From positions 1 through 64,000 of the forward strand of contig CABXQE010000003.1 in the NCBI GenBank assembly GCA_902514295.1: DNA of 64,000 nt, read 5' to 3'. Positions within the stretch are counted from its first letter, which is position 1, and each line of letters starts with the position of its first letter. The stretch comes from an uncultured SAR86 cluster bacterium. Lineage in GTDB: Bacteria; Pseudomonadota; Gammaproteobacteria; Magnimaribacterales; Magnimaribacteraceae. The position numbers were made by a program, and so were the translations under genes. This document shows, piece by piece, positions 1 to 64,000 of the stretch. Under the pieces are notes generated by a model that made no database searches, had not been told where the DNA came from, and saw only the letters and a list, made by a program, of their open reading frames with translations.

Positions 1-894
1 TATGGGGGTGTTGGTTTGGGAAAAACTCACCTCATGCATGCGGTTGGCAACAAGCTTCTTGAGAAGGATTCTACCAAAAAGATAGCCTATGTGCATTCAG
101 AGAGGTTCGTGAGTGATATGGTAAAATCGCTGCAATTAGGAGCAATTAGTGAATTTAAGCAATATTATAGGTCACTAGATGCACTGTTAATTGATGACAT
201 TCAGTTTTTTGCAAAAAAAGAGCAATCTCAAGAAGAACTTTTTCATACCTTTAATTCTCTTTTAGAAAGAGGAAGCCAAATGATCTTGACATGTGATAGG
301 TACCCCAAAGAAATAGATGGTCTAGAAGACAGATTAAAATCTAGGCTAGGTTGGGGTCTGCCTGTAGTAATAGAACCGCCAGAATTAGAAACAAGAGTAG
401 CCATACTTTTAAGTAAAGCTAAATCTATGAACCATGAGCTTGATGAAGAGTCTGCCTTCTTTATTGCACAAAAAGTAAGGTCCAACGTTAGAGAGCTTGA
501 GGGGGCGCTAAAAAGGGTGATTGCCAATTCTAACTTTACTGGAAGACCTATAACTGTAGATTTAATTAAGGACTCCCTTAAAGACCTTTTGGCTATACAG
601 GCCAGACAGGTCAGTGTTGAAAATATTCAAAAGACGACCGCAGAGTATTACAACATTAAGCTCAGCGATTTGTTGTCAAAAAGAAGAAGTAGGTCTGTGG
701 CGAGGCCCAGGCAAATGGCTATGTTTTTAGCGAAAGAACTTACAAACTATAGCCTGCCTGAAATTGGCGAGTCTTTTGGGGGCAGAGACCACACAACCGT
801 AATACACGCTTGTAAAAAAATAAGAGAACTTAGAGATTTTAATTTAGACATAGAGGAAGATTATAGAAAACTTCTAAGGGTTTTAACTATATAA
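1..894 (+). CDS. dnaA: Chromosomal replication initiator DnaA (5' truncated)
   Basis: This is the C-terminal two thirds of DnaA, the AAA+ ATPase that binds DnaA boxes and opens the origin. The frame is open from base 1, so the start lies upstream. The first codons give the Walker A motif GGVGLGKTH; Walker B (LLIDDIQFF) follows at about fragment residue 62. The C-terminal domain IV carries the DNA-binding signature [15 protein letters not shown]. By comparison with E. coli DnaA, roughly 170 N-terminal residues are missing. It precedes dnaN by 8 bases, the usual dnaA-dnaN-recF-gyrB order, so oriC is probably just outside the window. Confidence 0.97.
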
Positions 895-902
895 TTGTTG
901 TT

Positions 903-2003
903 ATGAAATTTACTGCGGAAAAATCACAAATAGTTGACTCATTGCAAAATGCCGCAGCCGTTGCAGAGCGCCGACAAACAATTCCTATCCTGGCGAACCT
1001 TAGATTGAAAGCCGTTTCTGGAAAACTAGAAATAACGGCAACAGATTTAGAGATACAAGTAAAGACTTATTCTGACCTATTAAGTATCGAAGAAGAGGGC
1101 GAAACAACGGTTTCAGCAAGAAAAATGTCTGAGCTTTGCAGGTCTTTACCTGATGCAGAAAATGTCGATTTTATGCTTAAAGATGGAAAATTGACTGTAA
1201 GCTCAAAAAACTTTCATGGGGATTTTGCAACTATTTCCGCTGACGACTTCCCTGAATTAGAAGTTAATGAAGATCAGGAGACAACAGAGATCTCCTCGGG
1301 TGCTCTTAAAAGAATTCTCACTAAAACCGCCTTTTCAATGGCCTCTCAAGATGTGCGTTATTATTTAAATGGGCTTCTTTTAGAGCTATCAGACGGAGAA
1401 CTTAAGGGGGTGGCTACTGACGGACATAGATTGGCCCTTTCATCCGTAGAAGTCAAAGGAAATGGCTTAGAAATGAGAAACATACTTCCAAGGAAGGCTG
1501 TATTAGAGCTCGCTAAGCTGCTCTCTGCGGAAGATTCCCCAATAGAGATGCTTGTTGGGCCTACATATATGGGCATTAAGACTGAAAATTTAAGCTTTTC
1601 TTCAAAACTTATAGACGGAAAATATCCTGACTATGAAAAAGTCTTTCCTTCAGGAGAGCCTAATCCCTTGCTTGTTGGCAAAGAAACCCTGCAGTCGGCC
1701 CTGTCAAGAGCATCCGTCCTGTCTAATGAAAAATACAGGGGAGTGAGGTTTGAGCTTTCCAAGGGAGCTTTAAAGTTGACGGCAAACAACCCAGAACAAG
1801 AGTCAGCAGAAGAAGTTTTGGAGGTAGATTATAAGGGCGTAGAGCTTGAAGTTGGATTTAACATAGGTTATCTAATTGATGTGCTTGGATCAATTGAAGA
1901 GGAAACAGTCAAGTTTGAATTTTATGGTGAAGATTCAAGTTGTGTAATCAAAGAGCCGGGCTCTGAGAATGAAGTTTACGTTATCATGCCAATGAGGCTT
2001 TAA
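903..2003 (+). CDS. dnaN: DNA polymerase III beta subunit (sliding clamp)
   Basis: The 366-residue length is that of the bacterial sliding clamp, the ring that tethers DNA polymerase III to its template. Three repeated clamp domains fill the protein. Recognisable stretches are RRQTIPILANLRL near residue 23, ATDGHRLAL near 173 and the C-terminal YVIMPMRL, which forms part of the hydrophobic pocket that binds clamp-binding motifs. The stop codon shares one base with the recF start, so the two are probably translationally coupled. It follows dnaA by 8 bases in the conserved origin operon. Confidence 0.97.
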   Translation: MKFTAEKSQIVDSLQNAAAVAERRQTIPILANLRLKAVSGKLEITATDLEIQVKTYSDLLSIEEEGETTVSARKMSELCRSLPDAENVDFMLKDGKLTVSSKNFHGDFATISADDFPELEVNEDQETTEISSGALKRILTKTAFSMASQDVRYYLNGLLLELSDGELKGVATDGHRLALSSVEVKGNGLEMRNILPRKAVLELAKLLSAEDSPIEMLVGPTYMGIKTENLSFSSKLIDGKYPDYEKVFPSGEPNPLLVGKETLQSALSRASVLSNEKYRGVRFELSKGALKLTANNPEQESAEEVLEVDYKGVELEVGFNIGYLIDVLGSIEEETVKFEFYGEDSSCVIKEPGSENEVYVIMPMRL

Positions 2004-3073
2004 TGCCAATCGATAGAGTCTATCTTGAAAATTTTAGGCTTTTTAAGAAAAAAGATTTAAACCTTTCTCAAGATAAAAACTTCATACAGGGGTTGAATGG
2101 TTCTGGCAAAACCTCAGTTTTGGAGTCCATTGAGATACTACTTAATGGAAAGTCTTTTAGAACAACTAAGAATAAAGACTGTATAAACCACAAGTCTGAT
2201 TCTTTTAACATTTCATTAAAAGGCTCTTACATGAATCAAGAAGTGGCCTTAAATGGACTTAATAAAGTCAACGGCAGGTTGAGCTTTTCAAGAAAACTAA
2301 ACAATAAAACGGTAAAGAAGGGCTCTTTATTTTTTCTTCAAACGGTTTTAGCTAAAAACCTAAGAATGATAGAAGGGGAGCCAGATCAAAGAAGAGACCA
2401 CTTAAATAACTTAATGTTTCACGTGAAACCTGCTTCTTATAAAACTTACTTGGCTTATAACAAAATTCTTAAACAAAGAAACAGGTGCCTTAAACAAAAG
2501 GCAGATAAAGCTGAAATTTCAGTTTGGACAGAACAACTAGCAAAGATTGGAGTTAACTTAAGCCAAGACCAGTATGAATTTTTTAATCGGTACAGAGAGG
2601 TGTTAGTGGAAAGCTTAAATCCAGCTTCAAAAAATAATAAATTTAATTTTTTAGAAGGGGCAGATACTAAGTTTAATAAAGGCTGGGAGCGTTCTAAGTC
2701 ATTGCTCAGTTCGTTGAGAGATTCTATTGAAAAAGATCTTGCCATTGGGTATACCAGCCAAGGCCCCCACAGAATGGATTGTGAATACTATATTAAAGAA
2801 AAGAAAGCGCCTTCAGTTTTGTCTAGAGGACAACTTAAGATATTGATTTTATTGATATTTTTAATTAATGATAAACTTATAAATTCTTTTTTTGAGAGCG
2901 ATACAGTGCTTTTAATAGATGACCTTGGATCCGAGTTAGATTTAGAGAACCTAGAACTTATTATTTCCGAAATATCGAAGGCACCTAACCAGATTATATT
3001 GACCGGAATAAAAGGTGAAGATTTAGAAAAATTAGTGGCAAATTTTAGTAAGTTTAAAAGGATAAATTTATAA
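2003..3073 (+). CDS. recF: DNA replication and repair protein RecF
   Basis: RecF is an SMC-like ATPase that helps load RecA at gapped DNA. The 356 residues match the family. Walker A is GLNGSGKTS at residues 30-38, an ABC-type signature region SVLSRGQLK lies near 271, and Walker B (VLLIDDLGSELD) is near 303. The start overlaps the dnaN stop by one base, and gyrB follows after a 20-base AT-only gap. No oddity is visible apart from high Lys and Asn content in keeping with the AT-rich genome. Confidence 0.95.
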   Translation: MPIDRVYLENFRLFKKKDLNLSQDKNFIQGLNGSGKTSVLESIEILLNGKSFRTTKNKDCINHKSDSFNISLKGSYMNQEVALNGLNKVNGRLSFSRKLNNKTVKKGSLFFLQTVLAKNLRMIEGEPDQRRDHLNNLMFHVKPASYKTYLAYNKILKQRNRCLKQKADKAEISVWTEQLAKIGVNLSQDQYEFFNRYREVLVESLNPASKNNKFNFLEGADTKFNKGWERSKSLLSSLRDSIEKDLAIGYTSQGPHRMDCEYYIKEKKAPSVLSRGQLKILILLIFLINDKLINSFFESDTVLLIDDLGSELDLENLELIISEISKAPNQIILTGIKGEDLEKLVANFSKFKRINL

Positions 3074-3084
3074 ATTTATATTAA

Positions 3085-6311
<3,227 letters not shown>

Positions 6312-6866
6312 TTAGGCCTCCTGTTTTAGGATGTAATTAACCGCATCATTTAGATTGTTAAAACACTGCTCGTCAGGCGGACTATTCTCTGTTCTAAAAA
6401 CCTTTTCTCCGTAGCCACCTTTTTTTATTAATAAAGGGGTGCAACCAAAATTTCTACCAGCTTTTATATCTGAGTCCTTGTCTCCTATAAAGTACTTTCC
6501 CTTTAAGGAAATTTTTAATTGTTGTTCAATTTCTTGCAATAGACCCACTTCAGGCTTTCTGCATTTACAGTTAGATTCAGGTGCGTGTGGACAAAAGGCT
6601 ATATAGTTTATTTGTCCTCCGACCTCCAAAAGGAGATCAATCATATGTTCGTGAACACTTCTTAGCTCTTCTTCAGAAATAATTTCTTTTTCAATGCAGG
6701 CCTGGTTAGTTGCAATAGCTATCTTATAGCCATTAGTTGTAAGTTTGGCCATGGCCTCTAAGCTACCTTCAATGGCTTCAAACTCCTCTGGGCGGGTGAC
6801 GTAGGTCATTAGATCGACATTAATGACCCCATCTCTGTCTAATATAACTATTTTTTCTTCTTTCAA
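6312..6866 (-). CDS. gmhB: D-glycero-beta-D-manno-heptose-1,7-bisphosphate 7-phosphatase
   Basis: This HAD-superfamily phosphatase acts in ADP-heptose synthesis for the LPS inner core. Motif I is DRDGVIN at residues 10-16, ATNQACI is motif II, and GDKDSDIKAGRNFG is motif IV. The structural zinc site CPHAPESNCKCRKP separates GmhB and histidinol phosphatases from other HAD enzymes. At 184 residues it fits GmhB. It lies between GlyRS and plsC, as in Pseudomonas. It could also act on histidinol phosphate, but the genomic setting favours GmhB. Confidence 0.9.
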   Translation of the reverse strand: MKEEKIVILDRDGVINVDLMTYVTRPEEFEAIEGSLEAMAKLTTNGYKIAIATNQACIEKEIISEEELRSVHEHMIDLLLEVGGQINYIAFCPHAPESNCKCRKPEVGLLQEIEQQLKISLKGKYFIGDKDSDIKAGRNFGCTPLLIKKGGYGEKVFRTENSPPDEQCFNNLNDAVNYILKQEA

Positions 6867-6875
6867 GCCGTTGTT

Positions 6876-8237
6876 TTAATTATCTATAATTTCCTTGAAA
6901 TATTCCGAAATAGAGCTTATATCCAGTCTTTTTTGCTCCATGGTGTCTCTATCCCTAATAGTAGCCGTTCCATCTTCGAGAGACTCAAAATCTATAGTTA
7001 TGCACATTGGCGTTCCTATTTCATCGTGTCGCCTATAGCTTTTACCTATATTTCCTGAATTCTCTAACAATACTCTCCCCAAACCTTTACTTTGAAGGGT
7101 ATTTTTTAACTCTTTAGCTTTTTGAACTAAATCTTCATTATTCCTTTTAAGAGGAATAACGGCTGCCTTTATGGGCGAAAGGTGTGGTTTTAAGGATAAA
7201 ACCGTCCTTTCTTTGCCCCCTTCAAGCTCTTCAACCTTAAATGCTTCATTTAATATAGCTAAAAACCCACGTTCAACGCCCGCAGAAGGCTCGATAACGT
7301 AGGGAACAATCCAATCCTTAGTATCTGGGTCCTGAACCGCTAGTTTAGCGTTAGAATCGGTGTTTTTATCTACTTTAGCTGTTAAACCAAGGTCAGATTG
7401 GCCTCTGGAGTGAGACCCTAGGTCAAAATCAGTTCTATTGGCTATTCCTTCAAGTTCTTCAAGGCCATGTGGGTATTTGTACATAATATCTACCGTTGCT
7501 TTTGAATAATGAGCTAATTCATCCTTAGGAACTTCAAGTAATTCTAGGTTTTTCTTATCAATACCCTGTTTTTCCCACCAGTCCATCCTTAGATCAGTCC
7601 AGACTTTGTGCCATTTTTCATCCTCACCAGGTTTTACAAAGAATTCTAGCTCCATTTGCTCGAACTCTCTCACCCTGAATATAAAGTTTCTAGGTGTTAT
7701 TTCGTTTCTAAATGCTTTACCTGTTTGTGCTATTCCAAAAGGCAAGTGGTGCGGGGTAGAATCTAGAACATTTTTAAAGTTAGTAAAAATTTGCTGGGCA
7801 GTCTCCGGCCTTAAATAAGCAAAAGAAGAGCCGTCTTCAACGGGCCCAACGTTAGTTTTAAACATCAAGTTAAATGGCCTTGGATCAGTTAAGTCTTCCG
7901 ATCCACATTCAGGGCATTTATTTTCTTTAATATGGTCAGCTCTTATTCTAGATTTGCAACTTTTGCAATCAACCAAAGGATCAGAAAAGGTCTCTTCATG
8001 ACCTGAATGTTTTAACACTAGTGGGTTCGTCAGAATGGAAGAATCGATACCTTCTATATCGTCTCTTTCATAGACCATTGAATTCCACCAAGACCGCTTT
8101 AAGTTGTTTTTTAGTTCTACTCCCAAAGGGCCATAATCGTATAAACCTTGTAGCCCTCCATAGATCTCATTTGACTGAAAAATAAAACCCCTTCTTTTAC
8201 AAAGAGCAACTAATTTATCCATGGATTCAGCGGTCAT
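6876..8237 (-). CDS. glyS: Glycyl-tRNA synthetase, single-chain alpha2 type
   Basis: This class II synthetase charges tRNA-Gly. It is the single-chain homodimeric form, not the GlyQ/GlyS heterotetramer usual in gammaproteobacteria. The start shows [16 protein letters not shown] and [14 protein letters not shown] zinc ribbon is formed by CKSC and CPEC near residues 91 and 106. Motif 2 is [19 protein letters not shown], and the C-terminal anticodon-binding domain begins near [10 protein letters not shown] (about 355). The protein is 453 residues long. It occupies the slot where Pseudomonas carries glyQ-glyS, between gmhB and the lauroyl acyltransferase, which suggests in-place replacement. Confidence 0.95.
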
Positions 8238-8265
8238 AATAGTTATGTTAGTAAGTGTTTACTTC

Positions 8266-8286
8266 TTATAAATACCTTATTTATAA
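8266..8286. repeat. AT-only inverted repeat at the end of the acyltransferase gene
   Basis: TTATAAAT and ATTTATAA form a perfect 8-base stem around the 5-base loop ACCTT, overlapping the stop codon of the acyltransferase gene. It has no GC pairs in the stem, so it is a weak hairpin. It may be chance in AT-rich DNA. Confidence 0.3.
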
Positions 8287-9152
8287 ATACTTTCATTGCC
8301 CGCCCTTCTATATTTTTTATACTCCCAGGCGTATTGTTCTGGCGCAAGCATTATACATTTTTCTAGTTCTTTATTCATTGTATCAACACCCCCTTTAATT
8401 GCAGGAGGCATTTCTACTTGGGGATTAAATATTATTTTAAATCCACTCCCTTTGTTGCATCTAATACAAACCATAGAGTGAACCTTGGCTTTTGTTTTGT
8501 GATGCAATTTCCACAACAAGGACATGGAAAGACAGTCTTGTCCGAAGAATTTTGAGAGCTCTCCTCCAGACAATTCTGGGACCTGGTCAGATGCAATAAT
8601 AACAGTCTCGCCATTGCTTAAATTATTAAGCAATTTTTTTACTCCTGACATGCTTGTATCTACCATATTAACTCCCATTTTTGTTCTAGCTTTTTTAACA
8701 AATTTATCAAGGTAATTATTCTTAAATTTTGAATAGGGCACCGTACAATCCATCTCTTGCCCCAAATAGTTGATAAGAACTTCTATATTTGCTTGATGCG
8801 GAGTAAACAATATCAAGCCTTTTCCTTCTTCAATTGACCTTAAGACACTATCAAAGCCTTCTACACTTATAGACCGAGGAAGGCCTCTACCTGGAAGCTT
8901 TTTCCAGACATATCCGCATTCAAGCAAAGTAGTACTTGTTTCAATTAGGCTTTTCTTACAAAGATTGAGGATTTCTTTATCATCAAGGCCAGGAAAGGCT
9001 AACCTTAGGTTGATTAAAGTTACCTTTTTGTGCCTATTAGGCACAAAATACAAGCTTTGACCCAAGACAATACCTAATAGTCTAATGGCTTTAAGAGGAA
9101 GTAAGGATAAAAAACCTAAAAAAGGACCTATAATTACTCTAGAAAGTAACAT
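8277..9152 (-). CDS. Lipid A late acyltransferase (LpxL/HtrB family)
   Basis: This family transfers an acyl chain, classically laurate, to Kdo2-lipid IVA at the inner membrane. A hydrophobic N-terminus (residues 1-35) is followed by the catalytic HX4E motif in FTPHQANIEVL near residue 117. The region ASDQVPELSGG near 190 matches the second conserved block. The length of 291 residues fits LpxL/LpxM proteins. The gene is in the same place as the htrB-like PA0011 of Pseudomonas. LpxL and LpxM cannot be separated from sequence alone. Confidence 0.88.
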   Translation of the reverse strand: MLLSRVIIGPFLGFLSLLPLKAIRLLGIVLGQSLYFVPNRHKKVTLINLRLAFPGLDDKEILNLCKKSLIETSTTLLECGYVWKKLPGRGLPRSISVEGFDSVLRSIEEGKGLILFTPHQANIEVLINYLGQEMDCTVPYSKFKNNYLDKFVKKARTKMGVNMVDTSMSGVKKLLNNLSNGETVIIASDQVPELSGGELSKFFGQDCLSMSLLWKLHHKTKAKVHSMVCIRCNKGSGFKIIFNPQVEMPPAIKGGVDTMNKELEKCIMLAPEQYAWEYKKYRRAGNESIYK

Positions 9153-9161
9153 TTGTTCTTT

Positions 9162-10613
9162 TTAGCTTCTCCAAAAGGCAGGAGTAAACACCAAAAGAAG
9201 GGTAAATATCTCTAGCCTGCCTAAAAGCATAGCTAAACAGAGGCCTAATTTAGAGGCATCATTGAGTCCTTTGTAATTACTAGAAACTTCTCCTAGGCCT
9301 GGGCCCAGATTGTTTAATGTAGCGCCTACAGCAGAAAAAGACGTTAGAAAGTCATTACTTTGAGAAAGCATAAACATCAAAAGCACAACAAAAATAGCTA
9401 CATATAGAGAAAAGAAGCCCCACACTGACTCTGCAACTCTTGGATCTAATGATTTTTTACCTAATTTTATTGAAACCACTGCATTTGGATGTATTAGTTT
9501 AGTAATTTCACCCACTCCCTGCCTCATTAACACTAAAGTTCTTATAACTTTAATTCCTCCCCCGGTAGAGCCTGCACAGGCCCCTATAAATGCAGCTGAC
9601 AGAAGCATTATGGGGACAAATAAGGGCCAATTAGCATAATTTGAAGTAAGGTACCCTGTCGTTGTTCCTATTGAAACAGCCTGAAACACGCTATCAGCAA
9701 GCATATTATTAGATATTTCTTCGCTTACATAGAGAGTTAAGTATGTAATTAAGGCAGTTGTAGTTAATATTGATAAATATAACTTAACTTCAGAGTCATA
9801 AAAGTAATGTAAGGCCCTTTTTTTAGTCCAGGCAATATAGTGAAGGGCGAAATTAATGCCAGATACAACCATGAAGACAACAGCTGTCCATCTCAGAGAG
9901 GTCTCTTCAAAATGTGCAAAACTTGCATCATGTGTTGAAAAGCCGCCAATAGAGATAGTTGAAAAGGCATGACAAACCGCATCAAACCAAGACATGCCGA
10001 AGATCTTGTATAAAGTTGCACACATTACTGTCATGGTTAAATAAACAAACCAAAGAGCTTTTGCAGTTTCAGTTATTCTTGGCGTTAGTTTGGCGTCTTT
10101 CATTGGCCCGGGAGTTTCAGCTTTATAAAGTTGCATGCCTCCCACGCCTAAAAGAGGCAATACGGCTACAGCCAATACAATTATTCCCATCCCTCCTAAC
10201 CACTGAAGAAACTGCCTGTAAAAAAGTAAAGATTTAGACATTTCATCCAGGCCAACTAAAACAGTCGCCCCAGTTGTTGTTAAACCTGAAATAGATTCGA
10301 ATAGGGCATCTGTGTAGCTAACATCTTCTAAATTAGCTAAAAAGAACGGAAAAGAGCCAAAAATTGCTAAAACTGTCCAAAAGAATACAGTAATAATGAA
10401 TCCGTCTTTAGTTCTTAAATCTCCTTTTCTCTTTTTGGCCAGGAAATACATTAAAAAACCTATAAAGAAGGTAGTAAAGCCCGTATAAATGAAGTTGTAT
10501 ATATATTCTTCTTCATTATAAAAGTAAGCCAAAAATCCCGGTAATATCTGGGCTACGCTAAAAAACATCAAGAGTGTTCCTAAGATTTTGGTGGTGTAGG
10601 GAAGGAGGGGCAT
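9162..10613 (-). CDS. trkH: Trk system potassium uptake protein TrkH
   Basis: TrkH is the membrane channel of the TrkAH potassium uptake system. The 483 residues hold about ten or more hydrophobic segments arranged as the four M1-P-M2 units of the SKT family. Filter-like loops are visible as TTTGATVL near 112, STISIGGFSTH near 219, SIGTTTGYLT near 313 and GATLNNLGPG near 431. It starts 5 bases after trkA, so the two form an operon. TrkA supplies the nucleotide-binding gate. Confidence 0.93.
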   Translation of the reverse strand: MPLLPYTTKILGTLLMFFSVAQILPGFLAYFYNEEEYIYNFIYTGFTTFFIGFLMYFLAKKRKGDLRTKDGFIITVFFWTVLAIFGSFPFFLANLEDVSYTDALFESISGLTTTGATVLVGLDEMSKSLLFYRQFLQWLGGMGIIVLAVAVLPLLGVGGMQLYKAETPGPMKDAKLTPRITETAKALWFVYLTMTVMCATLYKIFGMSWFDAVCHAFSTISIGGFSTHDASFAHFEETSLRWTAVVFMVVSGINFALHYIAWTKKRALHYFYDSEVKLYLSILTTTALITYLTLYVSEEISNNMLADSVFQAVSIGTTTGYLTSNYANWPLFVPIMLLSAAFIGACAGSTGGGIKVIRTLVLMRQGVGEITKLIHPNAVVSIKLGKKSLDPRVAESVWGFFSLYVAIFVVLLMFMLSQSNDFLTSFSAVGATLNNLGPGLGEVSSNYKGLNDASKLGLCLAMLLGRLEIFTLLLVFTPAFWRS

Positions 10614-10618
10614 GCTGC

Positions 10619-11986
10619 TTATTTAGGAGCGAATGTTTCTTTGACTTGTTTGATGGCGCTTTTATCTGTTAAAAAGAGGATAACATGGTCGTTCTCCCTT
10701 AAATGGACGTGATCATGCGCGATCATCCCTTTATTATCTCTTATTAATGCTCCAATAGTCACCCCCTCAGGCAAGCTAATCTCACCAAGCTCTTTACCTA
10801 TACTGCTTGGTTTGCCTGTCTTTGACTCTTGAGCTATAGCTTCAATTGCTTCCGCAGCTCCTTTTCTAAGTGAGTGAACCCTTACTACATCCTTACCTTC
10901 AATTTCAGCCAGGAAAGTTCCAATGGTTATTTGGGAAGGAGCAATTGCTATATCTATACCTTTTGTTTGCACCAAGTCTACATAAGCAGGATTATTAATT
11001 AGAGCAACAGTTTTATGTGCGCCCATTTCTTTAGCCAGAAGGCATGACATGACATTGGCCTCATCATCATTAGTAACTGCCGCAAATACATCTGTATTTT
11101 CTACATTTTCATCATACAAAAGATTTTTATCGCAAACGTTTCCTTCAAGCACAATAGAACTTTCTAATTTTTCAGATAATCTTTTTGCTCTTTCATTGCT
11201 ACTTTCAATTATTTTTACCCTGTGATTGTCTTCAATTCTTTTTGCAAGGCGCGCCCCTATCTTGCCCCCTCCTGCAATAATAATATTTTTATAAGGCTCT
11301 TCTTTTTTTCTCATTTCATTAACGACCTTAGAAGCTTCACCTTTTTTTGATATAAAAAAGACTTCGTCGTTGGCTTCAATGACTGTAGAGCCCAAGGGCG
11401 TTATAGACTCACCCTTTCTGAAGATTGCAGCTACCCTCGAGTCTATTTTAGGCATATGCTTTTTCAGATCCCCTATTTCATGCCCTATCATTGGTCCGCC
11501 TTCCACTGCCCTTACAGCAACCAAGTTCAGCTTGCCTTGGCCAAACTCCATAACTTGCAAGGATCCTGGTATTTCAATTAGACCTTGAATGTGTTCTGTA
11601 ATTAGCTGCTCTGGGCTAATGTGAATGTCTACCGGAATTTCCCCTGAGTCCATAGCCTCTTTAGTCTTACCTTTGAGGTAAGAAATTTCCCTTACTCTGG
11701 CAATTGTTTTGATAGATTTATTTAGAACTTTGGCAATCATACAAGAGACGATATTTGTTTCGTCACTTCCTGTAACGGCCACCACCATATCCGCTTCTTG
11801 TATTCCCGCATTAACTAGAATGTTAGGGTATGAGGCTCCTCCTAAGAGGGTTTTAATGTCTGCTTCTTCTTCAAGTCTGTGTAACTCTGAAGAATTATGA
11901 TCAACCACCACCAGGTCATTTTCCTGAGACAAAAGAGATGCAAGCGTGCTCCCTACTGCCCCGGCCCCCAAAATAACTATTTTCAC
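10619..11986 (-). CDS. trkA: Trk system potassium transport regulator TrkA
   Basis: TrkA is the cytosolic NAD(H)-binding ring that gates TrkH. There are two tandem RCK units. Rossmann motifs are GAGAVGSTLASLL from residue 7 and GGGKIGARLAKRI near 239, each followed by an RCK_C (TrkA_C) domain. The 455-residue length matches E. coli TrkA. In Pseudomonas rsmB separates trkA from fmt; here only a 64-base spacer without an ORF lies between them. Confidence 0.94.
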   Translation of the reverse strand: MKIVILGAGAVGSTLASLLSQENDLVVVDHNSSELHRLEEEADIKTLLGGASYPNILVNAGIQEADMVVAVTGSDETNIVSCMIAKVLNKSIKTIARVREISYLKGKTKEAMDSGEIPVDIHISPEQLITEHIQGLIEIPGSLQVMEFGQGKLNLVAVRAVEGGPMIGHEIGDLKKHMPKIDSRVAAIFRKGESITPLGSTVIEANDEVFFISKKGEASKVVNEMRKKEEPYKNIIIAGGGKIGARLAKRIEDNHRVKIIESSNERAKRLSEKLESSIVLEGNVCDKNLLYDENVENTDVFAAVTNDDEANVMSCLLAKEMGAHKTVALINNPAYVDLVQTKGIDIAIAPSQITIGTFLAEIEGKDVVRVHSLRKGAAEAIEAIAQESKTGKPSSIGKELGEISLPEGVTIGALIRDNKGMIAHDHVHLRENDHVILFLTDKSAIKQVKETFAPK

Positions 11987-12050
11987 AAGTTTTTAATAAG
12001 ACTCTTTATTTTAGGTTGGATTATAGTCCTATTTTTGTTTTAGAAAATAC

Positions 12051-13001
12051 TTATTGAACATTGCTGCTAAATTTATCTTCTTGTCTAATCAATGCACGAT
12101 AGCCTCTCACGAACTCTTCTGATTTGACAACACTTTTGCCTTCCATTTGAACTTCATCAATTTCGATTGCTGTTTCTTGATTGCATCCAACTAACAATTT
12201 TCCATCTACCGATATATCTATCTTGCCTGGGCTAAGATTTGAAGCGTTTTCTGCAGGTGAACTTTTATAAATTTTCACTCTTTTATTGCCCAAAAATGTA
12301 AAAGCCCCATATTTTGGATTAAGCGACCTGATTTTTTGACTAATTTCTTCAGATCCACATTGCCAATCTATCTGCTGAAAACCTGAATTGATTTTGGGTG
12401 CGAAGGTTGCCTTAGAGTTATCTTGAGGAATTTCTATTAATTCTCCTTTCTCAAATTTTTCAAGAAAATTTAAAAGGCTTTTTTTGCTTAGCTCCACAAA
12501 TTTGTTTTCTAAAATGCCTAAGTCATCTTCTTCTTCAATTTTACATTTGTGGATTTCTAAGACTGGTCCTTCATCAAGGCCTTCCGTCATTCGCATATAA
12601 CTTATGCCAGTTTCCTCGTCTCCAGAATATATAGAGTATTCCATTGGTGCAGCTCCTCTCCACCTTGGAAGAATAGAAGCATGAATGTTGATACATCCCT
12701 TTTCAGCAATACCTAAAACTTTTTTTGGTATTAAAAGCCCGTAAGCCACCACCAACATAAGGTCAGGTTCCACAGACTCTAAAGACCTTATAATGCTTTC
12801 ATCTTTTAACGAGCTTGGTTGTAAAATCTCAATACCATTATCAAGCCCCATTTCTTTTACTGGAGAAGGTTTGACTTTTTTCCCACGTCCCGAGCCCCTG
12901 TCTGGCTGAGTCAAAATACATTTAACTTTGTGCTGGCTATCAAGCAAAATCTTTAAATGGTCAGCGGAAAATTGAGGAGTGCCAGCAAAAATAATATTCA
13001 T
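12051..13001 (-). CDS. fmt: Methionyl-tRNA formyltransferase
   Basis: Fmt formylates the initiator Met-tRNA using 10-formyltetrahydrofolate. The N-terminal domain shows NIIFAGTPQFSA at the start, the catalytic SILPRWRGAAP near 112, and the following GDEETGISYMRMTEGLDEGP. A C-terminal OB-like domain covers about residues 205-310. At 316 residues it is typical. It starts 2 bases after the def stop, so formylation and deformylation genes are coupled in a def-fmt operon. Confidence 0.96.
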   Translation of the reverse strand: MNIIFAGTPQFSADHLKILLDSQHKVKCILTQPDRGSGRGKKVKPSPVKEMGLDNGIEILQPSSLKDESIIRSLESVEPDLMLVVAYGLLIPKKVLGIAEKGCINIHASILPRWRGAAPMEYSIYSGDEETGISYMRMTEGLDEGPVLEIHKCKIEEEDDLGILENKFVELSKKSLLNFLEKFEKGELIEIPQDNSKATFAPKINSGFQQIDWQCGSEEISQKIRSLNPKYGAFTFLGNKRVKIYKSSPAENASNLSPGKIDISVDGKLLVGCNQETAIEIDEVQMEGKSVVKSEEFVRGYRALIRQEDKFSSNVQ

Positions 13002-13003
13002 TG

Positions 13004-13510
13004 TTATTTAGAAGCCTTTTGTTTAATCATTTTTTTTCTAATCATCTCCCTTTTCAAGTTTGAAAGATAGTCAACCATCATCTTTCCCTCTAAGTGATCC
13101 ATTTCATGCTGTATTACCACTGATAGGAGGTCTTCAGCAATTAAAGTAAATTCTTTTCCATCTACGCCGAGCGCTTTTATTTCAACCGAAGTTGGCCGTT
13201 CAAGCTCTTCGTAGATTCCTGGAACCGACAGACATCCCTCTGAATAGGATTTATTTTCATCATTGATGATTGCGTTGATTCTTGGATTAATTAAAACCAA
13301 CGGATCATTCTTTTCGTTACTTACGTCTACAACAATAACTCGCTTATGGATGTCTACCTGTGTAGCAGCCAATCCAATGCCATTGCCATCGTACATTGTT
13401 TCTAACATGTCTTCAGATAGCCTAACCACAGAATCATCTACCTCTTTTACGGGTTCGGCAACAGTTCTTAATTTTGGATCTGGAAATATTAATATTTTTA
13501 AAGTAGCCAT
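13004..13510 (-). CDS. def: Peptide deformylase
   Basis: This iron or zinc hydrolase removes the N-formyl group from nascent proteins. All three family motifs are intact: [10 protein letters not shown] near residue 44, EGCLSVPG near 91 (metal-binding Cys) and [15 protein letters not shown] near 134 (HEXXH-type metal site). The 168 residues fit type I deformylases. It heads the def-fmt pair and is divergent from purE across a 49-base gap. Confidence 0.96.
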
Positions 13511-13559
13511 GATTTAATTTCCATTATATTAGTATACAATTTTGCTTTTGGAGAAAATT

Positions 13560-14054
13560 GTGAGTGTAACTGTTTCAATAATTATAGGTTCCGAATCAGA
13601 CTTAGAGCTGGCTAACAAATGTGCCGATACTTTAAACTCTTTGTCTATAGCAAATTCAATACAGGTTTTGTCAGCGCACAGGACTCCTGGGTTGCTCGAG
13701 ACCCATGTAAGGGAGTGTGAGAGCGGAGGAACAAAAGTATTCATCGCCATGGCAGGTTTGGCCGCTCACCTTGCTGGTGCTGTTGCCTCAAAAACAGTCC
13801 TGCCTGTAATAGGAGTGCCTGGAGACGGCGGCCCACTAAGCGGAATGGATGCTTTGCTTTCAACCGTTCAAATGCCTAAAGGTATTCCGGTGGCAACGGT
13901 TGCTATAGGTTCAGCAGGAGCAACTAACTCAGCCTATCTAGCTGCGCAAATTCTAGGAATAGAATCCGATGAAGTAAAAAATGCTTTAGTTAAAGTAAGA
14001 GAAGAGGGCGTAGAAACGATCAAGAAATCTAACCAAAAGCTGGCTAATTCTTAA
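13560..14054 (+). CDS. purE: N5-carboxyaminoimidazole ribonucleotide mutase
   Basis: PurE converts N5-CAIR to CAIR in purine synthesis. The conserved IIIGSESDLELA near the start, the catalytic SAHRTP near 40, and the glycine-rich GVPGDGGPLSG and QMPKGIPVAT are present. I chose the GTG at 13560 because GGAG lies 6 bases upstream and the product then starts just before the family's usual SIIIGSESD. A TTG 18 bases upstream would add six unlikely residues. purK is not in this window. PurE is not part of the Pseudomonas origin-region order, so it is an insertion here. Confidence 0.94.
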   Translation: MSVTVSIIIGSESDLELANKCADTLNSLSIANSIQVLSAHRTPGLLETHVRECESGGTKVFIAMAGLAAHLAGAVASKTVLPVIGVPGDGGPLSGMDALLSTVQMPKGIPVATVAIGSAGATNSAYLAAQILGIESDEVKNALVKVREEGVETIKKSNQKLANS

Positions 14055-14061
14055 ATAAGAA

Positions 14062-14598
14062 ATGGACTCTCTGGGTTCAGTAGTAAACTCTTTAAAGAAA
14101 GGGGAAGTGATAGCTTACCCCACAGAAGGGGTCTGGGGTTTAGGGTGCGACCCATCAAATGAGAAAGCAATTACAAAGTTGCTAAATTTAAAAGGCCGCT
14201 CCAAAAGTAAAGGTTTGATTTTAATAGGATCAAGCCTTGAACAATTTTCTAAATTTATTGAAGTAGAAAAGTACAAAGACAAACTCCTTGAAAAGTGGCC
14301 CGGACATCACACTTGGCTTGTTCCCCCTAAACCGGAGACAAACAAACTTATAATTGGAAATAATGAAAAGATTGCATTAAGACTTAGCTCTCATAAACAA
14401 GTTATTGAACTGTGCGAAGAATTTAAAGGAGCTATTATTTCTTCATCAGCCAATAAAGAAAACTCTCCCACCCTGGGATCACCCGAGGAAATTAAAGGCA
14501 TTTTTCCCGACATAAAAGTATTAGTAGGCGAGTTAGGTGGGTTAAGTCACCCATCTAAGATTCAAGATCTCCTTACGGGCGAACTGATTAGAGGTTAA
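14062..14598 (+). CDS. tsaC: Threonylcarbamoyl-AMP synthase (TsaC/YrdC)
   Basis: TsaC makes threonylcarbamoyl-AMP for the t6A modification of tRNAs that read ANN codons. The YrdC fold shows GEVIAYPTEGVWGLGCDP near residue 14, KGRSKSKGLIL near 44, the KWPGHHTWLVPP block near 92 and a SSANKENSPT motif near 128. At 178 residues it is the short TsaC form without the Sua5 C-terminal domain. It lies 7 bases after purE and 10 before aroE. In Pseudomonas, tsaC also sits close to aroE. Confidence 0.92.
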   Translation: MDSLGSVVNSLKKGEVIAYPTEGVWGLGCDPSNEKAITKLLNLKGRSKSKGLILIGSSLEQFSKFIEVEKYKDKLLEKWPGHHTWLVPPKPETNKLIIGNNEKIALRLSSHKQVIELCEEFKGAIISSSANKENSPTLGSPEEIKGIFPDIKVLVGELGGLSHPSKIQDLLTGELIRG

Positions 14599-14608
14599 AA
14601 TCATTGTG

Positions 14609-15418
14609 ATGAAGAAATTTGCAGTTATAGGCAGTCCTATAGGTCATTCGCTATCTCCTAAAATACACTCTCTGTTTGCTGAACAGGCCGAGATTCAAAT
14701 TAATTATGAGGCGATTGAGATTATAGAAAATGATTTTAATTCTAGGGTTAAGCAATTATTTGAGGATGGTTATTCGGGGCTTAATGTGACTTTGCCATTA
14801 AAAGAAAAAGCCTTCCATTATGCCGACATGAAATCAGAAGACGCTCTTCTTGCTACATCGGTTAACACTCTTTTCATTAAAGATTCTATTGTGTGCGGCG
14901 AAACCACAGACGGTCGCGGCCTTCTGTTAGATTTAAAGTCCAAAGGAATAGAGATAGAAGGTTTAAATGTCCTTATTTTAGGTGCCGGGGGTTCAGCTAA
15001 ATCCGTTATACCAAGCTTACTATCGAGTAATCCAAATAGTCTTTCCGTAGTAAACAGGACGCCTGAGAAAGCTGCTGAACTTGTTAAGATTCATAAACAA
15101 AAAAACCCAGAAATAAATCAAATAGGAATTGATGAAAAAATACATCAAGAAATAGATCTAGTTATTAACTCTACTTCTGCGAGCACTCTGGGAGAGGAAC
15201 TAGCCTTACCCGAAGGAATTTTTGGACCTAAAACAACCTCATATGATCTTGCCTACTCTAAAGAAGCAACACCATTTAATTTAATGGCTAAGAAAAGAGG
15301 TGTTAAGAAAACCTATGACGGCCTGGGCATGTTAATAAATCAAGCAGCTTTAAGCTTCGAGATTTGGAATAAATTCAAACCGAATGTTAAAGGAATCGAC
15401 CTAAAGTTAAGGTCTTAA
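14609..15418 (+). CDS. aroE: Shikimate dehydrogenase
   Basis: AroE reduces 3-dehydroshikimate to shikimate with NADPH. The shikimate-binding block GSPIGHSLSPKIHS opens the protein, NVTLPLKEKAF carries the catalytic Lys near residue 65, and GAGGSAKSVIPSLL near 126 is the dinucleotide fold. The end has YDGLGMLINQAALSFEIW. I chose the ATG at 14609; a GTG directly before it is also possible. At about 269 residues it is normal. The three genes purE-tsaC-aroE look like one transcript. Confidence 0.95.
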   Translation: MKKFAVIGSPIGHSLSPKIHSLFAEQAEIQINYEAIEIIENDFNSRVKQLFEDGYSGLNVTLPLKEKAFHYADMKSEDALLATSVNTLFIKDSIVCGETTDGRGLLLDLKSKGIEIEGLNVLILGAGGSAKSVIPSLLSSNPNSLSVVNRTPEKAAELVKIHKQKNPEINQIGIDEKIHQEIDLVINSTSASTLGEELALPEGIFGPKTTSYDLAYSKEATPFNLMAKKRGVKKTYDGLGMLINQAALSFEIWNKFKPNVKGIDLKLRS

Positions 15419-15470
15419 CTTAGGTCAATTAATCTATTAAATCTAGGTGTTAAGCTTCTCGGCAATTTTG

Positions 15471-15499
15471 TTGTACGAGCATTATGAATAGTTTAAAAT
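15471..15499 (+). promoter_or_regulatory. Sigma70-type promoter of the cytochrome oxidase operon
   Basis: TTGTAC and TAAAAT are separated by exactly 17 bases, close to the sigma70 consensus. The start of transcription would fall near 15506, about 40 bases before coxB. This is the only good promoter in the 126-base aroE-coxB gap, and the genes from coxB to coxC follow closely. The bases after the -10 box are GC-rich (ACAGCCGC). Confidence 0.6.
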
Positions 15500-15544
15500 A
15501 CAGCCGCTTTCAAGTGCCTCCCAAAAAATATTAAATAAAGTTTG

Positions 15545-16696
15545 ATGACTTATATGAAGAAATTGGTAACAAAGTTAGTTCTAGTGATGTTTTCAACGCT
15601 TCCTTTTGTAATTTACTCTGCGGAAAATTCTGATTACAACATGCCTGTTGGGGTGACAGAAGTAAGTCAAAGTATTTTTGGACTTCACATGCTTATCTTT
15701 TGGGTGTGCGTAGTAATTGGGGTAATTGTGTTCGGAATAATGTTTTGGTCTATGTGGAAGTACAGGAAGTCAAAAGGAGCTGTTGCCGCAGATTTTGATG
15801 ATAATTTTTGGCTAGAAATAGGTTGGACTGTTGCGGCCACAGCTGTATTGATTTGGATGGCCGTCCCTTCGACTCAAGTAATGGTTCAAGCTTACGATGA
15901 TGCTGAAGGTGAAATTAACATATTGGTAACCGGGCATCAATGGAAATGGCATTACGAATACATGGAAGACGAGGTTAGTTTTTTTAGTAACCTTTCTACT
16001 AGTCAAGAGCAGATAGACAATAAAATTCCTAAAGGAGAATTTTATTTACTTGAAGTAGACGAACCTTTGGTCATACCAATAAATACAAGAGTAAGGTTTT
16101 TAATCACAGGGAATGATGTTATTCATTCCTGGTGGGTACCGGATTTTGCGGTTAAACAGGACGCAGTGCCTGGCTTTATAAACACCGCATGGACAAACGT
16201 ACCCGAGACTGGCATCTACAGAGGCGCATGCACAGAACTTTGTGGAATAAAACATGCCTTTATGCCCGTCGTGGTTAGGGCGGTAGAAATGGAAGAATAC
16301 GATGCTTTTATAGCAGAAAAAATGGTGTTAGCCGAAGCAGAGAGGATGCTTACATCAAAAGAATGGACTAAAGAAGAATTGATGGAAAGGGGCGAAAGCT
16401 TTTACATGACTAATTGTGTGGCCTGTCATCAGGCAAATGGAAAAGGAATACCGCCTGTATTTCCTGCATTAGAAGGAAGCGAGGTAGTTTTATCTGATAG
16501 CGCAAAACAGATAGAAATTTTAATGGACGGCATTCAAGGCTCAGCCATGCAAGCCTTTGGTGATTCATACAGTGAGGTGGATATAGCTGCAGTTATTACT
16601 TACACAAGACAGGCTTGGTCAAATGGTAAAAATGGTGATGGAGCAATAGTCACCCCCAAAGACATTGTAGATTACAAAAACAAAATAGATTTATAA
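15545..16696 (+). CDS. coxB: Cytochrome c oxidase subunit II with fused cytochrome c domain
   Basis: This is the CuA-bearing subunit that takes electrons for the aa3-type terminal oxidase. There is an N-terminal signal or hydrophobic segment, two membrane segments (about residues 28-55 and 73-95), then the periplasmic cupredoxin domain. CuA ligands are visible in HSWWVPDF and CTELCGIKHAFMP (first Cys near residue 229). A C-terminal cytochrome c domain carries CVACH near 291, making it a caa3-like subunit II. The ATG at 15545 was chosen; another Met three codons later gives a cleaner signal peptide. Confidence 0.93.
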   Translation: MTYMKKLVTKLVLVMFSTLPFVIYSAENSDYNMPVGVTEVSQSIFGLHMLIFWVCVVIGVIVFGIMFWSMWKYRKSKGAVAADFDDNFWLEIGWTVAATAVLIWMAVPSTQVMVQAYDDAEGEINILVTGHQWKWHYEYMEDEVSFFSNLSTSQEQIDNKIPKGEFYLLEVDEPLVIPINTRVRFLITGNDVIHSWWVPDFAVKQDAVPGFINTAWTNVPETGIYRGACTELCGIKHAFMPVVVRAVEMEEYDAFIAEKMVLAEAERMLTSKEWTKEELMERGESFYMTNCVACHQANGKGIPPVFPALEGSEVVLSDSAKQIEILMDGIQGSAMQAFGDSYSEVDIAAVITYTRQAWSNGKNGDGAIVTPKDIVDYKNKIDL

Positions 16697-16709
16697 AAGG
16701 ATGAGATAA

Positions 16710-18299
16710 ATGAGCACAGTAGTTGAAACGCACGATCACGACGGACACCACGGGCCCGCGAAAGGACTCACAAGATGGTTGTTTACTACAAACCATAAAG
16801 ATATAGGTACTCTTTATTTGTGGTTTAGTTGCCTCATGTTATTCATTGGCGGTGGCATGGCTATGGTAATAAGAGCAGAGCTATTCCAGCCCGGATTGCA
16901 GATTGTACAACCTGAATTCTTTAATCAGATGACCACCAACCATGGATTGATAATGGTTTTCGGAGTCATTATGCCCGCTTTCGTTGGTCTTGCTAATTGG
17001 ATGATTCCTATGCAAATCGGTGCTCCTGATATGGCCCTACCCAGGCTTAATAATTTAAGTTTTTGGCTTTTGCCTATGGCCTTTGGAATACTACTATCTA
17101 CGCTTTTCATGCCAGAGGGAGGACCTAATTTTGGCTGGACATTCTATGCTCCATTATCTACAACTTATGCGCCATCAACTGTTAACTTCTTTATATTTTC
17201 AGTGCACGTTATGGGAGTTTCTTCGATCCTTGGGTCGATCAACATAATAACCACAATCTTTAACATGAGAGCTCCTGGTATGGCGCTTATGAAAATGCCT
17301 CTCTTTGTTTGGAGTTGGTTAATAACAGCCTATTTATTAATAGCGGTTATGCCTGTTTTAGCAGGCGTTGTAACAATGATGCTAATGGACATAAATTTTG
17401 GAACCAGCTTCTTTAATGCTGCCGGAGGTGGAGACCCTGTTTTATTTCAGCACGTTTTTTGGTTTTTTGGGCACCCAGAGGTTTATATTATGATCCTCCC
17501 GGCTTTTGGAATTGTTTCTCATATAATTGAAACTTTCTCTAGAAAGCCAATTTTTGGATATTCTTCAATGGTTTACGCCATGGCATCGATAGCAATACTA
17601 TCTTTTGTTGTTTGGGCTCATCACATGTTTACTGTGGGGATGCCTTTAGCGGGTGAGTTATTCTTTATGTATTCAACTATGCTCATAGCTATACCCACAG
17701 GTGTGAAGGTATTTAATTGGGTAGCTACTATGTTTAGAGGTTCGCTGACTTTCGAAACACCAATGTTATTTTCAATAGGTTTTGTGACACTATTCACTAT
17801 AGGCGGCTTTTCAGGATTAATGCTTGCAATAGTCCCAGCCGACTTTCAATATCACGACACCTATTTTGTTGTAGCCCATTTTCATTACGTTCTAGTACCG
17901 GGCGCACTTTTTGGAATCATGGCAGGTGTTTATTATTGGTTACCTAAATGGACTGGAAATATGTATGACGAAACGTTGGGCAAGCTTCATTTTTGGCTCA
18001 CTTTTATTTCTGTAAACGTAACTTTCTTTCCAATGCACTTTGTTGGCTTGGCAGGCATGCCCAGAAGATACCCTGATTACGCTCTTCAATTCGCTGACTT
18101 TAACGCGATGATAAGCGTGGGAGCTTTTATGTTTGGAATTACTCAGTTGCTGTTTTTATTCATAGTTATAAAGACCATCAGGTCAGGGAAGCAAGCAAAG
18201 CCAGAAGTTTGGGAAGGGGCAGGAGATTTAGGTTTAGAGTGGACTTTAAGTTCGCCTCCTCCCTACCATTCTTTTACCGTTCAACCACAAGTTAAATAG
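16710..18299 (+). CDS. coxA: Cytochrome c oxidase subunit I
   Basis: This 12-helix subunit holds heme a and the heme a3-CuB centre where oxygen is reduced. The 529-residue protein has heme a ligand region MTTNHGLIMVFG, the CuB motif WFFGHPEVYI with the cross-linked His and Tyr, WAHHMFTVGM, and the DTYFVVAHFHYVL block with the a3 and a ligands. The N-terminus HDHDGHHG is His-rich. A Shine-Dalgarno-like AAGGATGAG precedes it. It lies 13 bases after coxB, as usual. Confidence 0.97.
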   Translation: MSTVVETHDHDGHHGPAKGLTRWLFTTNHKDIGTLYLWFSCLMLFIGGGMAMVIRAELFQPGLQIVQPEFFNQMTTNHGLIMVFGVIMPAFVGLANWMIPMQIGAPDMALPRLNNLSFWLLPMAFGILLSTLFMPEGGPNFGWTFYAPLSTTYAPSTVNFFIFSVHVMGVSSILGSINIITTIFNMRAPGMALMKMPLFVWSWLITAYLLIAVMPVLAGVVTMMLMDINFGTSFFNAAGGGDPVLFQHVFWFFGHPEVYIMILPAFGIVSHIIETFSRKPIFGYSSMVYAMASIAILSFVVWAHHMFTVGMPLAGELFFMYSTMLIAIPTGVKVFNWVATMFRGSLTFETPMLFSIGFVTLFTIGGFSGLMLAIVPADFQYHDTYFVVAHFHYVLVPGALFGIMAGVYYWLPKWTGNMYDETLGKLHFWLTFISVNVTFFPMHFVGLAGMPRRYPDYALQFADFNAMISVGAFMFGITQLLFLFIVIKTIRSGKQAKPEVWEGAGDLGLEWTLSSPPPYHSFTVQPQVK

Positions 18300-18308
18300 A
18301 GGTTAAAT

Positions 18309-18857
18309 TTGGAGATTAAGAAAACCGTAAAGAACTTACTTGGTATTGCTCTGGGTATGTTTGCCTTCGGCTTTGTTCTTGTCCCTATATACGATGTCTT
18401 TTGTGAAATAACTGGATTAAACGGCAAAGTAACCGGCCCCAGTTTTTTAAGTGAAGAGTCTCAAGCTATCACGGAGCAAAGAGAATTGCTTGTGCAATTC
18501 ATGACTCATAACAATGAATCAATGCCCTGGGAATTTGATTCAGAAAGATCTCAAATGAGGGTGCTGACCGGAAATCAATATGAGGCGATGTTTGTTTTTC
18601 ACAATAAAACTAGCAAGCCAATGGTCGGTCAGGTTATTCCAAGTGTGTCACCTGGGAGAGGAGCTGAATATTTTCATAAGACAGAATGTTTCTGTTTCGA
18701 ACAACAATTGCTCGCAGCAGGTGAAAGGATTGAATTACCTGTTAGGTTTATCGTGGACCCTGCACTCCCTAAAGAAATCGGATCTCTAAGTTTAGGTTAT
18801 ACCCTTTTTGATATAACTGACAGAATAGAAATAACTAAAGACTTAGCAAAATTATAG
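18309..18857 (+). CDS. ctaG: Cytochrome c oxidase assembly protein CtaG (Cox11)
   Basis: CtaG delivers copper to the CuB site of subunit I. A single N-terminal membrane anchor (about residues 10-28, GIALGMFAFGFVLVPIYDVF) is followed by a periplasmic immunoglobulin-like domain with the copper-binding ECFCFEQQ motif near residue 126. The start is a TTG at 18309, supported by AGAGGT six bases upstream and by the normal N-terminus. It lies between subunits I and III, the standard alphaproteobacterial and gammaproteobacterial order. Confidence 0.93.
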   Translation: MEIKKTVKNLLGIALGMFAFGFVLVPIYDVFCEITGLNGKVTGPSFLSEESQAITEQRELLVQFMTHNNESMPWEFDSERSQMRVLTGNQYEAMFVFHNKTSKPMVGQVIPSVSPGRGAEYFHKTECFCFEQQLLAAGERIELPVRFIVDPALPKEIGSLSLGYTLFDITDRIEITKDLAKL

Positions 18858-18870
18858 AGAGGAAATAAGA

Positions 18871-19788
18871 ATGTCAGACCAACCTTATTACGTTCCTGAA
18901 TCTAGCAAATTGCCATTCATGATGGCGATTACCATGCTTGTATTTATTATAGGCTCAGCCAAGACGGTCATTAATTTAGACAATCCTGACTCTAATGCTT
19001 ATCTAATACTTGTCGCCTTTTTCATAATGTTGTGGACAGTTATGTTTTTCTGGTTTCGTCAGGTTATTCAGGAGAATCACGCCGGATTAAACAACCCCAT
19101 GTTAAAGGACTCTTATGTTTACGGCATGGCCTGGTTTATTTTCTCTGAAGTTATGTTTTTCTTTGCATTCTTTTTTGCACTAGCATATATCAGAAATTTT
19201 GCGGTGCCTTGGCTAGGTGGAGAAGGCGAAAAAGCCATCTCCAATATTTTATGGCCAGGCTTCGAAGCCAGTTGGCCTCTTATGATTACACCTGACCAAG
19301 CAATATTTGAAGGCCCTAAAGAGGATATGTCACTTGCTACGGCCTATACGCATGGAGGTTTGGCTGGGGTTTTGGGATGGCTACCTTTGTGGAATACAGT
19401 ATTTCTATTAACTTCAAGTTTAACTGTTCATATAGCGCACCTCGGTTTAAAGAACGGTAACAGGAATCAGTTTAATATTTGGTTAGGGCTGACCCTTGTG
19501 TTGGGCTATATGTTTGTAATTGTCCAAGGGATAGAGTATTACGAAGCTTATTCACACATGGGCTTAACTTTGAATACAGGTATTTATGGAACAACCTTCT
19601 TTATGTTGACCGGCTTCCATGGATTCCACGTTTGTTTAGGGGCAATAATACTAACCATAATGCTCTTGAGAAGTTTAAAGGGACATTTCACTGCAGACGA
19701 CCATTTTGGTTTCGAGGCTGGCTCGTGGTACTGGCACTTCGTTGACGTGGTTTGGGTGTGCTTGGTTGCTTTCGTTTACGTAATGTAG
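18871..19788 (+). CDS. coxC: Cytochrome c oxidase subunit III
   Basis: Subunit III is a seven-helix membrane protein that stabilises the oxidase and its proton uptake. The 305 residues show FSEVMFFFAFFFALAY near 90, TAYTHGGLAGVLGW near 157, FFMLTGFHGFHV near 245 and the C-terminal GSWYWHFVDVVWVCLV. A clear GAGAGGAAATAAG ribosome site precedes the ATG. Its end is one base from the convergent DUF2909 gene, leaving no room for a terminator between them. Confidence 0.96.
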   Translation: MSDQPYYVPESSKLPFMMAITMLVFIIGSAKTVINLDNPDSNAYLILVAFFIMLWTVMFFWFRQVIQENHAGLNNPMLKDSYVYGMAWFIFSEVMFFFAFFFALAYIRNFAVPWLGGEGEKAISNILWPGFEASWPLMITPDQAIFEGPKEDMSLATAYTHGGLAGVLGWLPLWNTVFLLTSSLTVHIAHLGLKNGNRNQFNIWLGLTLVLGYMFVIVQGIEYYEAYSHMGLTLNTGIYGTTFFMLTGFHGFHVCLGAIILTIMLLRSLKGHFTADDHFGFEAGSWYWHFVDVVWVCLVAFVYVM

Positions 19789-19789
19789 C

Positions 19790-19987
19790 TTAGGTACCTG
19801 GTCCAATTTGTCCGGTAAGAAAACCATAAATAAGCGTTATAAAAAGCACTACGGCGATAGAAACCCTTGCACCCAAACTGTGTACCGTCCTTTTAGTGGA
19901 GCCGCCGTCTTTTATAAGGTAGAAAGCACCTCTGAAGAGGCTAATCAACATGGCAACTATTAGAAATAATATAAAATACTTGATCAT
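19790..19987 (-). CDS. Small twin-helix membrane protein (DUF2909-like)
   Basis: The 65-residue product has two hydrophobic helices, about residues 3-26 and 43-61, joined by a short loop with a KDGGSTKRT stretch. Size, helix spacing and position beside coxC and SURF1 match the DUF2909 proteins found in many gammaproteobacterial oxidase loci. Their function is not known; a role in oxidase assembly or stability is inference. It points opposite to the oxidase genes, and only 26 bases separate its start from that of SURF1. Confidence 0.8.
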   Translation of the reverse strand: MIKYFILFLIVAMLISLFRGAFYLIKDGGSTKRTVHSLGARVSIAVVLFITLIYGFLTGQIGPGT

Positions 19988-20013
19988 TTTAGAGGTGAGA
20001 ATTATACACTTCG

Positions 20014-20724
20014 GTGAATTTAAATAACATGAGAAACTTTAAACCGGGCAGAGCCATGACTATTTTCGTGGTTTTCTTTTTACCTGTTCTGTTATTCCTG
20101 GGCTCATGGCAAATAGTTAGGGGTTTGGACAAGCAGGAAATCTGGAGTTTAAATAATTTAAACAAATCTTTGCCAGTAATGACTGAGAGAGAAGCTCTTT
20201 CAATGAGCTTTGATGAAGCGGTCTATAGATCAGTGTTTCTAGACGGAAAGTTTGGAGAAGAGTCCTACCTTCTTGATAATAGATTATATAAGCAAGAAGC
20301 TGGTTACGAAGTCTTTTCTGTTTTTGAGTCCTTAAATAATAATATCTATATAGTTAATAGAGGTTGGGTCTCTAAAGAAGAGTTTAATGATCAGGAAATT
20401 TTAAAGAACTCTAGAATATCCATTGAAGGCATTTACTCTCCCTTTAGAAGGTTTGGTTTAAATTTATCTAATGAAACCCAAGCGTTGGGCTGGCCTAAGT
20501 TAGTTCAACAGCTCGATTATAAGGAAACGGTTTCAGATTTAGGAAAGGATATAAAAGAAGTCGTTATTCAGCTTTCTGCAGGATCTCCAGGGGCATACGA
20601 ACCAATTTGGCTGCCAGCAGAATTCAAACCTGCAAGGCACTATGGGTATGCAGTACAGTGGTTTGGGCTGGCTTTAGTTCTTGCTGGGTCTTACATTTAT
20701 TTTGGTTACAGGAAGGAAAAATGA
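20014..20724 (+). CDS. SURF1 family cytochrome oxidase assembly protein
   Basis: SURF1 proteins help insert heme a into the oxidase. Two membrane helices bracket a periplasmic domain: residues 15-33 (MTIFVVFFLPVLLFLGSWQ) and about 212-230. LDNRLYKQEAGYEVFSVF and VNRGWVS are family blocks, and HYGYAVQWFGLALVLAG is the usual C-terminal helix signature. The start could be the GTG at 20014 or the ATG at 20029; both give a normal N-terminus. The end overlaps the next gene by four bases (ATGA). Confidence 0.9.
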   Translation: MNLNNMRNFKPGRAMTIFVVFFLPVLLFLGSWQIVRGLDKQEIWSLNNLNKSLPVMTEREALSMSFDEAVYRSVFLDGKFGEESYLLDNRLYKQEAGYEVFSVFESLNNNIYIVNRGWVSKEEFNDQEILKNSRISIEGIYSPFRRFGLNLSNETQALGWPKLVQQLDYKETVSDLGKDIKEVVIQLSAGSPGAYEPIWLPAEFKPARHYGYAVQWFGLALVLAGSYIYFGYRKEK

Positions 20725-21305
20725 GTATTAGCAAAAAAAATTATGGAAGATTGATTGCTTCAATTATATTTTTAACACCTATCTTGGTCTTAACGATCAG
20801 CTCTGCATTTTATTACGGGGGCTATTCTCCGGAAGGCTCTGTGAATAAGGGCACTCTTTTAGAAGAGCCCATTCAATTAAACAACCTGGATTTGGCAGTA
20901 GACACTGGGCCGTTGGCTAATGAATTTCCTGGAAAGTGGACTGTCGTTCAATTTGTTAAAGGAGACTGTTTAGAGAATTGTTGGAAAACTCTTTACTCTT
21001 CAAGGCAAATCAACATAAGGTTGGCCAAAGACAGTTCTAGAATAGTTAGGTATTTAATATCTATTGGCTCCAATGAATTATCTTCATCTTCAGCAAGTAA
21101 AATAGAGAATGAATATCCTTTACTGAACCTAGGAACAATAAAATTAGACAATACTCCAAGCAAGGTAATAGAAAGACTTAAAGATTCTCCATACTTGCTT
21201 ATAGATCCTTTGGGGAATGGAATACTTATTTATGATTCCTCTCTTCCAAGTGGGGAGCTTTTACAAGACATAAAGAAGCTGTTACAAAACTCTAAAATTG
21301 GATAA
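20721..21305 (+). CDS. SCO-like membrane-anchored protein between SURF1 and CtaA
   Basis: The 194-residue product has one N-terminal helix (about residues 10-30) and a periplasmic domain. GKWTVVQFVKGDCLENCWKT near residue 76 resembles the start of an SCO or thioredoxin-like fold with a CX3C pair (C-LEN-C). ATG at 20721 overlaps the SURF1 stop and is preceded by AGGAAGGAAAA, so it is the right start although the frame is open further upstream. Proteins of this kind lie between SURF1 and ctaA in many gammaproteobacteria and are thought to aid oxidase assembly. The function is unproven. Confidence 0.75.
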   Translation: MSISKKNYGRLIASIIFLTPILVLTISSAFYYGGYSPEGSVNKGTLLEEPIQLNNLDLAVDTGPLANEFPGKWTVVQFVKGDCLENCWKTLYSSRQINIRLAKDSSRIVRYLISIGSNELSSSSASKIENEYPLLNLGTIKLDNTPSKVIERLKDSPYLLIDPLGNGILIYDSSLPSGELLQDIKKLLQNSKIG

Positions 21306-21307
21306 AT

Positions 21308-22285
21308 ATGGAAAGAATTAAGACCCTCTCTTTCTTGTCAGGAATCTTAGGAATAATAGTAGTCGGCTTGGGGGCATGGACCAGGCTAGCAGACGCCGGT
21401 TTGGGTTGTCCTGATTGGCCAGGATGTTATGGGTTTGCGACCATTCCAATGAACCCTGAAGAGATCGAGATTGCTAATGCAAAATTTCCTGAAACACCTT
21501 ATGAAGTTGCCAAAGCCATTCCAGAAGTAGTGCATCGTTATTTTGCAGCCACTTTAGGGTTTTTAATTGTTTGTATTTACGCCTTAACTCTAAAATACAA
21601 GGAAGCTACTCCCAATATCAGGAACCTATCTCTATTTTTAGTGATTTGGGTTATCTTGCAGGGAGCTTTTGGTTATTTAACTGTTAGCCTTAAATTACTT
21701 CCTCAAATTGTAACGACGCATTTAATGGCAGGTTTCCTTACCGCAGGGTTGGTGTGGTTGTTGTATTTTAAGAGCAAGGATTCTTCAACATTGGACCGAG
21801 AGTATTGGAACTTTTCATTACGAACAAAGAATCTATTAAATTTAGGGCTAGTTTTTGTCGCTATTCAGATTTTTTTAGGTGCTTGGACCAGTACCAATTA
21901 CGCATCTTATTCATGCACCGATTTCCCTTTGTGCCAGGGTCAACTTTTACCGGATGCAAACTTTAAAGAAGGCTTTAATTTCTTTCAAAGCATTGGGCCA
22001 AACTATCTGGGCGGGTTGTTGGACCATGAATCTAGATTAGCTATTCATTTATCTCACCGGTTCGGCGCGCTAGTAGTGACTTTATATTTATTGTTCCTTT
22101 CGTATCATTTTATAAGCCAACAAAAGAATAATTTAGCGGCTTGTCTCCTATTAATATTAACTTTGCAGGTTCTTTTAGGAATATCCAATGTAGTTTTTGC
22201 ACTTCCTTTATTGGTGGCTGTAGGTCACAATTTAGGCGGGCTATTACTTATAACCTATTTAGGTGTATTGAGATTTAGAGAATAA
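21308..22285 (+). CDS. ctaA: Heme A synthase (COX15/CtaA)
   Basis: CtaA oxidises the C8 methyl of heme O to the formyl group of heme A. The 325 residues form eight helices in two repeated halves. Conserved His positions appear in EVVHRYFAATLGF, TTHLMAGFLTAGLVWL, IHLSHRFGALVV and VGHNLGGLLLITYLG. The loop GAWTRLADAGLGCPDWPGC carries the conserved Cys pair of COX15. It is two bases after the SCO-like gene and three before cyoE, so heme O and heme A synthesis are coexpressed. Confidence 0.94.
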   Translation: MERIKTLSFLSGILGIIVVGLGAWTRLADAGLGCPDWPGCYGFATIPMNPEEIEIANAKFPETPYEVAKAIPEVVHRYFAATLGFLIVCIYALTLKYKEATPNIRNLSLFLVIWVILQGAFGYLTVSLKLLPQIVTTHLMAGFLTAGLVWLLYFKSKDSSTLDREYWNFSLRTKNLLNLGLVFVAIQIFLGAWTSTNYASYSCTDFPLCQGQLLPDANFKEGFNFFQSIGPNYLGGLLDHESRLAIHLSHRFGALVVTLYLLFLSYHFISQQKNNLAACLLLILTLQVLLGISNVVFALPLLVAVGHNLGGLLLITYLGVLRFRE

Positions 22286-22288
22286 ATT

Positions 22289-23164
22289 ATGCAACAAGTT
22301 ATTTCTTCATGGAGAGGATATCTGGAGCTTACTAAGCCGGGGGTGCAGGCATTGCTTTTTGTTTCATGTATAAGTGGAATGCTTATAGCATCTGATTTTA
22401 AGCCTCCCGTGGAAGTCTTTATTTTTGGTCTTTTGGGAGTAAGTTTTTTAGCTGCTTCTTCTGCAGTAATAAACCATATATTTGATCAGCAGATAGACGC
22501 TAAAATGGCCAGAACCGCTTCTAGGCCAATTGTAGTAGGCGAAATAAGCAACAAACAAGCTACTATATTTTCTATTATTCTCTTCACATTAGGTTCTTGG
22601 ATGCTTCTGTCTTTTGCTAACCCCTTAACTTGGGTATTAACAACTTTAACTTTTATTTTTTACGGTTTTATCTATACAAAATATTTAAAGTTCATGACCA
22701 GCCAAAATATAGTCATAGGAGGGTTGGCGGGTGCTATGCCACCACTTCTAGGCTGGACAGCTGTTTCGAATACAATAGAGCCAAATGCACTTTTATTAGT
22801 ATTAATTGTCATGGTTTGGACGCCTCCTCATTTTTGGGCTTTAGCCGTCCATAGAGTTGAAGATTATTCTGAGGCAGCAGTTCCGATGTTGCCCGTACAA
22901 AAAGGAGTAGATTTTACAAAACAGCATATCCTTTTATACACAGTACTATTATTTGTTTGCACAATGCTTCCTTACGCTGTCAGGATGTTTAATGAAATTT
23001 ACTTAGTTTCGGCAGCTATTTTAGGATCCATTTTTCTTTATTACTCCATAAGGCTATATAGAGATTCAACCAACTCATACGCTATGCCCACGTTTGCTTA
23101 TTCATTAATTTATCTAGCTCTTCTTTTTGTGGCAATGCTTATAGATCATTTTTTGTATTTATGA
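22289..23164 (+). CDS. cyoE: Protoheme IX farnesyltransferase (heme O synthase)
   Basis: This UbiA-family enzyme adds the farnesyl tail to heme B, giving heme O, the substrate of CtaA. The first Asp-rich motif is NHIFDQQIDAKMARTASRPI near residue 60, and the second block is HRVEDYSEAAVPMLP near 188. Nine helices are predicted by hydrophobicity across 291 residues. The stop overlaps the SCO gene start by four bases. Also named ctaB when part of an aa3 operon. Confidence 0.95.
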   Translation: MQQVISSWRGYLELTKPGVQALLFVSCISGMLIASDFKPPVEVFIFGLLGVSFLAASSAVINHIFDQQIDAKMARTASRPIVVGEISNKQATIFSIILFTLGSWMLLSFANPLTWVLTTLTFIFYGFIYTKYLKFMTSQNIVIGGLAGAMPPLLGWTAVSNTIEPNALLLVLIVMVWTPPHFWALAVHRVEDYSEAAVPMLPVQKGVDFTKQHILLYTVLLFVCTMLPYAVRMFNEIYLVSAAILGSIFLYYSIRLYRDSTNSYAMPTFAYSLIYLALLFVAMLIDHFLYL

Positions 23165-23787
23165 ATAAGGGAATATTTTGGACAGTCCTTAGCTGCCTGG
23201 CTTTTATAGCAATTGTATTGTCTTTGTTCATTTCCAGAATGAATACCGCGAGAGAGCTAACCGAACAAGAATACATAGATTTAGGTGCATACTTTATTGA
23301 TCCTCCTCGACAATTATCAGGCTTTCATTTAATTAGCGATCAAAACATGAACTTTGCTATTGATGACTTTAAAGGAAAATGGAATATTCTTTTTTTTGGA
23401 TTTACCTTTTGTCCAGATATATGCCCCCTTACCATGAAGCAACTTTCTAATGTTAGAGAGGAGCTAAAGGATAAAGCTAACAGAATAAATTTCTATCTAG
23501 TTTCAATAGACCCTGACAGGGACAGTCCAGAAAACTTGAGAACGTATCTAGATAATTTTGATCAAGAATTTATAGGTTTAACCGGGGAAATAGATAAGAT
23601 TTATAGATTTAGCACCCAAGTTAACGCCCCATTTTTTCCTGTGGTAAACAGCAATGAAAAGGATTACACAGTGGATCACTCTGGAAGCTTAGTTTTAATA
23701 AACCCAGAAGGTAATTACGCTGGTTTCTTTAGAGCGCCTCATGACCAGAATAAAATCATCAAGGCACTTGATTCCCTATTGAATTAA
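23161..23787 (+). CDS. SCO1/SenC family copper chaperone
   Basis: SCO proteins load copper into the CuA site of subunit II. A membrane anchor (residues 7-24) leads to a thioredoxin fold with the copper-binding FTFCPDICPLTMKQL (CX3C) near residue 75 and the third ligand His in DHSGSLVLINPEG near 170. YLVSIDPDRDSPENLR is a family signature. The 208-residue length is typical. It closes the oxidase locus; the next gene is a small secreted protein of the metal-uptake pair. Confidence 0.94.
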   Translation: MNKGIFWTVLSCLAFIAIVLSLFISRMNTARELTEQEYIDLGAYFIDPPRQLSGFHLISDQNMNFAIDDFKGKWNILFFGFTFCPDICPLTMKQLSNVREELKDKANRINFYLVSIDPDRDSPENLRTYLDNFDQEFIGLTGEIDKIYRFSTQVNAPFFPVVNSNEKDYTVDHSGSLVLINPEGNYAGFFRAPHDQNKIIKALDSLLN

Positions 23788-23803
23788 TTTATGATTCTTA
23801 GCC

Positions 23804-24073
23804 GTGAGACCTAAAAGCAGCAAATTTTTATTATTAATTGCCCTGTTATCAATATCAGGTCTTTCTGCTGATCCTATAGTCCACGCATTCGAAAATGATG
23901 TTGAATATTCAAGTGTCGAATGCCAATTGTGTCAGAATGAAATAACTGACACTTCTGAAATAGTATTCAACGAAATTGCAGCTTCGTTTAAGTCGGCTGT
24001 ATTTCTTTTAGAACAATTAAATCAATCTTTCCCTCTAAAGGGATTCCAAACACGAGCACCTCCTTCATTTTAA
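23804..24073 (+). CDS. Small secreted Cys-motif protein ahead of the TonB receptor
   Basis: The 89-residue product starts at a GTG and has a signal peptide (residues 1-22, ending GLSA). The mature part has one CX2C pair in SVECQLCQN near residue 46, an amphipathic stretch and a C-terminal FQTRAPPSF. I recall small periplasmic proteins of similar build, ending in a RAPP-like motif, encoded beside metal-type TonB receptors, but cannot confirm the family here. It lies 43 bases before the His-rich receptor and probably serves the same metal pathway. Confidence 0.6.
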   Translation: MRPKSSKFLLLIALLSISGLSADPIVHAFENDVEYSSVECQLCQNEITDTSEIVFNEIAASFKSAVFLLEQLNQSFPLKGFQTRAPPSF

Positions 24074-24105
24074 ATTTAAAGCAGTAACTTTTAATTTAAA
24101 TTTTT
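24072..24105 (+). other. AT-rich hairpin before the TonB receptor
   Basis: AAATTTAAAG and CTTTTAATTT pair over about nine of ten positions around the loop CAGTAA, followed by AAATTTTT. It overlaps the stop codon of the small secreted gene. It may be a weak partial terminator that lowers receptor expression, or a chance structure in AT-rich DNA. Confidence 0.3.
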
Positions 24106-24106
24106 A

Positions 24107-24112
24107 AGGAGG
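24107..24112 (+). promoter_or_regulatory. Consensus ribosome binding site of the TonB receptor
   Basis: AGGAGG lies four bases before the ATG at 24117. It is one of the few full Shine-Dalgarno matches in the window, which suggests strong translation of this outer membrane receptor. Confidence 0.8.
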
Positions 24113-24116
24113 AATA

Positions 24117-26306
24117 ATGAAAGTATTCTTTTATGGGCTGATGGCGATCAGCCTCATATCAATAAACGTAAATGCAGAAGAGGTTGAGGAGGTAGTCGTA
24201 ACGGCCTCTTATGTTGATCAAAATATTAGCGAAATAGAAAACCCTTTGCATGTTGTTTCTGGCGAAGATGCTGGAGATGGCTTAACTCAAAGCCTAGGCG
24301 AGTCTTTAAATAGCTTGCTGGGTGTTTCATCTACTGATTACGGTCCAGCCGTTGGACAACCAATAATCAGGGGCATGTCAGGCAATAGAGTTAAAACTCT
24401 AAATAATGGAATGGTAGTTAGAGACGTTTCCGTCATAGGCGCTGACCATATTAATGACGTTGATCTTAATGACATAAAACAAATTGAAGTTGTAAGAGGA
24501 CCGTCTTCTCTACTTTATTCAAATGGAACCATAGGGGGGATTGTTAACATAGTAGACAACACCATCCCTAAGGCTGATATAAAGGACTTAAATCTTAAAT
24601 TAGGATTTGAGAATCAATCTGTAAATGACGGAGATAGTCATAATTTTTCTTTTGCTAATAACTTAGGCGGAATTAATCTAACTTTGGCTTATAAAGATTC
24701 TCAATTTGGAAATTTTGATGTTCCACGTGGTGCTATTATTCATTCAGATGAACATGAAGATGAACATGAAGATGAACATGAAGATGAACATGAAGAAGAT
24801 ATGGGCTTCCTTGCTAATTCTGACTTTGAATCAGAATCTACCAGGATTGGTCTATCAAAAGTATCAGACTGGGGTTACATAGGAGCTTCTTACAGCAACG
24901 TAGAAAGCCTTTACGGGATTCCTTTTCATGGAGAAGGGCACGAAGAACATGAAGAAGAAGGACATGACGAAGAAGAGAATGGGGGTGAAAGAATCTTCTC
25001 CTCTACTGAGTCAGATGTTTTCAACATTGAGGGCTCATTCGCTGTTGATAAAAAATTTATAAAGACTGCTGATTTCTATTTTAGAGATACTGATTATTCA
25101 TTAACTGAACAACATGCAGAAGAGGCTCATGAAGATGAGCACGAAGAAGAGCATGAAGATGAGCACGAAGGTCATTCCGAAGGACCAACTTTATTTAAAA
25201 ATGATGCCAAAGAGTACGGCTTAACCCTTGATCTGGGCAGTAGGGCATTTTCACAAAAAGTGGCAATTAAATCTTCAGACGAAAAGATGTCTATCATAGG
25301 CTCGGAAGCTTTTATGAACCCATCGGATAGTGATGAATTCTCTGTAGGATACTACTTAAGCGCTCCAACAGAATTATTCCACCTAGACTTTGGAATAAGG
25401 CACGACAGAGTATCTAGAAATGGCTCAGTGACACACAGAGAAGAGGACCATCATGACGAGGACGAGCATGAAGACGAGCATGAAGAGGCTGAAATCGATT
25501 ATTTCGATAGGAATATCAATAGCACAAGCTATGCATTTAGTGTTTCAAATGAGTTAAACGATTTTGTCTCAGTAAACTTAGGTTTGTCTTACCTAGAAAG
25601 AGCTCCTTCTAGCGTAGAACTCTTTATGAACGGACCACATTTAGCAACTGGTAGATATGAAGTGGGAAATACCAGCCTAGAGTCAGAAGAGGCAAATAAC
25701 ATTGATCTAACCCTGAGTTATGAAAATAATGGCTTCTTTGGCTCCTTAGCCTTCTTCAGAAATAACATCGATAACTATATTTATTTATTAGATGAAACTG
25801 AAGAAGAGCATGAAGAGCATGAAGAGCACGAAGAGCATCACGAAGACTTAATTCTATCTAACTATCTGCAAAAAGACGCAGAGATGGATGGCTATGAATT
25901 AGAGTTTGGAAGGAATTTTGGATTCTACCAAGGCGAATTATTAGTTTCCTTTGGATTTGATTCAGTGTCTGCTGAGTTTACAGATGGAACCAATATCCCG
26001 AGAATTGCTCCACAAAGAAGTATCTATACGTTGGCATACACAGAGGATGATCTAAAGATCCGATTAAGCTATAAAGACGTTGGTGATCAAGATGATATAG
26101 GGGCAGGAGAAACGGCTACTAAAGGTTATGAAATGTTAGACATGAGAGTAACTAAAATCATCGACACTGGCGATGGAAGTCTTAACCTTTCTGTTTTTGG
26201 AACCAATTTACTCGATGAGGCGGCACGAAATCATACCTCTTTTGTAAAAAATGAAGTTCCTTTAGCGGGCAGGAACTACGGAGTTAAATTCAGTTATAAG
26301 TTTTAG
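24117..26306 (+). CDS. TonB-dependent receptor with five His/Asp/Glu-rich loops (metal type)
   Basis: This outer membrane beta-barrel receptor imports its ligand with TonB energy. A signal peptide (residues 1-20) is followed by the TonB box EEVVVTAS, a plug domain with PIIRGMSGNRVKTLNNG and IEVVRGPSSLLYSNGTIGG, and a barrel ending in FSYKF. Five segments near residues 209-226, 271-290, 333-354, 440-460 and 560-578 are repeats of His with Glu and Asp. Such loops are known in the zinc receptor ZnuD, so a divalent metal, probably zinc, is the likely substrate. Copper or nickel remains possible. No other zinc transporter is in the window. Confidence 0.88.
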   Translation: MKVFFYGLMAISLISINVNAEEVEEVVVTASYVDQNISEIENPLHVVSGEDAGDGLTQSLGESLNSLLGVSSTDYGPAVGQPIIRGMSGNRVKTLNNGMVVRDVSVIGADHINDVDLNDIKQIEVVRGPSSLLYSNGTIGGIVNIVDNTIPKADIKDLNLKLGFENQSVNDGDSHNFSFANNLGGINLTLAYKDSQFGNFDVPRGAIIHSDEHEDEHEDEHEDEHEEDMGFLANSDFESESTRIGLSKVSDWGYIGASYSNVESLYGIPFHGEGHEEHEEEGHDEEENGGERIFSSTESDVFNIEGSFAVDKKFIKTADFYFRDTDYSLTEQHAEEAHEDEHEEEHEDEHEGHSEGPTLFKNDAKEYGLTLDLGSRAFSQKVAIKSSDEKMSIIGSEAFMNPSDSDEFSVGYYLSAPTELFHLDFGIRHDRVSRNGSVTHREEDHHDEDEHEDEHEEAEIDYFDRNINSTSYAFSVSNELNDFVSVNLGLSYLERAPSSVELFMNGPHLATGRYEVGNTSLESEEANNIDLTLSYENNGFFGSLAFFRNNIDNYIYLLDETEEEHEEHEEHEEHHEDLILSNYLQKDAEMDGYELEFGRNFGFYQGELLVSFGFDSVSAEFTDGTNIPRIAPQRSIYTLAYTEDDLKIRLSYKDVGDQDDIGAGETATKGYEMLDMRVTKIIDTGDGSLNLSVFGTNLLDEAARNHTSFVKNEVPLAGRNYGVKFSYKF
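24747..24794 (+). repeat. Four perfect 12-base tandem repeats inside the receptor gene
   Basis: GATGAACATGAA occurs four times in a row without a mismatch and encodes (Asp-Glu-His-Glu)4 in the first metal loop. The unit is a multiple of three, so copy number can change without breaking the frame. Confidence 0.95.
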
Positions 26307-26319
26307 GTTATAGCTGGCA

Positions 26320-26339
26320 TACCTAACTTAGGTTAGGTA
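26320..26339. repeat. Perfect inverted repeat after the TonB receptor
   Basis: TACCTAA and TTAGGTA form a perfect 7-base stem around CTTAGG. It lies 13 bases after the receptor stop and is not followed by a T-run. It may help 3' end stability or be a protein site; its role is unknown. Confidence 0.45.
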
Positions 26340-26380
26340 AGTATTGCTATATCCCATAAGCATTACTGGAAATGGGGGCT

Positions 26381-26407
26381 GGGAAAGGATTCCTAGTCCC
26401 TTTTTTT
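26381..26407 (+). terminator. Rho-independent terminator of the TonB receptor
   Basis: GGGA-A-AGG and CCT-AG-TCCC pair with a small internal bulge and a 3-base loop, followed by seven T residues. It sits between the receptor and the convergent doxX gene. The T-run reaches the doxX stop codon. Confidence 0.6.
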
Positions 26408-26849
26408 ATTTATTACCTTTGATGGCAAAATAGGCGCCAATCAGAATAAGGAATAACTGCTCACTTGCGAATAAAACAGACCCTCTTTCACCAAAGAATA
26501 TTCCCCAATTTGAATGAGCTATTATGATTGCCCAAACCATAATAAAAAGGACAGCTCCCCCAGATAATCTCGTAATTAAGTGACCTGCTTGTTCAGCTCT
26601 ACTAGCTATCAAGCCGCCAACTATTATTCCTATGCCTGCTAACATTTCTCCCCAAGCAACCATATGAGCCATTGCTCCAGCTGCAGGAACTCCTTTTGAC
26701 GCTAGCCATCCTACGAAACCTTCACCGATAGGCATTTTTCCGAAACCGTGTAAGAAAAAAGAAATTCCTAGACCCATTCTTAAGAGCCATTCAGCCAATC
26801 CAGAAATAGGTCTTGCTATATTATCCAGTGTTTCATTAATTTTGTTCAT
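26406..26849 (-). CDS. DoxX family membrane protein
   Basis: The 147-residue protein has four hydrophobic helices and the DoxX signature near its start, LLRMGLGISFFLHGFGKM (about residues 22-39), followed by GEMLAGIGIIVGG. DoxX proteins are small quinone- or thiol-linked membrane proteins of uncertain role. It is three bases after the second BI-1-like gene, so the three membrane proteins probably share a transcript. Substrate and partner cannot be told from sequence. Confidence 0.85.
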   Translation of the reverse strand: MNKINETLDNIARPISGLAEWLLRMGLGISFFLHGFGKMPIGEGFVGWLASKGVPAAGAMAHMVAWGEMLAGIGIIVGGLIASRAEQAGHLITRLSGGAVLFIMVWAIIIAHSNWGIFFGERGSVLFASEQLFLILIGAYFAIKGNK

Positions 26850-26852
26850 GTT

Positions 26853-27692
26853 TTACCCCATTGCTTCTAATAATTCCAATAACAAGTTTATAACATCAAG
26901 ATAGATAGAAAAACCTATATTAAAAGCTGTATTCCAATCGTTTATTCCATTCGCTGATGCTTGTTCTAGTCTGTAAAAATCAAACAATAAATAGCCTATA
27001 AAAATAAAAGAGCCAAAGATACCCATTATTCTTCTAGAAGCGGAGGTGAAATTTATGAATATATTAAGAAGGTTCCAAATTACCAGCATAAACAATGGAA
27101 CGATAAGGATATAGCCTAATGAGGAAAAATCTATGCCACTAAAGATACCAATTATTGCAGTCAAGAAGGTGATGGCTACAGTTAGATTAAGAATCCTTAG
27201 CCCATCATTTTCATCCGTTGAGATCATGATCGCCCCAAGAATCGGCCCAAAGGACATACTGGCAATTGAGAGAACCAGCATTTTAATTAAAATAGGGTAA
27301 TCTGACCCAGCAATAAAAACTGTGGCAAAGAGAGTAATAATCCAGCATAAAGATAAATTAGTAAGTAATTTACTCAAGGGGGGCCTTTTTTCATCCATCT
27401 CTGTTTCAAGTTCTTCCTTGCGCTTTTTATAAGCGGACCTGTCTTTGTAAAAAAGGGCATCTAATTCCACTGTTTCTTTAGTGACCCATTTATCATAGGC
27501 TTGCTCCTCAGGTGAAAATAAATCGAGCTCTCCATTTTTGTTGTATTGCTTCTCAAAAACAGCACCAAAAAAAGGTTCGCCAGCTAAGGTCGCCTTTCTG
27601 GCTCCGCAAATAAAGTAGTAGCAGATCCCAAATACGAGAGATAGTTGGCTGCCAAAAACAACAAAAGTTTTAAAGAATAAAGACGTTTCCAT
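26853..27692 (-). CDS. BI-1-like (TMBIM) membrane protein, copy A
   Basis: The C-terminal half has about six closely spaced helices and ends with DWNTAFNIGFSIYLDVINLLLELL, the diagnostic end of Bax inhibitor-1 family proteins. Bacterial members such as YccA and YbhL are inner membrane proteins, some of them calcium leak channels or FtsH modulators. The first 120 residues differ: one helix, then a charged cytosolic region rich in Glu and Lys (about residues 50-105). It shares the start METSLFFKT and the whole layout with its neighbour copy B. The precise function is unknown. Confidence 0.75.
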   Translation of the reverse strand: METSLFFKTFVVFGSQLSLVFGICYYFICGARKATLAGEPFFGAVFEKQYNKNGELDLFSPEEQAYDKWVTKETVELDALFYKDRSAYKKRKEELETEMDEKRPPLSKLLTNLSLCWIITLFATVFIAGSDYPILIKMLVLSIASMSFGPILGAIMISTDENDGLRILNLTVAITFLTAIIGIFSGIDFSSLGYILIVPLFMLVIWNLLNIFINFTSASRRIMGIFGSFIFIGYLLFDFYRLEQASANGINDWNTAFNIGFSIYLDVINLLLELLEAMG

Positions 27693-27739
27693 GTCTGCTT
27701 ACAAGCATATATAAAATAAACAGCGAAGGAAATCCTTAT

Positions 27740-28504
27740 TTAATTACTCATCGCATCTAAAATTTGCAGTAGAAGATTTATGACATCTAGATAAATCTGA
27801 AAGGCAATATTAAAAGCCGAACTCCAATCATTTACACCGCTTTCATTCGCATCGGCGAGTATAGAGAAATCCGCTAAAAGGAATAATATAAAAAGTAAGA
27901 TTCCGCCAAAGGCAGTCCACCTTATGGTTGTAGATTCAAATTTATAGAATATTCTTGCAATGCTGAAAAGTATTAACAAAACAAGAGGGAGTAATAGGTA
28001 ATCAACCAGCCAACTTACATTAACCCCCAGAACTAAAGTAATAAATGCAATCAGAAAGGTTATGAGAACAGTAAGAAGAATTGCCTTTAGGCCATCATTC
28101 TCATCCATTTGAATCATTATCAGACCAAGCAATGGCCCAAAAGAAAGGGTATGAAAGGTGAACAGAGTTATTTTCACTTCGAAAGATAATTCCGCAAAAA
28201 TAGCCACTGACAGTCCTATAAGGCTTAAATAAAATAAGCTAGTCAAGGTGCCAAATATGGAGTCGTCTACTTCCTCCCCCCTTTCATTGTATTTAATTAC
28301 TCTTTCTTCTTCGGGGACAGGAATATGAAGCAAGTCTAATTTGCCACTTGAATTGTAATGAGCTTCAAAAGTTTCTCCAAAAAACTTGAGCCCATTCAAT
28401 GTCGCTCTTCTTGCCATAAATATAAACAAGTACGCGCCCATAAACACAATACCAAGCTGGCCAACAAGAATGGTCATTGTTTTAAAGAATAAAGACGTTT
28501 CCAT
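27740..28504 (-). CDS. BI-1-like (TMBIM) membrane protein, copy B
   Basis: This 254-residue paralogue of copy A begins METSLFFKT and ends DWSSAFNIAFQIYLDVINLLLQIL, the BI-1 C-terminal signature. FGPLLGLIMIQMDENDGLKA matches FGPILGAIMISTDENDGLRI in copy A. Its charged cytosolic segment (about residues 45-80) is shorter, which accounts for the length difference. The two lie 47 bases apart on the same strand, a tandem duplication that has diverged. The function is inferred only at family level. Confidence 0.75.
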   Translation of the reverse strand: METSLFFKTMTILVGQLGIVFMGAYLFIFMARRATLNGLKFFGETFEAHYNSSGKLDLLHIPVPEEERVIKYNERGEEVDDSIFGTLTSLFYLSLIGLSVAIFAELSFEVKITLFTFHTLSFGPLLGLIMIQMDENDGLKAILLTVLITFLIAFITLVLGVNVSWLVDYLLLPLVLLILFSIARIFYKFESTTIRWTAFGGILLFILFLLADFSILADANESGVNDWSSAFNIAFQIYLDVINLLLQILDAMSN

Positions 28505-28536
28505 ATATCTTCCTTGAAATTGTTCTGTCTTATTTC

Positions 28537-28830
28537 TTAGGTATCAATGATGTCAAAAATCCTTATTGAAGGTGCGTCTTCGCACAAGCCCGCTATGGTC
28601 TCTAAAGTACCATCTTCAGTTCTGAATTTTAAATATGTATCGTAATGCTCTTTTGATTCCCAGGTTTCATTAAAGACCCAGCTATTTCCATCCTCTGTGT
28701 TATAGATCAAGTCAATATGTTCACAGCCATCGAAATCGCGAGTTACTTTAAAAGCTTCTCTGCAGATTTCTGTAAATCCATCCCTCTCACCATCTTTTAA
28801 TTTCCCTTCTACAAAAACATTTACAGTCAT
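28537..28830 (-). CDS. Antibiotic biosynthesis monooxygenase (ABM) fold protein
   Basis: The 97-residue protein fits the dimeric alpha-beta barrel ABM family: MTVNVFVEGKLKDGERDGF, then GCEHIDLIYNTEDGNSWVFNETWESKEHYDTYL. Members include YgiN-type quinol monooxygenases and many proteins of unknown role. It has a ribosome site AAGGAGT before the ATG and follows typA by 14 bases. Despite the family name, no antibiotic pathway is visible. A quinone or small-aromatic substrate is a guess. Confidence 0.75.
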   Translation of the reverse strand: MTVNVFVEGKLKDGERDGFTEICREAFKVTRDFDGCEHIDLIYNTEDGNSWVFNETWESKEHYDTYLKFRTEDGTLETIAGLCEDAPSIRIFDIIDT

Positions 28831-28844
28831 AAGAAATACTCCTT

Positions 28845-30620
28845 TTATTTTTTTCTTAGTCTAATTGAATTTGGAGTAACTTCAACCAGCTCGTCATCTT
28901 CTACGAATTCAAGAGCCTGTTCGAGGGTATGTTCTATATGGGGAGTAAGAATTAAGTTTTCATCAGATCCAGCAGCCCTAATGTTAGTCAATTGTTTTGC
29001 TTTAGTTGGATTAACCGGAAGGTCGTTGTCTCTAGAATGAAGACCTACAATTTGCCCGTTATAAACATCAGTGCCATGCCCTACAAACATTCTGCCTCTT
29101 TCTTGCAAATTAAAAAGAGAATAAGCCAAAGTTTTTCCTGCTGTCATTGACACGAGAACACCGTTTTGTCTTTTAGCTAATTCTCCATCTTTTGCTTTTC
29201 CATAATGATCGAAGACGCTTGTCATGATTCCAGTGCCGCTGGTCATGGTTAAGAAGCTAGACCTAAAACCTATCATTCCTCTAGAGGGGGCTAAGAATTC
29301 TAATTTTATTCGACCCTTGCCGTCCGGTTCCATATTTTGAAGGTCAGCTTTTCTTGTTCCCATTTCTTCCATAATTACACCCTGATGTTTATCTTCAACA
29401 TCTATAACAATTTGCTCAAAGGGTTCATGAATTTCCCCATCAACTTCTTTTTGGATAACTTCAGGCTTAGAAACACCAAGCTCATATTCTTCTCGTCTCA
29501 TATTTTCTATTAACACTGAAAGATGCAACTCTCCTCTTCCTGATACTTTGAATTTATCTGGTGTGTCGCCTTGCTCTACCCTCAAAGCCACGTTATGAAT
29601 AAGTTCTTGTTCTAGTCTTTCTTTTAAGTTTCTTGAAGAAATATATTTCCCCTCTCTGCCCGCAAAAGGAGAGTCATTCACTTGGAAGGTCATGCTCACA
29701 GTTGGTTCATCAACACTAAGAGGGGGAAGGGCTTCAACTTTGTCTGGGCTGCATAAGGTATCTGATATGTTGAGTTTATCTATACCGGTTACACAAATAA
29801 TATCTCCGGCTTGAGCTTCTTGAACTTCAATCCTCTCTAGGCCGTTGTAGCCCATTACTTGTAAGATTTTGCCCCTTCGCTCTGTTTTATCAGGCCCAGC
29901 GATGATTACTTGTTCATTAGGTTTAGCTTTCCCTCTGCTTATTCTTCCAATTCCTATAACTCCAACGTAACTGCTGTAATCTAATGCACTAATTTGCATT
30001 TGAAGAGGGCCATCATCATTAACTTTCGGCGGTTTAACTTGCTCTATAATTAAGTTCATTAAAGGAGACATGTCTTTTGACATTTGATTTTCATCGAGTC
30101 CAGCAATTCCATTTAGTGCAGAAGCATATATAACAGGAAAATCCAGCTGATCATCATTCCCACCTAATCTATCGAATAAATCAAAAACTTGATCCAATAC
30201 CCAGTCAGCTCTTGCTCCAGGTCTATCTATTTTATTGATGACCAGTATAGGATTCAGTCCTTGATCAAACGCCTTCTGGGTAACAAATCTAGTTTGTGGC
30301 ATAGGTCCATCTACAGCATCAACCAGTAGCAATACTGAATCTACCATAGAAAGAACTCTTTCTACTTCACCACCAAAATCTGCGTGCCCCGGTGTATCAA
30401 CTATGTTTATTCTATGTTCATTCCAAGTAATGGCAGTATTCTTAGCAAGAATGGTTATGCCCCTTTCTTTTTCTTGATCGTCAGAGTCCATGACCCTTTC
30501 GGTTTCCATGTTTTTTCTATCAAGCGTTCCAGACTGTTGAAGCAGTTTGTCCACGAGTGTAGTTTTGCCATGATCAACATGCGCAATGATGGCTATATTT
30601 CTTAGTTTATTAACTGACAT
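28845..30620 (-). CDS. typA: Translational GTPase TypA/BipA
   Basis: BipA is an EF-G-like GTPase that binds ribosomes and aids 50S assembly at low temperature and under stress. G1 is [10 protein letters not shown] near residue 13, the switch 1 region has [28 protein letters not shown] is G3 and NKIDRPGAR is G4. The C-terminal BipA-specific domain follows after about 480. At 591 residues it is slightly shorter than E. coli BipA. A strong -10 box lies upstream at 30639-30644. Confidence 0.96.
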
Positions 30621-30638
30621 AGAATTTTGAAAGCCGCG

Positions 30639-30644
30639 ATTATA
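30639..30644 (-). promoter_or_regulatory. -10 box upstream of typA
   Basis: On the minus strand the sequence reads TATAAT followed by CGCGGC. Transcription would start near 30632, 12 bases before the ATG. No good -35 box is seen at 16-18 bases. Confidence 0.5.
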
Positions 30645-30666
30645 AGACTTTCTATGTAATCTGCTA

Positions 30667-31125
30667 TCAGTTTTTAGATACCATGGAGTGGGATAAAGGT
30701 TCGGGGCAGCAAATCTCTGCTAGAGATTCTTCAAGACTTGAACTGCCATGGCGCTTTAGTAGCTTAATAAACTGCTTCGCTTCTTTATTACCCCTCTCTG
30801 CAGAGAGCAAGAAATATTTCAGTGCCAAGGCAAAGTCTTTATCAGGTACCTCTCCATTGGCATAAATAATAGCTATGTTAAAAGGAGCTTTTGAATGACC
30901 TTCTTCACTTGCCATTTGGTACCAATAAACAGCTTTTTCAAGATCTTTATCAATTCCTCTACCAATATAATAATTAACACCTGTATTGTATTGGCTTACA
31001 GTCACACCTTGAGTGGCCAAAGAAAGGTCATAGACGAAATCTTTCTCGTCATCTATAGCGTAAATAAACGGTATGAAGCCAAACAGTAGGATGAAATAAA
31101 TATATAGGGGCTTAATTGATTTCAA
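30667..31125 (-). CDS. Sel1-repeat (TPR-like) secreted protein
   Basis: A signal peptide or N-terminal helix (residues 7-23) is followed by two Sel1-type repeats. The first is GVNYYIGRGIDKDLEKAVYWYQMASEEGH from about residue 47, split here into GVNYYIGRGIDK and KAVYWYQMASEEGH. The second runs from about 82 (IAIIYANGEVPD, ALKYFLLSAERG). Sel1 repeats bind proteins; the partner is unknown. The 152-residue protein is probably periplasmic. It lies upstream of typA on the same strand with a 46-base gap that contains the typA -10 box. Confidence 0.75.
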   Translation of the reverse strand: MKSIKPLYIYFILLFGFIPFIYAIDDEKDFVYDLSLATQGVTVSQYNTGVNYYIGRGIDKDLEKAVYWYQMASEEGHSKAPFNIAIIYANGEVPDKDFALALKYFLLSAERGNKEAKQFIKLLKRHGSSSLEESLAEICCPEPLSHSMVSKN

Positions 31126-31132
31126 ACAAGTT

Positions 31133-32125
31133 TTATTCCATGCTTACAACAACTTTTCCTAATACCTTTCTGTCTTCTAAAGTTTTTATCGCTTTAGCCG
31201 ATTCATCTAAAGAGTAACTTTCGGTAACAAAAGGTTTAATTCTGCCATCTGCATGAAGATCAAAAAGTTCTTTGAAGTTTTGTGCATTCTCTGCTTGGTC
31301 GATTGCAGCAAACTGTCCCCAAAATACTCCTAAGATTTGGCATTCCTTAAGAAGTGTTAAATTGAGGGGCATTTTTGGTATTCCCGCTGTAAACCCAATA
31401 ACTAAGTATTTTCCATGTCTTGCTATCGCTCTCAATGCAGGCTCAGCATAGTCACCACCCACAAGATCATAAATCATATTTACACCACCTCCAGAGACTT
31501 CCTTGATATCATCAGAGAACTTTTTTTGTAAGTCACGATCCATATCCCTTTGATAAATTATCCCTTCATCAGCACCTTCTTTAATACAAAAATCAATTTT
31601 TTCTTGAGATGAGGCTGCCGCTATGACTTTAGCGCCCATAGCTTTTGCAACATGGATAGCCGTAATTCCTAATCCGCCACCAGCTCCTAGAACTAAAACA
31701 GATTCTCCTGCTTTTAGCTCACCTCTTTGTTTGAAAGCATGATAGGTAGTTCCATAATTAAGAGGAAATCCTGCACCTGTTTGAAAGTCCATAGATTCAG
31801 GCAACGGCATAAGTTGATGTTCAGAATAAACACCTTTTTCACGAAGACCTCCGGAGCCAACGCTCCCTATTACTCTATCTCCTACTTGATGCAAAGTAAC
31901 TCCTTCGCCAACTGATTCAACTACGCCAGAGATTTCACTTCCAGGACTGAATGGAAAGGGGGGTTTAAACTGGTATAAGCCCTGAACGATTAAGACATCG
32001 GGGAAGCTAATACCTGTTGCTTTAATATCAACAACAACTTGACCAGGGCCCGCTACTGGATCGTCTACTTCTTCAATTTTATGTGAATCAACTGGACCGA
32101 ATTCATTACATACAAAAGCTTTCAT
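31133..32125 (-). CDS. NADPH:quinone oxidoreductase-like zinc-free MDR protein
   Basis: This 330-residue medium-chain dehydrogenase/reductase has the catalytic GroES-like domain FPFSPGSEISGVVESVGEG near residue 57 and a Rossmann fold with VLVLGAGGGLGITAIHVAKA near 143. The zinc ligands of alcohol dehydrogenases are missing, as in quinone oxidoreductases (Qor, ZTA1). The substrate may be a quinone or an enoyl compound. A homologue lies in the Pseudomonas origin region near tsaC, but here it sits beside gshA instead. Confidence 0.85.
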   Translation of the reverse strand: MKAFVCNEFGPVDSHKIEEVDDPVAGPGQVVVDIKATGISFPDVLIVQGLYQFKPPFPFSPGSEISGVVESVGEGVTLHQVGDRVIGSVGSGGLREKGVYSEHQLMPLPESMDFQTGAGFPLNYGTTYHAFKQRGELKAGESVLVLGAGGGLGITAIHVAKAMGAKVIAAASSQEKIDFCIKEGADEGIIYQRDMDRDLQKKFSDDIKEVSGGGVNMIYDLVGGDYAEPALRAIARHGKYLVIGFTAGIPKMPLNLTLLKECQILGVFWGQFAAIDQAENAQNFKELFDLHADGRIKPFVTESYSLDESAKAIKTLEDRKVLGKVVVSME

Positions 32126-32159
32126 AATAGTTTCCTTTTATCTTTAGATGAATAAATTA

Positions 32160-32178
32160 ACGTTTCTTTATAAAACGT
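32160..32178 (-). terminator. Possible weak terminator after gshA
   Basis: On the minus strand ACGTTT and AAACGT form a 6-base stem just after the gshA stop, followed by TAATTTATT. The stem is short and the T-run broken, so this is a tentative call. Confidence 0.3.
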
Positions 32179-33734
32179 CAAGATATCTTATCTAGAAATT
32201 CTTTTAAATAATCTTCAAAATCTTTTTGATCTTTAGATTCTATATTTTTTATGTCCTCAAAAGATTTTTCGCTGGCATCACGAAATAATTCATCCAAATT
32301 AGATCTTTCAGATGTCATTGTATTCTGATGCAGATTAGACATCTTGTTACCAAGATCTCGAAATGAAAGGTCTTGGTCTTTTAAGTCTTCTAGAACCTGA
32401 CCACTTAAAGTTTTATTTGGAGTTAGTAGATTTTCTTTTTGGGCCGTAATAGATTGTTGCCAATTTATATTCTGACCCTTAAGCACTTCTTTATCCATAA
32501 ATTCAGCTATTGTTTCTAGCTCTAGAAGGAGTTTATTCGCTTCCTCTTTTAAGAGAACTGATCCATTTGTTGTTTCAAGCAAGGTTGCTTCACCTCTACC
32601 CTCATTTACTACTTTTTCGTGGTTCCTTTGTATTCTTGAGGATTCTTCAAGACTAATTGCAGGGCTGTCTGTAACAAAACAATAAATTAAAAGTGTGTCT
32701 AAGAAGTTAATCTGGTCTTCTGTTATTCCAATTGAGCTGTAAGGGTTTAAATCAACACACCTTAGTTCGAGATAATCTATTCCTTCAGAACGTAAAATAT
32801 TTATAGGCCTTTCTCCAGAAGGGCAAACACGCTTGGGCCTTATAGTGCTGTAGTATTCGTTTTCAATCTGAATCACGGAAGTGTTTAGCTGAACTCTTTC
32901 TTCTTCAATAAATTCACCAATATCTTCGTAAGGTTTATAAGTTTTAACCAGAGCATTCTTTAGGTCTGTGCAATATTCTTCTATGTTGTTATAAGAAATA
33001 TTTAAATCGTCTTGGGCTTTGCTGATATAGCCCAAATCGCCCATTCTTAAAGAAGTTGCTGAAGGTTTATAAAAGCCACCTGAGGGCAGCTCTTCAAGGT
33101 CATGTTCTTTGCCTACAACAAAAGAATTACACACTGCAGGAGAAGAGCCAAATAGAAGTAAATATATCCAGCCAAATCTTTTAAAGTTTCTAGCCATACC
33201 GAGATAAGTCTCGTTTTTAAAAGACTGAATCTCTTGATTTGATTGATGCGCAAGAACATCTAAAAACTTGTCTGAGAAAGAGAAGTTGTAATGTATGCCT
33301 GCAATTGCTTGCATCATGCTACCGTATCTATTTGCAAGGCCTCTTCGGTATATTGTTTTCATCATTCCTAAATTTGAATTGCCATAATTCCCAATAGGTA
33401 TCTCTTCGTTTGAAGCTATTGGGCAAGGCATACTGAATGGCCAAAGAGATTCATCTTCAATGTTGTTGTAGACGAATACATGTAATTCTTTAAGAAAGTC
33501 CAAGCACTCTTTAGCGCTATTAAAGGTAGGGGTAATTAGCTCTAGAAGCGATTCAGAAAAATCAGTTGTGATATAGGGGTTGGTGAGAGCTGACCCTAGT
33601 TTAGAAGGGTGAGGAAGTTTAGAAATTTCTCCTTTGCTGCTTACTCTTAGGCTTTCCTTCTCTATTCCTCTATTAATCAGATTTAATTCTGGGAGAGCCT
33701 CAGATTCCCTTAAATTTTCTAAAGAAAATCCCAT
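32178..33734 (-). CDS. gshA: Glutamate-cysteine ligase
   Basis: GshA makes gamma-glutamylcysteine, the first step of glutathione synthesis. The 518-residue length equals that of the E. coli enzyme, and blocks such as RGIEKESLRV near residue 22, TTDFSESLLELITP near 56 and SLGISYNN-like segments are kept. GNYGNSNLGMMKTIYRRGL near 117 and LRCVDLNPYSSIGI near 318 are further matches to the proteobacterial type. gshB is not in this window. It begins 13 bases after pckA on the same strand. Confidence 0.95.
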   Translation of the reverse strand: MGFSLENLRESEALPELNLINRGIEKESLRVSSKGEISKLPHPSKLGSALTNPYITTDFSESLLELITPTFNSAKECLDFLKELHVFVYNNIEDESLWPFSMPCPIASNEEIPIGNYGNSNLGMMKTIYRRGLANRYGSMMQAIAGIHYNFSFSDKFLDVLAHQSNQEIQSFKNETYLGMARNFKRFGWIYLLLFGSSPAVCNSFVVGKEHDLEELPSGGFYKPSATSLRMGDLGYISKAQDDLNISYNNIEEYCTDLKNALVKTYKPYEDIGEFIEEERVQLNTSVIQIENEYYSTIRPKRVCPSGERPINILRSEGIDYLELRCVDLNPYSSIGITEDQINFLDTLLIYCFVTDSPAISLEESSRIQRNHEKVVNEGRGEATLLETTNGSVLLKEEANKLLLELETIAEFMDKEVLKGQNINWQQSITAQKENLLTPNKTLSGQVLEDLKDQDLSFRDLGNKMSNLHQNTMTSERSNLDELFRDASEKSFEDIKNIESKDQKDFEDYLKEFLDKIS

Positions 33735-33747
33735 GATCTTTACTTAT

Positions 33748-35277
33748 TTATTTAGGCCCCGCACTAACTATTGCTTCAGCAACATCAAATTTTGTAAAGT
33801 TCTCTTTAAATTGGCTTACTAATTTTTCTTCATAAGACTTGTATAAAGAAGTATCTTCCCAATTTTTAATTGGATTGAGTAGTTTAGAATCGACTCCAGT
33901 AACATTTAAGGGCACATCCAAGTTCATGCCATCAATTTTTTCAGTCTCCGAACCAGCCAGGTCTCCTGACTGAATTGCACTTATTATTGACCTTGTAACA
34001 GGTATATCAAACCTTTTACCCGTTCCGTAAGGTCCGCCTGTCCAACCAGTGTTAACTAAATAAACATTACTTCCAAATTCTTCAATTCTTTTCATTAGTA
34101 GGTCTGCGTATACTCCTGCTGCCCTAGGAAAGAAAGGAGCTCCATAACAGGTAGAGAAAGTTGTTTTGAAGGCTTCAGTTGAACCTACTTCAGTAGATCC
34201 AATGGCTGCAGTATAACCGCTTAAAAAATGGTAGGCAGCTGCCTCTTTAGAAAGAATAGAGACGGGAGGAATAACGCCTGATAAATCACAAGTAAGAAAG
34301 ATAACTGCGTTGGGTTCGCCTGCCGCATTCTCATCAGCTCTTTTTTCTATGTGCTCCCTTGGATACACCACTCTGGTGTTCTCGGTTAAAGAAGAATCAC
34401 TGTAGTCTGGCTCTTTTGTGTCAGAGTCGATGACAACATTTTCCATAACGCTCCCTTTTCTTATGGCGTCCCAGATAACAGGTTCATTTTTTTGAGTAAG
34501 GTCTATGCATTTTGCGTAACAACCTCCTTCAAAGTTAAATACTGCTCCTGGCCCCCATCCATGTTCATCGTCTCCTATTAAATTCCTATCAGGGTCTGCT
34601 GATAAGGTAGTTTTGCCTGTTCCAGAAAGTCCGAAGAATAAACACACTTCTCCATCAGAATTGACGTTGGAAGCGCAATGCATAGGCAAGACATTTTTTT
34701 CAGGAAGTAAGAAGTTTTGTACAGCAAACATTGATTTCTTCATTTCCCCCGCATAAGGCATCCCTGCAAGGAGAACTTTCCTAGAAGTGAAATTAAGAAT
34801 AACAACGCCGTCACTATTAGTACCATCATCTTTTGGGTCACAAACAAATTCTGGTGCACTTAGTATTTGCCAGGTCTCTTTATTATTAGGATTAAATTCA
34901 GTTGGTCTTATGAACATTTGCTTGCCAAAAAGGTTATGCCAAGCCCACTGCGTCCTAATGTTTACTGGAACGTAATGTTCAGAGTGCTCACCAACATGCA
35001 AAGAAGAGACAAAGCTATCTTTTGAATCTAAGTAGGCCTCAACTTTACTCCAAAGCTTATCAAACGCCCCTGATTCAAATGGTCGATTGACCTCACCCCA
35101 ATCAACTGAATCCTTTGTTGAGGCATCACTAACTATAAATCTATCTAGCGGACTTCTGCCAGTTCTTTTACCAGTTTTAACAAGAAGAGCACCATTAGCT
35201 GCTATTTCTCCTTCTCCTCTCTGAAGAGATTCAGAGATAAGTTCATCAATTGATAAATTTTCAAAGATTTTTGACAT
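33748..35277 (-). CDS. pckA: Phosphoenolpyruvate carboxykinase (ATP)
   Basis: PckA turns oxaloacetate into phosphoenolpyruvate, the entry step of gluconeogenesis. The ATP-type signature is clear: Walker [15 protein letters not shown] near residue 223, the following IGDDEHGW, and the adenine-binding region [14 protein letters not shown] near 421. At 509 residues it is a little shorter than the E. coli enzyme. A -10 box TATAAT on the minus strand at 35315-35320 may drive it. It fits a cell feeding on organic acids or amino acids. Confidence 0.96.
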
Positions 35278-35325
35278 CTATTTACGGTTTAAGGTGGTTT
35301 ATAAATTGGTGAGTATTATATAGAT

Positions 35326-35850
35326 TTAATTATTTTTATGAGAATGAATTTCATTAGCAGAAATAAAGGTTTTGGTTAGGTATATAAAGATAATAAGAAA
35401 TCCAATTAGCAACCATCCCGGGATACTTATTCCCATAAAACTCCATAAAACCTCTGCACAATTTCCATCTCCGGTTATAGCCATAATCAAAACTTCTAAG
35501 AAGGGCAATGTGTCTAAAAGATAATCTACGTCAGGAGCGCAACTAGGAACTAATTCAGCAGGTAGACTTTGTAGATAAAGTTGCCTTAAAGAAAGACCAA
35601 TGCCAGCAAAAAGAGCCACATACGAAGCGAGTAAAAATCCTTTAAAAGTTTTTAGGTTCTTGGGATTAGTTAAATAGCCTATGGCAGCAATTAATCCTAA
35701 AATTAAAACGGCCCCTCTTTGCATGTAACAAAGCATGCAAGGTTTAAGTGATAGAAAATGCTCCATGAAAAGAGCGACGGCCATCATGCCCAAGCAAATA
35801 AAAAATAGAATTCCAAAAGTTCTTTTGGTGTTGTTAAATAAAAAATTCAT
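35326..35850 (-). CDS. dsbB: Disulfide bond formation protein DsbB
   Basis: DsbB reoxidises DsbA and passes electrons to quinones in the inner membrane. Four helices are visible. The first redox pair is in KPCMLCYMQRG (CX2C), and the second pair is the Cys of SCAPDVDY and the Cys of GDGNC. I chose the ATG at 35850 because it overlaps the polA stop as TGATG, a typical coupled start; a TTG 18 bases upstream would add six residues. A DsbA-type partner is encoded at 40049. Confidence 0.9.
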   Translation of the reverse strand: MNFLFNNTKRTFGILFFICLGMMAVALFMEHFLSLKPCMLCYMQRGAVLILGLIAAIGYLTNPKNLKTFKGFLLASYVALFAGIGLSLRQLYLQSLPAELVPSCAPDVDYLLDTLPFLEVLIMAITGDGNCAEVLWSFMGISIPGWLLIGFLIIFIYLTKTFISANEIHSHKNN

Positions 35851-38537
35851 CAATGAGCTTGGTCCCAATTATTACCAATACCTATATCAACCTCCAAGGG
35901 CACATCTAGATTAGCTGCCTCTTGCATAGATTTTGTTAGCAGCTCAACGACTTTGTCAGTTTCCTTTGTTGGGGTATCAACAATTAATTCATCATGAACC
36001 TGGAGTGTAAGCTGTGCTTTCAATTTAGATTCTTTTAAAGATTTATGAGCATTAATCATGGCTATTTTCATTATATCGGCAGCTGACCCTTGGACGGGCG
36101 CATTGATGGCCACTCTTTCAGAAGCTTGTCTTCGAATGGCATTGCTTGCATTTATATCTCTTAAGTACAACCTTCTTCCAAAGAGAGTTTCAATGTATCC
36201 GGTATCACGCGCCTCGTCCTTAGTCGTTTCCATATAGGCTTTTACTCCTGGGTATTTTTCGAAGTACATGGCCATGTATTCAGCTGCTAAATTTCTATTA
36301 ATGCCCAGCTGTTTTCCTAAACCAAAAGCTGAAATGCCATATATAAGACCAAAATTTATAGCTTTTGCGTTCCTCCTTAAATCTGCGGTTACTTTGTCTA
36401 GGTTTACATCAAAAACTTCACTTGCTGTTTTAGAGTGAATGTCTTCCCCCTGATTAAAGGCTTCTAAAAGCCCCTTGTCTTTGGACAAATGAGCCATGAC
36501 TCTTAATTCGATTTGAGAATAATCAGCAGAAATAATTTTGTTACCCTTTGTTGCTTCAAAGGCTTGTCTTATTCTTCTACCGTCTTCTGTTCTAATTGGT
36601 ATGTTCTGGAGATTAGGATCTGAAGAAGATAATCTGCCTGTCGTAGTAACGGCTTGATGAAAGGACGTATGCACTTTGCCAGTATTTGGTGAGATTTGGC
36701 CAGGCAATTTATCTGTGTAGGTAGATTTAAGTTTACTCAGAGTCCTGTGTTCAAGTAAAACCTTAGGAAGCTCATACTCTTCTGATAGTTCTTGTAAAAC
36801 CTTTTCGTCAGTAGAAGGTTGTCCTCCAGGTGTTTTTTTGATCACCCGATAATTTAGCTTTTCAAAAAATATTTCTCTGAGCTGTTTTGTAGAACCAAGA
36901 TTAAACTCTTCTCCAGCTATTTCATAAGCTAATTTTTCTAGTTTTTTTATTCGAGATTCAAGGTCCTTAGACTGAGAAGCTAAAATCTTTGAATTGAGCA
37001 GAGTCCCATTCTGTTCCATATCAGATAGAACTTCGATTAGTGGAATTTCTATCTCCTCCATTAATTTCTTTAAGGATTTTATCGAATTTAATTTGGGTTC
37101 CAATACTTGATAAAGTCTTAAGGTTATATCAGCATCTTCAGCTGCGTAGTTAGTTGCCAAGTCCAGAGGAACTTTATCAAAAGTGACTTGCTTTGCCCCT
37201 TTGCCTGCGACCTCTTCAAAGGTTGAAGTCTTGTGATTTAAATAATACGAGGATAAAGCATCAAGATTATGCCTAGTGGCAGATGCATCCAATACATAGC
37301 TCATCATCATGGTGTCGTTCTTAATCGAATTTATATTTATTCCGTAACGAGCAAGAATATTCCTATCAAATTTTATATTTTGCCCAATTATTTTATCTTT
37401 CGTTTGTTCAAGGAAGGGTTTTAGTTTTTTTAGAACAATTTGTTCTTCAAGTTGAGGCACTTCCTGCTTTTCATGGCCAAAAGGAATGTAAAAAGCCTTG
37501 CCAGCTTCAAAGGCCAAGGATACTCCTACCAGATCAACATCCATATAATCTAAACCTGTTGTTTCTGTATCTATGGCTATAACTTTAGACTTGCTGGCCG
37601 CTTTGATAATTTTATCTAATGACTTCTCCGAGTTGATCAGTTCGTAATTACTATTCAACTGTTTAGGTTTTTGGGCTTGTTGTCTAGGTTCTTCTTGGAG
37701 CCAAGATTTAAACTCTAACTCTTCGTAAATCTTTGTTAACTCTTCTGTGTCTTCTTTATTAACTTTAAGTTCTTCTATTCCAAAAGGCAGTTCGACATCT
37801 CTCTTTATGGTTACAAGATCGTGGGCCAATTTTAATGTATCAATAGAACTTCTAAGATTTTCTCCCACCTTGCCGCCTAAGCTCTCAGCATTTTTAATTA
37901 CATTTTCTAGGTTTGTGTATTCATCTAACCACTTTACTGCAGTCTTAGGACCCACCTTATCAACACCAGGAACGTTATCTGATTTATCCCCAATAAGCGC
38001 TAAGTAGTCTGTTATGTGTTCTGGGGGCACACCAAATTTCTTTTTAACCCCTGATTCATCCAGAAGTTCTCCAGTCATCGTGTTTACAACACTTACATTT
38101 TTACAGACCAATTGCGTCATATCTTTATCTCCAGTGGAGATAACAGTATCCAGTTTCTTCTTTCTCGCTTGTTCGGCTAAAGTCCCTATTACATCATCTG
38201 CTTCAACTCCCGAAATCATGATTAATTTTATGCCCATTAATTGAATGATTTTGTGGATGGGTTCAATTTGCGAAATGAGATCTTCCGGCATGGGAGGGCG
38301 ATTGGCTTTGTATTCCGAATACATTTCATGCCTAAAAGTCTTTCCTTTGGCATCAAAAACTACGGCCAGATCGCTTTCAGGATGATCGATAAGTATTCTC
38401 TTTATCATACTGACAACACCCTTAATGGCACCTGTGGGCTGATTCTTGCTGTTTTCAAGTGGCGGCAAAGCATGGTACGCCCTATACAGATAGGAGGAAC
38501 CGTCTACTAAGATAATAGGATCTTCTTTGGAACTCAT
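35850..38537 (-). CDS. polA: DNA polymerase I
   Basis: PolA fills gaps and removes RNA primers. All three domains are present in 895 residues: the 5'-nuclease (LVDGSSYLYRAYHALP at the start, LIGDKSDNVPGVDKVGPKTA near 180), a 3'-5' exonuclease with an intact DTETTGLD near 322, and the polymerase with motif A SADYSQIELRVMAHLS near 670 and motif C QVHDELIVD near 848. The retained exonuclease Asp and Glu suggest working proofreading. The stop overlaps dsbB. A 190-base gap upstream separates it from engB. Confidence 0.97.
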   Translation of the reverse strand: MSSKEDPIILVDGSSYLYRAYHALPPLENSKNQPTGAIKGVVSMIKRILIDHPESDLAVVFDAKGKTFRHEMYSEYKANRPPMPEDLISQIEPIHKIIQLMGIKLIMISGVEADDVIGTLAEQARKKKLDTVISTGDKDMTQLVCKNVSVVNTMTGELLDESGVKKKFGVPPEHITDYLALIGDKSDNVPGVDKVGPKTAVKWLDEYTNLENVIKNAESLGGKVGENLRSSIDTLKLAHDLVTIKRDVELPFGIEELKVNKEDTEELTKIYEELEFKSWLQEEPRQQAQKPKQLNSNYELINSEKSLDKIIKAASKSKVIAIDTETTGLDYMDVDLVGVSLAFEAGKAFYIPFGHEKQEVPQLEEQIVLKKLKPFLEQTKDKIIGQNIKFDRNILARYGININSIKNDTMMMSYVLDASATRHNLDALSSYYLNHKTSTFEEVAGKGAKQVTFDKVPLDLATNYAAEDADITLRLYQVLEPKLNSIKSLKKLMEEIEIPLIEVLSDMEQNGTLLNSKILASQSKDLESRIKKLEKLAYEIAGEEFNLGSTKQLREIFFEKLNYRVIKKTPGGQPSTDEKVLQELSEEYELPKVLLEHRTLSKLKSTYTDKLPGQISPNTGKVHTSFHQAVTTTGRLSSSDPNLQNIPIRTEDGRRIRQAFEATKGNKIISADYSQIELRVMAHLSKDKGLLEAFNQGEDIHSKTASEVFDVNLDKVTADLRRNAKAINFGLIYGISAFGLGKQLGINRNLAAEYMAMYFEKYPGVKAYMETTKDEARDTGYIETLFGRRLYLRDINASNAIRRQASERVAINAPVQGSAADIMKIAMINAHKSLKESKLKAQLTLQVHDELIVDTPTKETDKVVELLTKSMQEAANLDVPLEVDIGIGNNWDQAH

Positions 38538-38660
38538 TTAATTAAATCTGATACTTGCTTGCTGATTTTTATCCCTCAAGTTTAATTTTAACCTAACAAA
38601 ACTTATTTAAATAAACATTAATAAATCTGAACTTTTTCTACAGGCAAGTGTCTTAAATAT

Positions 38661-38733
38661 GTAGGGTAAATAATATTAAACTCTAGTCCGCAAGTAAGCT
38701 TCGAGTAACCCCAAATACTCGAAGCTTTTACTT
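38661..38733 (+). ncRNA. Candidate small RNA in the polA-engB gap
   Basis: A plus-strand unit of about 73 bases can be drawn. It would begin at GTAGGGTA, with TTAAAT six or so bases before it as a -10 box, and end at a 12-base perfect stem followed by TTTT. The polA-engB gap carries the Spot 42 RNA gene in enterics and ErsA in Pseudomonas. The first eight bases also equal the 5' end of E. coli Spot 42 as I remember it. No covariance support is available, so this is tentative. Confidence 0.35.
38696..38727. terminator. Strong 12-base-pair stem-loop after engB
   Basis: AAGCTTCGAGTA and TACTCGAAGCTT pair perfectly around the loop ACCCCAAA. On the minus strand it starts right after the engB stop codon but lacks a T-run. 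On the plus strand the stem ends in a run of four T residues. It may end engB transcription, a plus-strand small RNA, or both. Confidence 0.6.
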
Positions 38734-39336
38734 ACTAAACAAGTCAATCATGGCTTCAACCAATTCATTTACTCCATCTTTTGTTGTTGCAGAAGTTGAT
38801 ATAACAAAGTTTCTCGTTGAAAGATTTTTTAATTCATCAAGAGCGCGGAGCTGCTCTTGAGAAGCCTTGTTTTTAGATAATTTGTCTGATTTATTTAATA
38901 GGATTACCAAAGGAAGGTTCTTAGCCTCACACCAATTAATTAGTGTTAGGTCATCATCCTTGAAAGGGTGCCTGATATCCATAATTACCACTAAAGCTTT
39001 TAAACTTTTTCTCTTATTTAAATAATTGTCGATACTAACGCCCCAGTCCGCTCTCATAGACTTTGATACTTTTGCATACCCATAGCCCGGTAAATCGATG
39101 ATTTTATGATTTTTATCCTTATCAACCTTAAATACATTAATAGACTGGGTTCTGCCAGGCGTTTTACTTGTCTTGGCCAGTTTCTTATTGTTGGTTATTG
39201 CATTTAATACACTAGACTTGCCGCAATTGGATCTTCCGCAAAAGGCAATCTCTGATCCGGAATCATCAGACAGGCTGTCATAAGAAGGATAGCTTCCTAT
39301 AAAGACAGAATTTTGTAAGAAATTATGACTAACCAT
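38728..39336 (-). CDS. engB: Ribosome biogenesis GTP-binding protein EngB/YsxC
   Basis: EngB is an essential GTPase for large-subunit assembly. G1 is CGRSNCGKSS near residue 34, SKTPGRTQ is the switch region, DLPGYGYAKV is G3 and LLNKSDKLSK is G4. The start chosen is the ATG at 39336 (MVSHNFLQNSVF), which gives 202 residues and matches the family N-terminus. The frame stays open for 24 more codons, but that extension resembles no homologue. It is divergent from cytochrome c4. Confidence 0.94.
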   Translation of the reverse strand: MVSHNFLQNSVFIGSYPSYDSLSDDSGSEIAFCGRSNCGKSSVLNAITNNKKLAKTSKTPGRTQSINVFKVDKDKNHKIIDLPGYGYAKVSKSMRADWGVSIDNYLNKRKSLKALVVIMDIRHPFKDDDLTLINWCEAKNLPLVILLNKSDKLSKNKASQEQLRALDELKNLSTRNFVISTSATTKDGVNELVEAMIDLFSK

Positions 39337-39377
39337 ATGAAAATTATAAATTAAAGGAATGGCCTTAAAGGTTAGTA

Positions 39378-39383
39378 TATAAT
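39378..39383 (+). promoter_or_regulatory. -10 box upstream of cytochrome c4
   Basis: TATAAT followed by GACGCCGCGCC lies 36 bases before the cytochrome gene. No convincing -35 box was found at 16-18 bases. The GC-rich discriminator is striking in this AT-rich DNA. Confidence 0.5.
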
Positions 39384-39418
39384 GACGCCGCGCCACATCA
39401 TACAACATGAATTTATAA

Positions 39419-40042
39419 ATGAGATTTAAATTATCAATTATTTATATATCTTCAATTTTACTTATAGGAGCAGCAGATGCCCCTTCTGTGAAAGAGAAAG
39501 GAGACGCTGAAGCAGGTAAAGAGCTAGTTTCTGCTTGTTCTGCATGTCACGGGGCAGATGGAAATAGTTTAGCCGGAATATGGCCCTCATTAGCCGGACA
39601 AAACTATAAATATCTTTTAAAACAATTGCGACTTATTAAGTCAGGCGATAGGGAAATAATTGAAATGATCGGTCAGCTCGACAATCTAAGCGACCAAGAT
39701 TTAAAGGATATCTCCGCCTTTTATTCCGTTCAAAATAATCTGATAGGTCAGGTAGAAAAAGATAAACTGGAATTGGGAAGAAAGTTATATTATTCAGGCA
39801 ATTTAGAGAAAGGAGTGCCTGCTTGTACTGCTTGTCACTCACCTAGAGGCCTAGGTAACGCCCCTGCAGCCTATCCTCTTTTAAGTGGTCAGCAACCAGA
39901 CTATGTAGCTAAGTCTTTAAAGGATTATAGATCAGGCGAAAGACTGAATGAGGACCCTTCTAAAATTATGATAGATATAGCATATAAGCTTGATGATAAT
40001 GAAATAGAGGCCCTGTCTAGTTTTGTTCATGGGCTTCATTAA
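39419..40042 (+). CDS. Diheme cytochrome c4-type protein
   Basis: A signal peptide (residues 1-20) precedes two class I cytochrome c domains with heme sites CSACH near residue 40 and CTACH near 138. Both domains end with a YPLLSGQ- or WPSLAGQ-like block that supplies the Met region, as in cytochrome c4. The 207-residue length fits. Cytochrome c4 is a periplasmic electron carrier to terminal oxidases. It lies between engB and a DsbA-type gene, an order also seen in Pseudomonas. Confidence 0.9.
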   Translation: MRFKLSIIYISSILLIGAADAPSVKEKGDAEAGKELVSACSACHGADGNSLAGIWPSLAGQNYKYLLKQLRLIKSGDREIIEMIGQLDNLSDQDLKDISAFYSVQNNLIGQVEKDKLELGRKLYYSGNLEKGVPACTACHSPRGLGNAPAAYPLLSGQQPDYVAKSLKDYRSGERLNEDPSKIMIDIAYKLDDNEIEALSSFVHGLH

Positions 40043-40048
40043 ACCTTT

Positions 40049-40717
40049 ATGTTTTCTAGACCTTTAATATTATCACTTATAACGATTCTTCTTTTGTCTT
40101 GCTCTGGTGAAGACAATTCAGAAACTCAATCAACGCAAACCAACGATAGATACAAGTCAGGTGTTCATTACGAGATTATTGATAATCCAACCACTGTAAG
40201 GGATTCTTCTAAGGTGGAGGTGATCGAAGTCTTTTGGTTTGGCTGTAATCATTGTTATGCTTTAGAACCATATTTAGCAAGGTGGAAGAAGGATATGCCT
40301 CAAGGAGTGAATTTCTCAAAATCACCTGCAACTTGGAATGAGGTTTTAAAGACACACGCTAGAATATATTACACAGCCAAAGCTCTTGGCATAGAGCAGC
40401 AATTTATCCCTGCAGCTTTTAACACAATACAGAATGAAGGAAGAAGGTTAACTGGAAACACCGAACTAGAATATTTCTTTAAAGGCTTTGATATAGAAAG
40501 AGAAAAGTATAAATCTGTTTCTAAGTCCTTTGGCGTAAGCAATGCCGTCGATCAAGCTGATAAAAGAATGAAACAGTGGGGCATTACGGGAGTTCCTGTG
40601 ATCATAGTAAATGGAAAATATAGAGTTGGTGCTTCAAGAGCAGTTGGAACGGATGGCCTTTTTGATGTTGTGAATTTCCTTATTGAAAAAGAAAAGAAAT
40701 ATTCTACTGCTAATTAG
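40049..40717 (+). CDS. DsbA-type thiol:disulfide oxidoreductase, predicted lipoprotein
   Basis: The active site is CNHC in VFWFGCNHCYALEPYL near residue 67, the cis-Pro loop is GVPVIIVNGKYRVG near 184, and the alpha-helical insert lies between. This is the DsbA fold that oxidises cysteines in exported proteins. The N-terminus has a lipobox LLSC at residues 15-18 instead of a plain signal peptide cleavage site, so the protein may be lipid-anchored. It is six bases after the cytochrome c4 gene. DsbB is encoded at 35326-35850. Confidence 0.88.
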   Translation: MFSRPLILSLITILLLSCSGEDNSETQSTQTNDRYKSGVHYEIIDNPTTVRDSSKVEVIEVFWFGCNHCYALEPYLARWKKDMPQGVNFSKSPATWNEVLKTHARIYYTAKALGIEQQFIPAAFNTIQNEGRRLTGNTELEYFFKGFDIEREKYKSVSKSFGVSNAVDQADKRMKQWGITGVPVIIVNGKYRVGASRAVGTDGLFDVVNFLIEKEKKYSTAN

Positions 40718-40719
40718 TT

Positions 40720-41538
40720 TTGAATAAATTTCCTGTTTGTCCCATTTTCATACCAGCCAATAGATTGGAATGGGTAGAGAAAACTTTTAATAAAGGAACC
40801 GATGCTGTCATTATTGACTTAGAAGATTCTGTTCCAAAAGAACAAAAAGACGAGGCAAGAACTAATCTATTTTCTTACTTAGATTCTCATGACTTTGATA
40901 AAACTATTCTAATTAGAGTCAATCCAGTAGACGGAGGATTCGGCAAAGATGACATGAAGGTCTTGTCAGAACTTTCTTCAAAAATCGATGCCTTTATGCT
41001 GCCGAAAATAGAAGAAGTGACCCCCCTAAATGATCTCCCTGACAATTTAATTACTTTAATTGAAACCCCTAAATCTATTCGGAATCTTGAGGAAATAGCT
41101 AGCCATAAGAACGTTATTGGAATTGCATTAGGCGGTGCTGATCTAAGTGCAAGCCTTGGTTCGGATATGAGCTGGGATTCTTTACTTTTCACTAGGTCCA
41201 AAATCATTTTAGAGGCAGCTGCAAATAACTTATTCACAATAGATAGTCCATTCATGAACATAGAAGACATGTCTAGTCTAGAGAATGAATCTGTTCTTTC
41301 TAATGGCTTGGGGTTTGATGGCAAAGCTGCCATTCATCCTAATCAGATTGAAACCATAATTAAATCTTTCTTGCCTAATGAAGCAGATATTCAAGAGGCT
41401 AAAGAAATTATTAAATTATTTAACTCTAGTTCTGAAGCCGTAATAGCTTTTAAAGGAAAAATGATAGACTTGCCAATTGTTCTTTCAATGGAAAAGAGAT
41501 TAAGGCTTGTAGGAATAGACCCTAAAAATATAGACTGA
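40720..41538 (+). CDS. HpcH/HpaI or CitE-like C-C lyase
   Basis: This TIM-barrel protein resembles citrate lyase beta subunit and malyl-CoA lyases. It shows IIDLEDSVPKEQKDEAR near residue 33, with the Mg-binding acidic residues, GIALGGADLSASLG near 143, and the C-terminal GFDGKAAIHPNQI near 204. The start is a TTG with no visible Shine-Dalgarno site, two bases after dsbA. It is paired with a MaoC hydratase 16 bases downstream, as in mesaconyl-CoA or methylmalyl-CoA pathways. A stand-alone CitE of other specificity is equally possible. Confidence 0.8.
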   Translation: MNKFPVCPIFIPANRLEWVEKTFNKGTDAVIIDLEDSVPKEQKDEARTNLFSYLDSHDFDKTILIRVNPVDGGFGKDDMKVLSELSSKIDAFMLPKIEEVTPLNDLPDNLITLIETPKSIRNLEEIASHKNVIGIALGGADLSASLGSDMSWDSLLFTRSKIILEAAANNLFTIDSPFMNIEDMSSLENESVLSNGLGFDGKAAIHPNQIETIIKSFLPNEADIQEAKEIIKLFNSSSEAVIAFKGKMIDLPIVLSMEKRLRLVGIDPKNID

Positions 41539-41554
41539 CATTTAGGAGAAGACA

Positions 41555-42073
41555 ATGGTAAAAAAGGTAAAGGAAATTTCGCCAGGTAGATATAGAGAAA
41601 GTTTTGGAAGATATTATGAAGAGTTTGTCGTAGGAGATGTTTATGAGCATAGGCCAGGAAGAACAATAACCCAAACTGATAATACCTGGTTTACTTTGCT
41701 GACCATGAATCAGCACCCCTTACACATTGACGAAGAGTACGGAAAAGGCACTGAGTTTGGAAAAACTTTGGTCGTAAGCCCTTTCACTATAGCTTTAATG
41801 GTAGGCATGAGCGTAAGTGATGTAAGTCAGAAGACAGTAGCCAACCTTGGTTGGACAGATATAAGAATGTCACATCCTTTATATGTCGGCGATACTTTAT
41901 ACGCTGAGTCTGAAGTAGTTGAGAAACGTGAATCTAAGTCTAGACCCGATGAAGGCATAGTTACCGTTAAAACTATTGGCAAGAACCAAGACGGTGTAGA
42001 GGTTGCTTCGTTTCTGAGGTCTGCTTTAATACCTAAAGAAGGCAAGGCAGTAGAAGATAAGATAGATTATTAA
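41555..42073 (+). CDS. MaoC-like acyl-CoA hydratase
   Basis: The hot-dog fold is recognised by FGRYYEEFVVGDVYEHRPGRTITQ, given here in parts as FGRYYEEFVVGD and GRTITQTDN, followed by the catalytic Asp/His region NQHPLHIDEEYG near residue 50. The 172-residue length is that of the MaoC family. Together with the CitE-like lyase it could hydrate an enoyl-CoA that the lyase then cleaves. The substrate is not known. A GGAG ribosome site precedes the ATG. Confidence 0.82.
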   Translation: MVKKVKEISPGRYRESFGRYYEEFVVGDVYEHRPGRTITQTDNTWFTLLTMNQHPLHIDEEYGKGTEFGKTLVVSPFTIALMVGMSVSDVSQKTVANLGWTDIRMSHPLYVGDTLYAESEVVEKRESKSRPDEGIVTVKTIGKNQDGVEVASFLRSALIPKEGKAVEDKIDY

Positions 42074-42116
42074 TCAATCAATTTGCTAAAACACGTTTTT
42101 TTGATATAACTGTCAT

Positions 42117-42133
42117 CCTATAAAGTCTATAGG
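42117..42133. promoter_or_regulatory. Dyad just before the carotenoid oxygenase
   Basis: CCTATA and TATAGG form a perfect 6-base dyad around AAGTC, ending at the ribosome site. The left arm overlaps a TATAAA that could be a -10 box. It might be an operator or a hairpin in the leader. Confidence 0.35.
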
Positions 42134-42147
42134 GGGAGTAGATAGTC

Positions 42148-43509
42148 ATGAGTAAAAATTTATTTGATGCGAGTAACGTGGATGAGACCGTATGGCACCT
42201 TCAAGGTAATTGGGCGCCTGTAAAGGAAGAATTAACGGTTTCTGAATTAGAAGTAAAAGGAGAAGTTCCAAAAGAAATTAATGGTCTTTATATAAGAAAT
42301 GGAATGAACCCAAGGTCTGGGTATAGCGATCATTGGTTTTTTGGTAACGGAATGCTCCACGGTTTCAATTTTGAAAACGGGAAAGTTAGTTATAAGAATA
42401 GATATGTAAGAACCCCATATTATGAAAATGATCTTGATATCATTAGTTCTTTTGGAGATTTAAGCGCTTCTCCTGCCAATACTCATATCATTAAGCACGC
42501 TGATAAATTTTTGGCCTTAGAGGAAGCACATCTTCCTTGGGAAGTTGATGAAAATTTAGAAACAAAAGGTGTATATGACTTTTCTGGCAAACTTGAAGGA
42601 GCAATGACAGCACACCCTAGAATCTGCCCTAAGACAGGGGAGCTTTTATTTTTCTCATATTCCATGATGTCAGAATCGTATCTGACTTATTACAGAGCAA
42701 ACCCAGAAGGTAAATTGGTCCAAATTGAACCTATTGAATTGCCAAGAGCTGTGATGATGCATGATTGGAATATTACAGAGAATCATGTTGTGTTTATGGA
42801 TTTACCTATTATTTCTGATATGAATCTTGCCGTAGAAACTGGATCACCTTTCGGGTTTAAACCAGAATTTGGAGCTAGATTGGGCGTAATGCCAAGAGAG
42901 GGCTCTAATTCCGACGTGAAATGGTTTGATATAGATCCCTGTTATGTTTTCCATCCTCTCAACTCTTATGAAGAGGGTAATAAAATTATTTTGTATGTTT
43001 GTAGGCAGGAAGAAGCAATGGTTGGAGGTTTTCAAGATATATATGGAGGAGACACAACTGTAGCAAGACTCTGGAAGTGGACAATTGATCTAGAGCTAGG
43101 AGTTGTTAAAGAAGAACAAATAGACGATGCTCCTTGTGATTTCCCAAGAATCGATGATCGAAGAATCGGTTTTAAGAATGACTACGGTTATTGCACGACT
43201 TTGGATACCGAGGCTGATTCATTAACAATAGGAAGACATTTATTAAAATATGATTTAACCAAAAACGAGAGATTAACTCATGATTTAGGAAAAAATGTCA
43301 CTGGTGGAGAAGCTTTATTTGTTCCGCGAAGCTCAGACTCTACAGAAGACGATGGATGGGTTATTAGTCTAGCTTACGAGGCCGAGACCGATCGATCAAA
43401 ACTCTTAGTAATAAATTCCCAAGATTTTGAATCTGACCCAGTTGCAGAAATATATGCACCTCAAAGAGTTCCTAATGGAGCCCATGGAAGTTGGATAAAT
43501 AAAGATTAA
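42148..43509 (+). CDS. Carotenoid oxygenase (RPE65/lignostilbene dioxygenase family)
   Basis: These iron enzymes cleave double bonds of carotenoids, stilbenes or related compounds with oxygen. Four His ligands of the seven-bladed propeller are visible: TAHPRICP near residue 154, MMHDWNITENH near 201, YVFHPLNSYEEG near 269 and GAHGSWI at the C-terminus. The N-terminal YIRNGMNPRSG is also typical. At 453 residues it is full length, with a strong GGGGGAG ribosome site. The neighbours are CoA and acyl enzymes, so a role in aromatic or apocarotenoid breakdown is plausible. Retinal formation is not excluded. Confidence 0.88.
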   Translation: MSKNLFDASNVDETVWHLQGNWAPVKEELTVSELEVKGEVPKEINGLYIRNGMNPRSGYSDHWFFGNGMLHGFNFENGKVSYKNRYVRTPYYENDLDIISSFGDLSASPANTHIIKHADKFLALEEAHLPWEVDENLETKGVYDFSGKLEGAMTAHPRICPKTGELLFFSYSMMSESYLTYYRANPEGKLVQIEPIELPRAVMMHDWNITENHVVFMDLPIISDMNLAVETGSPFGFKPEFGARLGVMPREGSNSDVKWFDIDPCYVFHPLNSYEEGNKIILYVCRQEEAMVGGFQDIYGGDTTVARLWKWTIDLELGVVKEEQIDDAPCDFPRIDDRRIGFKNDYGYCTTLDTEADSLTIGRHLLKYDLTKNERLTHDLGKNVTGGEALFVPRSSDSTEDDGWVISLAYEAETDRSKLLVINSQDFESDPVAEIYAPQRVPNGAHGSWINKD

Positions 43510-43524
43510 TAAAGGACAATTTAT

Positions 43525-45153
43525 ATGGAAATACAATACGCTTCGGTCTGGGAGAAGAACGCAGACGCCATACCTAATGAAATAGCTCTAATTTGTGGAG
43601 ATAACGAGGTAAGTTGGAAAGATTTTGATGATAGAGCTGCCAAGTTGGCTGCGTTATTAGATGAGAGCGGTCTTGGTGATGATTCTAAAGTTGGTCTTTA
43701 CTTGCATAACTCAAACGAGTATTTAGAAGCACAATATGCAGTCTTTAAAATTAAAGGCGTCCCAATTAATGTAAATTATCGATACAAAGAAGAAGAACTA
43801 GTTTATTTATTAGACAATTCAGATTCTGAAGCTTTGTTTTATCAGGGCTGTTATGCAGAACAAGTTCGTGCCATTAAGGATAAGCTTTCTAAAGTAAAAG
43901 TTTTTATACAAGTTGATGATGGTTCTTCAGATACCCCAGATTTTTCATTAGATTATGAAAGCAGCATTCAGAACAATTCTCCAATGGAGAGAATAGAAAG
44001 ATCGGGCGAAAACATTTATATGCTATACACGGGAGGTACAACTGGCATGCCAAAAGGGGTTATGTATCAACATGAAGGACATCTTAGTGCGATGCTTAAC
44101 ACCGCAGGAGCTTGGGGCATGATTCCTATTCAAGAAAAAGTTGAAATAGAAGCCTTATCTAGGGCAATCAAGGAAAATGCAGAATCCAATAATCTGCCTG
44201 TAAGTATTCCAGCCTGCCCATTGATGCATGGAACAGGTATGTGGCTTGGAGCCATGATCCCCCTGCTTGCTGGAGGGTGCGTAGTGACTATTCCTCAACT
44301 AGGATTTGATCCAGATTTATTATTTAAAGAAACGGAAAGAAGAAAAGCAAATAATCTTGTAATAGTTGGAGACGCTTTCGCTAAGCCTATGATGGATGCG
44401 TTGGATAAAGCAAGCAATGAGGGTGCCCCGTATAACCTTGAATCGGTTAACAACATTATCTCTAGCGGCGTAATGTGGAGCTCTGAAGTCAAAGATGGAT
44501 TATTGAAGCACAATGATATGGTTTTAGTAGATGCTATGGGATCTACCGAGGGAGGCATGGGCTCTTCAGTGGCATCAAGAGATGCTCCAGCTCCAACTGC
44601 TAAGTTTGTTTTAAACCCCGGAGTAATTGTTATTACTGATGAAGGAGAGCATGTAGAGGCTGGCTCAGGAAAAATGGGGAAAATTGGAACAAGCGGCCTA
44701 GTTCCTTTAGGTTATTTTAAAGACGAAAAGAAGTCAGCTGAAACCTTTAAGGAGTTTGAAGGGGTGAGATATAGTTTTCCAGGTGACTATGCAACTGTAG
44801 AAGCAGACGGAACAATAACTCTTCTAGGACGGGGCAGTAATTGTATAAATACAGCAGGAGAAAAAGTTTACCCTGAAGAGGTTGAGGAGGCTGTAAAAAG
44901 GCATCCCAATATTTTTGATTGTTTAGTAGTAGGACTAAAAGATGATAGATTTGGCCAAAGAGTCGTTGCTTTAGCTTCTTTTCAAGATGAAAACCAAATT
45001 GAAGAACAAGATTTAATTGCTTTCACGAGAGAGCATTTAGCTGGCTATAAGTTACCCAAGCAAGTTTTATTTGTTCCAGAGGTAATGAGAGCTCCGAACG
45101 GAAAGGCAAATTATAAGTGGGCTAAAGAAACAGCAGAAAAGGAATTAGGTTAA
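43525..45153 (+). CDS. AMP-forming acyl-CoA synthetase
   Basis: This ANL-superfamily ligase activates a carboxylic acid as acyl-AMP and then acyl-CoA. The P-loop is YTGGTTGMPKGVMYQH near residue 169, with a further conserved block in GSTEGGMGSS, and the hinge and C-terminal motifs GRGSNCINTAGEKVYPEEVEEA near 434 and PNGKANYKW near the end. The 542-residue length fits fatty or aromatic acid ligases. It lies 15 bases after the carotenoid oxygenase, so it may activate an acid made from that cleavage product. The true substrate is unknown. Confidence 0.88.
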   Translation: MEIQYASVWEKNADAIPNEIALICGDNEVSWKDFDDRAAKLAALLDESGLGDDSKVGLYLHNSNEYLEAQYAVFKIKGVPINVNYRYKEEELVYLLDNSDSEALFYQGCYAEQVRAIKDKLSKVKVFIQVDDGSSDTPDFSLDYESSIQNNSPMERIERSGENIYMLYTGGTTGMPKGVMYQHEGHLSAMLNTAGAWGMIPIQEKVEIEALSRAIKENAESNNLPVSIPACPLMHGTGMWLGAMIPLLAGGCVVTIPQLGFDPDLLFKETERRKANNLVIVGDAFAKPMMDALDKASNEGAPYNLESVNNIISSGVMWSSEVKDGLLKHNDMVLVDAMGSTEGGMGSSVASRDAPAPTAKFVLNPGVIVITDEGEHVEAGSGKMGKIGTSGLVPLGYFKDEKKSAETFKEFEGVRYSFPGDYATVEADGTITLLGRGSNCINTAGEKVYPEEVEEAVKRHPNIFDCLVVGLKDDRFGQRVVALASFQDENQIEEQDLIAFTREHLAGYKLPKQVLFVPEVMRAPNGKANYKWAKETAEKELG

Positions 45154-45167
45154 AAGGGGTACAAATC

Positions 45168-45827
45168 ATGGATGTTAGTGAAGCTGTCGATTCTAGGAAA
45201 TCAATAAGGGCTTTTTTAGATAAATCTGTAGATGATTCATTAATTAAAGAGCTCTTAGAGAAAACTTCTCGTTCCGCCTCCGGAGGTAATTTACAGCCTT
45301 GGCAAATTTACGTGATTAATGGCGACACAATGAATAGTTTCCATAAATTTCAGTCTGAATGGACCGAACCAGAGACACCTGCTTATGCGATTTATCCAGA
45401 GAACCTTAAGGAGCCGTACAAGACTTCTAGATATGAAGTTGCTGACGACATGTATTCTTTACTTGGAATAGCAAGGGAAGACAAAGAAGAAAGGTTTAAG
45501 CAAGTATTAAAGAACTATGAGTTTTTTGGCGCTCCCGCAGCTTTCTTTTGTTTTGTAGATAGGCAAATGGGCAGGCCGCAATGGTCTGATTTAGGCATGT
45601 TTCTTCAAACATTCATGTTGCTAGCTAGAGAAGCGGGACTAGATACATGTCCTCAAGAAGCCTGGGCAATGAAACAAGAGAGTGTAACCGCCTTTGTTGA
45701 GGCACCAGACGAGTTAATGCTTTTTTGTGGCATGGCCATAGGTTATCAGGACGAATCTGAAAAGGTTAATGAACTTAGAACCTCAAGAAGACCAGTAGAA
45801 GACTGGTCGGTTTTTTTAGATAAATAA
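45168..45827 (+). CDS. Nitroreductase family protein
   Basis: The FMN-binding fold is recognised by SRKSIRAFLDKSVDD near residue 9, SRSASGGNLQPWQIYVI near 33, and EAGLDTCPQEAW near 160. At 219 residues it matches NfsA/NfsB-like oxidoreductases that use NAD(P)H to reduce nitro compounds, quinones or enones. The physiological substrate is not known. It follows the acyl-CoA synthetase by 14 bases and ends 8 bases from a convergent gene. Confidence 0.88.
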   Translation: MDVSEAVDSRKSIRAFLDKSVDDSLIKELLEKTSRSASGGNLQPWQIYVINGDTMNSFHKFQSEWTEPETPAYAIYPENLKEPYKTSRYEVADDMYSLLGIAREDKEERFKQVLKNYEFFGAPAAFFCFVDRQMGRPQWSDLGMFLQTFMLLAREAGLDTCPQEAWAMKQESVTAFVEAPDELMLFCGMAIGYQDESEKVNELRTSRRPVEDWSVFLDK

Positions 45828-45835
45828 TTAAAAGA

Positions 45836-47383
45836 CTAAATTACTATTTCAATTAAGCTTGGACCGTCAGAACTAATTCCATCAGAAAAAGCTTTTTGAA
45901 ATTGTTCAACAGTTAAAGTCCTTTTAGCTGGAACCCCTAAAGACTCCGCAAGAGAAACCCAATTTATTTCTGGGTTGTCTAAGGAAAACATAGAAGTAGC
46001 TCTATCACCTGTTCCTAGAGCTCCAACTCTTTCTAGTTCAACTTTTAAAATTGCGTAAGCTCGATTAGAAAAAATAATGTTTGTTACATTCAGGCTTTCT
46101 CTGGCCTGAGTCCACAAAGATTGTATTGTGTACATTGCTCCACCATCACCGTGCAAACAAATTACTGGTCTGTCGGGTGAAGCGATGGCCGCACCTGTTG
46201 CTAGAGGAAGACCTTGTCCTATTGAGCCTCCTGTTAATGCTAACCAATCTAAAGGTTTTGCATTCCAGGCATGTGGGGTAACAAAAAAACCTGAAGTTGC
46301 AGCTTCATCTGAAACAATAGCTTCTTCAGGTAGCAATCCAGTAAATAGGGCACCTAAATTTTCAGGACTCAAGTCACCAGAAGTAGGCATATCTATTTTG
46401 CCATCAGGAATTAAATGACTATCAATTTTTGACCCCTTGAACATATCATTGAGGGCATTTAGAGCATATTTTCCATCTTCAAATGGAGAAGCCACTTCAA
46501 TAAGATCTGCACCTTCAGGAGAAAGAAAACTTTTCTTGCCCGGGTAGGCAAAAAAAGAAACGGGCGGTTTTGTTCCAATAAATACTATGGACTCTACACC
46601 GCTTAAGAAACCTTCAGCCAGTTCAGCAAAATAAGGAATAGGCTCAACTTTTGTAAGCCCAGCTCCTCTTCTATGCCTTTTAACGAAAGTATCTGTTGCC
46701 AGTCTGCATCCACAAGCAGATGCTATTTTTCCTGCTAAAGTAACCGATTCTTCATCTAAGAAGTTACCACCTAAATAAAGCATGGAATTTTTATCTGAAG
46801 AAAGGGCTTCAAAAGCTTTATCAATTAATTTGTCGTCAACTTTAAAGGGCCCTTCTATATCTAGCTTAGGTCCTATATTGTCTGTCTCTCCCCATGCACA
46901 GTCAGCAGGAACGAGCATGGTGGCAATTTGACCTGGGAATTTGTGCGCAGCTTGCCATGCTTCTGACCCTAGTTGACTTAAGTCATCAGGTGTAGAACTT
47001 CTTCCAACCCAGTCAGAACTGGCTTTAGCGAGTCCATCTAAATCAGAAGTTAATGGAGCATCATATTGCAGATGGTAAGTTGCATGGTCGCCAACTATAT
47101 TTAACATCGGCGTTCTAGCTTTCTTTGCGTTATGTGTGTTAGCAAATCCATTGCCAAAACCTGGACCTAGATGGAGTAAATTGGCGGCAGCTTTACCAGA
47201 CATTCTCGCGTACCCGTCTGCAGCACCTGTGACCACACCTTCAAATAAACCTAGCACAGGCCTTACTTCGGGATGGTGATCTATAGCTGCAACCAGATGC
47301 ATTTCTGAGGTTCCTGGATTAGCAAAAACAACTTCTAGACCATTGGCTATCAAAGTCTTTAGTAGAGCATCAGCAGAATTCAT
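45836..47383 (-). CDS. Thiamine diphosphate-dependent decarboxylase or synthase-like enzyme
   Basis: The protein has the three-domain layout of acetolactate synthase and benzoylformate decarboxylase. NPGTSEMHLVAAID near residue 22 and FEGVVTGAADGYARM near 47 hold the catalytic Glu. The ThDP motif GDGGAMYTIQSLWTQARE near 414 is followed by NRAYAIL. At 515 residues, and with no small subunit gene nearby, it is closer to benzoylformate decarboxylase-like proteins than to true acetolactate synthase. It is convergent with the nitroreductase. Confidence 0.82.
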   Translation of the reverse strand: MNSADALLKTLIANGLEVVFANPGTSEMHLVAAIDHHPEVRPVLGLFEGVVTGAADGYARMSGKAAANLLHLGPGFGNGFANTHNAKKARTPMLNIVGDHATYHLQYDAPLTSDLDGLAKASSDWVGRSSTPDDLSQLGSEAWQAAHKFPGQIATMLVPADCAWGETDNIGPKLDIEGPFKVDDKLIDKAFEALSSDKNSMLYLGGNFLDEESVTLAGKIASACGCRLATDTFVKRHRRGAGLTKVEPIPYFAELAEGFLSGVESIVFIGTKPPVSFFAYPGKKSFLSPEGADLIEVASPFEDGKYALNALNDMFKGSKIDSHLIPDGKIDMPTSGDLSPENLGALFTGLLPEEAIVSDEAATSGFFVTPHAWNAKPLDWLALTGGSIGQGLPLATGAAIASPDRPVICLHGDGGAMYTIQSLWTQARESLNVTNIIFSNRAYAILKVELERVGALGTGDRATSMFSLDNPEINWVSLAESLGVPAKRTLTVEQFQKAFSDGISSDGPSLIEIVI

Positions 47384-47494
47384 ACGCTCATTATAAACCT
47401 ATGATTTTGAGTCTACTAATTTCTATCAGGCAGGGCGTCTTAAGACTCCTACGTTAGCTGATACTGTTAATTTTTTAACAAAGAAATTAATTGC

Positions 47495-49129
47495 CTAATG
47501 TCGAAGCACCTGACCTGCGCGAGCACCAGTAGGTTCTCCATCAAGGACATTGACTTGACCGTTGACGATCGTTGCTTTGAAGCCACGCGACTTCTGGATG
47601 TATCGCGGTGCGTCACCAGGAAAGTCATTCACTAATACAGGTTGTAACTCATTCACCTCTTCTGGGTTAAATACATTAATGTCTGCTTTCATTCCTACTT
47701 TTAGAATACCTCGATCCTTGAGACCAATAACTGCTGCCGGATCGGCTGTCATTCTCTTTATAGCTTGAGGAAGCGTGAATACACCTGTCTCACGTACATA
47801 ATGAGAGAGTATGAAACTAGCCCAACCTCCATCCATAATTTGAGAAACATGCGCGCCGACATCACCAAGTCCAGGAATGAGATGTTCGCTGGCGAAGAGA
47901 TCCCCTTGCTCTTTCAGATTACCGCCAAACATGCGCCAGTTGAAAAGACCGCGACCTTGACTGTCTCTTGATAGACGTAAGAAAGTTTCAGACCAGTGCT
48001 CAGAAGCTGATTTTGATAACTCGATCAGATTTTGTGCAGAGTTGTGGTCGGGTATCTCGTCGAGGCCCAGAAAGTAGACTTTTTGTAGAGGGATATGACA
48101 AGATTTCGATTCACGCGCTTCTGCCACTAGGGCCTTACAAAAAGTTTCATTATTAATGGCTTCCAATCTAGCGTTAAAATCTTTTTCTCGTAATTCATCC
48201 CACGTTGGACCTTGTATAGGAAGGCCTGATTGAAGGCCAAACATGTAGCCAGATCCACGTGTGTGACTGATGCCGGTAATATTACGTCCCTCTAGGTTCA
48301 TTTCATTAAGATGCTTAGCAGCCATAGCTCCAGACCCTTCTTCACCTGAACAACCATAGCTAAATAAGACCCTGCTTCCTTCTGTTTCAGCAACCGATCT
48401 CATTACCTCAGCATCTGCACCAACGAGTTGCATCAAACCATCCCTGGGTCCGACAACCTTAGCAATTTCTACAAGTTCAGAACACTCGGCAAAGGTTCCT
48501 GGAATTGGACGACCATCAGGAGCCTTATGTGGTTCATAACGATTGGTAGAGAATCCAACTGCACCGTCTTTCATGGCTTTTTCTACAATTTCCACCATCT
48601 GCTGCTTTTCAGCCTCTGTTGCTTGCTCATCAAAAGATCGATCACCCATGACATAATAGCGAACAGCAGAATGACCTACGAGACCAGCAACATTCAGAGA
48701 AGGTTTTAGTTCTTCCAATGTGTCTAGGTATTGACCATAGTGCTCCCAGTTCCAAGAAAGTCCTGAAAGAATAGCTTGTTTTGGAATATCCTCCACCGTT
48801 TCCATCATGCCAGCTAGAACTTCGACATCATCAGGCTTGCAAGGAGCAAAAGTGAGGCCACAGTTTCCAATCAAGGCTGTGGTGACACCATGCCAGCAAA
48901 TAGGAGTCATTTCAGGGTCCCAGCCAATTTGAGCATCTAGATGAGTATGAATATCTACAAAACCAGGAGTGACCGTTCTTCCTTCAGCATCAATTGTCTC
49001 TTTTGCGCTTGATTCAATTGAACCGATTTCTTTAATTTCACCATCTTGGACAGCTATGTCACCTTCGAAAGAGCCATTACCTGTTCCATCTACTATCGTT
49101 CCGTTCTTAATTAAAAGATCATATTCCAT
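47495..49129 (-). CDS. N-acyl-D-amino acid deacylase-like amidohydrolase
   Basis: This amidohydrolase-superfamily enzyme has the metal-binding FVDIHTHLDAQIGWD near residue 58, followed by GNCGLTFAP, and HTRGSGYMFG near 290. D-aminoacylases and dihydropyrimidinases share this layout. The start chosen is the ATG at 49129, with GGGGGA seven bases before it; an in-frame TTG four codons upstream is less likely. Three sampled 60-base stretches have 45-50 percent GC, against about 27-42 percent in flanking genes, and CGC/CGT Arg codons are more common. It may have been gained by transfer. Confidence 0.82.
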   Translation of the reverse strand: MEYDLLIKNGTIVDGTGNGSFEGDIAVQDGEIKEIGSIESSAKETIDAEGRTVTPGFVDIHTHLDAQIGWDPEMTPICWHGVTTALIGNCGLTFAPCKPDDVEVLAGMMETVEDIPKQAILSGLSWNWEHYGQYLDTLEELKPSLNVAGLVGHSAVRYYVMGDRSFDEQATEAEKQQMVEIVEKAMKDGAVGFSTNRYEPHKAPDGRPIPGTFAECSELVEIAKVVGPRDGLMQLVGADAEVMRSVAETEGSRVLFSYGCSGEEGSGAMAAKHLNEMNLEGRNITGISHTRGSGYMFGLQSGLPIQGPTWDELREKDFNARLEAINNETFCKALVAEARESKSCHIPLQKVYFLGLDEIPDHNSAQNLIELSKSASEHWSETFLRLSRDSQGRGLFNWRMFGGNLKEQGDLFASEHLIPGLGDVGAHVSQIMDGGWASFILSHYVRETGVFTLPQAIKRMTADPAAVIGLKDRGILKVGMKADINVFNPEEVNELQPVLVNDFPGDAPRYIQKSRGFKATIVNGQVNVLDGEPTGARAGQVLRH

Positions 49130-49196
49130 AATTTCCCCCAAACATTAAGTATACCCAAGTTTAAAAATAAAAATAAACTTAATTGAAGACTAAGAA

Positions 49197-49916
49197 CTAA
49201 ATATTAGAAAGGAGTGCATCTCTATTTTTTATATGGCAGTCTTTATTAGAGATATTCACAAAACCCTCTTCATTTAATTCCTTTAAAGCTCTGCTCAGAC
49301 TTTCTGGTCTCATCTTTAGTATTTTGGCAATCTCATAGTGATTAATTGGTAGTAGAAATCTATATTCATTCTTTTCGTTTATACCGAGTTTAGAGCTGGT
49401 GATCAATATCCAAGAACATATTCTTTTTTTGATGTTGCCATTGGATATTGTTTGACTCCATTTAAGTTGTTTTGAGAGCTGACTGCTTATGGCCTTACTG
49501 GCATGGATTGCCATTTCGGGCTCTTGTTTAGCAAAGGTCTCTAGCTCATGGTAATTTATTCTGCACACATCTGAGTCTTCTTTAGCTATAGCAAAATGTG
49601 AATAGCATTTGAAGGAAATACAATCCAGTGCTAGAAATTCCCCTGGATAAAAGATGCCCTCAATTAGTTCTTCTCCTTTCTCGTCTAAACTATAAGTTTT
49701 AAGACATCCAGAACGTATGACATATATAGAAGAGAAAACATCTCCCTGGCTATACGCAAGAGAGCCTTTGAGTAAGGTGATTTGAGTAGAAATAGTAGAA
49801 GCTATCTGATCTAGGTAATCACTAGAAACAACGTCATTTACTATGCTTTCAGGCATGCATAGGTGCTTATAGTTACAAACCTTACACAATGGTGAAGAGT
49901 TAGCTAAGAGCGTCAT
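49197..49916 (-). CDS. fnr: FNR/Anr-type oxygen-sensing transcription regulator
   Basis: This 239-residue Crp/Fnr protein keeps all four cysteines of an oxygen-labile [4Fe-4S] cluster: C11, C14 and C20 (CKVCNYKHLC) and C118 (SDVCRINYHEL), aligned with C20, C23, C29 and C122 of E. coli FNR. The recognition helix holds E205-x-x-S208-R209, the FNR contacts for TTGAT-N4-ATCAA. A perfect site of that type lies at 50255. The gene overlaps the upstream coiled-coil gene by 17 bases. It should switch gene expression between oxic and low-oxygen states. Confidence 0.93.
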   Translation of the reverse strand: MTLLANSSPLCKVCNYKHLCMPESIVNDVVSSDYLDQIASTISTQITLLKGSLAYSQGDVFSSIYVIRSGCLKTYSLDEKGEELIEGIFYPGEFLALDCISFKCYSHFAIAKEDSDVCRINYHELETFAKQEPEMAIHASKAISSQLSKQLKWSQTISNGNIKKRICSWILITSSKLGINEKNEYRFLLPINHYEIAKILKMRPESLSRALKELNEEGFVNISNKDCHIKNRDALLSNI

Positions 49917-50082
49917 TTTTATTCAGTATAGCCTCTATGGAATAAATCTCAGATTTAAGTTCTTCTATTTGATATTTGCTCCCAGTCCAAAAGTTCAACC
50001 CATTCTCGTCTTCTATTTTTGCGAGGTCTTGTTTTATAGTTACTAATCTTAATTTCAATTCTTTTATAAGGGAACTATCCAT
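49900..50082 (-). CDS. Small coiled-coil protein of unknown function in the fnr operon
   Basis: The 60-residue product is soluble, charged and mostly helical: KELKLRLVTIKQDLAKIEDE then a short GLNFWTGSKYQ linker and EELKSEIYSIEAIL, a helical hairpin pattern. I do not recognise a family. It overlaps fnr by 17 bases and the upstream membrane microprotein by 8, so its translation is locked to both. Its place suggests a link to FNR or to respiration, but nothing in the sequence shows a function. Confidence 0.6.
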   Translation of the reverse strand: MDSSLIKELKLRLVTIKQDLAKIEDENGLNFWTGSKYQIEELKSEIYSIEAILNKNDALS

Positions 50083-50203
50083 ATAGGTTCCCTAGATATA
50101 TTGAAAATCCCAATAAGATTATCCATGACAACATGCAGACCAAACCGACTACTGCTAGCCTTTTTAATGCAATGGAATCTTCTTTAGGCCACTCTTTTTT
50201 CAT
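50075..50203 (-). CDS. 42-residue single-helix membrane microprotein at the head of the fnr operon
   Basis: This ORF is short but well supported. It has an ATG at 50203 with AAGAGAAG upstream, a charged N-terminus (KKEWPKEDS), one hydrophobic helix at about residues 15-38 and a short tail ending YGNLYG-like in the order YLGNLYG. Its stop lies inside the start of the coiled-coil gene, an 8-base overlap typical of coupled genes. Small single-helix proteins often serve as oxidase or transporter subunits. No match to a known one, such as CcoQ, could be made from memory. Confidence 0.6.
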   Translation of the reverse strand: MKKEWPKEDSIALKRLAVVGLVCMLSWIILLGFSIYLGNLYG

Positions 50204-50254
50204 GTAACTTCTCTTATGTAATAAAGAAGTTACTACTAGCTAAAAGTTCATATC

Positions 50255-50268
50255 TTGATTTATATCAA
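50255..50268. promoter_or_regulatory. Perfect FNR/Anr box
   Basis: TTGATTTATATCAA equals the consensus TTGAT-N4-ATCAA. It lies between the divergent fnr operon (start at 50203) and the unknown gene at 50307. The centre at 50261.5 is about 58 bases from the first start codon and 45 from the second, so either or both may be controlled. It suggests autoregulation of fnr. Confidence 0.8.
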
Positions 50269-50306
50269 TTTTATTAGATAAAAGTTAAATAAAGTTATAA
50301 GCAGCT

Positions 50307-50639
50307 ATGAATAGAGACTTTATTTTTCGTTCAATTAAAAAGGATAGTTTGGATTATTTAGGTTATGTACTTAATGTAAGTTCCAAAAAAGAATTATTCC
50401 ATGCAATTTCAGAACTTGGCTTTAACCCTGAAGCTTTAGAATATCGCGCCTTAGAAATTAACTCTAAAGCTATAGCGATTTGCTTACCCTTTAGAGGAAA
50501 TAAAGAGCTAGAAAAATTAGAGTTTTGTTCTTTAAATAAAGTAGAAGAAACATACCTAAGCCCCGAGAGGGATGAAGTTAATTTAAAAGGCAACTCAGAT
50601 TCGGGAACTTTTCCAGCAGATATATTTACTGGTTCATAA
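50307..50639 (+). CDS. Hypothetical 110-residue protein next to the FNR box
   Basis: I do not recognise this protein. It is soluble, mixed helix and strand, with an N-terminal RDFIFRSIKKDSLDYLGYVLN and a central LEINSKAIAICLPFRGNKELEKLEF, each quoted only in part. It has two cysteines and no signal peptide. It begins 38 bases after the FNR box, with TTATAA close to the start codon, so it may be an FNR target. Its stop codon directly touches the tRNA gene. A real gene is likely, given its length and the promoter site, but unproven. Confidence 0.55.
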   Translation: MNRDFIFRSIKKDSLDYLGYVLNVSSKKELFHAISELGFNPEALEYRALEINSKAIAICLPFRGNKELEKLEFCSLNKVEETYLSPERDEVNLKGNSDSGTFPADIFTGS

Positions 50640-50714
50640 TGGGCTAGACAGGATTTGAACCTGTGACCTTCTGCTCCGGAGGCAGACGCTCTATCCTAGC
50701 TGAGCTACTAGCCC
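50640..50714 (-). tRNA. tRNA-Arg (anticodon CCG)
   Basis: On the minus strand the gene folds as a full cloverleaf. The acceptor GGGCTAG pairs with CTAGCCC and is followed by discriminator A. The anticodon stem TCTGC/GCAGA encloses the loop CTCCGGA with anticodon CCG, and the T arm is ACAGG-TTCAAAT-CCTGT. The length is 75 bases. CCA is not encoded. It reads CGG codons, which should be rare in this AT-rich genome. Confidence 0.96.
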
Positions 50715-50721
50715 GTTAGGG

Positions 50722-50727
50722 ATTATA
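50722..50727 (-). promoter_or_regulatory. -10 box of tRNA-Arg
   Basis: The minus strand reads TATAAT seven bases before the tRNA 5' end, so the transcript would have almost no leader. No clear -35 box was found. Confidence 0.4.
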
Positions 50728-50762
50728 TGCTTCTTATTTCTATTTTATTAATACATTAGCCC

Positions 50763-50771
50763 TGATATGAT
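50763..50771 (+). promoter_or_regulatory. Extended -10 box of glutaryl-CoA dehydrogenase
   Basis: TGATATGAT gives a TG-extended -10 element 31 bases before the start codon. The extended element may make up for the lack of a clear -35 box. Confidence 0.4.
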
Positions 50772-50802
50772 CGACTTTCTTTAAAAGTTAAGCGGAGCAT
50801 TT

Positions 50803-51984
50803 ATGGCAGGAAATTCCTGGAAATCAATAAATTGGAAAGACCCTTTTCTATTGGAACAGCAACTAACAGACGATCAGCGTTTAGTCCGAGACACCGCTCA
50901 TCAGTTTGGTCAAGAAAAGCTTTTGCCTGGAGTCAGGGAAGCCTTTAGAAAAGAGGAAACTGACTCAAATATTTTTAAAGAAATGGGTTCTTTAGGTCTT
51001 TTGGGCTCAACTATTCATGGTTATGACTGCCCTGGTGTTGATTACATGAGTTATGGCCTTATAGCTAGAGAGATAGAAAGGGTAGATTCGGGTTATCGTT
51101 CTATGATGAGCGTTCAATCCTCTTTGGTTATGTATCCAATTTACGCGTTTGGCTCAGAAGAACAAAAAGAAAAATATTTGCCCGCTCTTGCCACTGGAGA
51201 ATCAATCGGGTGCTTTGGATTAACTGAACCTGATTATGGTTCTGATGCAGGAGGTTTGATAACAAAGGCTAAGAGCGTAAAAGGAGGTTACTCTATTTCT
51301 GGAGCAAAAATGTGGATTTCTAATAGTCCGATAGCAGATGTTTTTGTTGTTTGGGCAAAAAACGATGAGGGAAAAATTAAAGGATTCATACTTGAGAAAG
51401 GCATGGAGGGGTTAAGTGCTCCAAAGATAGAAGGCAAGTTAGCTTTAAGGGCGTCAATAACCGGGCAAATAGTAATGGAAGAGGTTTTTGTAAGTGAAGA
51501 TCAGATGTTGCCTAACGTAGAAGGCCTGAAAGGACCTTTCAGCTGCTTGAACAACGCAAGATACGGTATTGCATGGGGAGCTTTAGGCGCTGCTGAGACC
51601 TGTTGGCATACCGCAAGAGATTACGTAATGGACAGAAAGCAATTTGATAAGCCTTTAGGTGCCAATCAACTTATTCAACTTAAGCTAGCTAACATGCAGA
51701 CAGATATAAGCATAGGACTACAAGGTTGTTATAGAGCTGGACAATTGATGGATGATAATAATATTTCACCTGAGTTGATTTCTTTGATCAAAAGAAACTC
51801 TACCGGGAAAGCTTTAGAAATAGCAAGACACGCTAGGGATATGCTGGGGGGAAATGGGATTTCTGATGAATATCCTATTATGCGTCACATGGTTAATTTG
51901 GAAGTAGTGAATACTTATGAAGGCACTAACGATATACATGCCTTGATTCTTGGCAGAACCCAAACAGATATTCCAGCCTTTTAA
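50803..51984 (+). CDS. gcdH: Glutaryl-CoA dehydrogenase
   Basis: This FAD enzyme oxidises and decarboxylates glutaryl-CoA to crotonyl-CoA in lysine and tryptophan breakdown. GcdH features are [10 protein letters not shown] near residue 207, [13 protein letters not shown] near 138, the catalytic Glu in [16 protein letters not shown] near 372, and the N-terminal [20 protein letters not shown]. At 393 residues the length is normal. In general acyl-CoA dehydrogenases these positions differ, so the GcdH call is firm. It is monocistronic, between the tRNA and cytochrome c5. Confidence 0.93.
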
Positions 51985-52025
51985 ATTTAGTTTAATTCGA
52001 AGAAGACTAAGGAAACTACTTGTTT

Positions 52026-52031
52026 TATAAT
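52026..52031 (+). promoter_or_regulatory. -10 box of the cytochrome c5 gene
   Basis: TATAAT followed by GCGCGTGGCC lies 32 bases before the start codon. It resembles the cytochrome c4 promoter at 39378 in box and GC-rich discriminator. No clear -35 box was found. Confidence 0.5.
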
Positions 52032-52062
52032 GCGCGTGGCCTAACCCGCTAATATCAAAAAT

Positions 52063-52476
52063 ATGAAATATCAAAGGTTATTCTTAATAGTATTAACTAC
52101 TTTTGTCCTTAGTTTAAGTGCTTCTGAAGCCAAAAAAGCTATTGAAAAAAGAATAGCTCCCGTTGGGTCTGTTTGTATTGAAGGAGAAGAATGCGCTAAG
52201 GCAGTTGCGGCATCAGAGGTCGTTTCGACTTCGGAAATGAGATCCGGAGAAGAGGTGTATACGAATGCTTGTGCCACTTGTCACAGCATTGGACTTGCCG
52301 GAGCTCCTAAGTTTGCTGATTTAGCCTCTTGGGGGGATAGACCAGATGAAGGAATTGAGCATTTAACAGAAACAGTTAAAAATGGCCTCAATGGGATGCC
52401 TCCAATGGGCATGTGCATGGATTGCACGGATGAAGAATTAACCGCTGGTGTTCAGTATATGTTAGACAGCCTTTAG
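52063..52476 (+). CDS. Cytochrome c5-type monoheme protein
   Basis: A signal peptide or anchor (residues 1-22) leads to a monoheme domain. The heme site is NACATCHSIGLAGAPKF near residue 70, and the Met ligand lies in NGLNGMPPMGMCMDCTDEE with a second CX2C pair, both typical of the cytochrome c5 family. The 137-residue length fits. It is a periplasmic electron carrier, probably for the oxidase encoded at 15545. Its stop overlaps the convergent HAD gene by four bases. Confidence 0.9.
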   Translation: MKYQRLFLIVLTTFVLSLSASEAKKAIEKRIAPVGSVCIEGEECAKAVAASEVVSTSEMRSGEEVYTNACATCHSIGLAGAPKFADLASWGDRPDEGIEHLTETVKNGLNGMPPMGMCMDCTDEELTAGVQYMLDSL

Positions 52477-53171
52477 AAATTTTTTTCTAATACGGATTCA
52501 AATTCATTCCATTCTGAAAATTCCGCAACGGAAAATTCTTTTATTGGCCACTCTTTTCCAGATTCATTAAACCAAATAGGATTTAACCCACAATCATAAC
52601 TTCCTTGAACATCGTTTATAGGATGATCCCCTACATGACAGATTTCATTTGGACTTAAACCCGTTATATCTATAGCAGCTTGAAATACAGAAGGGTCAGG
52701 TTTGTGTGCATTAAGGTCTGCAGCTGAAAATATATAATCAAATAAATGGTCAATGCCTATTTTTTTTAAGTTAGCATTACCATTAGTTATTACACCTAAT
52801 GAATAATTTTTTTTAAGTAATTTAAGTGTTTTTAGGGCATCTTTGTAAAAGGTAATTGTATTTCTTTGTTTAAAATAGATATCAAAGGCTTCCTCGGACA
52901 TTTTGATGGATTCCTCCTTAGAGTATCCTGCTAAGACATTTAATTCATAAAACATTTCCTTTCTTAAATCTGATATTTGATTAACAAGGTTGGGTTTTTG
53001 TTTTATTAATTTATCCCTGATTTGCATTACATCTTTTGATTTTAGGAGAGAGGAGGTTCCGGGGTAATTATCTGCTATCCATTTATTAGTAGTTTCTTCT
53101 GCCTTTAATATTGTTGGCATCAGAGGCCAAAGAGTATCATCAAGATCAAATGAAATAGATTTAATGGTCAT
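52473..53171 (-). CDS. yigB: HAD-family hydrolase YigB
   Basis: Motif I is SFDLDDTLWP at residues 6-15, motif II is GVITNGNANL, and the end has CHVGDHPINDVQGSYDCGLNPIW. These are class I HAD phosphatase features. E. coli YigB dephosphorylates the riboflavin precursor 5-amino-6-(5-phosphoribitylamino)uracil and also follows xerC, so the same role is likely. The ATG at 53171 was chosen; it overlaps xerC by 11 bases. The frame is open further upstream inside xerC, but those residues do not fit the family. Confidence 0.85.
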   Translation of the reverse strand: MTIKSISFDLDDTLWPLMPTILKAEETTNKWIADNYPGTSSLLKSKDVMQIRDKLIKQKPNLVNQISDLRKEMFYELNVLAGYSKEESIKMSEEAFDIYFKQRNTITFYKDALKTLKLLKKNYSLGVITNGNANLKKIGIDHLFDYIFSAADLNAHKPDPSVFQAAIDITGLSPNEICHVGDHPINDVQGSYDCGLNPIWFNESGKEWPIKEFSVAEFSEWNEFESVLEKNF

Positions 53172-54072
53172 TACCCTTTTCCTTTTTGGCCCTAGGATGA
53201 GATTTATCATAGACTTTAGATAAGTGTTGAAAGTCTAACTTCGTGTAGATCTGAGTGGTTCCTATATCCGAATGACCAAGCATTTCTTGTATGGCTCTCA
53301 AGTCTCCGCTAGATTCTAGAACATGGCTAGCGAAGGAATGCCTAAGCATATGTGGGTTAATTCCTGGCAGTCCTCTCATTACACATAACTTTTCTAATCT
53401 AAGCTGAACGGACCTTGGCGAAATTCTGTTACCTTTATTGTTTAGAAAAAGAGCTTCAGTTTCTGTTTGCTTAGACTCTATTAATTCTTTTCTATACAAC
53501 ATCCAATCCCTAATTGATTGGATAGCTTTTTTACCAACCGGTACGTCTCTTGTTTTTTTCCCTTTCCCCACAACTCTGCAGATACGCTCTTTAATATCTA
53601 AACTAATTAAATCTAAATCACATAGTTCAGATAGTCTTAGTCCTGAAGAATACAATAATTCTGCCATAGCTTTATCTCTCACTTCAAACATCCCTTCGGG
53701 CTTAAAGTCCAATAGTCTTTGAACTAGATCCGCATCCATTGCCTTGGGTAAAAGGCTAGGTGATTTAGGCGAGCTAATATTTTCCGCTGGACTCTTATCT
53801 ATAACTCTTTCTTGCAGAAGGTAATTGAAAAAGCTTCTGTATGAAGAGAGGACCCTTTGAATACTTCTAGGGCTTAACCCTCTTCTCCTTTCTTTGTTAA
53901 CGTAAGCGCGTACTTCGCTCTCTTTAACTTCCTGCCAAGATTTGATATCAGAATCAGATAAAAAATCTAAAAATTTATCTAAATCTCTTCTGTAACTATT
54001 GGTGGTGTTGTTTGAAAGTTGCTTTACTGTCTCTAGATAAGCCAAGAAATCATTTATCTTTTCTTTTAGCAT
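53161..54072 (-). CDS. xerC: Tyrosine recombinase XerC
   Basis: XerC resolves chromosome dimers at dif with XerD and FtsK. The SAM-like N-terminal domain spans residues 1-90. The catalytic residues are visible: Arg in SSGLRLSELCDLD near 147, Lys in VVGKGKKTRDVP, HMLRHSFASH near 244 (HXXR), and LGHSDIGTTQIYTKLD near 267 with His and the Tyr nucleophile. At 303 residues it is typical. The lysA-dapF-DUF484-xerC-yigB order matches the gammaproteobacterial pattern and separates it from XerD and integrases. Confidence 0.95.
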   Translation of the reverse strand: MLKEKINDFLAYLETVKQLSNNTTNSYRRDLDKFLDFLSDSDIKSWQEVKESEVRAYVNKERRRGLSPRSIQRVLSSYRSFFNYLLQERVIDKSPAENISSPKSPSLLPKAMDADLVQRLLDFKPEGMFEVRDKAMAELLYSSGLRLSELCDLDLISLDIKERICRVVGKGKKTRDVPVGKKAIQSIRDWMLYRKELIESKQTETEALFLNNKGNRISPRSVQLRLEKLCVMRGLPGINPHMLRHSFASHVLESSGDLRAIQEMLGHSDIGTTQIYTKLDFQHLSKVYDKSHPRAKKEKGNDH

Positions 54073-54735
54073 TTAGTAGTTATTTCTTTCTATAAGATTA
54101 GCTAAAACTTGAGCGATGAATTCAAGAAACATAGAATCATAGTCCTTAGAGTAGACGCCCTCTTTTTTTGAACCAAGCGCTAGTAATCCTGGGCAATCTG
54201 GGCTCTTTATAGGCACTAAAACACATTCCAAGATTCCCGATTTCTTCTTAAAAATATAATCTGATTCTTTTTTATTTACTGGACCACAATATATATCGAC
54301 GGCGTTATATTTTTTACCAAAAACCCCATGAGCTTCTTTGGGATCCACAACTCTTCCTTTTGGAAGGTTGGTGTTCTCTCTAAAGAATATTAATTTACAT
54401 TTGTCAGCTTGGAACTTCCCCTCAAAGCGCCTTTCGGTAAGTGAAATTATATCTGCAGCATTTTTACATAAGATTAGATCTAAAATTAGATCCTTAGTTC
54501 TTAAAAAGATGTTTTCGTTATTTTTAGCTATTTCTATTAGCCCTAATAGATTATTTGACGTGGAGTTATAGTTCTCCCTCAATAATTCAACCTGTTTTTG
54601 AATTAAAGAAACTGCGCCACCAGTTTCATGCACAATCTCAAGAGTGTTTAATATGTGTGAATTTTTAGAAAGGAAATCTGGGTTAAGTAAAAGAAATTGT
54701 TCTACTTCTTTCTCATTTAGAGATTTCTTGGTCAT
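54073..54735 (-). CDS. yigA: DUF484 family protein (YigA)
   Basis: The 220-residue protein starts with a helical segment EKEVEQFLLLNPDFL typical of DUF484 and has a GAF-like C-terminal half with VLVPIKSPDCPGLLALGSKKEG near 170, given in part. Its function is not settled. It lies between dapF and xerC, with four bases of overlap with dapF and none free before xerC, the fixed place of this family. A sensing or partner role for XerC has been suggested on gene order only. Confidence 0.88.
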   Translation of the reverse strand: MTKKSLNEKEVEQFLLLNPDFLSKNSHILNTLEIVHETGGAVSLIQKQVELLRENYNSTSNNLLGLIEIAKNNENIFLRTKDLILDLILCKNAADIISLTERRFEGKFQADKCKLIFFRENTNLPKGRVVDPKEAHGVFGKKYNAVDIYCGPVNKKESDYIFKKKSGILECVLVPIKSPDCPGLLALGSKKEGVYSKDYDSMFLEFIAQVLANLIERNNY

Positions 54736-55562
54736 TGTATCGTTACGTTTATTTGTTTAATAAACTCAGCCTCGCCCTTAGCTAATATTTCTTTACTTTC
54801 TATATTGTAATCTATAAATATACTTCCTTTCTCAAAGTTCACTTTAACTGGGGTTTCAATGGTTTTATCTTCTATGGCAATCAGGGCTGCAGCACAAGCA
54901 CCACTTCCGCAAGCCAAAGTTTCTCCAGCACCTCTTTCGTATACTCTTAGATCTATTTCGTTACTAGAAATAATTTTCCCTACACCAAAATTAACCCCTT
55001 CAGGAAACCAGTCACTGTTTTGTAAGGCCTCTCCTAGATATCTTAAAGAAATACCGTCAACCATTTCTTCAAAACTAACCGCATGAGGGTTTCCTAAATC
55101 AATTACCCCTATCTCTATTTCATTTCCTTCAACAGAGATAATATGTTTATGGTCAGCAGTTTCAGGAGGTAAATTATTTTTTATTTCAAGATTGTCGGGA
55201 TTTGTGAATTTAACGGAATACTCTCCGTTTTGATGGACCTTTAAACTCCATAAACCCCCTAAAGTAGTAACTGATAATTCATTTTTAGCAATCAATTCTT
55301 CATCAACTACAAATTTAGTAAGACACCTTGCGCCGTTTATGCAGTTTTTGGCTATTGATCCATCTGCGTTATATATTTCTGCAGACAAATCCACGTCAGG
55401 GCTTTCTGGAGGAAGAATGCTTATCAGTTGATCAAATTCCACTCCTTCCGACTCAGCAATCTTCACAACCTCTTCTGGAGAGAGGCTTAGATCTTCTCTT
55501 AGTAGGTCTACCAAAGCAATGATGTTTCCTAAACCAGAATAGATATAAAGGTTTAGTTCCAT
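54732..55562 (-). CDS. dapF: Diaminopimelate epimerase
   Basis: DapF converts LL-diaminopimelate to the meso form for peptidoglycan and lysine. The two catalytic cysteines are visible in NGARCLTKFV near residue 79 and GETLACGSGACAA near 219. At 276 residues it is normal. The start lies three bases after lysA, so the last two steps of lysine synthesis are coded together. The family's NDF motif near the start is replaced by SGLGNIIALVDLL, a small variation. Confidence 0.94.
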   Translation of the reverse strand: MELNLYIYSGLGNIIALVDLLREDLSLSPEEVVKIAESEGVEFDQLISILPPESPDVDLSAEIYNADGSIAKNCINGARCLTKFVVDEELIAKNELSVTTLGGLWSLKVHQNGEYSVKFTNPDNLEIKNNLPPETADHKHIISVEGNEIEIGVIDLGNPHAVSFEEMVDGISLRYLGEALQNSDWFPEGVNFGVGKIISSNEIDLRVYERGAGETLACGSGACAAALIAIEDKTIETPVKVNFEKGSIFIDYNIESKEILAKGEAEFIKQINVTIQ

Positions 55563-55565
55563 GGT

Positions 55566-56804
55566 TTATAAATCGCTTTCAAGAGCAATTGAGTCCTCGA
55601 AACTTTCCCTTTTTTTGATTAGCTTTAGAGAAGAGCCATCAACCATTATTTCAGGTACTTTTAGCCTAGAATTGTAATTTGAACTCATTACAGAACCGTA
55701 AGCGCCAACATCCATAAATGCAATTAAATCCCCTTGTGAAATGACCAATTCTCTGTCTTTAGCTAATACATCTGCACTTTCACAAACAGGACCCACTAAC
55801 TCATATATTCTTTTATCTGAATCACTTTTTTGTATTTCTTTTACTGTGTGCCAAGCATCGTAAAGTGCTGGTCGCATTAAATCGTTCATGCCTGCATCTA
55901 TAATCGCAAAATTTTTGTATTCAGTTAATTTTAGATATTCAACCTTTGCAATTAAAACACCCGCTTTTCCGGTTATCGATCTTCCTGGTTCTAATACAAT
56001 ATTTAGATTTAATGCTCTTATTTCATTAGAGATTTCAGCAATTAAAGATTCAGGGTCTCCAGGATCTTCTTCTTTATAAGTTATACCTAAGCCCCCTCCG
56101 ATATCTAAGAAATTTATTTCATGCCAATCATTCGTTAACAATTTATGAGCCTCTAATAAATGCTCCAAGCTTTTCATGATTAAGCTGTTATCAGAAATTT
56201 GAGATCCAATGTGACAGGCTATACCTGAAAGTTTAATTAAAGGCGTGGTTTTTGCTTTCGAAGAAATAATGCTTAGCGTTTCAGTGTCCACACCAAACTT
56301 CGAAGTTTTAAGTCCAGTTTCAATGTATTTATGAGAGCCGGTCGGAATGTCTGGATTTATTCTGATTGAGCATTGAACCTCTTTATCTAAAGCTTTAGAT
56401 ATATTAACTATGCGATCAAATTCGTCTTCTGATTCTATATTAATAGAAAGGATTCCTTCATTTATTGCTTGCTCAATATCTTCTGCAGATTTAGCTACAC
56501 CTGAAAAGACTATTTTTTTCGGATCTGCACCCGCCTTAATGCAGCGTTTTAATTCATTGCCAGAAACTACATCAAATCCAGAGCCTAATCCTACAAGCTC
56601 TTTAAGTATATGAATATTAGAGTTGGCTTTAACCGCATAACAAATTAAGTCACCTTCTGTTAAGGCGTTAGCGTATTTATTGTAATTATTTCTTATTAGA
56701 GAAGCTGAATAGATAAATGCAGGGGTGCTATATTTATCCGCAATTTCAGAGATAGGCAAATCGTCTACGTATAATTGCCCTTCTTTTTCGTTAAATCCTT
56801 CCAT
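55566..56804 (-). CDS. lysA: Diaminopimelate decarboxylase
   Basis: LysA forms lysine from meso-diaminopimelate with PLP. The PLP lysine is in CYAVKANSN near residue 57, the glycine-rich GGGLGITYKEEDPG lies near 234, LEPGRSITGKAG near 277 and the catalytic CESADVLAKDR near 343. The 412-residue length fits. It overlaps the small LptM-like gene by 14 bases upstream, as seen for lppL-lysA in Pseudomonas. Confidence 0.96.
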   Translation of the reverse strand: MEGFNEKEGQLYVDDLPISEIADKYSTPAFIYSASLIRNNYNKYANALTEGDLICYAVKANSNIHILKELVGLGSGFDVVSGNELKRCIKAGADPKKIVFSGVAKSAEDIEQAINEGILSINIESEDEFDRIVNISKALDKEVQCSIRINPDIPTGSHKYIETGLKTSKFGVDTETLSIISSKAKTTPLIKLSGIACHIGSQISDNSLIMKSLEHLLEAHKLLTNDWHEINFLDIGGGLGITYKEEDPGDPESLIAEISNEIRALNLNIVLEPGRSITGKAGVLIAKVEYLKLTEYKNFAIIDAGMNDLMRPALYDAWHTVKEIQKSDSDKRIYELVGPVCESADVLAKDRELVISQGDLIAFMDVGAYGSVMSSNYNSRLKVPEIMVDGSSLKLIKKRESFEDSIALESDL

Positions 56805-56919
56805 GACTATTTAGACTAATTTCTGATTCATTAGGCAGACTTAATGGAACCTTATTGCCGCAAGCAGTAAAGCTAACGGCTAAAAAAGTTATTATTAATG
56901 TAAATAGTAGAGGTTTCAT
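56791..56919 (-). CDS. LptM/LppL-like small lipoprotein
   Basis: The 42-residue ORF encodes a lipoprotein with signal MKPLLFTLIITFLAVSFTAC, where lipobox FTAC ends in the lipidated Cys20, then GNKVPLSLPNE. The C-G-x-K-x-P-L-x-x-P pattern is that of LptM (YifL), which helps assemble the LPS translocon LptDE. The same kind of gene (lppL) precedes lysA in Pseudomonas. It overlaps lysA by 14 bases and follows argH by four. Confidence 0.8.
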   Translation of the reverse strand: MKPLLFTLIITFLAVSFTACGNKVPLSLPNESEISLNSHGRI

Positions 56920-56923
56920 CGGC

Positions 56924-58324
56924 CTACCTTTTCGCTAAAACTTTTTTTGCAAAATTTATTTCTTTTCTTACCTGAGAGGGGGCTGTTCCTCCAACAAGTT
57001 TTCTAGAATTAATTGATTTCACGGGATCTAAATAAGAACTTACATCTTCGGAGATTAATTTAGAAAACTTCCTTAATTCTGAAATTTCTAATTCAAATAT
57101 TTGCACTCCCTTAGATTCAGCGTGTGCCACTATCTTCCCTACAGTTTCATGAGCTTTTCTGAAAGGCACAGACTTGTCCACAAGGTAGTCTGCTAAATCT
57201 GTAGCAGTAACTTGTCCAAGCTTACAATCGGCTTCCATTTTTTTTGTATTTGCTTTCATGCCTTTAATCAAAAGGCCAAGTAAAACTAGGCTATCATTAG
57301 AATAATCTATACTTCTAAAAATAAAGTCTTTGTCTTCTTGTAAGTCTCTGTTGTAAGAGAGAGGTAGATTCTTCATTAAAGACAATAAGCCCATTAGATT
57401 GGCTATAGTCTTTGAAGAGCCACCTCTTATTAGTTCTGCAACATCAGGATTCTTTTTTTGAGGCATAATTGAAGACCCAGTACAAACCTCATCAGATAAG
57501 TAAACATATTCAAATTGCGAAGAAGACCATAAAACAATTTCTTCGCAAATTCTCGATAAGTGAACACCAAGTATAGAAAGAGTGGAGGCTGTTTCTATTA
57601 CAAAGTCTCTATCACTTACGGCGTCAATAGAGTTTCTAGATAAACTTTGAAAGCCAAGTTTTTTAGCTAAAAGGCTTCTATTAATTTTATACCTTGATCC
57701 AGCCAAGGCGGCAGAACCCAGAGGCATTACGCTCATTCTATTTTTTGCGTCAACCAATCTTGAGTAGTCTCTTTCCAACATCTCATGCCAGGCCATCAAG
57801 TGATGTCCGAAAGTGACAGGTTGAGCTATTTGTAGGTGAGTGAAACCAGGCATAACAGAAGATATGTGTTTCTCAGCCTGCTTGATTATGTCCTTTTGTA
57901 CAGAAGTAATATTTTGTAAAGCCTCATCTATCTTTACGTTTAAGTACATTTTCAAATCAGTTGCAACTTGGTCGTTTCTGGATCTGCCCGTATGTAGTTT
58001 TTTAGCAGCGTTTCCAGCTTTTTTTGCTAAAGCTGATTCAATGTTCATGTGCACATCTTCTAAGCTTTCTTTCCATTCAAATTTTCCACTTTCTATTTCA
58101 GCTAGAATCTTCACTAAGCCCTTTTTAATTTTTTGGAGTTCTTTTGGACTAATTACCTTGGCTTCTTTCAGCGCCTCTGCATATGCAATAGACCCTTTTA
58201 TATCTACTTCATAAAGTTTTTTGTCAATATCTATAGAAGCAGTGTAAGACCGGGTTAAGCTACTAGCTCCTTCTCCAAATCTCCCACCCCACAAAGGGTT
58301 TGTTTTATCTTTGTTCTTTGCCAT
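56924..58324 (-). CDS. argH: Argininosuccinate lyase
   Basis: ArgH splits argininosuccinate into arginine and fumarate. The N-terminal NPLWGGRFGEGAS, the HTGRSRNDQVATDLK block near residue 95 and the signature GSSIMPQKKNPDVAELIRG near 270 are all present. The start at 58324 (MAKNKDKTNPLW) matches homologues. The frame allows an ATG at 58369, 15 codons upstream and 11 bases from ahcY, so a longer form is possible. It lies between ahcY and the small lipoprotein gene in a long minus-strand run. Confidence 0.93.
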   Translation of the reverse strand: MAKNKDKTNPLWGGRFGEGASSLTRSYTASIDIDKKLYEVDIKGSIAYAEALKEAKVISPKELQKIKKGLVKILAEIESGKFEWKESLEDVHMNIESALAKKAGNAAKKLHTGRSRNDQVATDLKMYLNVKIDEALQNITSVQKDIIKQAEKHISSVMPGFTHLQIAQPVTFGHHLMAWHEMLERDYSRLVDAKNRMSVMPLGSAALAGSRYKINRSLLAKKLGFQSLSRNSIDAVSDRDFVIETASTLSILGVHLSRICEEIVLWSSSQFEYVYLSDEVCTGSSIMPQKKNPDVAELIRGGSSKTIANLMGLLSLMKNLPLSYNRDLQEDKDFIFRSIDYSNDSLVLLGLLIKGMKANTKKMEADCKLGQVTATDLADYLVDKSVPFRKAHETVGKIVAHAESKGVQIFELEISELRKFSKLISEDVSSYLDPVKSINSRKLVGGTAPSQVRKEINFAKKVLAKR

Positions 58325-58380
58325 GACCTGCTTTTGTGGAAAACTTAAGTTTTTTGAGTTTTCCTCCATACAATTACATC

Positions 58381-59778
58381 TTAATATTTATAAATATCAG
58401 ATTTAAAAGGTCCTTCTTCAGGAACGTTTATATAATCAGCTTGTTCTGAAGATAATTTTGTCATTACTCCTCCAAAACCTTCTACCATGTATGAAGCAAC
58501 TTCCTCATCTAGTTTTTTAGGAAGTACCTCAACTTTGATCAGCTCTTTTTTTGTATCTTCATCATTTACTTGGGCAAACTTCTGTTCATACAAAAACATT
58601 TGAGCCAAGACTTGGTTCGCAAAAGACCCATCCATTATTCTTGAGGGGTGACCAGTTGCATTTCCTAGATTAACCAATCTTCCCTCTGAAAGGAGAATCA
58701 AATAATCTTGACTATCTTGATTGGGTGATCCGTCTGCTTTAGTGTCTCTGAAGATTTTATGAACCTGAGGTTTCACTTCTTCCCAAGCCCACTCTTCTCT
58801 CATGAATTGAGTGTCTATCTCAGTATCAAAATGGCCTATGTTGCAGACCACAGCTCCTCTCTTCAGAGCTTTTAACATGTGCTTATCACAAACTTTATAA
58901 TTTCCCGTTGTTGTCACAATTAGATCCGTATCTTCCAATAGATCTTTGTTTATAGAGTTTTCATCATTATTGTTTAAACCATCTATATACGGTGAAACTA
59001 CTTCATACCCATCCATGCAAGCTTGCATTGCGCATATGGGGTCAATTTCGGTAACACGGACAACCATTCCCTCTTGCTTTAAGCTTTGGGCCGAGCCTTT
59101 TCCAACATCACCGTATCCAATGACTAGGGCCTTTCTTCCGGCTAAGAACATGTCTGTACCTCTTTTAATTCCATCATTAAGGCTATGTCTAGTACCGTAC
59201 TTGTTATCATTCTTAGATTTAGTAACAGAGTCATTAACGTTTATTGCAGGAACTTTTAACTCGCCTTTTTCGACCATTTCATTAAGCCTAACTACACCAG
59301 TGGTCGTTTCTTCGGTTATGCCGTGAATGGCTTCTAATATTTCAGGATATTTCTCATGCGCCATCGCTGTTAAGTCTCCTCCGTCATCTAGAATCATATT
59401 TGCATCCCAAGGCTTGCCTTCAGATAATATTGTTTGTTCAATGCACCAGTTAAATTCTTCTTCTGTTTGACCTTTCCATGCATAAACTGGTACACCAGAA
59501 TCTGCTATCGCTGCTGCCGCATGATCTTGCGTTGAAAAAATATTACAACCCGACCATCTTACTTCAGCACCCAAAGCAGTTAACGTTTCTATCAGGACTG
59601 CTGTTTGAATAGTCATATGAATGCAGCCAAGAATTTTTGCACCTTTTAACGGTTGTTCTGCTGCATACCTTTCTCTTAATTTCATCAATGCAGGCATTTC
59701 AGATTGCGCAATTATAATTTCTTTTCTGCCCCATTCAGCAAGAGAAATATCGGAAACTTTATAATCATTTGTACTCAT
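58381..59778 (-). CDS. ahcY: Adenosylhomocysteinase
   Basis: AhcY hydrolyses S-adenosylhomocysteine to adenosine and homocysteine, removing the product inhibitor of methyltransferases. The NAD-binding stretch [17 protein letters not shown] near residue 219, the C-terminal [16 protein letters not shown] and [16 protein letters not shown] near 178 are family hallmarks. At 465 residues it is typical of bacterial enzymes. It follows metK by four bases, so the SAM cycle steps are coexpressed. No SAH riboswitch was recognised upstream of metK. Confidence 0.97.
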
Positions 59779-59782
59779 ATTT

Positions 59783-60940
59783 TTATCCTTTCAGGGCCTC
59801 TGCCTTATCTGTTTTTTCCCAAGTAAAAGCACTTTCTTCCCTTCCAAAATGCCCATAAGCAGCAGTGGCTTGATATATTGGCCTTTTAAGATCAAGCATA
59901 TTAATAAGTTGCCTGGGCCTTAAATCAAAATGCTCTCTGATCAAATCTGAAATCTTGCTCTCATCAATTGTGGACGTACCAAAAGTATTAACACTTATGG
60001 ATGTAGGTTCTGCGACACCTATAGCGTAAGAAACTTGTATCTCGCATTTATCAGCTAAACCGGCAGCAACAATATTTTTTGCAACGTATCTCCCAGCATA
60101 AGCAGCGGATCTATCAACCTTCGAAGGATCTTTTCCAGAAAAAGCACCTCCTCCATGCCTGGCCATTCCACCATAAGTATCAACTATTATTTTTCTTCCA
60201 GTTAAGCCGCAATCTCCAACCGGTCCTCCAATTTCAAATCTTCCAGTAGGATTTATAAAATATTTTGTGTTCGCATTAAGCCAGTTTGAAGGCAGTACGG
60301 GTTTTACGATTTCTTCCATAACACCTTCTTTCAAGTCTTCTTGAGAGACATCAGGGTCATGTTGAGTTGATAAAACAACCGCAGAAATTGATTCAGGCTT
60401 CCCATCATCTCCATACACGAAGCTTACTTGGCTTTTAGCGTCTGGTCTTAACCAAGAAAGTTTCCCAGATTTTCTAATAAAGGCCTGTTGTTCAACAAGT
60501 CTATGAGAATAAGTGATAGGGGCAGGCATTAAGACCTCAGTTTCATTTGTCGCGTAACCAAACATTAAACCTTGATCTCCCGCTCCTTGTTCTAAATCTT
60601 CTCCTGCGCCTTCGTTTACACCTTGGGCAATATCTTGAGATTGTTTTCCAATTGCATTTACGACTTCACAAGTATTCCCATCACACCCGACTTCCAGACT
60701 GTTGTAGCCTATATCTAATATAACTTTTCTAGTTAATGCTTCTAAATCAGGATCTGACGCGCTTGTGATCTCACCAGCAAGCACAACTAAGTTATCTTTA
60801 ACTAGAGTTTCACAGGCAACCCTAGAGTCAGGGTCATCTTTTAGCATAGCATCCAATACGGCATCAGAAATTTGATCGGCCATCTTATCTGGATGCCCTT
60901 CCGATACAGATTCAGATGTAAATAATTTATATTCAGACAT
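59783..60940 (-). CDS. metK: S-adenosylmethionine synthetase
   Basis: MetK makes S-adenosylmethionine from methionine and ATP. Signature blocks are [20 protein letters not shown] at residue 10, [13 protein letters not shown] near 119 and [19 protein letters not shown] near 261. The 385 residues match E. coli MetK. It heads the metK-ahcY-argH-lptM-lysA-dapF-DUF484-xerC-yigB run. A -10 box lies at 60972-60977. The 133-base gap to tkt holds the divergent promoters. Confidence 0.97.
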
Positions 60941-60971
60941 ATTTATTTATTCCTTTAAAGAAAGGGCGCGT

Positions 60972-60977
60972 ATTTTA
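60972..60977 (-). promoter_or_regulatory. -10 box of metK
   Basis: On the minus strand TGTGTAAAATACGCGCCC gives a -10 box TAAAAT with a GC-rich discriminator. Transcription would start near 60965, about 25 bases before the ATG. No clear -35 box was seen. Confidence 0.5.
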
Positions 60978-61005
60978 CACATAATCATGTTGAATTAGCC
61001 ATTTT

Positions 61006-61033
61006 TTGGCAATATATAAGCATTCACTATATA
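61006..61033 (+). promoter_or_regulatory. Sigma70 promoter of transketolase
   Basis: TTGGCA and TATATA are separated by 16 bases. Transcription would start near 61040, about 34 bases before the ATG at 61074. It is one of the best promoter matches in the window. Confidence 0.6.
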
Positions 61034-61073
61034 CAGGTAAATAGTTTTCAGCGAAAATACGAATTACTAACAA

Positions 61074-63059
61074 ATGGCTACAAAAAACAGTGATTTAGCT
61101 AATATTCTAAGAGTATTGGCAATGGATGCGGTAGAAGAAGCTAAAAGTGGCCATCCTGGAATGCCTATGGGCATGGCTGATATAGCTGAAGTTCTTTGGA
61201 GAAACCACCTAATTCATAGCCCCAATAACCCTAATTGGCCTAATAGAGATAGGTTTGTATTATCTAATGGTCACGGGTCCATGCTCATATACGCTTTACT
61301 TCATTTATCTGGATATGATCTAAGTTTAGATGAATTAAAGAACTTTAGACAATTAGGGTCTAAAACTCCTGGCCATCCTGAATACGGTATTACACCCGGA
61401 GTTGAAACCACCACTGGACCTTTAGGCCAAGGTATTTCTAATGCCGTAGGAATGGCTATTGCTGAAAAGATACTTGCAGAGAAATTTAATACCTCAGAAC
61501 ATAATCTGGTAGACCACATGACCTACGTATTTACAGGCGATGGTTGCTTAATGGAAGGAATATCTCATGAAGCTTGCTCTTTGGCTGGCACCTTGGGTCT
61601 AGGAAAGTTAATCGTTATTTATGATGATAACGGTATTTCTATAGATGGTAATGTAGAGGGCTGGTTTACGGAAGATATCCCTGAGAGGTTTAAATCTTAT
61701 GGATGGCAAGTAATATCTTCAGTTGATGGTCACAACTCTGATGATATTGATAAGGCGATAAAAACGGCTAAAGCAGATACTGACAAGCCAAGCATAATTT
61801 GCTGTAAGACTATTATTGGCAGAGGATCCCCAAAAAAGGAAGGGTCGGCTTCCGCGCACGGAAGTGCTTTGGGAGAGGAAGAAATTAAAAACACAAGAGA
61901 TAATTTAGGTTGGCAATATGAAGCTTTCAGTGTGCCCAAAGAAATCTATTTTGAATGGGATGCTTCAGATCAAGGACAAGCAACAGAAGACGAATGGAAT
62001 AAAAATTTCCAAGACTATAAATCTATGAACCCTAATTTAGCTGAGGAATTCTCGCGCAGGATGGCATTAGATTTACCTGAAGGGATTGAAGAAGCTATCT
62101 ATAAATATATCGATGAAGTGCAAAAAGAAGAGCCTAATATAGCAACAAGAACGTCTTCTCAAAGAGTTATAAATGTTTTAGGCCCTCTTATTCCTGAATT
62201 AGTTGGAGGTTCAGCGGACCTAACAGGCTCAAATAACACAAATTGGGAAGGAACTCATGAAATTGAACATAGCGATTTTTCTGGAAATTACATAAATTAC
62301 GGCGTTAGAGAATTTGCTATGACAGGAATAATGAATGGTTTAATTCTTCATGGCGGCATTAAACCCTATAGCGGCACTTTCTTAACCTTTCTAGATTACG
62401 CTAGAAATGCAGTCAGGATGGCTGCACTTATGGAAATACCTACGATATTGGTATATTCTCATGACTCGATAGGTGTAGGGGAAGATGGACCAACTCATCA
62501 ACCAATTGAACACCTTACAAGCCTAAGGACTACTCCAAATTTGGAAACCTGGAGGCCTTGTGACACTTCTGAAACAGCTATCTCTTGGTTGTCTGCAATA
62601 ACAAGTTTATCGAAGCCTACAGCTTTGATACTTTCAAGACAGAACTTACCGACATTTTCAAGAAATGATTCACAAATAAAATCAATTTCAAAAGGTGCTT
62701 ATATTCTCCATGAACCGGAATCAGAACCAGAGCTGATTCTAATTGCAACCGGCTCAGAAGTTAAACTTGCCATGGAAGTTGCTGAGGAGCTTAAAGGTAA
62801 GAAAAATATAAGAGTAGTTTCTATGCCTTGTTCCGAAAGATTTGATGAACAGTCAGATAAATATAAGGCTTCTGTATTAGGAAATGGAATTAAAAGAGTA
62901 GCCATAGAAGCTTCTCATGCAGATTGGTGGAGAAAATACGTAGGCCTTGAAGGAGAAGTTATCGGAATGACTTCCTTCGGGGAGTCCGGGCCTGGCAATG
63001 ATCTCTTTGAGCATTTTGGGTTTACTAAAGAGAAGATCATAAAAACTTTAGGGTTATAA
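61074..63059 (+). CDS. tktA: Transketolase
   Basis: Transketolase moves two-carbon units between sugar phosphates in the pentose phosphate pathway, using thiamine diphosphate. Motifs include [18 protein letters not shown] near residue 22, the ThDP site [13 protein letters not shown] near 155, [12 protein letters not shown] near 376 and [16 protein letters not shown] near 469. At 661 residues it is full length. It precedes pgk by five bases. In many gammaproteobacteria gapA or epd lies between the two, and here it is missing. Confidence 0.97.
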
Positions 63060-63064
63060 ATCTC

Positions 63065-64000
63065 ATGAAATTTCTTGGGTTGAACGATTTTCAATTTAAA
63101 GATCAGCGTGTTCTGCTCCGCTTAGATTTAAATGCACCAATAAAAGATGGAAAAGTAAGTAATGATGAAAGATTGGTAAGGTCTCTACCAACTATAAATC
63201 ATATATTAAAGAATGAAGGCAGACTTATAGTGATCAGTCACTTGGGTAGACCTAAAGAGAATGGCGAATTCCAGCCTGATTTTTCTTTATTTCCTGTTGT
63301 TAAGCGATTAGAGCATTTATTGAGTAGACCTATCAACCTGATTACTGACATAAACAACATACCTTCGATTGAGAGAGGTGAGATGATTGTTCTAGAGAAT
63401 GTAAGGTTCTTAGAGGGAGAGAAATCTAATGACCCTGGCTTATCTAAGAAGTTAGCTAATATTGCCGATATCTTTGTTATGGATGCTTTTGCAACCTCCC
63501 ATAGAGCGCATTCTTCAACAGCAGGAGTAATTGAGTTTAGCGAAAAAGCTTGCGCTGGTTTCTTATTGGAGGAGGAGGTAAGTGCATTATCAAAGCTTAC
63601 TCTTGAAAATAAAGACAAGTCTCTTGCTGTATTGGGAGGAGCAAAGATATCAACTAAATTGAATTTGATTAATTCTTTGTGTGACAAGATGGATACCGTC
63701 ATTTTGGGTGGAGGAATAGCAAACACCTGTTTATTGGCTCAAGGGTTTTCTGTGGGCAGGTCTCTTGTAGAAGATAGTATGCTTAAAGAGGCTTTAGAGC
63801 TATCTAAGAAAAGTAACGTAATTGTTCCAAGAACGGTAGTGACAGCAAAGATGCAGGAACACGAAGGTTCTATAAAACATATTGATCAAATAGAAGAAGA
63901 TGAATCTATTTTTGATATAGCGCCAGACAGTTTTAAAGAACTTCAGGATTTATTTGATGCGGCAAGCACAATCTTGTGGAATGGGCCAATGGGTCTTTTT
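63065..64000 (+). CDS. pgk: Phosphoglycerate kinase (3' truncated by window end)
   Basis: Pgk converts 1,3-bisphosphoglycerate to 3-phosphoglycerate in glycolysis and the reverse in gluconeogenesis. The first 312 codons are present without a stop. RVLLRLDLNAPIKDG near residue 15, ISHLGRPKENGE near 58, DAFATSHRAHSSTAG near 140, VLGGAKISTKL near 190 and the final WNGPMGLF are diagnostic. The usual N-terminal RVDLNVP is changed to RLDLNAP. About 75 more residues lie outside the window. Confidence 0.95.
   Translation, partial: MKFLGLNDFQFKDQRVLLRLDLNAPIKDGKVSNDERLVRSLPTINHILKNEGRLIVISHLGRPKENGEFQPDFSLFPVVKRLEHLLSRPINLITDINNIPSIERGEMIVLENVRFLEGEKSNDPGLSKKLANIADIFVMDAFATSHRAHSSTAGVIEFSEKACAGFLLEEEVSALSKLTLENKDKSLAVLGGAKISTKLNLINSLCDKMDTVILGGGIANTCLLAQGFSVGRSLVEDSMLKEALELSKKSNVIVPRTVVTAKMQEHEGSIKHIDQIEEDESIFDIAPDSFKELQDLFDAASTILWNGPMGLF

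Follow-up and report, generated by a model that had tools for sequence, protein, structure and literature searches.

The closest described counterparts of the locus examined here are FNR systems of other bacteria. In E. coli, 19 of the 23 activated FNR promoters with a known start have the box at the class II position (PMC3688515), and a second FNR system has few targets, among them a truncated denitrification pathway in which the copper nitrite reductase is under FNR (PMC1802743). SAR11 of the northern Benguela carries as accessory genes crp-fnr and nirK, together with ccoNOQP-GHIS and a gene of the R2 type (PMC12816887). For SAR86 itself, the words fnr, cbb3, nitrite and denitrification are absent from the main text of the isolate paper. 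The locus described here lies in a stretch of 64,000 nucleotides (the window) from the genome of a SAR86 cluster bacterium (G000), and consists of the following features.

49163 to 50638, no strand assigned: the fnr cassette, comprising fnr, the 60-aa and 42-aa ORFs, the box and the 110-aa gene
49197 to 49916, minus strand: fnr, a Crp/Fnr regulator with C-X2-C-X5-C plus C118 and ExxSR, assigned from domains and structure alignment
49900 to 50082, minus strand: 60-aa ORF, second in the fnr operon, probably a coiled coil and carrying the motif GLNFWTG
50075 to 50203, minus strand: 42-aa ORF with a single TM segment, first gene of the fnr operon
50227 to 50232, minus strand: -10-like hexamer TAACTT on the fnr operon side, 23 nt from the box
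50255 to 50268, no strand assigned: FNR box TTGATTTATATCAA, palindromic consensus, common to both divergent promoters
50290 to 50295, plus strand: -10-like hexamer TAAAGT facing the 110-aa gene, at 22 nt past the box
50307 to 50639, plus strand: 110-aa gene of an undescribed family; FNR boxes precede its orthologues at fnr and its paralogues at nirK alike
50640 to 50714, minus strand: tRNA-Arg(ccg), directly after the 110-aa gene, its 3' end being the right-hand cassette boundary

The regulator has a cNMP-binding domain (PF00027, 47.7 bits) and a Crp-type HTH domain (PF13545, 46 bits), both above cut-off. In the alignment the cluster cysteines of FNR have all four counterparts, C11-X2-C14-X5-C20 and C118, and the recognition helix reads P-E-S-L-S-R, giving the ExxSR motif that reads TTGAT (E205, S208, R209); all of these residues, to which a first-pass annotation of the window had rightly drawn attention, are invariant in the four genomes with fnr. 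The nearest solved relatives are FNR structures (5cvr/5e44, E 1.3e-20). The best-scoring model is the NCBIfam Fnr model PRK11161, at 97.1 bits under a cut-off of 228 bits which is a database threshold for one subfamily and not a biological defining feature; we read the protein as a divergent FNR-type regulator by its cysteines and motif, apparently outside the enterobacterial-type Fnr subfamily. By the same residues, it is predicted to bind an oxygen-labile [4Fe-4S] cluster and to respond to oxygen. The annotation also held that most regulators have been lost from this compact genome, a statement assessed here for the cNMP-binding (Crp/Fnr) family only, of which Fnr is the sole member detected in the G000 assembly.

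Given the annotation's emphasis on a perfect FNR/Anr consensus between the fnr operon and the divergent 110-residue gene, the question of chance has to be addressed. The site is indeed there, and it is the sole exact TTGATN4ATCAA in the window; dinucleotide shuffles nevertheless give an expectation of 0.23 exact boxes per 64 kb, with at least one match in 20 of 100 shuffles, so that the exact match alone is weak evidence rather than the strong evidence it was taken for. The genome scan for TTGAT-N4-ATCAA which the annotation had proposed was run on the G000 assembly (1.23 Mb, 79% complete) and found 12 exact sites, or 17 with TTGAY/RTCAA. Two boxes are intergenic and promoter-facing: the fnr/110-aa site, and one at position 104042 of contig 1, 61 bp upstream of an AurF-like gene belonging to a pair encoding AurF-like diiron proteins. 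The others are intragenic, and the exact boxes among them were treated as chance. A relaxed scan for TTGAN6TCAA with a -10 element gave matches at promoter-facing strict boxes for fnr, the 110-aa gene and AurF only.

The annotation was right on the identity of the site, and it is the comparison among related sequences that makes the case convincing. All compared genomes appear to be MAGs or drafts, and fnr is found in four of the 35 family genomes (G000, G010, G014 and G015). The box lies between the fnr operon and the 110-aa gene in G014 (TTGATGTAAATCAA) and in G010 (TTGATCTGGGTCAA), the latter with one half-site base changed (GTCAA); in G015, where no 110-aa gene is present, it lies upstream of a Rieske gene and fnr (TTGATCTAGATCAA). 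Thus a box is retained at fnr in all four genomes, although the DNA around it is 60-78% identical. Between genomes fnr has a pS of about 0.8 and a pN of 0.16-0.30; since its synonymous sites are near saturation, the boxes look to have been kept by selection. The 42-aa ORF is conserved in G010 and G014 (pN/pS 0.19-0.33) and the 60-aa ORF in G010, G014 and G015, both with synonymous change exceeding non-synonymous change across relatives, and the 110-aa gene is a real coding gene by the same kind of test (pN/pS about 0.32); judged from these substitution patterns, the genes of the fnr locus are under purifying selection.

The anatomy of the two promoters points the same way. The hexamer spacings of 22 and 23 nt place the box centre at about -40.5 for the 110-aa gene and -41.5 for the fnr operon, the position of a class II activator, when transcript starts are predicted from the -10-like elements; with a hexamer on either side, one box would serve both directions. 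A TAnnnT 22-23 nt past the box occurs at 18 of 18 promoter-facing sides (every promoter-facing strict box found in the four fnr-bearing genomes, both window sides included) against 7 of 115 intragenic sides (Fisher p 6e-17), and although the pattern was noticed on the same promoters before testing and two of the 18 sides (AurF of G010 and G014) share one sequence and so do not count separately, a contrast of this size withstands both the post hoc choice and the non-independence. The arrangement bears on a rival reading, in which FNR would activate the 110-aa gene and repress or ignore its own operon, or the reverse, leaving no true positive autoregulation. One site shared by divergent genes may act asymmetrically, and FNR is able to repress depending on site position (PMC3688515); however, each of the three divergently arranged loci has TAnnnT at class II spacing in both directions, and G015 retains the box and the -10 on the fnr side without the 110-aa gene, and we consider such one-sided use of the box unlikely, if the most serious of the alternatives.

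Boxes are also found at other genes in the relatives. In G010 and G014 nirK (TIGR02376, 455 bits) is followed directly by a paralogue of the 110-aa gene with FNR boxes of its own (TTGATATAGATCAA, TTGACCTATATCAA), and is itself preceded by TTGACTTAGATCAA. In G010, ccoNOQP-GHIS (ccoN TIGR00780, 763 bits) is behind TTGATTTAAATCAA, and ompW (PF03922) and nrdB are likewise behind FNR boxes; the flanks are typical of the lineage for the cassettes of nirK, norCB and fnr but not for the G010 cco contig, the binning of which is therefore less certain. Both G010 and G014 encode norCB (in G010, 3o0r_B E 5e-98 and 3o0r_C E 7e-15), the promoters of which show a TTGAG half-site variant only and no -10 at class II spacing. 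In G015, the most complete of the fnr-bearing genomes, we found no promoter box besides the one at fnr.

Some further observations concern these loci. The gene nirK and the 110-aa paralogue form a cassette (L027:747-2659 and L026), and the nirK copies of G010 and G014 share 95% identity, above the value for typical flanking genes, which suggests recent transfer. In G010, the box at L056:1972-1985 has class II spacing on both sides and lies between nrdB, for the small subunit of aerobic ribonucleotide reductase, and a PhoPQ-related gene; a basic 118-aa protein of no known family is encoded just upstream of ccoN (L051:2979-3335) behind an FNR box of its own.

The genome of the window itself is poorer in such genes: neither nirK nor a second haem-copper oxidase was found in the 79% complete assembly. 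At the site syntenic to nirK and the paralogue the flanks are present (92-94% identity) and about 1.9 kb of genes is missing; at the norCB site the flanks are 92-94% identical, about 3.6 kb is missing and its place is taken by a segment of about 550 bp that contains a truncated tRNA-Ile repeat. As the flanks are assembled, the absences of nirK and norCB are real at those sites and not assembly gaps. The one haem-copper oxidase found in the assembly is encoded in the window at 16800-18131 (PF00115, full-length match). At the norCB site (contig 14, 18301-18854; L105), a small ORF with a lipoprotein-like start accompanies the truncated tRNA-Ile repeat, which makes this a variable site beside a tRNA. 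G011, for which the search gave no fnr, has the AurF gene but not the stretch of roughly 150 bp that contains the box; this single comparison fits a box and a regulator that come and go together. The AurF box (L028:6043-6056) overlaps the stop codon of an ORF for a putative 40-aa TM protein, which is absent in G011.

Set against the annotation's picture of a compact genome that has lost most regulators, fnr is not a retained core gene: it sits in a cassette confined to the four genomes named above and exactly missing in congeners. Position 49162 of the window joins 50639 directly in G012 and G013, with one extra base between, so that the cassette is absent as a unit, and the fnr module is missing at the same site in G011; the genomes lacking fnr are mostly incomplete, and the empty site itself is assembled in these three congeners. 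Identity between G014 and the window is 60-78% within the cassette and rises to 94-98% in the DNA on either side. The empty sites that were read showed neither an integrase nor a long direct repeat, and recombination between the flanks would be the simplest route for gain and loss. In G015, fnr lies at the pssA/tRNA-Ile site, where G014 carries norCB. On the evidence of these junctions, the fnr module is a small discrete cassette gained or lost among close relatives.

The 110-aa gene is present in three family genomes, two of which have a second copy. Searches of its product against Pfam, NCBIfam and PHROGs gave nothing above cut-off, and a profile of the family found no credible match among PDB sequences, Pfam, NCBIfam and PHROGs. 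The AlphaFold model is poor, with a mean pLDDT of 63, and gave no Foldseek match in the PDB with E <= 0.001. A scan of 84,980 species genomes, confined by its peptide patterns to fairly close relatives, found the family in the two relatives only; viral contigs searched for the family and for FNR gave no match, and hence no sign of phage carriage. The annotation had marked the gene as a probable FNR target, and conservation of the box in relatives and the class II -10 spacing support this. We take the protein to be small, cytoplasmic and putatively induced at low oxygen. From the link with nirK, a role beside nitrite reduction or NO handling is our leading guess, with G000 keeping the gene without nirK.

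Taken together, we hold with high confidence that the site is a functional FNR box from which FNR would activate in class II fashion both its own operon and the 110-aa gene. At low oxygen a [4Fe-4S] FNR dimer would form and, bound at the box, would act as a class II activator in both directions, probably activating rather than repressing; it would thereby raise its own operon (the 42-aa TM protein, the 60-aa protein and fnr), which amounts to positive autoregulation, and also the divergent gene, whose 110-aa product would be induced under low oxygen. In G010 and G014, where the same layout of box and promoter precedes nirK, the 110-aa paralogue, ccoNOQP-GHIS and ompW, the switch would drive micro-aerobic respiration and nitrite reduction. 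This reading is favoured because the boxes sit at known kinds of FNR target (ccoN, nirK, ompW), because the position of the box is kept in four genomes at a pS of about 0.8, because the paralogue at nirK has its own boxes in two genomes, and because the AurF box is missing where no fnr was found. Against it count the divergence of Fnr, the GTCAA half-site of G010, the poor norCB boxes, the lack of further boxes in G015, and respiratory targets that are missing or unassembled in G000. Of the annotation's proposal of autoregulated oxygen sensing, autoregulation thus gains support from the conserved box, the class II spacing both ways, the cysteines and ExxSR, and the status of Fnr as the sole cNMP-binding-domain regulator; the oxygen response keeps the standing of a prediction.

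DNR-type proteins read a motif similar to the FNR box, and a regulator sensing nitric oxide or some other signal (DNR/NNR-like) through the same DNA motif could account for the boxes; nirK and norCB accompany the system in two relatives, and DNR is itself a relative of Fnr, if a more distant one (3dkw, E 1e-10). DNR, however, is without the FNR cluster cysteines, and here all four are present and invariant in four genomes; the closest solved relatives are FNR, the DNR match scoring well below them, and the poorest box is that of norCB, an operon which often responds to NO. Sensing of this kind therefore appears improbable. That the box is a chance 14-mer without function is scarcely credible: chance would give 0.23 matches per window, and of the 12 exact sites in the assembly 10 are intragenic, but neither the conserved position in four genomes nor the -10 spacing at promoter-facing as opposed to intragenic sides fits with it.

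With the functional, bidirectional FNR box as the preferred reading, a wider and much more tentative proposal is that the 110-aa family is an undescribed component of low-oxygen or nitrite metabolism and that the fnr module is a self-contained, autoregulated, spreading cassette which commandeers respiratory cassettes arriving separately. The protein might, for instance, associate with or protect copper nitrite reductase, or do so for FNR, and the cassette may spread among streamlined marine bacteria.

For G000 our claim stays modest: an FNR autoregulation site of the standard kind. For this streamlined marine gammaproteobacterial lineage, the predicted low-oxygen control is an accessory trait, with regulator, nitrite reductase, NO reductase and probably high-affinity oxidase as separate small insertions, mostly joined by a shared binding site; this makes a testable prediction as to which members should be capable of nitrite respiration or of life at low oxygen, and singles out the 110-aa family as a conserved protein family for study.

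The mechanism is already known, being ordinary FNR autoregulation; what is new is the cassette setting and the FNR-linked protein family. The locus resembles FNR of E. coli and Aliivibrio in its consensus box, the -40.5/-41.5 centre, the CRP fold, the four cysteines and ExxSR (PMC3688515), and differs in its divergent sequence (97 bits), small regulon, proposed positive autoregulation and patchy, cassette-borne distribution (4/35 genomes). G010 and G014 resemble the system of PMC1802743 in their few targets and truncated denitrification with copper nitrite reductase, but add a cbb3 oxidase, AurF-like diiron proteins and the 110-aa family; unlike that system, G000 is without nirK and norCB at their sites. 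SAR11, as far as the available part of the report describes it, is likewise a streamlined marine lineage with accessory crp-fnr, nirK and cbb3 genes, although of a different class; its Benguela genes form one contiguous region, for which that part mentions no small 110-aa family, whereas here separate cassettes at several sites are linked by shared boxes (PMC12816887).
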